DNA of 28,299 nt, taken from positions 1 to 28,299 of the IMG/VR virus record IMGVR_UViG_3300009068_000149; one strand, written 5' to 3'. Shown one piece after another: positions 1-28,299 of the stretch. The stretch is from a virus. The notes beneath the pieces were generated by a model. It had not been told where the DNA came from. It worked only from the letters and a program-made list of their open reading frames with translations, and did no database searches. Each line of letters opens with the position of its first letter. Positions within the stretch are counted from its first letter, which is position 1. Position numbers and translations under genes: made by a program.

Positions 1-737
1 AGGTTCTCAGAGAATACCTTGAAGCCACCTGATTCATGTGCACACTGGCCGAAAAAGTGAGCAGCCTGACCGTTGGTTAGTTTGAAGTAGTCACGTGCAG
101 CCTTATAAGTACCAGGACCCCACTTGCCATCAGCGGCAAGACCACACTTAGATTGGAGTTGAGCTAATGGACCAAGACCCGATGCAACTGGAGCTGCCTT
201 TGGAGCAGACGGCGTCTGAACTGCTTGACTTGCTACTTGAGGAGCTCCTGCTTCGCGAGTCGTTGATGGATCAAAGTCAGCAACAGGAACATACTGAGTC
301 CCACCTGCCTTCGACTTCTTAGCGATCAGACGTTGCTTGCGGTTGCCGCCTTCCTTCTTAATTGAAGCATGTACCCAACCAGAGTTCTTATCACCGGCTG
401 CATAGAACTCAAGGATAACCTGGTCAAACTCTAGGTTGTCGGCAACCCAGTCGGCAACAGTCTTGTTATCAATGCCATTGACTTCAAAGTCGATAGCTTG
501 GCCATTGACGTGTTGTGATGTCTTTGAACCACCGACAGCAGAATTAACAGCAGGAGCACGATAAGAAGAGTTGATTGTTACAGGTCCAAACTTTGCACGA
601 ACTGGCTCAAGAATCTTCTCGCAACAGTATCTCATGTTCTCGATGTGTTCAGGAGTTGGTGTGTTACTTAGTCCAAGTTTCTTAGCTGTTGGAGATACAG
701 TCATTTCTTCTAGTTTAAAATTTTCAGTCAATTGCAT
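1..737 (-). CDS. Modular endolysin, M15 peptidase plus GH19-like domain (partial)
   Basis: The 3' end lies outside the window; 245 residues are visible. The N-terminal domain is an M15-type zinc carboxypeptidase (PF08291-like): SSYR at 57-60, NSAVGG at 65-70, zinc ligands His76 and Asp83 in SQHVNGQAID, and His123 in WVHAS. A linker rich in Ala, Pro and Gln (about 150-190) follows. The second domain begins near 191 with a peptidoglycan-binding-like stretch (DGKWGPGTY) and runs into AHFFGQCAHESGGFK, the start of a GH19 chitinase-like lysozyme; Glu235 is the likely catalytic acid. The protein should cut both peptide and glycan in peptidoglycan during lysis. The ATG has an AAGGA Shine-Dalgarno site 8 bases upstream. 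It is divergent from the polymerase gene and far from the spanin/holin cluster at 23114-25302. The M15 call is firm; the GH19 call rests on its first residues only. Confidence 0.9.
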   Translation of the reverse strand, partial: MQLTENFKLEEMTVSPTAKKLGLSNTPTPEHIENMRYCCEKILEPVRAKFGPVTINSSYRAPAVNSAVGGSKTSQHVNGQAIDFEVNGIDNKTVADWVADNLEFDQVILEFYAAGDKNSGWVHASIKKEGGNRKQRLIAKKSKAGGTQYVPVADFDPSTTREAGAPQVASQAVQTPSAPKAAPVASGLGPLAQLQSKCGLAADGKWGPGTYKAARDYFKLTNGQAAHFFGQCAHESGGFKVFSEN

Positions 738-755
738 TTTTTCATCCTTTGTATA

Positions 756-784
756 TGTACATATTATCAGGTCCGTGTTATACT
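756..784 (+). promoter_or_regulatory. TGTACA-N17-TATACT promoter before DNA polymerase
   Basis: TGTACA at 756-761, a 17-base spacer and TATACT at 779-784. The predicted start is near 791, giving a leader of about 18 bases that holds the AAGGAG site (798-803) of the polymerase gene. It is one of seven similarly arranged elements in the window. Confidence 0.7.
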
Positions 785-808
785 TAAGATTGGCCGCAAG
801 GAGTTATC

Positions 809-3304
809 ATGAATTTCTACACCAACGTAACACGACATAAGGGTAATATTCTGGTTCGTGGAATTAAGGACGGCAAGCCGTACCAGTTCTCCACCAAGTA
901 TAAGCCATATTTATTTATTCCTTCTAATAAATCCACCGAGTATACCAACCTTAAGGGTGAGTATGTCGGACGTGTGGACTTCGACTCTATGTACGAGGCA
1001 CGTGAGTTCCTCAACCAGTATGATAACGTGAGTGGCATGAAGATCTATGGTCTCAGCGACTTTCAGTACATGTACATCTATGACAACTATTCAGGTCAGA
1101 TCAAGTATGATCCGGCTCAAATCTCTGTATGCTCTATTGATATCGAGACTGCTATTGACGGTGGTTTCCCTGATATCGATTTAGCACAGAATGAAATTAC
1201 AGCTATTACCATCGGCCGCAATGGTAAGAAGATTTCCTTTGGCTGCGGTGAATATAAGGAGCATCAACCAAATGTCACATACTTTAAATGCAAAGACGAG
1301 TCAGCCCTCTTGGAATCTTTCCTCGGTGTCTGGGAAGGACCGGAGTTCAACCCTGACGTTGTCACCGGCTGGAACATCGAGTTCTTTGACATCCCATACA
1401 TTATCAACCGAATCAAGCGCATACTCGGCGACGATGCAGCCAACCGTCTTAGCCCCTGGAAAATACTAAGGGACTATAAGGTCGAGATTCGTGGCCGTAC
1501 CAACGTAGCATATACTCCTGTAGGTGTCACGGTTCTCGACTACATGCAACTCTACAAGAAGTTCACATACGTTACTCGTGAGTCATACAAGCTCGATCAT
1601 ATCGGTTCAGTTGAACTTGATATGCCCAAGCTTGACTACTCCGAGTACGATGGTCTAGATGACCTTCGTCTCAATAACTTTCAAAAGTATATGGAGTATA
1701 ATATCCATGACGTTGAGATCGTAGAGAAGCTTGAAGACAAGCTGAAACTGATCGAGCTGGTCTATGCTATGGCATACGATGCTAAGATCAACTACAATGA
1801 CTGTCTTGCATCCGTGAAGCAGTGGGATGTTATCACCCATAACTATCTCATGGATCGCAACATCGTTGTTAATCCATTCGGTAAGTCAAACAATGGTACA
1901 CTGGTCGGTGGTTACGTCAAGGAGCCAAAGACTGGTCTAAGTAAGTGGGTTGTGTCGTTCGATCTTAACTCCCTTTACCCTCACCTTATCATGCAGTACA
2001 ACATCTCCCCCGAGACCTTTGTTACTCGCTTGAATGATAAGGTGACGATCGACGACTTACTTGTTGGCGGTGCAGAGAAGTTCGGTGAATATCTTGATAA
2101 GACGAACTGTGCTCTCGCCGCCAACCTTTGTTTATATTCCAAAGAGAAGCGTGGATTCCTCCCTGCTCTGATGGACCGTATGTACAATGACCGTACTATG
2201 TACAAGAAGCAGATGATCGAGGTCAAGAAGGAGTACGAGAAGTCTAAGGATAAGAAACTGCTCAAGGAGATTGCACGTCTTGACAACATGCAGATGGCCA
2301 AGAAGATCCAACTCAACTCGGCTTACGGTGCATTGGGCAACCAGTACTTCCGTTGGTTTGATATCAATCATGCCGAAGCTATCACCATGTCTGGTCAGTT
2401 GTCCATCCTCTGGATCGAGAAGAAGATCAATGAGTATCTCAACCGTCTCTTCAAGACTGAGAACATGGACTATGTTGTTGCATCTGATACCGACTCAATC
2501 TATGTGACACTTGAGTATCTGGTGCATATGATGTATCCTAACGGTGCTGATGATCTGACCATCGTCAAGTTCATCGATGATGCCTGTAAGCATAAGATCG
2601 AACCGTTCATCGACCGTGCCTACCAGGAACTGGCTGACAATATGCATGCATATGCCCAGAAGATGCAGATGAAACGTGAGAACATCGCCAACAAAGGTAT
2701 CTGGAAGGCGAAGAAGATGTATATCCTCAACGTCTGGAACTCTGAAGGTGTGCAGTACGATAAGCCTAAGCTCAAGATGATGGGCATCGAGGCTGTCCGT
2801 TCCTCTACTCCTCCATCATGTCGTGATGGCATTAAGAAATCTCTTGAGATCATCATGAATGAAAGTGAACAAGTACTGCACAAGTACATTGCTGACTTCC
2901 GCTACCTGTTCAATACGCTTCCTTTCGATGAGATTGCCTTCACATCTTCAGTTAAGGACATGGAGAAGTACTTCATCGCTGGTCAGTTCCAGTCTGGTTG
3001 CCCCATCCACGTACGTGGGGCAGTAGTCTACAATAAAATTATCAAGGACCTTAAACTCCAGAATAAATATGAGACCATCGGCTCAGGTGAAAAGATCAAG
3101 TATGCTTATCTTAAGAAGCCGAACCCGACCAAGGAACATGTCATCTCTTGTCCATCAACTCTTCCGAAGGAGTTTGGTCTTGCACCTTTCATCGACCGTG
3201 AGCTGCAGTTTGACAAGGCATACATCAAACCTATTGAGTCAATTATCAACACCATAGGCTGGCACGTAGAGAAGCGTGCATCACTCGAGGACTTTTTTGC
3301 ATGA
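809..3304 (+). CDS. 43: DNA polymerase, family B (T4 gp43-like)
   Basis: Replicative DNA polymerase with 3'-5' proofreading, 831 residues (T4 gp43 is about 900). Exonuclease motifs are intact: Exo I SIDIET (Asp111, Glu113), Exo II TGWNIEFFD (Asn189, Asp194), Exo III YNIHD (Tyr297, Asp301). Polymerase motifs follow: motif A SFDLNSLYP (Asp385), motif B KKIQLNSAYG (about 498-507), motif C ASDTDS (Asp560, Asp562). The ATG at 809 has AAGGAG six bases upstream and its own promoter. The stop overlaps the next ATG (ATGA), so the 76-residue protein downstream is translationally coupled. UvsX, helicase and primase genes in the same window complete most of a T4-type replisome; clamp and clamp loader are not in view. 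Confidence 0.98.
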   Translation: MNFYTNVTRHKGNILVRGIKDGKPYQFSTKYKPYLFIPSNKSTEYTNLKGEYVGRVDFDSMYEAREFLNQYDNVSGMKIYGLSDFQYMYIYDNYSGQIKYDPAQISVCSIDIETAIDGGFPDIDLAQNEITAITIGRNGKKISFGCGEYKEHQPNVTYFKCKDESALLESFLGVWEGPEFNPDVVTGWNIEFFDIPYIINRIKRILGDDAANRLSPWKILRDYKVEIRGRTNVAYTPVGVTVLDYMQLYKKFTYVTRESYKLDHIGSVELDMPKLDYSEYDGLDDLRLNNFQKYMEYNIHDVEIVEKLEDKLKLIELVYAMAYDAKINYNDCLASVKQWDVITHNYLMDRNIVVNPFGKSNNGTLVGGYVKEPKTGLSKWVVSFDLNSLYPHLIMQYNISPETFVTRLNDKVTIDDLLVGGAEKFGEYLDKTNCALAANLCLYSKEKRGFLPALMDRMYNDRTMYKKQMIEVKKEYEKSKDKKLLKEIARLDNMQMAKKIQLNSAYGALGNQYFRWFDINHAEAITMSGQLSILWIEKKINEYLNRLFKTENMDYVVASDTDSIYVTLEYLVHMMYPNGADDLTIVKFIDDACKHKIEPFIDRAYQELADNMHAYAQKMQMKRENIANKGIWKAKKMYILNVWNSEGVQYDKPKLKMMGIEAVRSSTPPSCRDGIKKSLEIIMNESEQVLHKYIADFRYLFNTLPFDEIAFTSSVKDMEKYFIAGQFQSGCPIHVRGAVVYNKIIKDLKLQNKYETIGSGEKIKYAYLKKPNPTKEHVISCPSTLPKEFGLAPFIDRELQFDKAYIKPIESIINTIGWHVEKRASLEDFFA

Positions 3305-3531
3305 GTATCACAGAACTAGAAAACTTTGACTTTGGCTTTACTACGTTGTCAGACAACCATATTGCAGCACAGACTGATGACAAGGCCATGCAAATGTATC
3401 ATGCTATCCTTCCGCTATTGAATAATCTTGCCAAGGATTCAGACAAAAATGCATACATACATTGGCCCAATAGAGCCGAGAAGATCTTGCAGTTTAAAAA
3501 CAAGTTGCAAGAAATTCTTGATGTACAATAA
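3301..3531 (+). CDS. Conserved small hypothetical protein (76 aa)
   Basis: A 76-residue soluble protein starting within the polymerase stop codon (ATGA overlap). No enzyme motif is visible. The C-terminal half contains YIHWPNRAEKI followed by a basic amphipathic helix; I recall this WPNR stretch from small proteins beside uvsX in marine T4-like phages, a recollection not checked here. Coupling to polymerase suggests early expression and a replication-related role, which is inference. The uvsX promoter begins inside its last codons (TGTACA at 3522). Confidence 0.8.
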   Translation: MSITELENFDFGFTTLSDNHIAAQTDDKAMQMYHAILPLLNNLAKDSDKNAYIHWPNRAEKILQFKNKLQEILDVQ

Positions 3532-3550
3532 TAATACTTCGTGCTATACT
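3522..3550 (+). promoter_or_regulatory. TGTACA-N17-TATACT promoter before uvsX
   Basis: TGTACA at 3522-3527, a 17-base spacer and TATACT at 3545-3550, with TG one base upstream of the -10 (extended -10 form, GTGCTATACT). The predicted start is near 3557, 13 bases before the uvsX ATG, leaving just enough leader for the AAGGAGG site at 3559-3565. Confidence 0.75.
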
Positions 3551-3569
3551 GATAATACAAGGAGGACAT

Positions 3570-4640
3570 ATGTCGGATCTACTAAATAAACTTCGTAAGA
3601 ATACTACAATCAAGGACTCAGATATCCTAGCAGACTCTAAGTTCTTTAATGCCAAGGACATGGTTGCAACCACTGTTCCTGCCATTAATATTGCCCTTAG
3701 CGGTAAGATCAACGGCGGTTTTGTACCAGGTCTGACTATCTGGGCAGGTCCATCAAAGCACTTCAAGACATCGTTCAGTCTTCTGATGGCCAAGGCATAT
3801 ATGGATAAGTATCCAGATGCAGTTATGCTCTTCTATGACTCAGAGTTCGGTACGCCTCAGGCATACTTCGACTCGTTCGGCATCGATACCGCTCGCGTCC
3901 TGCATACACCGATCACTGACGTTGAGCAACTCAAGTTCGACATTATGCATCAGTTCGAGGAGATCAAGCGTGGTGACCATGTCATTGTAGTGATCGATTC
4001 GGTCGGTAACCTTGCATCTAAGAAGGAAGTTGAGGATGCACTGAAGCAGAACTCGGCTGCTGATATGACACGTGCAAAGCAACTCAAGAGTCTGTTCCGT
4101 ATGGTCACACCACACCTCAACCTTAAAGACATTCCTATGATTGTGGTTAACCACACCTATCAGACTCAGGAAATGTACTCAAAGGCTGTTGTATCAGGTG
4201 GCACCGGTATCTATTACTCGGCTGACAATATCTTCATCATTGGTCGTCAACAAGAGAAGGACGGCAAGGATGTGACTGGTTATAACTTCATCATCAATGT
4301 TGAGAAGTCACGTTATGTGAAGGAAAAGAGCAAGATTCCTGTCGAAGTATCGTGGGACAAGGGCATTAGTAAATGGTCTGGTCTGATGGACATGGCCCTA
4401 GAGTCTGGTCATGTGATCAAGCCAAAGGTTGGCTGGTTCCAGAAGGTTGACATGACCACTGGTGAGATCTTCGACAAGAACTGGCGTATGGTTGATACAT
4501 ATACTTCAGAGTTTTGGTTGCCGATCCTGATGTGCCCTAAGTTCAATGAGTACATCGAGAAGAAGTATGGCGTATCTGCAGGTGCCATTATGCAGAGCGA
4601 GGATGTTGTTGAAGATCTGGTACTAGACGAGGACGATTGA
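3570..4640 (+). CDS. uvsX: UvsX recombinase (RecA-like)
   Basis: T4-type RecA-fold recombinase, 356 residues, promoting strand exchange in recombination-dependent replication and repair. Walker A is GPSKHFKTS (60-68), the form typical of UvsX; the catalytic glutamate is Glu92 in YDSEFGTP; Walker B is VIVVIDS (138-144, Asp143). HTYQTQEMY and VSGGTG carry the DNA-binding loop region, and the C-terminus ends in an acidic tail. The start has a very strong AAGGAGG site and its own promoter. The stop TGA overlaps the helicase ATG by one base, linking recombinase and helicase expression. Length and motif set match the family; no oddities seen. Confidence 0.97.
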   Translation: MSDLLNKLRKNTTIKDSDILADSKFFNAKDMVATTVPAINIALSGKINGGFVPGLTIWAGPSKHFKTSFSLLMAKAYMDKYPDAVMLFYDSEFGTPQAYFDSFGIDTARVLHTPITDVEQLKFDIMHQFEEIKRGDHVIVVIDSVGNLASKKEVEDALKQNSAADMTRAKQLKSLFRMVTPHLNLKDIPMIVVNHTYQTQEMYSKAVVSGGTGIYYSADNIFIIGRQQEKDGKDVTGYNFIINVEKSRYVKEKSKIPVEVSWDKGISKWSGLMDMALESGHVIKPKVGWFQKVDMTTGEIFDKNWRMVDTYTSEFWLPILMCPKFNEYIEKKYGVSAGAIMQSEDVVEDLVLDEDD

Positions 4641-6052
4641 TGAAAATTGAAAACGTTATCTTTGGAAATCTTGTTAATAATGAGGAGTATGCTCGTAAGG
4701 TAATTCCATTCTTGAAGTCTGACTATTTCACTGATAATGTTGATCGTACCATCTTCGAACTAGTCGAGTCGTATGTTGCCAAGTACAATACTTTTCCCTC
4801 GAAGGAGGCATTGAGTATTGACCTTGGCAACAAGGTTGGTTTATCTGATGATCAGTTCAAGAGTGCCGAAGGTATCATCTCTGAACTGGCCAAGAGTGAT
4901 GATCGTGACATCACCTGGTTAATCGACTCCACTGAGAAGTTCTGTAAGGACAAGGCTCTTTACAATGCTCTCATGGCGTCGATCAAGCTGGTCGATGACA
5001 ACCAACGTAAGGATGGTATCTCTGTCGGTTCTATCCCTCAGATACTGACTGATGCATTGGCTGTGACATTCGACCAGAACATCGGCCATGACTTCCTTGA
5101 CGACTCTGACTCACGTTATGAGTTCTACCACCGTACTGAGGTGAAGATCCCGTTTGATCTGGACTTCTTTAACAAGATTACGAAGGGTGGTCTACCACGC
5201 AAGACACTCAATATTGCTCTGGCAGGTACAGGTGTGGGTAAGTCGTTGTTCATGTGTCACTGCGCGGCAGGGAATCTAATGGCAGGTCTTAACGTCCTGT
5301 ACATCACCATGGAAATGGCTGAAGAGAAGATTGCCGAACGTATCGATACCAACCTGCTCGGTATGACAACTGATGATCTTCGTGATCTTCCTAAGACAAC
5401 CTATGATACACTTATGGGCCGTGTCAAGAAGCGTGCCAAGGGTAAGTTGATCGTCAAGGAATATCCGACCGCATGTGCTGGTTCGGCTAACTTCCGCCAC
5501 CTGATCAACGAGCTAAAGATCAAGAAGAACTTTGTTCCTGACATCATCTACATCGACTACCTGAACATCTGCACTTCATCACGTATCAAGGCAGGTTCTA
5601 ATGTTAACTCGTACACGATGATCAAGGCAATTGCTGAGGAACTTCGTGGTCTGGCTGTTGAGTGTAACGTTCCTATCGTATCAGCTACTCAGACTACTCG
5701 TACTGGTTACTCGTCGTCTGATGTTGGTCTTGAGGATACGTCTGAGTCATTTGGTCTACCGGCAACTGCTGACTTCATGTTTGCACTAATCTCTAGTGAC
5801 GAACTGAAGCAACTTGGTCAGATCATGGTCAAGCAGCTTAAGAACCGTTATGGCGATCCTGAAATGCATAAGCGGTTCGTCATAGGTGTAGACTACTCTA
5901 AGATGAAGTTGTACAACACCGAGGAGTCTGCTCAGGAAGATCTAGTAGACGATACACCTATCTTCGACAAGTCTACTGCTGGCCAACGTTATGAGAATGA
6001 TTACAAGCCTGCAACCAAGTTTGACAAGAATAAATTTGCGGGGTTCAAATGA
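4640..6052 (+). CDS. 41: Replicative DNA helicase (DnaB family, T4 gp41-like)
   Basis: DnaB-type hexameric 5'-3' helicase, 470 residues, close to T4 gp41. The N-terminal helical domain covers about 1-150. The RecA-like motor domain has Walker A AGTGVGKS (195-202, Lys201), the H1a-type stretch YITMEMAEEKIAER (221-234), Walker B DIIYIDYLN (Asp306), the H3 stretch VSATQTTR (348-355) and a downstream KNRYGD / IGVDYSKMKLYN segment. It should work with the gp61-type primase at 25364. I chose the ATG at 4640, which overlaps the uvsX stop by one base (TGATG), over a TTG three bases earlier. Confidence 0.96.
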   Translation: MKIENVIFGNLVNNEEYARKVIPFLKSDYFTDNVDRTIFELVESYVAKYNTFPSKEALSIDLGNKVGLSDDQFKSAEGIISELAKSDDRDITWLIDSTEKFCKDKALYNALMASIKLVDDNQRKDGISVGSIPQILTDALAVTFDQNIGHDFLDDSDSRYEFYHRTEVKIPFDLDFFNKITKGGLPRKTLNIALAGTGVGKSLFMCHCAAGNLMAGLNVLYITMEMAEEKIAERIDTNLLGMTTDDLRDLPKTTYDTLMGRVKKRAKGKLIVKEYPTACAGSANFRHLINELKIKKNFVPDIIYIDYLNICTSSRIKAGSNVNSYTMIKAIAEELRGLAVECNVPIVSATQTTRTGYSSSDVGLEDTSESFGLPATADFMFALISSDELKQLGQIMVKQLKNRYGDPEMHKRFVIGVDYSKMKLYNTEESAQEDLVDDTPIFDKSTAGQRYENDYKPATKFDKNKFAGFK

Positions 6053-6231
6053 TCGATAACCTTAAAACTGATTGGCAAGTAAACTTAATCAAGAATCCTA
6101 AGTATACCTGGAAATGTCATTTAATAAAAGGTGTGTGGTGGATGGCCGAGGAAGGCAAGCAACCTAATTGGTTTCATCGTAAGATGCAAGAACTTTGTTT
6201 TGGTTTTAAATGGGAGAAGATTGATGGTTAA
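6049..6231 (+). CDS. Small conserved hypothetical protein (60 aa)
   Basis: A 60-residue basic, Trp-rich protein starting in the helicase stop (ATGA overlap). The sequence KYTWKCHLIKGVWW and FHRKMQELCFGFKWEKI includes two Cys and six Trp; there is no signal peptide or transmembrane segment. No function is recognised. Its position directly after the helicase gene and translational coupling suggest it is made with the replication proteins. No strong Shine-Dalgarno is visible, consistent with coupling. Confidence 0.75.
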   Translation: MIDNLKTDWQVNLIKNPKYTWKCHLIKGVWWMAEEGKQPNWFHRKMQELCFGFKWEKIDG

Positions 6232-6454
6232 CTATAAGATTGTAAATACTGGTAAGATTGTTGATGTTGGCGGAGGATTTGGCGATATCCTTGAGACCAA
6301 GACTGATCAGATTGTAATCAAGGGTATGCGTATGTCCAAAGCCAAGGAGATGGTCCGCCACCTTAACTTCGGCGGTGGATTTAATGGTCAGACTCCAGCA
6401 TTTTTTTTAGCTAATCCGCAAAAAAATCTAGAATTATCAGTAGAACTGGTATAA
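6224..6454 (+). CDS. Small conserved hypothetical protein (76 aa)
   Basis: A 76-residue protein. I chose the ATG at 6224 because a GGGAGA site sits at 6212-6217; it overlaps the previous gene by 8 bases. An earlier in-frame ATG at 6131 lies deep in the previous gene and is less likely. The product has YKIVNTGKIVDVGGGFGDIL, then IVIKGMRMSKAKEMVRHLNFGGGF, ending in hydrophobic strands. The central helix and FGGGF loop resemble a family I remember from marine T4-like phages without known function. The stop codon coincides with a late promoter box (TATAAATA from 6450). Confidence 0.75.
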   Translation: MVNYKIVNTGKIVDVGGGFGDILETKTDQIVIKGMRMSKAKEMVRHLNFGGGFNGQTPAFFLANPQKNLELSVELV

Positions 6455-6457
6455 ATA
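6450..6457 (+). promoter_or_regulatory. T4-like late promoter TATAAATA
   Basis: An exact TATAAATA box overlapping the stop of the preceding gene. Late transcription in T4-like phages starts about 6-8 bases beyond this box, here near 6464, just before a structured non-coding segment. The only thing downstream before a terminator is that RNA, so this promoter appears dedicated to it. Confidence 0.6.
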
Positions 6458-6463
6458 ATGGTA

Positions 6464-6601
6464 CACTATGTGGTGCGTGGGTATGCAGTTTAATCTGTAT
6501 AAGAGGCAAGTGTCTTAATTGACGACTGGAATAGACGGGATTACAGGTGGGGTTCCTCCTGTCACACGCATTTGGGGCGGCTTTCGGGTCGCCCCTTTTT
6601 T
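6464..6601 (+). ncRNA. Putative late-expressed structured small RNA
   Basis: About 138 bases between a late promoter box and an intrinsic terminator, with no convincing reading frame. By eye it folds as a closed multi-branch RNA: closing stem TGCGTG (6474-6479) with CACGCA (6565-6570), extendable by two G-U pairs; hairpin TATGCAG/CTGTATA (6482-6488 with 6495-6501, six-base loop); hairpin ACAGG/CCTGT (6543-6547 with 6558-6562) continuing across a T-T mismatch into GG/CC with a GGTT loop. That hairpin contains TTCCTCCTG, which includes the anti-Shine-Dalgarno core CCTCC. It is not a tRNA: there is no TTC-loop of seven and no anticodon arm. The family is not recognised. Confidence 0.55.
6574..6601 (+). 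terminator. Intrinsic terminator
   Basis: GGGGCG (6574-6579) pairs with CGCCCC (6590-6595), extendable inward by a G-U and a C-G pair, around a TTTCGG loop, followed by six T (6596-6601). It ends the small RNA and insulates the next gene, which has its own promoter. Confidence 0.9.
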
Positions 6602-6604
6602 GTA

Positions 6605-6633
6605 TGTACAATATATCGAAAAGATGGTAGGTT
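6605..6633 (+). promoter_or_regulatory. TGTACA-N17-TAGGTT promoter
   Basis: TGTACA at 6605-6610, a 17-base spacer and TAGGTT at 6628-6633. The predicted start near 6640 leaves an 18-base leader before the ATG at 6658. The spacer shares TAT.TCGAAAA with the element at 11143, so similarity extends beyond the two hexamers. Confidence 0.6.
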
Positions 6634-6657
6634 GGTACTTCATTGAGGAGAAACTAT

Positions 6658-6918
6658 ATGTACACCATTCAATATTTCGACGACACCATCTCACCTAAAT
6701 TCCCCAACATCCAAACACTCGTCGATTATCTTAACCAACACCCAGATCTCGACTCCTGTATTTTTTATCAAAACGATTATAACCACCGCGACGAACTCGT
6801 CGCCGCTTGGCGCTCCGATATTATCCTTAACGGAAAACCTCGTCAGAAATTCGTCAACCAAATGACCAAATACATCAAATCCATCTCCGATCAAATTCAT
6901 TGGCAAACTAAAAAATAA
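6658..6918 (+). CDS. Hypothetical protein (86 aa) with strongly G-poor coding strand
   Basis: An 86-residue soluble protein; GAGGAG at 6645-6650 is seven bases before the ATG. It is rich in Asp, Asn, Gln, His and Tyr (MYTIQYFDDTISPKF, ILNGKPRQKFVNQMTKYIK) and has no motif I recognise. By hand count the coding strand has roughly 27 G against 79 C in 261 bases, a reversed skew relative to neighbours; codons end mostly in C or A. This suggests recent acquisition or past inversion. The reverse strand also has an open frame, but with a TTG start and no ribosome site. The gene stands alone between a terminator and another promoter. Confidence 0.7.
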   Translation: MYTIQYFDDTISPKFPNIQTLVDYLNQHPDLDSCIFYQNDYNHRDELVAAWRSDIILNGKPRQKFVNQMTKYIKSISDQIHWQTKK

Positions 6919-6921
6919 CTG

Positions 6922-6950
6922 TGTACAAATTATCAAATATGTGATAGATT
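6922..6950 (+). promoter_or_regulatory. TGTACA-N17-TAGATT promoter
   Basis: TGTACA at 6922-6927, a 17-base spacer and TAGATT at 6945-6950, with TG upstream of the -10 (ATGTGATAGATT). The predicted start near 6956-6958 coincides with the first base of the long hairpin leader at 6956-7030. Confidence 0.6.
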
Positions 6951-6955
6951 GACTT

Positions 6956-7030
6956 ATACGATGGTGAAGGACACGAGTGGTCTTTCGTAAATTGCTGAAT
7001 TGCAGGGTGGACTGTCCCTCACCATCGTAT
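6956..7030 (+). promoter_or_regulatory. Structured 5' leader RNA, long near-perfect stem
   Basis: A perfect 12-base inverted repeat, ATACGATGGTGA (6956-6967) with TCACCATCGTAT (7019-7030), continues after one A-C mismatch into GGACA/TGTCC (6969-6973 with 7013-7017): 17 of 18 positions pair. The 39-base apical region can form two short hairpins, CGAG...TTCG (6974-6977 with 6984-6987) and CTG/CAG (6995-6997 with 7003-7005). The stem begins where transcription from the promoter just upstream should start and ends six bases before GTGGAG, the ribosome site of the 7047 gene. There is no T tract, so it is not an intrinsic terminator. It could be a regulatory leader, a 5' stability element or a processing site; no known riboswitch class is recognised. 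Confidence 0.65.
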
Positions 7031-7046
7031 CTTTGTGGAGATTATA

Positions 7047-7448
7047 ATGACAATGCACCTTCTCGGTCCTGCGTATACGACGACGAAAACTAGCAAGAGC
7101 AAGGCAAAGGCTTTGACTGTCAATGCCAAGTATGCTCAGGGCTTTATTGATTACAACAGAGAGCAACGCAAACTCGGTCTCAAGGCTAAGACGTTTGACG
7201 AGTATGTTGCATACCGTCAGGGCCGGTACAATCCCACTCTCCGTGGCACCAAGATGCCGGAGTATAATGTATCTGATCACCGACAGAAGTATCCCTCACA
7301 GGTCGATACCGGTGTTACCTTTGCCAAAAAGCCGAACGTCTATACAGGCAACCGACTGGTTGGCATCGCTACGATGCACAAGTCAAACAGTGTTCCGGTC
7401 TTTAGTCAAGAAGACGCCATCGAGATAGCAAGGATGCGTCGTGGCTAG
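7047..7448 (+). CDS. Conserved hypothetical protein (133 aa)
   Basis: A basic 133-residue protein beginning MTMHLLGPAYTTTKTSK. I start it at the ATG at 7047 (GGAG six bases upstream) rather than at an in-frame GTG at 7035 that lies in the ribosome site. It has a Lys/Thr-rich N-terminus, a Tyr-rich middle (FDEYVAYRQGRYNP) and a C-terminal segment NRLVGIATMHKSNSVPVFSQEDA then IARMRR. The MHLLGP start and IATMHKSNxVPV end match, from memory, a protein conserved in marine T4-like phages with unknown role. It is the only gene here with a long structured leader. Confidence 0.85.
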   Translation: MTMHLLGPAYTTTKTSKSKAKALTVNAKYAQGFIDYNREQRKLGLKAKTFDEYVAYRQGRYNPTLRGTKMPEYNVSDHRQKYPSQVDTGVTFAKKPNVYTGNRLVGIATMHKSNSVPVFSQEDAIEIARMRRG

Positions 7449-7602
7449 TATACTTGGTTTCATCCTATTCCTCTTTTTTGTCCCTTTCGTGCTATGCATT
7501 ATACTTTATACATGGATCATGTTTAATTTAATTAATTTTACTGTCCGACACATTTGGTATGTACTAATATTCCTGTTTGTGCTATATCTAATATTCAATT
7601 GA
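7441..7602 (+). CDS. Small two-TM membrane protein (53 aa, GTG start)
   Basis: A short frame starting with GTG overlapping the stop of the preceding gene by 8 bases, with AAGGA (7430-7434) six bases upstream. The 53-residue product is almost entirely hydrophobic: a first segment ILGFILFLFFVPFVLCIILY (4-23), a turn with Arg36 and His37, and a second segment IWYVLIFLFVLYLIF (38-52). It could be a holin-like or membrane-modulating peptide; the family is unknown. The promoter for the next gene lies inside its 3' end. The frame is uninterrupted, well placed and has a good ribosome site, so I consider it real. Confidence 0.65.
   Translation: MASILGFILFLFFVPFVLCIILYTWIMFNLINFTVRHIWYVLIFLFVLYLIFN
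7560..7588 (+). promoter_or_regulatory. TGTACT-N17-TATATC promoter
   Basis: TGTACT at 7560-7565, a 17-base spacer and TATATC at 7583-7588 within TGTGCTATATC (extended -10). The predicted start is near 7595, 19 bases before the ATG at 7614, the same spacing as at the polymerase and primase genes. One base differs in each hexamer from the best copies. Confidence 0.55.
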
Positions 7603-7613
7603 GGAGATATATT

Positions 7614-7826
7614 ATGGCAAATCCGATTAAAACCCCGAGCCTGTCCGATGGCACTGGCGTCACACTTCGCACTCTCATCGATTACACTAAACAGGCTGTA
7701 GTCGCATTGAATAACTCTGGTGAGGAAGAAGCTGCTCACTACTTCGACTGCTTCCTTGATTATCTTACTCTAGACGTAGCCAACGGAAAACCGTTTGGTT
7801 TCACATATAAATCGTTAGGTCTATAA
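7614..7826 (+). CDS. Hypothetical protein (70 aa)
   Basis: A 70-residue acidic protein; ATG chosen because GAGGAG lies at 7601-7606, seven bases upstream. The sequence TLRTLIDYTKQAVVALNN, then EEEAAHYFDCFLDYLTLDVANG, reads as two or three helices, followed by a short FGFTYKSLGL tail. No motif or signal is recognised. It starts a run of six or more tightly spaced genes reading in one direction, probably one transcript from the promoter at 7560. Confidence 0.75.
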   Translation: MANPIKTPSLSDGTGVTLRTLIDYTKQAVVALNNSGEEEAAHYFDCFLDYLTLDVANGKPFGFTYKSLGL

Positions 7827-7829
7827 ATT

Positions 7830-8114
7830 ATGCTTATTGAAACCCCGTATAAGATCAATGATATTGTCACTCTCAAGGTCCTTGGTGGTGATGAGATTAT
7901 CGGTCGGTTGACTGCAGTCGATGGTTCTGTAACCATCAACAAGCCCCATGTCGTCATGATGGGCCAGCAAGGTTTCGGTCTCGTTCCTTACATCATGACT
8001 GCTGGTCCAGACGTCAAGGTTGACTTCAAGTCTGAACACATCTTCAGTCTTGTTAAAACCTATGAGCCTGTTGCCAAGGAATACATCAAACAAACAAGTG
8101 GACTTGTGATATGA
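7830..8114 (+). CDS. Small beta-rich protein, possibly LSm-like fold (94 aa)
   Basis: A 94-residue protein with alternating strands: DIVTLKVLGGDEIIGRLTAVDG then VTINKPHVVMMGQQGFGLVPY. The G-x-E-I-x-G-x-L turn followed by strand resembles the first half of Sm/Hfq-like domains, and small proteins of this kind occur in T4-like phages; this is pattern-based inference. If correct it might bind RNA, which would be notable beside two structured RNAs, but an unrelated beta barrel is equally possible. It overlaps the next gene by ATGA. Confidence 0.7.
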   Translation: MLIETPYKINDIVTLKVLGGDEIIGRLTAVDGSVTINKPHVVMMGQQGFGLVPYIMTAGPDVKVDFKSEHIFSLVKTYEPVAKEYIKQTSGLVI

Positions 8115-8506
8115 TTGTTCAGAACGCCGCAACATGTCTTGGATGTGGAGACTTCATCGTCTCAAAGCATCGTCATGACTATGTAGAATGCACATGTGGT
8201 GCCATTGCAGTAGATGGCGGTCAGGAATATCTTCGTCGCGTCGGTGACTTTGCTAATGCTGTCGACTTATCTTGGTCTTTGCCTGATGAGTTGTATGTGG
8301 CATGTGCTGATGCCGCTGGCCTTGCTATGGACAGCGGACGAAACACTAAAGGTGTGGCCAATGCTGTGATGCGTAAGCTTCGTGAGGCACGTCGTGTGAT
8401 TGCTGAAGACGAGCAACGTATCATTGCACACAATCCTCGTCTAGATGAGATAATGGTTGAAGAAGCCGATGGCAGTTTCAATCGTTATAAAAAGGTTGTT
8501 GAATGA
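8111..8506 (+). CDS. Zinc-ribbon protein (DUF7695-like N-terminus, 131 aa)
   Basis: A 131-residue protein. The first 45 residues carry CLGC (Cys9, Cys12) and CTC (Cys28, Cys30) around a His-rich HRHDY segment, then GAIAVDGGQEYLRR. This C-x2-C...C-x-C arrangement with the VDGG..YLRR tail matches, from memory, DUF7695 zinc-ribbon proteins found in phages. The remainder is helical (ANAVMRKLREARRVIAEDEQ) and acidic at the end. It probably binds one zinc ion; role unknown. It is coupled by ATGA overlaps on both sides. Confidence 0.75.
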   Translation: MIVQNAATCLGCGDFIVSKHRHDYVECTCGAIAVDGGQEYLRRVGDFANAVDLSWSLPDELYVACADAAGLAMDSGRNTKGVANAVMRKLREARRVIAEDEQRIIAHNPRLDEIMVEEADGSFNRYKKVVE

Positions 8507-8751
8507 ACCTTGAAGCCGAAGCATATGAAGGCGAACTCAAGTCTCTGAGAGAGAAGGTTGCCTTGTATGACAAGATCTTCCTCCATTCCTTCGCTGTTGA
8601 TAAGGTAGGTAACATCTACTTCATCTGCGGCGAAGGCGGTGAGAAGGATAAGAATAATCTACCCAACCAAATCCATGTTTGTCCGGCATATGGATGTGAT
8701 TGGTTCCAAGTATATGAAAAGACGGACAAAACTTTTGCACCTGAATGGTAA
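8503..8751 (+). CDS. Hypothetical protein (82 aa)
   Basis: An 82-residue protein coupled by ATGA overlap to the zinc-ribbon gene. It starts with a short acidic helix (EAYEGELKSLREKVALYDKI), then VDKVGNIYFICGEGGEKD and HVCPAYGCDWFQVYEKT. Three cysteines (one in FICG, then CPAYGC) could bind metal, though no complete ribbon is visible. Product otherwise not recognised. It belongs to the same transcription unit as its neighbours. Confidence 0.7.
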   Translation: MNLEAEAYEGELKSLREKVALYDKIFLHSFAVDKVGNIYFICGEGGEKDKNNLPNQIHVCPAYGCDWFQVYEKTDKTFAPEW

Positions 8752-8762
8752 GGAGAATTATT

Positions 8763-9032
8763 ATGAGTAAGATTACTGTTGAAATCGATCCCGATGCGTT
8801 GTATAGTGTTGTTGTCGATGAACTAATTCAATCACGTACCGGTTTACTTGAAGACTATATACGTGGTACAAATATGATCTTTGACGTCGATCCTGAACAA
8901 GATCGCAAGCGGCTTGCTGAAATGATTAAGGCTATGGAACTTGTTGTTGATTGGTTGTCAGTTCCAGGAACCTATAAGTTCGATCCGCTTCCGGAAGTTG
9001 AACCAGTTGAATCACGTAATCTAGGTAATTAA
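8763..9032 (+). CDS. Hypothetical acidic protein (89 aa)
   Basis: An 89-residue acidic protein. The ATG at 8763 is preceded by AAGGAGA (8750-8756); an in-frame ATG at 8745 overlapping the previous gene has no such site. The sequence MSKITVEIDPDALYSVVVDELIQSR suggests a strand then a helix, followed by a second helix (RKRLAEMIKAMELVVDWL) and a Pro/Glu-rich tail. No function recognised; I recall small proteins of similar start in T4-like phages. Confidence 0.75.
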   Translation: MSKITVEIDPDALYSVVVDELIQSRTGLLEDYIRGTNMIFDVDPEQDRKRLAEMIKAMELVVDWLSVPGTYKFDPLPEVEPVESRNLGN

Positions 9033-9034
9033 TC

Positions 9035-9424
9035 ATGCAAAAAAAGTATCTTGTAGAGACCATCAGCGTATTCCGCATGCGTTATGTCGTTGAGGCAGAC
9101 TGTGCAGAACATGCCAAGGATGAAGTCACCATGAACATGGGCGATCTTGCAGAACTTTCACAATATCATCTTGATGAGATGATCTCTTCTACTCGTGAGA
9201 TCGATACAACTGAGTATCTTCGTATGTTTGATGAGGACAATGATTACCTCAAAGATTGGTCAGACGAACACAAACTTGGTTGGATCAACAAGATTGAATA
9301 TGTTAAGGACACAAAGGCTAACGAGACAGAACTAAAGGAACTTGATCCAGACCAGCGTGACTGGGAATATGATGGTTGTGGCAGTAAAGTCTGGAAGGGC
9401 ACAATGGATCCTTACAATGATTGA
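9035..9424 (+). CDS. Hypothetical protein, possibly DpnD/PcfM-like N-terminus (129 aa)
   Basis: A 129-residue acidic protein. The start KKYLVETISVFRMRYVVEADCAEHAKDEV has the strand-helix pattern of small DpnD/PcfM-like (PF14207) proteins; the match is only a resemblance. The rest is acidic (EYLRMFDEDNDYLKDW, ELDPDQRDWEYDG) with no catalytic motif. An AGG lies about nine bases before the ATG. The 3' end overlaps the SGNH hydrolase gene by 8 bases. Confidence 0.7.
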   Translation: MQKKYLVETISVFRMRYVVEADCAEHAKDEVTMNMGDLAELSQYHLDEMISSTREIDTTEYLRMFDEDNDYLKDWSDEHKLGWINKIEYVKDTKANETELKELDPDQRDWEYDGCGSKVWKGTMDPYND

Positions 9425-9833
9425 ATGTTTAATTATTGGTGACTCAATTGCGGTCGGTACCAAAATGTTTGCTCCTAAGGAATGCGTCTCGTATTCCAAG
9501 GGCGGATTCAATACGTGGCAGTGGAATAAGCGGTGGGGCAATGTCAAGCTCGAAGCCAATACCGTTGTTATCAGCCTCGGCACCAATGACCATAAGTATG
9601 TCAACACCTTCAAGGAACTATCTAAGATGCGTTATCGTGTCAGTGCCATGAAGGTTGTATGGGTCATGCCTCCGTGCAACAAGGGCTTCTGTAAGCCTGG
9701 TGTCAATGCAACTGTCAAGGATATTGCACACAAATATGGCGATACTATTATCTCTGCCTCGTTTGTGCAACCTGACCACATCCATCCGTCCTGGCGTGGA
9801 TACAAGGATATCGTAAAGAAAGCAGGTCTGTGA
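9417..9833 (+). CDS. SGNH/GDSL-family hydrolase (138 aa)
   Basis: A compact SGNH hydrolase with all four blocks: block I LIIGDSIAVG with nucleophile Ser10; block II glycine Gly30 in YSKGGFN; block III ISLGTND with Asn57; block V QPDHIHPSWRG with Asp120 and His123. At 138 residues it is short for the family, which averages near 200. Substrates of phage members include acetyl groups or esters on surface glycans and peptidoglycan; none can be assigned here. No signal peptide is visible, so a cytoplasmic or virion role is likely. The ATG at 9417 overlaps the preceding gene by 8 bases. Confidence 0.88.
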   Translation: MIECLIIGDSIAVGTKMFAPKECVSYSKGGFNTWQWNKRWGNVKLEANTVVISLGTNDHKYVNTFKELSKMRYRVSAMKVVWVMPPCNKGFCKPGVNATVKDIAHKYGDTIISASFVQPDHIHPSWRGYKDIVKKAGL

Positions 9834-10363
9834 ACATCTTCTATCTTCATGAAGATCCGCGGCAGTGTGCACAGTGGATGGTAGACAAGCATGTCGTCAA
9901 GATGATCCTTGAGACTGCCCAACTACTATCCACGGCACATCGTCTACTCGACGGAACCGAATCCATAGATACGTCGTCTGGACGTAAGAAAAGGGTATAT
10001 ACACTACATGATGAACGCGATACTATTTTCTATAGTGCTACTCATATCAATCACCCAAGTGCTGTTTGGGCCAGATCGTCGGTGGAAAATTATAACTGGC
10101 TGGTCGATCATCTCTTTGCTCTCAGCGATGAATATACTTATCGTTATGGCAAGTACCACATGACCATGGATAAGATGGGATTGATGATCCAGTCTCCGCC
10201 GCTTAATCTCAAGGAGTGGGACTGGACGCCGATGCCATCTTGCATGGATGAACAATACAAGATCGGTGATGATCCTATTGCCAACTACCGTAACTACTAC
10301 AAGTACGGTAAGGCTTCCATGCACTCATGGAAGAAACGTTCAGCTCCAGAGTGGATCAACTAA
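9830..10363 (+). CDS. Conserved phage protein, Pyr_excise-like (177 aa)
   Basis: A 177-residue protein starting with GTG in a GTGA overlap. The opening MNIFYLHEDPRQCAQWMVDKHVVKMILETAQLL resembles the N-terminus of the Pyr_excise (PF03013, pyrimidine-dimer glycosylase-like) family, including the DKHVVKM helix, and INHPSAVWARSSVENYNWLVDHL matches a conserved marine T4-like phage protein as I remember it. If a true glycosylase, it would repair UV-damaged phage DNA; the assignment to a DNA repair activity is not proven by these motifs. It is the last gene of its unit, followed at once by a strong terminator. Confidence 0.8.
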   Translation: MNIFYLHEDPRQCAQWMVDKHVVKMILETAQLLSTAHRLLDGTESIDTSSGRKKRVYTLHDERDTIFYSATHINHPSAVWARSSVENYNWLVDHLFALSDEYTYRYGKYHMTMDKMGLMIQSPPLNLKEWDWTPMPSCMDEQYKIGDDPIANYRNYYKYGKASMHSWKKRSAPEWIN

Positions 10364-10385
10364 ACCTCCTTCGGGAGGTTTTTTT
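10362..10385 (+). terminator. Intrinsic terminator
   Basis: AAACCTCC (10362-10369), the stable loop TTCG, then GGAGGTTT (10374-10381), continuing into a seven-T run (10379-10385). It begins two bases from the end of the preceding stop codon and separates the early small-gene unit from the late promoter that follows. Confidence 0.93.
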
Positions 10386-10391
10386 GTATCT

Positions 10392-10399
10392 TATAAATA
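10392..10399 (+). promoter_or_regulatory. T4-like late promoter TATAAATA
   Basis: An exact TATAAATA box seven bases after a terminator and about 16 bases before the ATG of the nuclease-like gene. The expected start near 10406 lies after an in-frame ATG at 10401, which supports the downstream start at 10416. Confidence 0.75.
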
Positions 10400-10415
10400 G
10401 ATGAAAGGAGTTTAT

Positions 10416-11138
10416 ATGAGTGCTGCATCAGACAAATATGAAAGAGATGTTGCCAAGAACATCGATCAAATCCCAGGTGTCAAGGCAGAGAGGCCATCGG
10501 TTGGTACAGACTATCCTGACGTAAAGCTAACTTATAATAATAAGAAGACGTGGCTTGAGGTCAAGATGAGTCATACCGACAACCTGTCAAATCCTCGTAT
10601 GTTCTATAAGAATGGTAAATGGCAGACAACATATAAAACTCCAGCTGCAGCAGCTGCTGTCGAGATCCTGAACAAGTCGCCTATGACCAAAAAGTTTATA
10701 GAAGAGATCTCTAAGTTCTCTGGTATTCCGATGAAGGATCTTAAGATACCATCATCTAAGACTGGACTGAAAGAACCAGGTGCTGTTCCTCTGCATATCA
10801 TGAAGGCATACTTTTCAAAGCCAGGTATCAATCGTTACATCGCCAACAAAGAGAACCAGGATCTTGGCAAGGTCGTAACTGACCACTATACGATTGGCAA
10901 GACTGAACCTGCATACTATATGCAGGCAGGTGACGACTTCTATAAGATCTCTAATAAGGACCCATTCGGTTTCGGATCAAGTATTCCCCTACTAAAAGGC
11001 ATGGGCGACTTCAAGGTTCGTATCGGTACGCGTACAGAATTCTATGAGGTTCAGGCTGAGATTAAAATCAAGAAGATGCCAAACAGCGACTACTCGTTGA
11101 AACCGGGATCGAAAAAAAAGAACCCATTTCTAAAATAA
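10416..11138 (+). CDS. PD-(D/E)XK nuclease-like protein (240 aa)
   Basis: A basic 240-residue protein. I start it at 10416: AAAGGAG is at 10404-10410, while an in-frame ATG at 10401 sits next to the late promoter and would be lost from its transcript. Residues 25-50 read RPSVGTDYPDVKL then KKTWLEVKM, giving Asp35 and Glu48-x-Lys50, the typical spacing of a PD-(D/E)XK core; an upstream glutamate (Glu10) could complete the site. The C-terminal half is Lys-rich and ends KKKNPFLK. It could be a DNA endonuclease acting on host DNA or in packaging. Late promoter control suggests a role in virion production or packaging. Confidence 0.65.
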   Translation: MSAASDKYERDVAKNIDQIPGVKAERPSVGTDYPDVKLTYNNKKTWLEVKMSHTDNLSNPRMFYKNGKWQTTYKTPAAAAAVEILNKSPMTKKFIEEISKFSGIPMKDLKIPSSKTGLKEPGAVPLHIMKAYFSKPGINRYIANKENQDLGKVVTDHYTIGKTEPAYYMQAGDDFYKISNKDPFGFGSSIPLLKGMGDFKVRIGTRTEFYEVQAEIKIKKMPNSDYSLKPGSKKKNPFLK

Positions 11139-11142
11139 ACTA

Positions 11143-11171
11143 TGTACATTATTTCGAAAACGTTGTAGGGT
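11143..11171 (+). promoter_or_regulatory. TGTACA-N17-TAGGGT promoter, leader nearly absent
   Basis: TGTACA at 11143-11148, a 17-base spacer and TAGGGT at 11166-11171. Its spacer resembles the element at 6605 (TATnTCGAAAA). The predicted start falls at about 11177, the A of the ATG, so a transcript from here would be leaderless; the AGGG that could act as ribosome site lies within the -10. Confidence 0.5.
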
Positions 11172-11176
11172 AAACT

Positions 11177-11782
11177 ATGATAAAGAAAAGATTCAGAGAG
11201 TTTGTAGGTTCAGGTACGCTCACGATATTCGATATCGATGAGACATTGTTCCATACGTATGCCAAGGTCGCTGTCATGAAGGACGGCAAGGTTGTTCGGA
11301 TGCTGGATAACCAACAATTCAATACCTACAAGCGTAAAGCCGGTGAGACCTACAACTATGGTGAGTTTGCGAATGCTGAGGTATTTCGTAAGTCGTCTAA
11401 ACCTATAGATCGTATGGTTGCCAAGGCCAAGGCGATCTTTGCCAACTCTCGTAAGAATCCACACAGTCGTGTTATCATCTGTACTGCTCGTGCAGACTTT
11501 GACAACAAGGATATCTTCCTTCAGACGTTCCGTGACTATGGTCTACCTATAGATCAGATCCACGTCGAACGCGCTGGTAACCTGAAGATCGACTCATCGG
11601 CCGAAGCCAAGAAGATCATCTTCCGGAAATATATAAATACAAAGAACTATGTAAAACTTAGGTTGTTTGATGATGCACCTAGCAATCTTCATGCATTCCT
11701 TTCTTTACAGAAAGAGTACCCGAACATCAAGTTCGAGGCTTATTTTGTAAACCCTGATGGATCGATAAAGACTGTACGATGA
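11177..11782 (+). CDS. HAD-superfamily phosphatase (201 aa)
   Basis: A HAD-fold hydrolase. Motif I is TIFDIDETLF with Asp19 (nucleophile) and Asp21 (acid/base); motif II is VIICTAR with Thr103; a motif III lysine (about 145-146) lies in SSAEAKKII; motif IV is LRLFDDAPSN with Asp165 and Asp166. The layout resembles the 3'-phosphatase domain of T4 polynucleotide kinase and related phage HAD proteins, without a P-loop kinase domain. A likely role is removal of phosphates from nucleic-acid ends or nucleotides, which would fit the ligase-like gene two genes downstream. It begins MIKKRFREFVGSG, similar to leaders on neighbouring proteins. The stop overlaps the next ATG. Confidence 0.85.
   Translation: MIKKRFREFVGSGTLTIFDIDETLFHTYAKVAVMKDGKVVRMLDNQQFNTYKRKAGETYNYGEFANAEVFRKSSKPIDRMVAKAKAIFANSRKNPHSRVIICTARADFDNKDIFLQTFRDYGLPIDQIHVERAGNLKIDSSAEAKKIIFRKYINTKNYVKLRLFDDAPSNLHAFLSLQKEYPNIKFEAYFVNPDGSIKTVR
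11632..11639 (+). promoter_or_regulatory. Possible late promoter box TATAAATA inside a gene
   Basis: An exact TATAAATA within the HAD coding sequence, 140 bases before the 11779 gene. It could drive the 11779-15180 genes late in infection. Being inside a coding region, it may also be chance. Confidence 0.35.
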
Positions 11783-12765
11783 AATCTTTTAAGAACTACA
11801 TCATTGAATCTCGTATGACAACTCGTGAAGAGATTGTTGCTGCTATTGCTGGCCATAAGAAAGCTGGTGAGATCCTTAATCCTATCTATCAGGATCTTGG
11901 TAGTCAAGCCCGTCGTGTCTTTGGTAAGGAAACCGATGCAGGCCGTGAAGCTATTCTTGCGTCTATGCGTAAAGGCGAACGCGATGCAACGCTTGTTGAT
12001 ATCTATTATTCATGGCCACATGACTCGTTTGTATCCCTCGGTAAGATTGATAAACTTGCATCCAAGCTAAAGCCAGAGTTCAAGGCGATTGCTGCAATTA
12101 CACATGATCTTGTTAAGAAGTGGAAGCCTGTCGCTGACGATCTTAAAGCTCTTAAGGGTATGGTTGTCAAGGTTACACAGAAGCGCGCAGAAGCTAAGGC
12201 TGTTGCTGCCTCTGATATGAGCCGTAAGTTTGCTGACTCGTCATCACTTATCAAGATCTTCGAAAGTCATATGCAAGAATATATTGATATGGCCAAGAAG
12301 CGTTCTGAGGAGTTTGTCAAGGACAAGCTTGATATCCTGAAGAAGCATGGTATGGATCTTAATAAGGTAGCTCCTCTCCCTAATTCACGTACCATGGGTG
12401 CATCCGAGTATAAGTCGGCGCAGGCTAAGCGAGACCTGTTTCGTTCGTTTGTAAAACCAGTATCTAACGCGCATCGTGCCGGTGATCCATACATCGTCAA
12501 GGCTAATCAGGTCATGATTGATCGGTATGTTGAACTGAATGTCAAGGGTGCCGAAGATGCCTATAAGAACTTCATGGGCAAGATGATCGAGAAGATCGGC
12601 AAACCAGTCGTAGATGCTAAGATGACTGGCAACATCTGGACCAATGCTACTCTTCATGTTACCACTGATGACGGTGAAGAGCAGGTTTGGAGTACTCAGA
12701 TGATCATAAACTTCTCTAAGTATCAAACTATGTTTAACCAATTCCCTTCTCGTAGGAAGAAATAA
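11779..12765 (+). CDS. Hypothetical protein with capsid-targeting-like leader (328 aa)
   Basis: A basic, helical, 328-residue protein coupled by ATGA overlap to the HAD gene. It begins MKSFKNYIIES: the first ten residues resemble T4 internal-protein capsid-targeting leaders (MKTYQEFIAE/A in IPIII), with I-x-E before a small residue fitting the gp21 prohead-protease site. The rest includes long Lys/Ala-rich helices (KLKPEFKAIAAITHDLVKKWKPVADDLKALKG) and a C-terminal beta part (IWTNATLHVTTDDGEEQVWSTQMI). No catalytic motif is recognised. Context suggests a head-internal or virion-associated protein; this is inference. Confidence 0.75.
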   Translation: MKSFKNYIIESRMTTREEIVAAIAGHKKAGEILNPIYQDLGSQARRVFGKETDAGREAILASMRKGERDATLVDIYYSWPHDSFVSLGKIDKLASKLKPEFKAIAAITHDLVKKWKPVADDLKALKGMVVKVTQKRAEAKAVAASDMSRKFADSSSLIKIFESHMQEYIDMAKKRSEEFVKDKLDILKKHGMDLNKVAPLPNSRTMGASEYKSAQAKRDLFRSFVKPVSNAHRAGDPYIVKANQVMIDRYVELNVKGAEDAYKNFMGKMIEKIGKPVVDAKMTGNIWTNATLHVTTDDGEEQVWSTQMIINFSKYQTMFNQFPSRRKK

Positions 12766-13934
12766 TGACCTCATTTAAAGATTTCCTTTCAGAAGATGCA
12801 AGCGAAGAAAAGCTTACACACCTTGAACATGCCGAAGATCATGTCATTCATGGTGGCGCTGCTGGATTCTCGCATGCATACCACAACCTGAAGGATGTGC
12901 ATGACAAGCTCACAGGCAAGGAGAATGCAACCAAGGTAACCATGAAGTATGACGGTTCGCCGTCGGTGATCTTCGGTACAAATCCTGAGAATGGCAAGTT
13001 CTTCGTTGCTACTAAGTCTGCTTTCAATAAGAATCCTAAGATCAACTATACACCTGAAGATATCGAACGCAACCATGGGCATGCCCCTGGTCTGGTCGAG
13101 AAGCTTAAGGCTGCATTAGAACACCTGCCTAAGACGACTCCTAAGAAGGGTGTCTACCAGGGTGATATCATGCACACTAGAGGCGATGTCCAGACACATG
13201 GTAATAAAGTTAAGTTCACACCGAATACGATCACATATGCTGCTGATAAGAACTCTCCTCATGGTCAGGCTGCACTAAACTCTCAGATCGGTGTTGCCGT
13301 TCATACTGCATACAAGGGCAAGACCCTACAGGATATGAAGGCACAGTATGCACCTGAACTTAATTCTTTTAAGAAGAATAAGGATGTGCATCTGATCTCT
13401 ACCGAGCACCCGCTTGACCAACTGGACTATAGTCCTAGAGACCAACAACAGTTTGCTAAACACATGAAAGCAGCTGCCATGTTGCATAGAGCTACTGGCG
13501 AAGATGCTTTTGAAGCAGTCCAGAAGCATCAAGTTCCTTTGAAAACATATATCAATAGCACCATTCGTCATGGCACGAATCCATCTCTTAGTGGATATAT
13601 TGAACATCTTACAAATGCTCATCAGAAGAAGATTAATGCTGTAAAGACTGAGAAGGCCAAGGCACAGAAGTCTGCACTGGCTCAGATAGATCTAGATCAT
13701 GTACAGAAGAATCGTGCAGGTTTCAACCGTGTCCTTCAGATGCATCGTCGTCTCCAGAAAGCCAAAGATATCCTGACTCGTACACTGTCTTCGAACTCAG
13801 AGTTTGAACACTCTATTCGTGGCAAGAAAGCAAAGCCAGAGGGATTTGTTGCCGTAAGACATAACCGTCCTACGAAGCTCGTTGATCGTCGTGAGTTCTC
13901 TGCTGCCAACTTTAACAGGGATAGCTCACTATGA
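12765..13934 (+). CDS. KxDG covalent nucleotidyltransferase, ligase-like (DUF6267-type, 389 aa)
   Basis: A 389-residue protein that I recall as DUF6267 in T4-like phages. It has the motifs of the DNA/RNA ligase and capping-enzyme superfamily: motif I MKYDGSPSVIFG with Lys61 as putative nucleotidylated lysine, a motif III-like VYQGDIM (130-136), motif IV PEGFVAV (Glu359) and motif V TKLVDR (Lys371). Together these suggest ATP- or GTP-dependent sealing or adenylylation; the substrate is unknown. The N-terminus MTSFKDFLSED again resembles a capsid-targeting leader with an L-x-E site. It is linked by one-base overlap upstream and ATGA downstream to a second nucleotidyltransferase gene. Confidence 0.8.
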   Translation: MTSFKDFLSEDASEEKLTHLEHAEDHVIHGGAAGFSHAYHNLKDVHDKLTGKENATKVTMKYDGSPSVIFGTNPENGKFFVATKSAFNKNPKINYTPEDIERNHGHAPGLVEKLKAALEHLPKTTPKKGVYQGDIMHTRGDVQTHGNKVKFTPNTITYAADKNSPHGQAALNSQIGVAVHTAYKGKTLQDMKAQYAPELNSFKKNKDVHLISTEHPLDQLDYSPRDQQQFAKHMKAAAMLHRATGEDAFEAVQKHQVPLKTYINSTIRHGTNPSLSGYIEHLTNAHQKKINAVKTEKAKAQKSALAQIDLDHVQKNRAGFNRVLQMHRRLQKAKDILTRTLSSNSEFEHSIRGKKAKPEGFVAVRHNRPTKLVDRREFSAANFNRDSSL

Positions 13935-14545
13935 AATCAATCCATATAACTCAAGGCAGATTTAATCCGGTCCACGCTGGTCATGCTATGGTCGTAAAGC
14001 ATGTAATGGATGCTGCCAAGAAAGAAGGCGCAGATCATAAGATCTTAACTACAGGATCTCATGATGCCAAGAAGAATCCTCTGACGCCCGAGCAGAAGGT
14101 TAAGCATCTCAAGCGGGCTGTCAAGGGATCTAATGTAGAAGCAATGGGCAGAGATGCACCTACACTACTTCATCAGATGTCAAAATTGCATGCGGCGGGT
14201 TATACTCACGTGACTATGCATGTCGGTTCAGACCGTGTTCAGCAGTTCCATGATCTTCTACACCGTTATAATGGCCATGAAGGTGGAAAGCATGGCTATT
14301 ATAACTTCAAGAGCATCAAGGTCAAGTCAGTAGGTGGTGAACGCAAGGAAGGCGGAGATGGTATCGAGTCTGCATCTGGTACCGCTATGCGTAAACATGC
14401 TGCAGCCGGTGACAAGGAATCTTTCCATAAGATGGCTCCATCAGGTATGAGCAAAGCCCACAAGGATGAATTGTATCATGATGTCCGTAAAGGCATGGGT
14501 GTCAACGAATCATTCATCATAAGATTTAAGAACTGGATTAGTTAA
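13931..14545 (+). CDS. HxGH nucleotidyltransferase (204 aa)
   Basis: A 204-residue nucleotidyltransferase of the cytidylyltransferase/NMNAT superfamily: TQGRFNPVHAGHAMVV carries the HxGH signature (His15, His18), and ESASGTAMRKH carries the late S-x-S/G-T-x-x-R motif (Ser149, Thr151, Arg154). Family enzymes transfer AMP or CMP from the triphosphate to a phosphate-bearing acceptor such as NMN or phosphopantetheine; the acceptor is not clear from motifs. The C-terminus VNESFIIRFKNWIS echoes the SFK-type leader of its neighbours, but at the wrong end. Direct coupling to the ligase-like gene suggests the two act together. Confidence 0.85.
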   Translation: MKSIHITQGRFNPVHAGHAMVVKHVMDAAKKEGADHKILTTGSHDAKKNPLTPEQKVKHLKRAVKGSNVEAMGRDAPTLLHQMSKLHAAGYTHVTMHVGSDRVQQFHDLLHRYNGHEGGKHGYYNFKSIKVKSVGGERKEGGDGIESASGTAMRKHAAAGDKESFHKMAPSGMSKAHKDELYHDVRKGMGVNESFIIRFKNWIS

Positions 14546-15180
14546 TGGCTCAGTTTAATACCGGTAATAATGCATATCAAGCTGCAAATAAAACGCTCTT
14601 CGAGGTCAATCAAATTGCCACAGCAAATGGCAGTTTAGTTACCGCTACTAATCCATTTCCTGTTAGCGGAACTATTATTACATTAGAAGAAGCTGGCGCG
14701 TTGTATTCATTTAACAACCATGCAACAAACACAAATCGCGGTTGGACTATGGACGATACTATGCGCCCGATTGTTAGTTTTAGAAATGGTAGTGCCAATA
14801 CCGCAGATATAATTAAAATTGTTGAGTATGAGATTGGAAACAACAACGCAAATGCAAGTACTATCATATACGAATGGTATGAAGGCGATATAGCTATTAC
14901 AGGAGCTACTATACCTGCTTGGACTACGTTCGGTGTCCATAGCCAATATCGTGTATATCAAGACAAAAATTCTTCTAATCAAGGAAATGCATTTACTCCA
15001 AATGGTGCTATAATGCGACATAGCGGTATTATAATTGGTAAAAATTCTTCTGCGGATGAAGGTCCTGCAAATATGCATGGTGGAGAAACTCCAAATATGA
15101 TGACTTTGTGTATGAAAAGAGTAGACAGCAGTACCAAACTAGATGTGTGGTTTGCCTTTACTATCAAAGAGCTTATATAA
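14545..15180 (+). CDS. Hypothetical beta-rich protein, AT-rich gene (211 aa)
   Basis: A 211-residue protein rich in Asn, Thr, Ser and Ile (NTGNNAYQAANKTLFEV, EIGNNNANASTIIYEWYEG) with predicted strands and few charged residues, typical of extracellular or virion decoration proteins. No motif is recognised. It overlaps the previous stop by one base (TAATG), so it may be in the same transcript. By hand count its middle is about 34 percent G+C, lower than flanking genes, and its codons end more in A/T. This suggests recent acquisition. Nothing indicates tail-fibre repeats or enzyme sites. Confidence 0.75.
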   Translation: MAQFNTGNNAYQAANKTLFEVNQIATANGSLVTATNPFPVSGTIITLEEAGALYSFNNHATNTNRGWTMDDTMRPIVSFRNGSANTADIIKIVEYEIGNNNANASTIIYEWYEGDIAITGATIPAWTTFGVHSQYRVYQDKNSSNQGNAFTPNGAIMRHSGIIIGKNSSADEGPANMHGGETPNMMTLCMKRVDSSTKLDVWFAFTIKELI

Positions 15181-15215
15181 CAGTTTTTTTATCTTTCAGC
15201 TTGGATACTAATTTG

Positions 15216-15223
15216 TATAAATA
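15216..15223 (+). promoter_or_regulatory. T4-like late promoter TATAAATA
   Basis: An exact TATAAATA in a 104-base intergenic gap. A start near 15230 would leave a leader of about 55 bases before the ATG at 15285, ending in an AAGGGA ribosome site (15272-15277). Confidence 0.75.
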
Positions 15224-15284
15224 GATTTGCGGTTAGGCTACGGCAATCCCGTTTGTGTAACAGATAAGCCCAAGGGAAACTCTG

Positions 15285-17402
15285 ATGGAAGACGACAAAA
15301 AAGTAAAAGACGAGACTGTACCGGATAAAGCACCTGAGAAAAACCTCAAGAAGCCTTCTGGGAAATCTGCAACTGGCAAGCCATTAGATGGTATCGACAT
15401 CAATCCTCAGCTAAATGACGTGAGTACCGATGGCAACCAGTTAAAAATACGCAAAGAGGATTCCGTAGACCTAACTGCTCCCGTAATTCAAGAGCGTAAA
15501 GCCTTGACATTACCACAGCGTCAGAAGCGTGCACGCGTCATGCGTACGCATGAACGCAAGATGGAAAGAGCACGTGAGGTTGCCAAAAACAAATTAGCAG
15601 GATCGTCACAGCTTGAGAAGAGAGCACTCTCTCATGCTCGTGCAATCGTCAAGAAGAGATTCGCAGCTCGCAAGGGTACACCTTACGCAGAGTTGACAAC
15701 TACCGAGAAGATCCAGGTAGATACTGCAGTAGCAAAGAAGACCAAGCTGATCCAAAAGATTGCTAAGCGTCTACTTCCTCGTATCCGCAAGGCAGAGTAC
15801 GAACGTCTTAAGTCGTTCCGTAATGGTGCACCATTACAAGATCTATCGACACAAAATCCTAAGGCACAGGGCATCATGCCTAAGGTAACTGAGGAGATGT
15901 CACAGCTGTTCAATACACTTGATGCGGCTGATACTAACTCACTGATCAGCATCATTGAAGATACCATCAACCAGTTTAATCGCGATAATAATCCACTAGG
16001 CAATCAACTCAAAAGAATGCTTGACGCAGTTCTTCCTGAGGATGTAGTCACCGAGTCGTTGGTTAAGAAATCAGAGAAGACCGGTATTGCATTCTCGACA
16101 CTGAAAGAAGTGTTCGATCGTGGTGAATACTCTTGGGATGAATCCAATCGGATGACACAGGAGCAATTCGCGTTTGCTCGCGTCAACTCATATATCGCCA
16201 AGGGTAAGGCATGGCACATGGATGCCGACCTTCGTGAAGAGAAAGTTGTGAATGTCAAGTTGGATGAGTCTTTCAATGACTTCATGGAAAACTATAACTA
16301 TCATGTAGGACTAAGTAGTTCTACCGCCAAGAAGCGCGAAACCCACTGGAAAAAGATGCAGAAGTATTCTGATAAGGATTCACGTGCATATCAAGATGCA
16401 CCTGGTGATAAGGAAGCCCGCAAGAAGGGCATGCCGCAATCAGAGTATACAAAGAAGTACCATGCAATGTATGGTGAGGACGTTGAGGCACTTATTGCCG
16501 AAGCAGCCGGCGGTCTTGCTGACAAAGCCAAGAAGTCTGGTGTTTCACTTTCTGTGTTGAAAAAAGTATATGCTCGTGGTGTTGCTGCATGGAATACTGG
16601 CCATAGACCTGGCACTACACCACAACAGTGGGGCATGGCTCGTGTAAACTCATATATCTCTAAAGGTAAGGGTACATACGGCGGTGCAGATAAAGATCTT
16701 CATGAAGCAGGTCGTGGACTGTGGGCAAATATTCAGGCAAAGCGTGAAAGAATCAAACGTGGATCCGGTGAGCGTATGCGCAAGGTTGGTGAGAAAGGTG
16801 CACCAACACCTGCTGGTATCAAATCTGCTCAAGAGTCTGTAGCAACTAACAAGCGTAAGAAGATCGAACTTGTAGATCGTCCTCCTGCTGACCAGGCAGT
16901 CAAGGCACGCCAACAAGAGATTCAAAAGAAGATCATCGATGAAGCTAAGGCCAAACCATATGTAAAACCTTTTCATAATGAAAATGGCGATCATGTTGGT
17001 TGGAAGTCATCAAACGGTCATCATGTAAAGTTCTGGAGACTTGCCGACTCTGCCAAGAAGAAGGCATATCAGCATGCCGGCATCTCAGAAGAAGTTACTT
17101 CTGATTTAAATGAGAGCTTTAATATGGCCTGGACATCTGGTATCGGTGTGACTCTGTCGGCTGCTGACTGTGGCATCAAGATCAAGGGCGGTTTCTCTCT
17201 GCATCCGGATGTTATTGAACAGATGGCAGAGATCGAAGAAGATGTTGTAGCTGCTGATAAGAAGCCAGTCTATATGCCACCACGTCGTCATAAAGACGGA
17301 TCATTCGGTAAGGCATCAACCTCAATGCGCAGAACTGGTAAGAAGATCATTGACGTCAAAGAACCAGAAGACGTAGATTCGGATGAACACGATGGCAAAT
17401 GA
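15285..17402 (+). CDS. Large modular virion-associated protein (705 aa)
   Basis: A 705-residue, very basic, multi-module protein under a late promoter. Residues 74-176 form a Lys/Arg-rich helical domain (LPQRQKRARVMRTHERK to KRLLPRIRKAEYERLKS) of a type I recall in T4-like head-associated proteins. Two copies of a DUF5824-like module follow: 257-318 (SLVKKSEKTGIAFSTLKEV to ARVNSYIAKGK) and 409-472 (GLADKAKKSGVSLSVLKKV to ARVNSYISKGK). Between them, 349-398 resembles DUF5872 (HWKKMQKYSD, DAPGDKEARKKGM, YTKKYHAMYGE). These modules also occur in injected phage polyvalent proteins; DUF names are from memory. An internal DESFNDFMENY at 327-337 and NESFNMAW later echo the SF leader motif. Likely packaged in the head; role unproven. 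Confidence 0.8.
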   Translation: MEDDKKVKDETVPDKAPEKNLKKPSGKSATGKPLDGIDINPQLNDVSTDGNQLKIRKEDSVDLTAPVIQERKALTLPQRQKRARVMRTHERKMERAREVAKNKLAGSSQLEKRALSHARAIVKKRFAARKGTPYAELTTTEKIQVDTAVAKKTKLIQKIAKRLLPRIRKAEYERLKSFRNGAPLQDLSTQNPKAQGIMPKVTEEMSQLFNTLDAADTNSLISIIEDTINQFNRDNNPLGNQLKRMLDAVLPEDVVTESLVKKSEKTGIAFSTLKEVFDRGEYSWDESNRMTQEQFAFARVNSYIAKGKAWHMDADLREEKVVNVKLDESFNDFMENYNYHVGLSSSTAKKRETHWKKMQKYSDKDSRAYQDAPGDKEARKKGMPQSEYTKKYHAMYGEDVEALIAEAAGGLADKAKKSGVSLSVLKKVYARGVAAWNTGHRPGTTPQQWGMARVNSYISKGKGTYGGADKDLHEAGRGLWANIQAKRERIKRGSGERMRKVGEKGAPTPAGIKSAQESVATNKRKKIELVDRPPADQAVKARQQEIQKKIIDEAKAKPYVKPFHNENGDHVGWKSSNGHHVKFWRLADSAKKKAYQHAGISEEVTSDLNESFNMAWTSGIGVTLSAADCGIKIKGGFSLHPDVIEQMAEIEEDVVAADKKPVYMPPRRHKDGSFGKASTSMRRTGKKIIDVKEPEDVDSDEHDGK

Positions 17403-17697
17403 TATTATCGGATTCAAGGAATTCATCATGGAACGTGGTGCAGACTCTAAGGGTCATTTTATTGCTACCGAAAAAGGTGCAGGAATGACTGAAAAGGGTG
17501 TCAAGGCATTTCGTGCAAAGAATCCTGGGTCAAAGCTTCAGACTGCCGTAACCGGTAAGGTCAAGCCTGGATCCAAGGATGCCGGAAGACGTAAGTCTTT
17601 CTGTGCCCGTATGTCAGGTATGCCAGGTCCTATGAAGGATGAGAAGGGTAGACCAACTCGTAAAGCAATGTCATTAAGAAGATGGAAGTGCAACTAA
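17392..17697 (+). CDS. Small basic DUF6321-like protein (101 aa)
   Basis: A 101-residue basic protein. Two in-frame ATGs exist, at 17383 and 17392; I prefer 17392 (GGA about eight bases upstream), both overlapping the previous gene. The N-terminus has IIGFKEFIMERG, again a capsid-targeting-like leader with I-x-E. The body has GMTEKGVKAFRAKNPGSKL and DAGRRKSFCARMSGMPGPMKDEKGRPTRKAM, then RRWKCN, which match, from memory, the DUF6321 phage family. Role unknown; the many Lys/Arg suggest nucleic-acid contact, perhaps packaged with DNA. Its stop overlaps the Dps-like gene by one base. Confidence 0.8.
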   Translation: MANDIIGFKEFIMERGADSKGHFIATEKGAGMTEKGVKAFRAKNPGSKLQTAVTGKVKPGSKDAGRRKSFCARMSGMPGPMKDEKGRPTRKAMSLRRWKCN

Positions 17698-18131
17698 TGG
17701 AAGAGATTACAAACCCACTCAAGGTAGCTTTTGCTGATACCTATGCACTATATGTGAAGGCACAAAACTATCACTGGAATGTAGAGGGACCAATGTTCCC
17801 TATGTACCATGAATTCTTTGGTAACATCTATGAGGAAGTCGGCGCTGCAATTGATCGTTTTGCCGAAGAGATTCGTGCAGCTGGTGCATATGCTCCAGCC
17901 GCTTTCGGTCGTTTTGCAGAACTCTCCAATATCCAAGACGAGGTTCTTGTAATCGGTGCTTCTCAGATGGTATCAAACCTATATACAGATAACATGAAGG
18001 TGTACACTTCCCTTAAGATGGCACGTGATGCTGCAGACGAGTATAATCAGAACGGCCTTGTTAACTTCTTGGAAGAGCGTCTAGATGCTCACAAGAAGCA
18101 TGACTGGATGCTTAGAGCCACAATGAAATGA
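17697..18131 (+). CDS. Dps-like ferritin (144 aa)
   Basis: A 144-residue four-helix Dps/ferritin protein. The ferroxidase set His26, His38, Asp53, Glu57 (YHWNVEG, YHEFFGNIYEE, AIDRFAEEIRAAG) has spacing 12-15-4, identical to the spacing in bacterial Dps. Such proteins bind iron, detoxify hydrogen peroxide and may shield DNA. It lacks the long Lys-rich N-terminal tail of DNA-binding Dps; whether it binds DNA is unclear. The ATG at 17697 overlaps the previous stop by one base. An in-frame ATG at 17682 would add five residues. It lies amid genes for virion-associated proteins, so packaging or protection of new DNA is possible, but this is inference. Confidence 0.9.
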   Translation: MEEITNPLKVAFADTYALYVKAQNYHWNVEGPMFPMYHEFFGNIYEEVGAAIDRFAEEIRAAGAYAPAAFGRFAELSNIQDEVLVIGASQMVSNLYTDNMKVYTSLKMARDAADEYNQNGLVNFLEERLDAHKKHDWMLRATMK

Positions 18132-18715
18132 CATACCGCTCGGTAGAATCTAAAATCAGAGATGTGCTGGAAGGACTTCAACCCAAGAGTCAACTTGGTA
18201 AAGAATCTGACCAGAACGATCAGATCGCGGTAGGTTCATATACTACCAAGGTATTTGACATGTCTCCTGATGCACAGATCATCTTTGCTGATCTGCCGAA
18301 AGAGACCGATGCAAACTCTGCTGAACAAACTGCTATTCATCTTGATAGGTTGTTTGACCTGCACAAGGGAATCATCGCATCTCAGGAGGCATCTCAGGCC
18401 GATATAGATAAGGCTGAAGAACTTGTTGGTAAGATCAAACCATTGGCTGATGCAATGGGTCAAGCCGAGAAGATAGATAAGATTGCAAACGATCATTATA
18501 ATGATCTTAAGAAGTATTTTAAGGATGAGACCAAGGAAGTAAGTCCTGACTATCACCCTGCTGATGATCCACGATTCGGTGTTCCGCCTTCGGGTAACAA
18601 GCCGGATCCGATCGTAGGACCGCAGGGTGATCGTGATGTAGATAATGTAAAAAGATATTTGATCAAGAGATCAAAAGCCGCACAACGTAAACTTAAACTT
18701 ATTGATAACGACTAA
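18128..18715 (+). CDS. Hypothetical protein (195 aa), likely late
   Basis: A 195-residue acidic protein coupled by ATGA overlap to the Dps-like gene. The N-terminus MTYRSVESKIRDVLEGLQP has a helical start seen, as I remember, in other T4-like phage late proteins. The middle is helical (QTAIHLDRLFDLHKGI, ADIDKAEELVGKIKPLADAM), and the C-terminus is Pro/Gly-rich, then basic (VKRYLIKRSKAAQRKLKL). No enzyme motif or transmembrane segment is visible. Surroundings suggest a virion-associated protein. Confidence 0.75.
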   Translation: MTYRSVESKIRDVLEGLQPKSQLGKESDQNDQIAVGSYTTKVFDMSPDAQIIFADLPKETDANSAEQTAIHLDRLFDLHKGIIASQEASQADIDKAEELVGKIKPLADAMGQAEKIDKIANDHYNDLKKYFKDETKEVSPDYHPADDPRFGVPPSGNKPDPIVGPQGDRDVDNVKRYLIKRSKAAQRKLKLIDND

Positions 18716-18729
18716 ACGGAGTTCAGAAG

Positions 18730-20601
18730 ATGTTCACTAAGAATATTAAAGACACATTTACAACCAATCTTCTGAGCGCCGTGTCAGGCGTTCTTGGAGA
18801 GGCAAAGAAGAAATGCGGCGCTGATTGTAAGTGTGAAGCTTGCATGAAGGAAGGTTACATGCCTACTAATGACGCTCCTTCTGATAAGGATCGTAAGACA
18901 GCCGGCAAGCTTGGTACTTTGCTGAAGCGTGAGCGCGAAGCTAAGGAAAAGAAAGAACCAAACGGCGTCAAGGAATCTAATGATGATGTTCCTTTTGAAG
19001 GTCCTTACAGAAAAGCCGGTGAGCGCAAGGATGAGTATGGCAATAAGGTAAAGAATGTTGCCAAGCATCTTGCCAAGAAGGCTATGAAGGCTAACGAAGA
19101 AGTCTCGCTTGACGAAGATCAGCAGTATGTTGAGTTGACTAATGCGCATCATGGCGGCAAGTCATATATTCCTGTTCACAAGACTCAGGCATTCGCTGCT
19201 CTGAATCACTACAGAAGTTTCTCACACAACAAGGGTGTTCGCATCATTGATAAGAAACAGCATGATGCTATTCAAGCCGCCAAGACACCTTGGAATCCAA
19301 GTGGCGAAGGCCGTTCACCATTCAAGGAAGAACTTGAAGAAGCCTGGGTTGTAAAGAAGGGCACAGAAGTTATATCTTCTCACAAGTCTAAGGATGAAGC
19401 CGATGTCAAGGCTATGAAGAATCCTATGTACAAGGTTTATGCCAAGGAAGAAGCAGAGATCGAAGAAGCTGTAGGTGATATCACTGTCAAGAAGATTTCA
19501 CCTGATGAAGCTTTCAAGAAGCACACAGGTCAAATGACTAAGAAGACTTCGGTTCCTAGAGATCCAAAGACTGGCAAGACTCTTTACCAGAAGGTTACTT
19601 CGGAAGAAGCTGAACAAATCGACGAACTCTCGAAGAAAACTCTTGGTTCTTATGTTAAGAAGGCGCAAGCAAAAACTTTGGCGCACGGCATGGAAATGCA
19701 ACGTAATATTGATGACTTTGAAGACACAAAAGATGCAGAGCGTAAAGTTAATAATCGATTTAAAGGCGTTTCAAAAGCTGTCAATAAACTGACCAAGGAA
19801 GAGTCAGAGCAGATCGATGAGATTTCCCGTGAAGCCCTTGCATCTTATACAGTAAATGCTGCTCATGATTCTAAGAAACATGCTGTTAAAGCAGCACTCA
19901 AGTCTCAGTCTGGTGAAGATACATCGAAAGAGTATCGCAAATTGAAGAACCGCGAGAAGGGCATTGAAACGGCTGTGTCGCGTCTTACTCAGGAAGAGCA
20001 GGACTTTATTGATGCTCTGAATGATGCTGATATCGAACAGATCGATGAGATCTCAAAGAATGCTGCATTGAAGTATCTTTCTGCCAATAAGAAAGACGAT
20101 GCTAAGGCTCGTGAAACTGGCGATTATGACAGAATGACCAAGCGTATGCGTGGTACCGACATGGCTGTCCGTAAGTATACTGCTAAGCCAGGTTCTAAGT
20201 CTGTTCGTGTTCCAGCTACCGAAGAAGTAGAACTGGATGAAGCACGTGGTCGTCCAAGAAAAGCTGGTGCCAAGGATTTCACAATTAATCCTAGAACTAA
20301 AGAAAAGCTGATGCATGATAATCCTGAACACATGAAGAAGATTGAACTTCTTCAGAAGAATGGTGTACTGCAGAAGCCAAAGACTGAAGCAGGCCAAAAC
20401 ATAATGACACAACTCCAGAAGGCTAAGACTTCTATGACTGGTGGATCTACAATCCACTTTACACATGGCGATTCTAAGGAAGTTTCTGGTACACATGCTG
20501 CTAAGTTGCTTAATAAGCATGCTGGTATGAAGCCTGATGAAAAAGAAGCATTTCAAAAGAAGATTGGCCACTCGCATGCTAATCTTAAAAGCGAACTCTG
20601 A
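18730..20601 (+). CDS. Repeat-containing modular virion-associated protein (623 aa)
   Basis: A 623-residue protein. Its N-terminus has an amphipathic leader ending VLGEAK (L-x-E then Ala, a prohead-protease-like site) followed by a Cys cluster KKCGADCKCEACMK (Cys33, 37, 39, 42). A module GPYRKAGERKDEYGNKVKNVAKHLAKKAMK follows. Three diverged repeats start at about 295, 360 and 436, each opening EQIDE-[LI]-S-[KR] and continuing with helical SYVKKA-like and AERKVNNRFKG-like segments (units of roughly 60-75 residues). The C-terminus carries RPRKAGAKDF and long Lys-rich helices. This design resembles packaged modular proteins of T4-like phages. CGGAG lies about seven bases upstream of the ATG. 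Confidence 0.8.
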   Translation: MFTKNIKDTFTTNLLSAVSGVLGEAKKKCGADCKCEACMKEGYMPTNDAPSDKDRKTAGKLGTLLKREREAKEKKEPNGVKESNDDVPFEGPYRKAGERKDEYGNKVKNVAKHLAKKAMKANEEVSLDEDQQYVELTNAHHGGKSYIPVHKTQAFAALNHYRSFSHNKGVRIIDKKQHDAIQAAKTPWNPSGEGRSPFKEELEEAWVVKKGTEVISSHKSKDEADVKAMKNPMYKVYAKEEAEIEEAVGDITVKKISPDEAFKKHTGQMTKKTSVPRDPKTGKTLYQKVTSEEAEQIDELSKKTLGSYVKKAQAKTLAHGMEMQRNIDDFEDTKDAERKVNNRFKGVSKAVNKLTKEESEQIDEISREALASYTVNAAHDSKKHAVKAALKSQSGEDTSKEYRKLKNREKGIETAVSRLTQEEQDFIDALNDADIEQIDEISKNAALKYLSANKKDDAKARETGDYDRMTKRMRGTDMAVRKYTAKPGSKSVRVPATEEVELDEARGRPRKAGAKDFTINPRTKEKLMHDNPEHMKKIELLQKNGVLQKPKTEAGQNIMTQLQKAKTSMTGGSTIHFTHGDSKEVSGTHAAKLLNKHAGMKPDEKEAFQKKIGHSHANLKSEL

Positions 20602-20606
20602 TCAAT

Positions 20607-20614
20607 TATAAATA
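20607..20614 (+). promoter_or_regulatory. T4-like late promoter TATAAATA
   Basis: An exact TATAAATA in the 38-base gap before a structural gene. The start near 20621 would leave about 19 bases, with the AGGAGA ribosome site at 20628-20633. Confidence 0.8.
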
Positions 20615-20639
20615 AAAGAAAGTTTACAGGAGAAGAAAA

Positions 20640-21653
20640 ATGTCTTTATGGGGTAACAATGACAGTGTAACCGTTTCTGGTACTGTCGCAATTACAAAGA
20701 ATGCTGATAATGTAACCGGCAACGTTGTTGGTACATCAACTTCATTTAACACAACAGTAAAGCCTGGCAACTATATTGCTGCTTTTGGTAATACATTTGT
20801 TGTAACAACTGTTGGTAATTCAACATTCATGACTGTTAAGTCAGGCAAGAATGGTGCTAATATTGTAGCAATTGGAGCTGGTAATACTTACACTATCCAG
20901 CAAGGGCCTGCATTTGTTCCATTGTCTGAATCATCAGACTATCCTGCAGATGGTATTATTATGGGCAATGCTGAACTGGTTTATGGTGTTGATACAACTG
21001 AAATGGCCGTAACAAACGGTTCAATTATTGCATACACAACTACTTTTGCAGGTTCTGGTTATTCAGCTAATGCAGTAGTAACAGTTGGTGGTAATGCTAC
21101 TGCAAACGGTCTAAATACAACAGGTCGTATCTCGGTTCTATCAGTCCTTCCTGGTAATACATATACAACACCACCAACAGTAACTGTTGCTGCTCCAACA
21201 GCACAGAACATTACAGCGAATACAGTAGGTGTTGTTGCTGCAACCGACTTTATTAAAATTACTAGTGCAAATAGCATCTATTTAGCCGGTGATAAAGTAT
21301 TGTATACTGTTCCAGCTGGAAATACGGCTATCACGCCTTTAACAGGTGCCACATCTTACTACATCTCTTTTTCTAATACAACAGGTGTTGTTCTTGCGGC
21401 TTCTCTAAACGGTGCAAATATCGATATCACTGATACAAGAACTACTGCAACTGCTGAAGTTCATACATTTACTGGTGAAAGAGCAACAGCCGCAGGTGTT
21501 ATCTCTGGTGCTAGACAGGGTGCAGCTCATGCTGGTTGGGTACGTCGTGTTGTAGGCACTGGTGGTCGTGCCGGCCGTGTTCAAGAAGAAACCTTGGTTG
21601 CTATGGGTTCAATTGCTGGTGACCTTGAAGATACCGTAATGAAGGACGCATAA
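20640..21653 (+). CDS. Virion structural protein (337 aa)
   Basis: A 337-residue, Thr/Ala/Gly/Val-rich, beta-strand protein with few charges. It starts MSLWGNNDSVTVSGTVAITKN and ends in GAAHAGWVRRVVGTGGRAGRVQEETLVAMGS; both ends match, from memory, a virion structural protein conserved in marine T4-like phages. The middle has Ig-like or bacterial-adhesin-like texture (GSIIAYTTTFAGSGYSANAVV, TTPPTVTVAAPTAQ). It is probably exposed on the head or tail, but the location cannot be set from sequence. It has its own late promoter and a strong ribosome site, fitting abundant expression. Confidence 0.85.
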   Translation: MSLWGNNDSVTVSGTVAITKNADNVTGNVVGTSTSFNTTVKPGNYIAAFGNTFVVTTVGNSTFMTVKSGKNGANIVAIGAGNTYTIQQGPAFVPLSESSDYPADGIIMGNAELVYGVDTTEMAVTNGSIIAYTTTFAGSGYSANAVVTVGGNATANGLNTTGRISVLSVLPGNTYTTPPTVTVAAPTAQNITANTVGVVAATDFIKITSANSIYLAGDKVLYTVPAGNTAITPLTGATSYYISFSNTTGVVLAASLNGANIDITDTRTTATAEVHTFTGERATAAGVISGARQGAAHAGWVRRVVGTGGRAGRVQEETLVAMGSIAGDLEDTVMKDA

Positions 21654-21656
21654 TAA

Positions 21657-21908
21657 ATGTCTGATCGTGCTAAGAAACTGACAGAACTGACATCAATTGG
21701 CACGGCAAATACGTCGATTGCTAGCGGGGATATTTTCATTGTAGAAGATATCTCCGCTAACACTACAAAGTCTGCTACATTATCCACACTTCGTAAAGCT
21801 ATTGTACAAGGTCCGTACGCAGATGATACAGCAGCCAATACCGCTGGTGTTGTGCTAGGACAACTATACTATACTGCTGCGGGGGTTGTCAAAGTAAGAA
21901 TTGCGTAA
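21657..21908 (+). CDS. Small structural-type protein (83 aa)
   Basis: An 83-residue protein beginning MSDRAKKLTELTSIGTANTS then IVEDISANTTKSATLSTLR and ending ADDTAANTAGVVLGQLYYTAAGVVKVRI. The ADD.AAN..GV..G.LYY...GVVKVR ending is a common tail of phage virion proteins. It follows the structural gene after tandem stops (TAATAA), with AAGGA ten bases before the ATG, and is likely co-expressed with it. It probably sits on the virion; the exact site is unknown. Confidence 0.75.
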   Translation: MSDRAKKLTELTSIGTANTSIASGDIFIVEDISANTTKSATLSTLRKAIVQGPYADDTAANTAGVVLGQLYYTAAGVVKVRIA

Positions 21909-22297
21909 TGATTGATAAGCTTGATGAGTCCAACTTTATGTTGTACGCTGCAAAACATTATGATAACCCACAGTGTTTTGATACTCTAGAATTTTATGAA
22001 GACCTATCTAGGTTTAAATATATCAAACGATTGTTTAATCGATATGAGGAATCAGGTGAACTTAAAGAGAGATTGATACTGAATCATCTCATTATCTTGT
22101 ATAATGTATTTGGTCCAGTTACGACACGAATGTTATTCTTTAAGTTGAACGGGCATCTTCATCTATTGAAGCCGTTCATTATTTTATTGGGCTTTCTCCC
22201 TGATGTAGTAGTAGGTGTCGGCGTAGAGAATAAGACAGTATATACATCCGATATTGATATGGATGAGAAGATTGTAAAGATACTAAGGAAGATTTAA
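21908..22297 (+). CDS. Conserved phage protein, DUF7207-like (129 aa)
   Basis: A 129-residue protein: MIDKLDESNFMLYAAKHYDNPQC, then EFYEDLSRFKYIKRLFNRYEESGELKERLILNHLIILYNVFGPVTTRML. This pattern matches, from memory, DUF7207 proteins of T4-like phages, whose role is unknown. It is helical, with a hydrophobic stretch (HLHLLKPFIILLGFLPDVVVGVGV) that is not a clear transmembrane segment. It overlaps both neighbours by one base. Confidence 0.8.
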   Translation: MIDKLDESNFMLYAAKHYDNPQCFDTLEFYEDLSRFKYIKRLFNRYEESGELKERLILNHLIILYNVFGPVTTRMLFFKLNGHLHLLKPFIILLGFLPDVVVGVGVENKTVYTSDIDMDEKIVKILRKI

Positions 22298-23112
22298 TGG
22301 CTAAAGAAAAACAAGAATACGACTATGAAGGTGACATGGCTATGTCACAACTTAAGTCTATTATTGCCAACGCACAGCGTATCCATGATATGCTAGAACG
22401 CGACACAAATATTCCTGAATGGGTACAGTCAAAGATCACTCTTGCTGAGGACTACATCTCGACTGCTGCTAACTATATGCAGGGTGAGATGAAGGAAGAA
22501 TATTCAAAATCAACTGCAATAGAACAAAGAATGCATAGCATTGTGGCGCATCCTGTCCATGGCCGTGTATTATCTAATGCAAAATATAATAAAGGTGGAA
22601 GTACATCTAGACCTTATATCTCAGCAAAAGCATTTGCAGATAAAACTGCGGCACGTCATAATAAACACGATTCTGATAGAAAATATACTGTTCATAAATT
22701 ATATCCTGACTCCGATTCTACTCAACATATCATTAAAGTTTCTGGACCAAAAAGAACCGGTTATTTTGCAGAAGAAACTGTTCACTCTGTGCATGTCAAG
22801 ACATATGACTCACACGGTGAAAAGCAGATGAACTCGCCAGATTTCAAGAAGCATGTTGCTGCACACGGCGGTGAACTGGATTATGTTTCCGATAAGGGTG
22901 CAGCATTCAAGTTTAAGTCGGCATCACATGCTGCACAGTTTCACCGTGGTGTTCAATCAAAGTTTAGAGAGCTTGATTCCGAACATGATATGCATGAAGA
23001 TGTTGCAATGGGAACCGGTCCTGTGAACGTTGCTGCTAATGTAGCCGATCCAAAGAACAAGAGACTGTTTGACAAACCAATGAAGAGATTCAAAAGCTTT
23101 AAGGCTAAATAA
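22297..23112 (+). CDS. Modular phage protein with inserted AT-rich domain (271 aa)
   Basis: A 271-residue protein made of parts. Residues 1-65 (YEGDMAMSQLKSIIANAQ, MLERDTNIPEWVQSKITLAEDYI) are a helical module common in T4-like phage proteins. Residues about 66-165 (YNKGGSTSRPYISAKAFADKTA, KYTVHKLYPDSDSTQHIIKV) are encoded by DNA near 33 percent G+C by hand count (22561-22740), below its flanks of about 43-45 percent. A third basic His-rich segment (FKKHVAAHGGELDYVSDKGAAF) and a tail VAMGTGPVNVAANVADP end the protein. It looks like a domain insertion. The frame is uninterrupted. Confidence 0.75.
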   Translation: MAKEKQEYDYEGDMAMSQLKSIIANAQRIHDMLERDTNIPEWVQSKITLAEDYISTAANYMQGEMKEEYSKSTAIEQRMHSIVAHPVHGRVLSNAKYNKGGSTSRPYISAKAFADKTAARHNKHDSDRKYTVHKLYPDSDSTQHIIKVSGPKRTGYFAEETVHSVHVKTYDSHGEKQMNSPDFKKHVAAHGGELDYVSDKGAAFKFKSASHAAQFHRGVQSKFRELDSEHDMHEDVAMGTGPVNVAANVADPKNKRLFDKPMKRFKSFKAK

Positions 23113-23113
23113 T

Positions 23114-23629
23114 ATGTTCGGCATGATCCCTCTACCATACAAGTTAATGGCCGCTGGTGCACTCCTAATTGGGGTGTTTATCTTTGGCTATATGAAGGGA
23201 TCAGCATATGCCGAGGCTGAACTGGCAAGATTCTCTGCCGAGAAGAGTGCACAGGTTGCCGAACTTGAAAAGAAAAATACAGAGATAAGTAACAAAGTAG
23301 TTACTGAGTTTGTTGATAGAACCAATACGATTAGGGAAAAGGAATATGTATACCGTGACATCGCTACAAAAGCTGTTCCTGCTCAGCACAATATGTCTAA
23401 TGGCTGGGTGTACGCGCACGACGCTAGTGCCACATCCGGTGATGCCGACCCCGCCAGAGCTTCTGATGCGAGCCCCTCAGGAATTAAAGACAATGAAGCC
23501 CTCCTTACCATCTTCAACAACTACTCTAGATGCCTCCAAAACAGCCAACAACTGATTGGTCTACAACAATGGATTGTAGAAAATAAAGCTGCTGTTGATG
23601 CTATGGCTGAAGAAAAGAAAAAGAAATGA
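23114..23629 (+). CDS. Inner-membrane spanin (i-spanin, Rz-like)
   Basis: A 171-residue protein with an uncleaved N-terminal transmembrane anchor (KLMAAGALLIGVFIFGYM, about 10-27), then a periplasmic coiled coil (AEAELARFSAEKSAQVAELEKKNTEISNKV, 32-62) and a Ser/Ala/Asp-rich stretch. This is the i-spanin design: it spans the periplasm and, with an outer-membrane lipoprotein, fuses the two membranes in the final lysis step. A complete o-spanin gene is embedded in its +1 frame (23346-23555), the Rz/Rz1 arrangement, which strongly supports the call. Holin candidates follow; the endolysin is at 1-737. Confidence 0.88.
   Translation: MFGMIPLPYKLMAAGALLIGVFIFGYMKGSAYAEAELARFSAEKSAQVAELEKKNTEISNKVVTEFVDRTNTIREKEYVYRDIATKAVPAQHNMSNGWVYAHDASATSGDADPARASDASPSGIKDNEALLTIFNNYSRCLQNSQQLIGLQQWIVENKAAVDAMAEEKKKK
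23346..23555 (+). CDS. Outer-membrane spanin lipoprotein (o-spanin, Rz1-like), embedded gene
   Basis: A 69-residue frame lying entirely within the i-spanin gene in the +1 frame. MYTVTSLQKLFLLSTICLMAGC is a lipoprotein signal peptide with lipobox L18-M-A-G-C22. The mature 48 residues are Pro-rich (VPHPVMPTPPELL, then KPSLPS), as in Rz1-type o-spanins. The ATG at 23346 has TAGGGA eight bases upstream; an upstream in-frame ATG at 23310 would add 12 residues before the signal. It should be lipidated, sent to the outer membrane and paired with the i-spanin. Confidence 0.88.
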   Translation: MYTVTSLQKLFLLSTICLMAGCTRTTLVPHPVMPTPPELLMRAPQELKTMKPSLPSSTTTLDASKTANN

Positions 23630-23847
23630 AGAAGTTTAAAGACTTTGAAGCAACTTCAGACACCGAAGAGGTTCCGTCAAAGGATAATCTAGTCAACATC
23701 ATTGCCAACTCTTTAAATCGTGCTGGTGGCAAAGATGACAAGACTATGCTGATGTTAATTGCTGCACTTGGGCTGTTGAATCTGTCCAAGGAAGGCCTTC
23801 CTCTCAGTGTTGCCAGAAGATTGGCTACTACACAATCAAAGAAGTAA
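23626..23847 (+). CDS. Small protein with SFK-type leader (73 aa)
   Basis: A 73-residue protein coupled by ATGA overlap to the i-spanin gene. It starts MKKFKDFEATSDTEE, similar to capsid-targeting-like leaders elsewhere in the window, though the I/L-x-E site is not exact. The rest is a helix pair (NLVNIIANSLNRAGGKDD, TMLMLIAALGLLNLSKEGLP) with moderate hydrophobicity, not a convincing transmembrane segment. Function unknown. Confidence 0.7.
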   Translation: MKKFKDFEATSDTEEVPSKDNLVNIIANSLNRAGGKDDKTMLMLIAALGLLNLSKEGLPLSVARRLATTQSKK

Positions 23848-23860
23848 TGGAGATAAAAAA

Positions 23861-24124
23861 ATGTGGGAAAAGATTAAAAAGTGGTTTGGATTTGCAGACC
23901 TAAATGAAGATGGTAGACTTACTGCTGAAGATATTGAACTTGCCAAGGCAATTGCTGAAGCCCGAATCAAAGATATAAACGAAGAGATCAACGAAAGAGT
24001 TGAGCGAATTGAAGAAGAAGTTGCTGACGTGATTGAGGCTGCCAAAAAAACTGTAGCACAGGTTGATGATATTGTCGAAGCTGCCCAAGGCAAACCACGC
24101 AAAGGCAGAAAGAAGAAAGTATAA
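23861..24124 (+). CDS. Small EF-hand-like coiled-coil protein (87 aa)
   Basis: An 87-residue protein; GGAG eight bases before the ATG. Residues 13-24 (DLNEDGRLTAED) form an EF-hand-type calcium loop with Asp13, Asn15, Asp17, Gly18, Leu20 and Asp24. A long acidic helix (EDIELAKAIAEARIKDINEEINERVERIEEEVADVI) follows and the end is strongly basic (GKPRKGRKKKV). The N-terminal MWEKIKKWFGF is amphipathic and could touch membranes. It lies in the membrane/lysis gene group; calcium binding is predicted, role unknown. It overlaps the next gene by one base. Confidence 0.7.
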   Translation: MWEKIKKWFGFADLNEDGRLTAEDIELAKAIAEARIKDINEEINERVERIEEEVADVIEAAKKTVAQVDDIVEAAQGKPRKGRKKKV

Positions 24125-24576
24125 TGGGACTACTATCATTCATTACAAAAGAAGAGACTATCACTTCTCTTCAGGATCTTGAACTTGCTAAGGGTAAGAT
24201 TCAGTTAACCATCATGAAGATGGCTGCATTTATTCTTGGTCTAATCATGGTTGCTGTTGTCTTTACTATGATGGTTGGACTATTTGTCCCTAATAGTGTG
24301 ATCGACAATAACGAGATCTTCAAGATTATCGGTCCTGCATTCTCGACTATTGTCGGCGCATTTGTTGGTGCGTTTGCTACGATGATGGGAATGAAGACTG
24401 CTGAGTTTGATCCTAACGTAAAGGTTCAGGAACTAGGCAAGACCGACCATGTCAAGATTGCTCAAGCTCGTACAGAGGAAGCCAAGGCGCATTCTATCGA
24501 GCTCGATAACGAAGCTAAAGAACTTGAACTAGTCAATAAGTACCATGATTCTGACGAAGATCACGGTCCTTTCTAA
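24124..24576 (+). CDS. Two-TM membrane protein, holin candidate (150 aa)
   Basis: A 150-residue protein with two transmembrane segments: MAAFILGLIMVAVVFTMMVGLF (about 33-54) and IFKIIGPAFSTIVGAFVGAFATMMGM (65-90), separated by a short loop with charged residues. A long charged helix follows (KIAQARTEEAKAHSIELDNEAKELEL). Placement after the spanins and before another two-TM protein suggests a holin or antiholin, but no family motif confirms it. The second hairpin is Gly/Ala-rich, as in many holins. Confidence 0.7.
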   Translation: MGLLSFITKEETITSLQDLELAKGKIQLTIMKMAAFILGLIMVAVVFTMMVGLFVPNSVIDNNEIFKIIGPAFSTIVGAFVGAFATMMGMKTAEFDPNVKVQELGKTDHVKIAQARTEEAKAHSIELDNEAKELELVNKYHDSDEDHGPF

Positions 24577-24587
24577 GGAATAAACAT

Positions 24588-24824
24588 ATGGACATCACCG
24601 GTTACATTAAAGGTATGATGGCCGACGGTAAAGGCAATCCATCTTCAAAGAGATGGATTGCCGCTATTGCTATGATTCTTGTGTGTGTCGGTTATATCGC
24701 AAATCTGTTCTGGGACTATACAGTCGAGCAGTTCATGTTCGACTCAGTAATGTACATTGTCATCGCAAGTCTTGGAATCACAGGCGCAGAGAAGTTTGCA
24801 CCTAAACCACCGACGGAAGAATAA
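24588..24824 (+). CDS. Small two-TM protein, holin candidate (78 aa)
   Basis: A 78-residue protein: a basic N-terminal patch (NPSSKRW), TM1 WIAAIAMILVCVGYIANLFW (23-42), a short loop (DYTVEQ), TM2 FMFDSVMYIVIASLGITGA (49-67), and a short tail KFAPKPPTEE. Size and topology fit class II holins, and I recall similar small membrane proteins beside structural genes in T4-like phages. AAGGAA is about seven bases upstream of the ATG. It is the most holin-like of the membrane proteins by length. Confidence 0.75.
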   Translation: MDITGYIKGMMADGKGNPSSKRWIAAIAMILVCVGYIANLFWDYTVEQFMFDSVMYIVIASLGITGAEKFAPKPPTEE

Positions 24825-24825
24825 G

Positions 24826-25302
24826 ATGGCGGCCCAACCGAGTATACAAAAACTAGCTGAGAATGTGTCGTATCTACAGCAGGATATGGCGAAGGTAGGT
24901 ATGCTTGTAGATCGGTTGGATACCACAATTGATAAACTTGCCGACATCTCTAACAATGTTTCAAACCTTCTAGCAGTACACGAAACTAAACTATCTACAC
25001 AAGAGATTATAAGTAAACAGACAGTGGATCTTGTAGAGAAAAGACGTATTGAGACTGATGATAAGTTGCAAACTATTCATGCAAGAATCTCATCTGGAGA
25101 AAAAGACTTGGCCGATAAAATCGATGTACAATATGATGAGATCATGTTAGAACTTAAAGACATGCGTCGTGAATCCACAGAACAACATAACAAACTATCA
25201 GGCCGTATTACTACCATGGAAAAGTGGATGTGGGCTGTTGTTGGTGGAGCTGGTGTAATCGGTTCCTTGATTACTATTGCAATTAGATTTATCCCCGCCT
25301 AA
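24826..25302 (+). CDS. Tail-anchored coiled-coil membrane protein (158 aa)
   Basis: A 158-residue protein: a long coiled coil (about 5-130; repeated hydrophobic positions in YLQQDMAKVGMLVDRLDTTIDKLADI and beyond) and one C-terminal transmembrane segment (MWAVVGGAGVIGSLITIAI, 135-153). The design matches the hemolysin XhlA-like family of lysis-associated proteins, though that family is shorter. The ATG at 24826 has GGAAG six bases upstream. It ends the lysis/membrane group, before the primase promoter. Confidence 0.7.
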   Translation: MAAQPSIQKLAENVSYLQQDMAKVGMLVDRLDTTIDKLADISNNVSNLLAVHETKLSTQEIISKQTVDLVEKRRIETDDKLQTIHARISSGEKDLADKIDVQYDEIMLELKDMRRESTEQHNKLSGRITTMEKWMWAVVGGAGVIGSLITIAIRFIPA

Positions 25303-25310
25303 TTATTTAG

Positions 25311-25338
25311 TGTACATAATTCCCCAACTGTGTATAAT
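25311..25338 (+). promoter_or_regulatory. TGTACA-N16-TATAAT promoter before primase
   Basis: TGTACA at 25311-25316, a 16-base spacer and TATAAT at 25333-25338. The predicted start near 25345 leaves a 19-base leader carrying AAGGA before the ATG at 25364. It starts the primase-to-nrdA unit. Confidence 0.7.
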
Positions 25339-25363
25339 GGTAATACAGTTGTAAGGAATAATA

Positions 25364-26383
25364 ATGCTTTGGTTAGACCACAAATACATTAACCTAATGT
25401 CATCTCGGCTTGAACGGTTCTCCCGTGTCAATGCTAACACCTATAAATTTAGATGCCCTATCTGTGGTGACTCACAGAAGGATACACGCAAGACCCGTGG
25501 GTACGTGTACATGCGTAAGGGCATACTTAAGTTCTTCTGCCATAACTGTAACGCCTCTATGGGTTTGCCATGGTTTATCAAGACCCAGGATCCGACACTA
25601 TATGCAGAGTATATCAAGGACAGGATGCTCGAGAGTGGACACAGAGATGAGGTGCAGGAGTTTGTCGATAAGATGAAAACTCCGGTCTTTATTAAGACTA
25701 CCGGTCTTAAGGATCTGCAGAAGATCTCACAACTGAAGGCAGAACATCCTGTCAAGGAATACGTGACTAAACGTCTGATCCCTTCTGATACCCACTATAA
25801 ACTATTCTATACCAAGAACTTTAAAACATGGGTCAATACCATGATCCCTGATAAGTTTGAGGATATAGAACACGATACTCCACGCCTAATCATCCCATTC
25901 CTTGATAAGGATAAGAACCTATTCGGATTCCAGGGCCGATCTTTTAAGAAGACCGGTATTCGTTACATAACTATTATGTTGGATGAAACCAAACCAAAGA
26001 TCTTTGGCCTGGATACTATGGATGATTCCAAAGATATATATGTAGTAGAAGGGCCGATCGATTCACTATTCTTACCGAATGGTATCGCATCGGCTGGCGG
26101 AGATCTTATTTCGCCACTGCAACAATTAGATGTACAAAAAGACAGGTTTGTTATAGTATATGATAATGAGCCAAGGAATAAAGAGACAATAAAAAAGATT
26201 GAGAAGGCCATTGACTCTGGGTATAGAGTGTGTATCTGGCCGACGGCTATGGAACAGAAGGACATTAATGATATGGTCCTGGCCGGTTACACAATCGAAA
26301 AGGTGAAGGAAATTATTGATGAATGCACTTACTCAGGACCAACTGGAAAACTACATCTCGCTATATGGCGAAAAGACCGTTGA
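25364..26383 (+). CDS. 61: DNA primase (T4 gp61-like)
   Basis: A 339-residue DnaG-type primase of the T4 gp61 family (T4 gp61 is 342). The N-terminal zinc-binding domain is CPIC (Cys31, Cys34) and CHNC (Cys59, Cys62). The TOPRIM core has VVEGPIDSLF (Glu229), VIVYDNEP (Asp267, Glu269) and QKDINDM (Asp300, Asp303). It should make RNA primers at the fork with the gp41-type helicase (4640-6052). It begins a new transcript with its own promoter. Its last 65 bases overlap the next gene in another frame. Confidence 0.95.
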   Translation: MLWLDHKYINLMSSRLERFSRVNANTYKFRCPICGDSQKDTRKTRGYVYMRKGILKFFCHNCNASMGLPWFIKTQDPTLYAEYIKDRMLESGHRDEVQEFVDKMKTPVFIKTTGLKDLQKISQLKAEHPVKEYVTKRLIPSDTHYKLFYTKNFKTWVNTMIPDKFEDIEHDTPRLIIPFLDKDKNLFGFQGRSFKKTGIRYITIMLDETKPKIFGLDTMDDSKDIYVVEGPIDSLFLPNGIASAGGDLISPLQQLDVQKDRFVIVYDNEPRNKETIKKIEKAIDSGYRVCIWPTAMEQKDINDMVLAGYTIEKVKEIIDECTYSGPTGKLHLAIWRKDR

Positions 26384-26597
26384 TGCTATTCAGAATCTAC
26401 CAGAGCAAAGACTCACATGGGTAGTCTATAATGCCAACATGGTACAGACAGCCGTAGAACTAATCATCGATCTTAGAGGCGAAGACTTCTATTATGACTA
26501 TGTTCAGGTCATGTCATGTGAACGTGGCGAGGATAACTGGGGTCCTCTGTACTTTGATCCCCATGTATTTAAACTATTAGGAAACGGATATGACTGA
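26319..26597 (+). CDS. Conserved hypothetical protein (92 aa)
   Basis: A 92-residue acidic protein. The ATG at 26319 has AAGGA (26307-26311) seven bases upstream, a good site even though it lies inside the primase gene. The sequence MNALTQDQLENYISLYGEKTVDAIQNLP and DFYYDYVQVMSCERGEDNWGPLYFDP is compact and resembles small proteins near primase in T4-like phages as I remember them. No catalytic motif is visible. It overlaps the primase by 65 bases and the next gene by 8, longer than usual for this window. Confidence 0.75.
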   Translation: MNALTQDQLENYISLYGEKTVDAIQNLPEQRLTWVVYNANMVQTAVELIIDLRGEDFYYDYVQVMSCERGEDNWGPLYFDPHVFKLLGNGYD

Positions 26598-26856
26598 TCT
26601 AGTAGCAAACGAGTATGGCGTAGAATTCGACCATATCGCAATCACCAAGCTTCGTATTCATAGAACAAACGGCATGTGGTTGGTCGAGTATCGACGTGTT
26701 CCGCGGTGGCCATTGGGTCTAGATCGTTGGTGGTGGTTCGATGACGGTACGTACACCGATTATGCAGATGCATCTAATCGTGTAGATCATCTTATTGGAC
26801 AAGGATATGTGTCTAAGGCACGATTCCAAACTGTGAAGGAATTTAATTTTGAGTGA
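26590..26856 (+). CDS. Hypothetical protein (88 aa)
   Basis: An 88-residue Trp/Tyr-rich protein (LRIHRTNGMWLVEYRRVPRWPLGLDRWWWFDDGTY), a short beta sheet by pattern, followed by a helix (DASNRVDHLIGQGY). It overlaps the previous gene by 8 bases. There is no motif for a known activity. It belongs to the primase-nrdA transcript. Confidence 0.7.
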   Translation: MTDLVANEYGVEFDHIAITKLRIHRTNGMWLVEYRRVPRWPLGLDRWWWFDDGTYTDYADASNRVDHLIGQGYVSKARFQTVKEFNFE

Positions 26857-27058
26857 TGATGCTAAAGAAGTAGAAGAAATGCTTGAGATGTTGAATCAAG
26901 CTTTCAACGAACATGAAGTGACAACATATGGCGATGTAATGGTTTTTCTTCAAATGTTGAGGGGACATTTGCCTGAATGGTGTGATGACGATTATAATCC
27001 TGTGCTCGATTATATTGAAGAAGTAATATGGCGAGACAATGATTTGAGGAATAGTTAA
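26849..27058 (+). CDS. Small acidic protein (69 aa, TTG start)
   Basis: A 69-residue acidic helical protein (EVEEMLEMLNQAFNEHEVTTYGDVMVFLQMLRG; YNPVLDYIEEVIW). The best start is TTG at 26849, overlapping the previous stop, because AAGGA lies eight bases upstream (26836-26840). An ATG at 26879 would shorten it by ten residues and lacks a clear site. It overlaps thyX by one base. Function unknown. Confidence 0.65.
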   Translation: MSDDAKEVEEMLEMLNQAFNEHEVTTYGDVMVFLQMLRGHLPEWCDDDYNPVLDYIEEVIWRDNDLRNS

Positions 27059-27759
27059 TGAGTAAAGTGAATTTAGTAGGCATTACACAGCCGAATGAAG
27101 AGTATACCGGTTGTAAGACCGCAAATGAGTTGATTGCATGGGTAGCTAGAGTATCTAATCCCAGCAACCAGAACAACACTGCTACAGCTCCTAAGCTAGT
27201 ACAGTATCTAATCCAGAACAAACACTGGTCACCTTTGGAGATGGTCCATGTCTCAATTGAAATTAAAACGACTCGCGACATTGCTCGCCAAATCCTCAGA
27301 CACAGAAGCTTCTCCTTCCAAGAGTATAGCCAACGTTATGCTGATCCAACAAGAGATCTTGGATTTATTACAAGGGAAGCCCGTCTACAGGATAACAAGA
27401 ACCGACAAAACTCTATCGAAGTAGCTGATGAAGAACTAAGTGACTCTTGGAATAGCATTCAAGATGCTGTTATTGATACTGCTAAAAATGCATATGAATG
27501 GGCAGTTAATAAAGGTATTGCTAAAGAACAGGCTCGCGCAGTTCTACCAGAAGGTAACACAGAGTCTATAATGATTATGTCTGGTTCACTTCGTTCATGG
27601 GTTCACTATTGTGAACTTCGTATGGACAAGGCAACTCAGAAAGAACACCGTGCAGTTGCACAACAGTGCTGGTGGATCATCAGTCAGCAATTTCCTGATA
27701 TTGTCAAAGGTCTTGATGGTATCAAGGCATGGGATGATTTTGTGAGTAAACTGCCATGA
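27058..27759 (+). CDS. thyX: Flavin-dependent thymidylate synthase ThyX
   Basis: A 233-residue ThyX converting dUMP to dTMP with FAD, methylene-tetrahydrofolate and NADPH, supplying phage DNA synthesis. The family signature RHR-x7-S is RHRSFSFQEYS (Arg81 to Ser91), followed by QRY. Downstream, EQARAVLPEGNTE carries the LP motif region and LRSWVHYCELRMDKATQKEHR the C-terminal active-site helix. Length matches the family. It is one base from the small gene upstream and ATGA-linked to an AbrB-like gene, then nrdA. Confidence 0.97.
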   Translation: MSKVNLVGITQPNEEYTGCKTANELIAWVARVSNPSNQNNTATAPKLVQYLIQNKHWSPLEMVHVSIEIKTTRDIARQILRHRSFSFQEYSQRYADPTRDLGFITREARLQDNKNRQNSIEVADEELSDSWNSIQDAVIDTAKNAYEWAVNKGIAKEQARAVLPEGNTESIMIMSGSLRSWVHYCELRMDKATQKEHRAVAQQCWWIISQQFPDIVKGLDGIKAWDDFVSKLP

Positions 27760-27929
27760 CACGAATGACAGTCAAGGAAGATGAACATGGTGAGTTATAT
27801 ATAGAACTACCAGATGAACTCATGGAAGAAATGGGTTGGAATGAAGACACAGAGCTGGTATGGACTGTTGCCGAAGACGGCACGATTGGACTAAGAAAGA
27901 GAATAGATGATCCAAGTAACGAAGCGTGA
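27756..27929 (+). CDS. Small AbrB-like protein (57 aa)
   Basis: A 57-residue gene coupled by ATGA to thyX and overlapping nrdA by 23 bases. The sequence MTVKEDEHGELYIELPDELMEEMGWNEDTELVW has the swapped-hairpin pattern of SpoVT/AbrB-type DNA-binding domains (strand, GELYIELP, helix, then GWNED-TELVW). Only one half-domain-sized unit is present, as in antitoxin-like or small regulatory AbrB proteins, which dimerise. It might regulate nucleotide-synthesis genes; no direct evidence. Confidence 0.7.
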   Translation: MTRMTVKEDEHGELYIELPDELMEEMGWNEDTELVWTVAEDGTIGLRKRIDDPSNEA

Positions 27930-28299
27930 TGGAACGCGTGAACCTTTAAATATTAATAAGTTCCATAAAGTTACTACATATGCCTGCGAAGGTCTAAGTG
28001 GTGTATCAGTTTCGGATCTAGAGATCAAGACTCATATCCAGTTTTATAATGGAATTAAGTCTACTGACATTCAAGAAACTCTTATCAAGGCAGCAGCTGA
28101 CCTCATCTCAGAGGAAGCTCCAAACTACCAATACGTTGCAGGCCGGCTGATCAACTATAACCTCCGTAAGGAAGTCTATGGGCAGTATGAGCCTATCTCT
28201 TTATGTCAACATTTTGCTAATGTAGTCGAAGAAGGCTATTATGATGAATCATTGGCTGATGTATATGACGATGCAGAGTGGTTTGAATTAGCAGAATAC
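27907..28299 (+). CDS. nrdA: Ribonucleotide reductase large subunit NrdA (partial, N-terminus)
   Basis: The first 131 residues; the window ends inside the gene. MIQVTKRDGTREPLNINKFHKVTTYACEGL is the start of the N-terminal region of class I RNR large subunits (related to the ATP-cone), and ETLIKAAADLISEEAPNYQYVAGRLINYNLRKEVY is the family-typical helix. The catalytic and cysteine residues lie beyond the window. It supplies deoxynucleotides and is grouped with thyX. The start overlaps the AbrB-like gene by 23 bases. Confidence 0.92.
   Translation, partial: MIQVTKRDGTREPLNINKFHKVTTYACEGLSGVSVSDLEIKTHIQFYNGIKSTDIQETLIKAAADLISEEAPNYQYVAGRLINYNLRKEVYGQYEPISLCQHFANVVEEGYYDESLADVYDDAEWFELAEY

Follow-up and report, generated by a model that had tools for sequence, protein, structure and literature searches.

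A predicted RNA-ligase-fold enzyme with a putative T4-type capsid-targeting peptide in a translationally coupled phage locus

The internal proteins IPI, IPII, IPIII and Alt of phage T4 are directed into the head by a capsid-targeting sequence, cleaved by the protease gp21 and ejected. This tag takes proteins to the prohead core, residues 4 and 7 serving in targeting and residues 8 and 10 in processing (PMC9026906). T4 also has a tRNA-repair pair, Pnkp and Rnl1, the second being one of the RNA ligases together with T4 Rnl2, the Naegleria enzyme and fungal Trl1. In cyanophages the T4-GC190 proteins, annotated as 'cytidylyltransferase/NMNAT', are reported as virion proteins of S-SM1, S-SZBM1, S-SCSM1 and S-CREM2.

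The locus described here lies in a 28,299-nucleotide viral stretch (IMG/VR record IMGVR_UViG_3300009068_000149), referred to below as the window, and all features are on the plus strand. Four open reading frames at 11177-11782, 11779-12765, 12765-13934 and 13931-14545 overlap successively by 4, 1 and 4 nucleotides (ATGA, TAATG and ATGA), and the translational coupling proposed in a sequence-only reading of this DNA is confirmed. A fifth member, encoding 211 residues at 14545..15180, is coupled to these through a further TAATG; over its first 40 residues the product weakly resembles a family of virion structural proteins (E 0.0015). Upstream, a 245-residue protein (10401..11138) that may also be cargo resembles, as judged by eye from a PD...ExK pattern, the PD-(D/E)xK nucleases, and family-profile searches with it gave no significant match. 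PADLOC returned no match for five proteins of the locus. As with T4 Pnkp and Rnl1, a HAD phosphatase and a ligase fold are found together, here in one operon.

Fold and catalytic residues of DUF6267

The 389-residue product of 12765..13934 belongs to Pfam DUF6267 (PF19782; E 3.6e-104, 349.5 bits against a curated cut-off of 27), in keeping with the statement of the sequence-only reading that this ligase-like family is described only as a DUF, and no mention of it was found in the literature searched. It is present in 471 phage records, and its carriers among the T4-like phages that infect common aquatic bacteria run into the hundreds. In 84,980 'cellular' genomes there are 38 loci, almost all on metagenome- or single-cell-derived contigs, and we read these as phage contigs.

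The AlphaFold2 model of the protein (pLDDT 93.1, pTM 0.89) has the nucleotidyltransferase fold of the RNA ligases, and the relationship first proposed from motifs is therefore borne out by the predicted structure. All 50 matches listed by VIA-align are RNA or DNA ligases, the best being the Naegleria RNA ligase 6vt1 (Z 10.6, 182 residues, 3.4 A), followed by T4 Rnl2 (Z 9.0), T4 Rnl1 (Z 8.3), Trl1 and DNA ligases. Foldseek E-values for the same model are weak, the best being 0.28. A DUF6267 profile searched against PDB chains gave no meaningful match to any solved ligase, and a comparison with T4 Rnl2, underpowered by the single sequence on the Rnl2 side, gave none either. The link to the ligases is one of fold and motifs only; sequence profiles give none.

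Lys61 (codon 12945..12947), the predicted AMP-accepting lysine of motif I (K-x-D-G) and the residue singled out in the sequence-only reading, is unchanged in 397 of 397 full-length aligned homologues, in which the motif appears as KWDGAP, KYDGSP, KFDGAP and similar variants. Across 91 diverse homologues, down to ~30% identity, K61-x-D63-G64-x-P66, Q132, D134, E359-G-x-V362 and K371 are invariant. Motif IV (E359-G-x-V) and motif V (K371-x-V-D-R), encoded at 13839..13877, lie on beta strands 360-365 and 368-372 of the model, and E359, G360, V362, K371 and R375 do not vary in the homologue alignment. Motifs I, IV and V stand as first described; the III-like motif reads QGD rather than the usual hydrophobic-GE, with the invariant D134 on strand 130-138. 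DUF6267 also differs from the RNA ligases in its low identity to them (~11-14% over 168-207 aligned residues), a ~130-residue helical insertion ahead of motif IV, an N-terminal HLEHxED segment and the lack of a separate C-terminal domain. DUF6267 is best read as an adenylyltransferase. It probably seals nucleic-acid ends, though with motif V so close to its C-terminus this activity is not assured.

Neighbouring enzymes

The 201-residue protein encoded at 11177..11782 matches phrog_415, 'polynucleotide kinase' (E 2e-8), and its assignment as a HAD-fold phosphatase of the DxDxT type is upheld by the invariance of D19-x-D21-x-T23, T103, K145 and D165/D166 in 25 homologues. Some of these homologues match Acid_phosphat_B (8e-6) and HAD_SAK_1 (0.006), and a profile search against the PDB gave no match. 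The 3'-phosphatase motifs are shared with T4 Pnkp, to which the protein appears from its sequence to be only distantly similar. The next gene (11779..12765) encodes a basic helical protein of 328 residues (phrog_4687, E 4.7e-32), the C-terminal half of which is a domain common to Ackermannviridae phages and found in 223 phage records, mostly from phages of Salmonella, Escherichia and Dickeya. Its AlphaFold2 model has a pLDDT of 80, and a Foldseek search with this model, of which the pTM is only 0.48, gave no match.

The 204-residue product of 13931..14545 scores 28.8 bits against PF01467 (cut-off 21) and matches phrog_3041/395. The HxGH and SxTxxR motifs on which it had been called a nucleotidyltransferase hold up across the family, where G9-R10-x-N12-P13...G17-H18 and S149...R154 are invariant, and the cyanophage T4-GC190 proteins belong to this same HxGH family. 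On its sequence the enzyme is filed only as a nucleotidyltransferase of the CTP_transf_like superfamily. Taken as a whole, the overlapping frames, the invariant motifs and the DUF6267 match go well past what chance would give.

Conservation of the locus was assessed where DUF6267 is flanked on each side by 2.5 kb or more. At 148 of 159 such loci the nucleotidyltransferase gene is no more than 5 kb from DUF6267, and in S-SZBM1 the T4-GC190 gene adjoins it. The phosphatase is found at this distance in 24 of 36 loci of the window clade and 8 of 42 of the DLP6 clade. For the basic protein the count is only 4 of 36 in the window clade. What is conserved is the pair of DUF6267 and the nucleotidyltransferase, and not the group of four. 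The three enzyme assignments of the sequence-only reading are thus supported, a constant four-gene group is not. One PHROG profile, phrog_455, covers both DUF6267 and the nucleotidyltransferase domain, which points to fused members.

This near-constant pairing and shared profile would also suit a role in cofactor metabolism. The HxGH enzyme would then serve as an NMN adenylyltransferase and DUF6267, as a relative of the ligases, would AMPylate a cofactor or a protein, the two acting after injection to restore NAD+ or to modify a host protein. NMNAT models are the nearest to the HxGH family, and the cyanophage proteins called NMNAT have been found in virions. The score of the window protein against the NMNAT NCBIfam model is, however, 26.7 bits, far below the cut-off of 127, no evidence points to a protein or to NMN as the substrate of DUF6267, and a phosphatase and a nuclease-like protein nearby hint at nucleic acid or nucleotides instead. 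We regard this role as unlikely.

Predicted capsid-targeting peptides and virion proteins

DUF6267 begins with the peptide MTSFKDFLSE (12765..12794), followed by D, in exact register with the MKTYQEFIAE of T4 IPII and IPIII, which in IPIII is followed by A; cleavage is predicted after E10. The basic protein begins with MKSFKNYIIE (11779..11808), followed by S, in the IPIII register and with cleavage likewise predicted after E10. This second peptide is present in 18 of 18 homologues down to 37% identity, with M1, F4 and E10 invariant. Both have aromatic residues at positions 4 and 7, leucine or isoleucine at 8 and glutamate at 10, as in T4, and in the AlphaFold2 models residues 1-12 of DUF6267 and 1-10 of the basic protein are disordered. 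The sequence-only reading overlooked these peptides, and with them the place and time at which the enzymes would act differ from those it envisaged.

A strict form of the motif occurs at 38 of 41 distinct DUF6267 N-termini in the window clade, as against 2 of 205 distant genes (p ~1e-38), and at 46 of 60 in the DLP6 clade, as against 3 of 144 (p ~2e-29). In Stenotrophomonas phage DLP6 the protein starts with MMKFTQFLAE, followed by S. Cyanophage DUF6267 proteins have no tag. Their first residues, M[SA]KNTHLEHLED, fall at the predicted cleavage point and correspond to the SKNTHMEHLED that directly follows the glutamate in tagged relatives. A start-codon artefact was considered and rejected, as cyanophage frames extended upstream to the start codon nearest the preceding stop are still untagged and shuffled N-termini would give 0.4 tags against the 86 observed. 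A fusion of the basic protein to DUF6267 at one locus (L058), considered as a functional fusion, is better read as the outcome of a deletion that removed the basic-protein C-terminus in frame and kept both tags. A gene for a gp21-family head protease is present in 8 of 8 related genomes tested, the window itself being a 28 kb fragment. The evidence from sequence and model for the fold of DUF6267 and for its tag is strong.

Similar peptides occur elsewhere in the locus. The phosphatase carries a degenerate segment, RFREFV (11189..11206), with the aromatic-x-x-aromatic-aliphatic pattern and no cleavage glutamate, and three of its DLP6-clade homologues have a full peptide, for example MMLSFKSFITE followed by QTRGKGLTIFDIDET. 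DLP6-clade homologues of the 10401..11138 protein have an N-terminal capsid-targeting-like peptide at 7 of 10 loci near DUF6267. A DUF6321 protein (17383..17697; PF19846, E 1.7e-20) has the capsid-targeting-like N-terminal sequence IIGFKEFIME, with the motif at residues 11-17; in the window clade the +4 gene carries this motif in 11 of 26 cases.

The nucleotidyltransferase of the window clade has no N-terminal tag; unlike the T4-GC190 proteins, which have a capsid-targeting-like N-terminus in the three genomes read, it has a C-terminal FKNWI (14525..14539), and the tag sits on DUF6267. Its relatives end in SFKAFLNEQRSSI or RFKSWLMLESN, and a virion-detected S-SCSM1 protein ends in TFKEFLEYIE. 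Published proteomics places the nucleotidyltransferases of S-SZBM1, S-CREM2 and S-SCSM1 in virions, and each of them begins with the tag, whereas the untagged DUF6267 proteins of S-SZBM1 and S-CREM2 are absent from the virion protein lists. Virion mass spectrometry of phages with tagged DUF6267 was not found, and the published data place only tagged nucleotidyltransferases in virions. In S-CREM2, virion proteins are encoded by 4 of the 5 genes tagged at their annotated start and by 48 of the other 214; in S-SZBM1 the figure is 1 of 4 (p 0.45), not significant alone. The tag in S-CREM2 marks a SAM hydrolase, an APH-like kinase and a cytidylyltransferase, all 'virion-associated' in the published list, for which the available portion of the proteome description names no packaging signal; its authors caution there that virion detections may be carry-over. 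Virion proteins 89 and 90 of S-SCSM1, beside the nucleotidyltransferase, were checked as possible DUF6267 proteins and are not.

The sequence-only reading had suggested a divergent set for healing and sealing ends. Made late and acting in the cytosol like T4 Pnkp and Rnl1, such a set would mend tRNAs that anticodon nucleases of the host have cleaved, and the peptide would have no packaging role. The RNA-ligase fold and the phosphatase agree with this, the latter through its relation to the 'polynucleotide kinase' family and, weakly, to the RNA-repair family HAD_SAK_1, as do the AAA_33/zeta-type (Zeta-toxin) kinases near DUF6267 in 14 of 22 loci of the HTVC clade. Against it, kinase families gave no match among the window proteins scanned, which were part of its open reading frames, so that compared with T4 the set appears incomplete here; the basic protein and the phosphatase are often missing from DUF6267 loci, and the tag keeps its T4 register both in the basic protein and in DUF6267 of the window and DLP6 clades. 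We consider a cytosolic set of this kind, with strict equivalents of Pnkp and Rnl1 as in T4, improbable. That the tagged proteins are scaffold components, whose catalytic residues persist solely to support folding or to bind nucleotides, is very improbable: the T4 tag does target the prohead core and the 14545..15180 product is weakly similar to a structural family, but K61, D63, E359 and K371 are fully invariant over hundreds of sequences and cyanophage DUF6267 has lost the tag and retained all catalytic motifs, both of which point to an enzyme.

A putative head-packaged cargo

Taken together, the ligase fold, the catalytic residues and the T4 packaging tag indicate that DUF6267 is probably an enzyme injected with the viral DNA, and we favour, with some confidence, the reading of the locus as head-packaged enzyme cargo ejected with the genome. 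Unlike the T4 internal proteins, the cargo would here be an unrelated RNA-ligase-fold enzyme and a basic protein, and we infer the packaging from sequence. DUF6267 and the basic protein would be made with a ten-residue propeptide that attaches to the prohead core and is then removed by a gp21-type head protease cutting behind E10. The mature enzymes would remain in the head and arrive in the following host at time zero, where Lys61 would accept AMP from ATP (or NAD+) and transfer it, the likeliest acceptor being the 5'-phosphate end of a nucleic acid, which would then be sealed; the phosphatase may trim ends or nucleotides, and the HxGH enzyme may make a dinucleotide or nucleotide cofactor.

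More tentatively, and with rather more doubt than conviction, T4-like phages of marine and freshwater bacteria may possess, downstream of their gp41 helicase gene, an interchangeable locus devoted to cargo, from which tagged enzymes reversing host damage are packed to act as the DNA enters. An RNA-ligase-fold sealer, HAD phosphatase, kinase, HD-domain hydrolase or nucleotidyltransferase would on gaining a capsid-targeting peptide act before any phage gene is expressed. If a ligase-type enzyme is indeed delivered in the head, repair or counter-defence would precede transcription, which is impossible for enzymes made after infection, and the capsid-targeting peptide would allow the injected cargo of marine phages to be recognised simply from sequence.

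The four-gene set and its locus

By gene content the window (IMG/VR record, 28,299 bases) is T4-like, with a T4-type DNA polymerase, UvsX and a DnaB-type helicase encoded upstream of the four-gene set. The four translationally coupled genes of the sequence-only reading are all present, overlapping by 4, 1 and 4 bases, and a fifth gene, starting at 14545, is coupled to them. Family profiles identify the products as a HAD phosphatase (11177-11782), a basic protein (phrog_4687; 11779-12765), Pfam DUF6267 (PF19782; 12765-13934) and an HxGH nucleotidyltransferase (NTase; 13931-14545). Conservation of the four as a set was not supported. Of 159 well-flanked loci, 148 have the NTase within 5 kb of DUF6267; the HAD protein is that close in 24/36 (window clade) and 8/42 (DLP6 clade), and the basic protein in 4/36 (window clade). 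The gene directly upstream of DUF6267 is variable and often carries a predicted capsid-targeting peptide (29/56, DLP6 clade), its tagged products including a zeta-toxin/AAA_33-type kinase and an HD_4-domain protein. The stable core of the locus is DUF6267 plus the NTase, and given this constancy beside variable, often tagged neighbours, the four genes of the window are a local form of a broader arrangement. At one locus (L293:5447-5995) the gene immediately preceding DUF6267 encodes the tagged HD_4 protein; as its family includes SpoT-like hydrolases, it could hydrolyse alarmones after injection.

Predicted capsid-targeting peptides

DUF6267 begins MTSFKDFLSE/D and the basic protein MKSFKNYIIE/S (slash, predicted cleavage point); T4 IPII and IPIII begin MKTYQEFIAE/A. 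In T4 the first ten residues are enough for packaging, with residues 4 and 7 serving targeting and 8 and 10 cleavage by gp21 (PMC9026906). Both window peptides match T4 at all four positions, in register, and are disordered in the predicted models. The strict motif, [FYW]xx[FYW][LIVM]xE, occurs in only 3 of 44 putative window gene products, each time near the N-terminus. Among distinct DUF6267 N-termini it is found in 38/41 of the window clade (more distant genes of the same loci, 2/205) and 46/60 of the DLP6 clade (3/144), the latter rising to 60/63 with Leu permitted at the first position. Shuffling the first 25 residues of 175 sequences gave 0.4 expected motifs versus 86 observed, though such counts are of distinct sequences rather than independent evolutionary events, so that p values for enrichment overstate independence. 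The peptide is present in all 18 basic-protein homologues; F4 and E10 never change, although adjoining residues do. For both DUF6267 and the basic protein, sequence and models strongly support a packaging tag of the T4 type. DLP6-clade HAD homologues are tagged too (MMLSFKSFITE/QTRGKGLTIFDIDET), and in the window clade the HAD retains a degenerate RFREFV that lacks the Glu needed for cleavage. The HTVC008M clade mostly has a shortened version, LLxE/DKNT. A gp21-family protease gene was present in 8/8 related genomes tested.

Homologues of the upstream 245-residue protein (10401-11138), which by eye resembles PD-(D/E)xK nucleases, have a capsid-targeting-like peptide at 7/10 DLP6-clade loci. 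A 705-residue protein (15285-17402) matches DUF5824 and has internal SFNDFM/NESFN motifs resembling the targeting core; this region is also similar to long phage cytidyltransferases (phrog_3041), in their C-terminal portion. The DUF6321 protein (17383-17697) has the targeting-like N-terminus IIGFKEFIME/R and genes at the same relative place have the motif in 11/26 (window clade), which makes it a possible further cargo of the head; a ferritin-like protein (PF00210; 17682-18131) is encoded directly 3'. The start of a 73-residue protein (23626-23847), MKKFKDFEATSD, closely resembles that of T4 IPI (MKTFKEFTST), and a divergent DUF6267 relative (L438:4016-5161; E 1e-56) has its own tag, MKTFLDYLTE/A.

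Tags and virion proteins in cyanophages

The peptide is found in 0/163 cyanophage DUF6267 proteins, which mostly start M[SA]KNTHLEHLED, exactly at the would-be cut site of tagged relatives (E/SKNTHMEHLED). The NTase gene that follows DUF6267 in the S-SZBM1 clade is tagged in 37/37 distinct sequences. Virion proteins reported for S-SZBM1, S-CREM2 and S-SCSM1 (PMC9146016, PMC10665884, PMC9602691) include NTases, starting MRFRQFIIE/A, MKNFSSFLTE/A and MKSFLQFLKE/A respectively, while the untagged DUF6267 of S-SZBM1 (_141) and S-CREM2 (gp87) is absent from the published lists of detected proteins. Virion proteomics thus agrees with the tag distribution, the NTase being tagged and detected and DUF6267 untagged and unlisted. 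T4-GC190, of the same NTase family, was detected in S-SM1 virions (PMC3037559). In S-CREM2, 4/5 genes with the peptide at the annotated start (those for the SAM hydrolase, APH-like kinase, NTase and gp13) encode virion proteins, versus 48/214 others (p 0.012); in S-SZBM1 alone 1/4 tagged proteins was detected, which is not significant (p 0.45). Virion-reported S-CREM2 products (OR473000) start MKDFDSFLEE (SAM hydrolase, 3837-5081), MKDLHSFLTE (78 residues, 10310-10546) and MKRFDAFLTE (APH-like kinase, 10579-12846). The virion-detected 69-residue S-SCSM1 gp93 (L486:41627-41836) ends TFKEFLEYIE, which suggests that the motif can sit at either terminus; in the window NTase it is likewise C-terminal.

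Fold and likely chemistry of DUF6267

The homologue set comprised 397 full-length sequences, drawn from IMG/VR and phage records and falling into five clades (window, DLP6, HTVC008M, P-HM2 and S-SZBM1 types). Among 91 sequences below 80% identity K61, D63, G64, P66, K84, Q132, D134, E359, G360, V362, K371 and R375 are invariant, Lys61, the proposed adenylylation site, thus being kept in 91/91. The high-confidence AlphaFold2 model (pLDDT 93.1, pTM 0.89) gave weak Foldseek scores, about half of the top matches being ligases or capping enzymes. With VIA-align the best match was Naegleria RNA ligase (Z 10.6, 182 residues, 3.4 A), followed by T4 Rnl2 (Z 9.0), T4 Rnl1 (8.3), Trl1 and DNA ligases; among the matches listed 50/50 were RNA or DNA ligases, bearing out the suspected ligase-type fold in the predicted structure. 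Strands 57-61, 130-138, 360-365 and 368-372 bear the conserved motifs in the expected order, and a helical insertion of ~130 residues (about 215-345) precedes motif IV. An RNA-ligase fold with conserved catalytic residues is strongly supported by model and alignment. Sequence-profile comparison reached no ligase, which may explain why the family remains a DUF, and the literature searched yielded no mention of it.

AMP transfer to nucleic-acid 5' ends would be the likeliest chemistry, given that RNA ligases are the nearest folds and that genes for HAD phosphatases, and in relatives for kinases, lie nearby. Chemistry of the NAD type, or directed at proteins, is also possible; the NTase scored below cut-off against an NMNAT model and is classified only as a CTP_transf_like nucleotidyltransferase. 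The tagged proteins would be packaged, cleaved and ejected, resembling T4 internal proteins in their proposed mode of delivery, and DUF6267 resembles RNA ligases in its predicted fold. A literature search for cyanophages and capsid-targeting sequences together returned one T4 review only. New here is the proposed pairing of a ligase-type enzyme with delivery by injection from the head.
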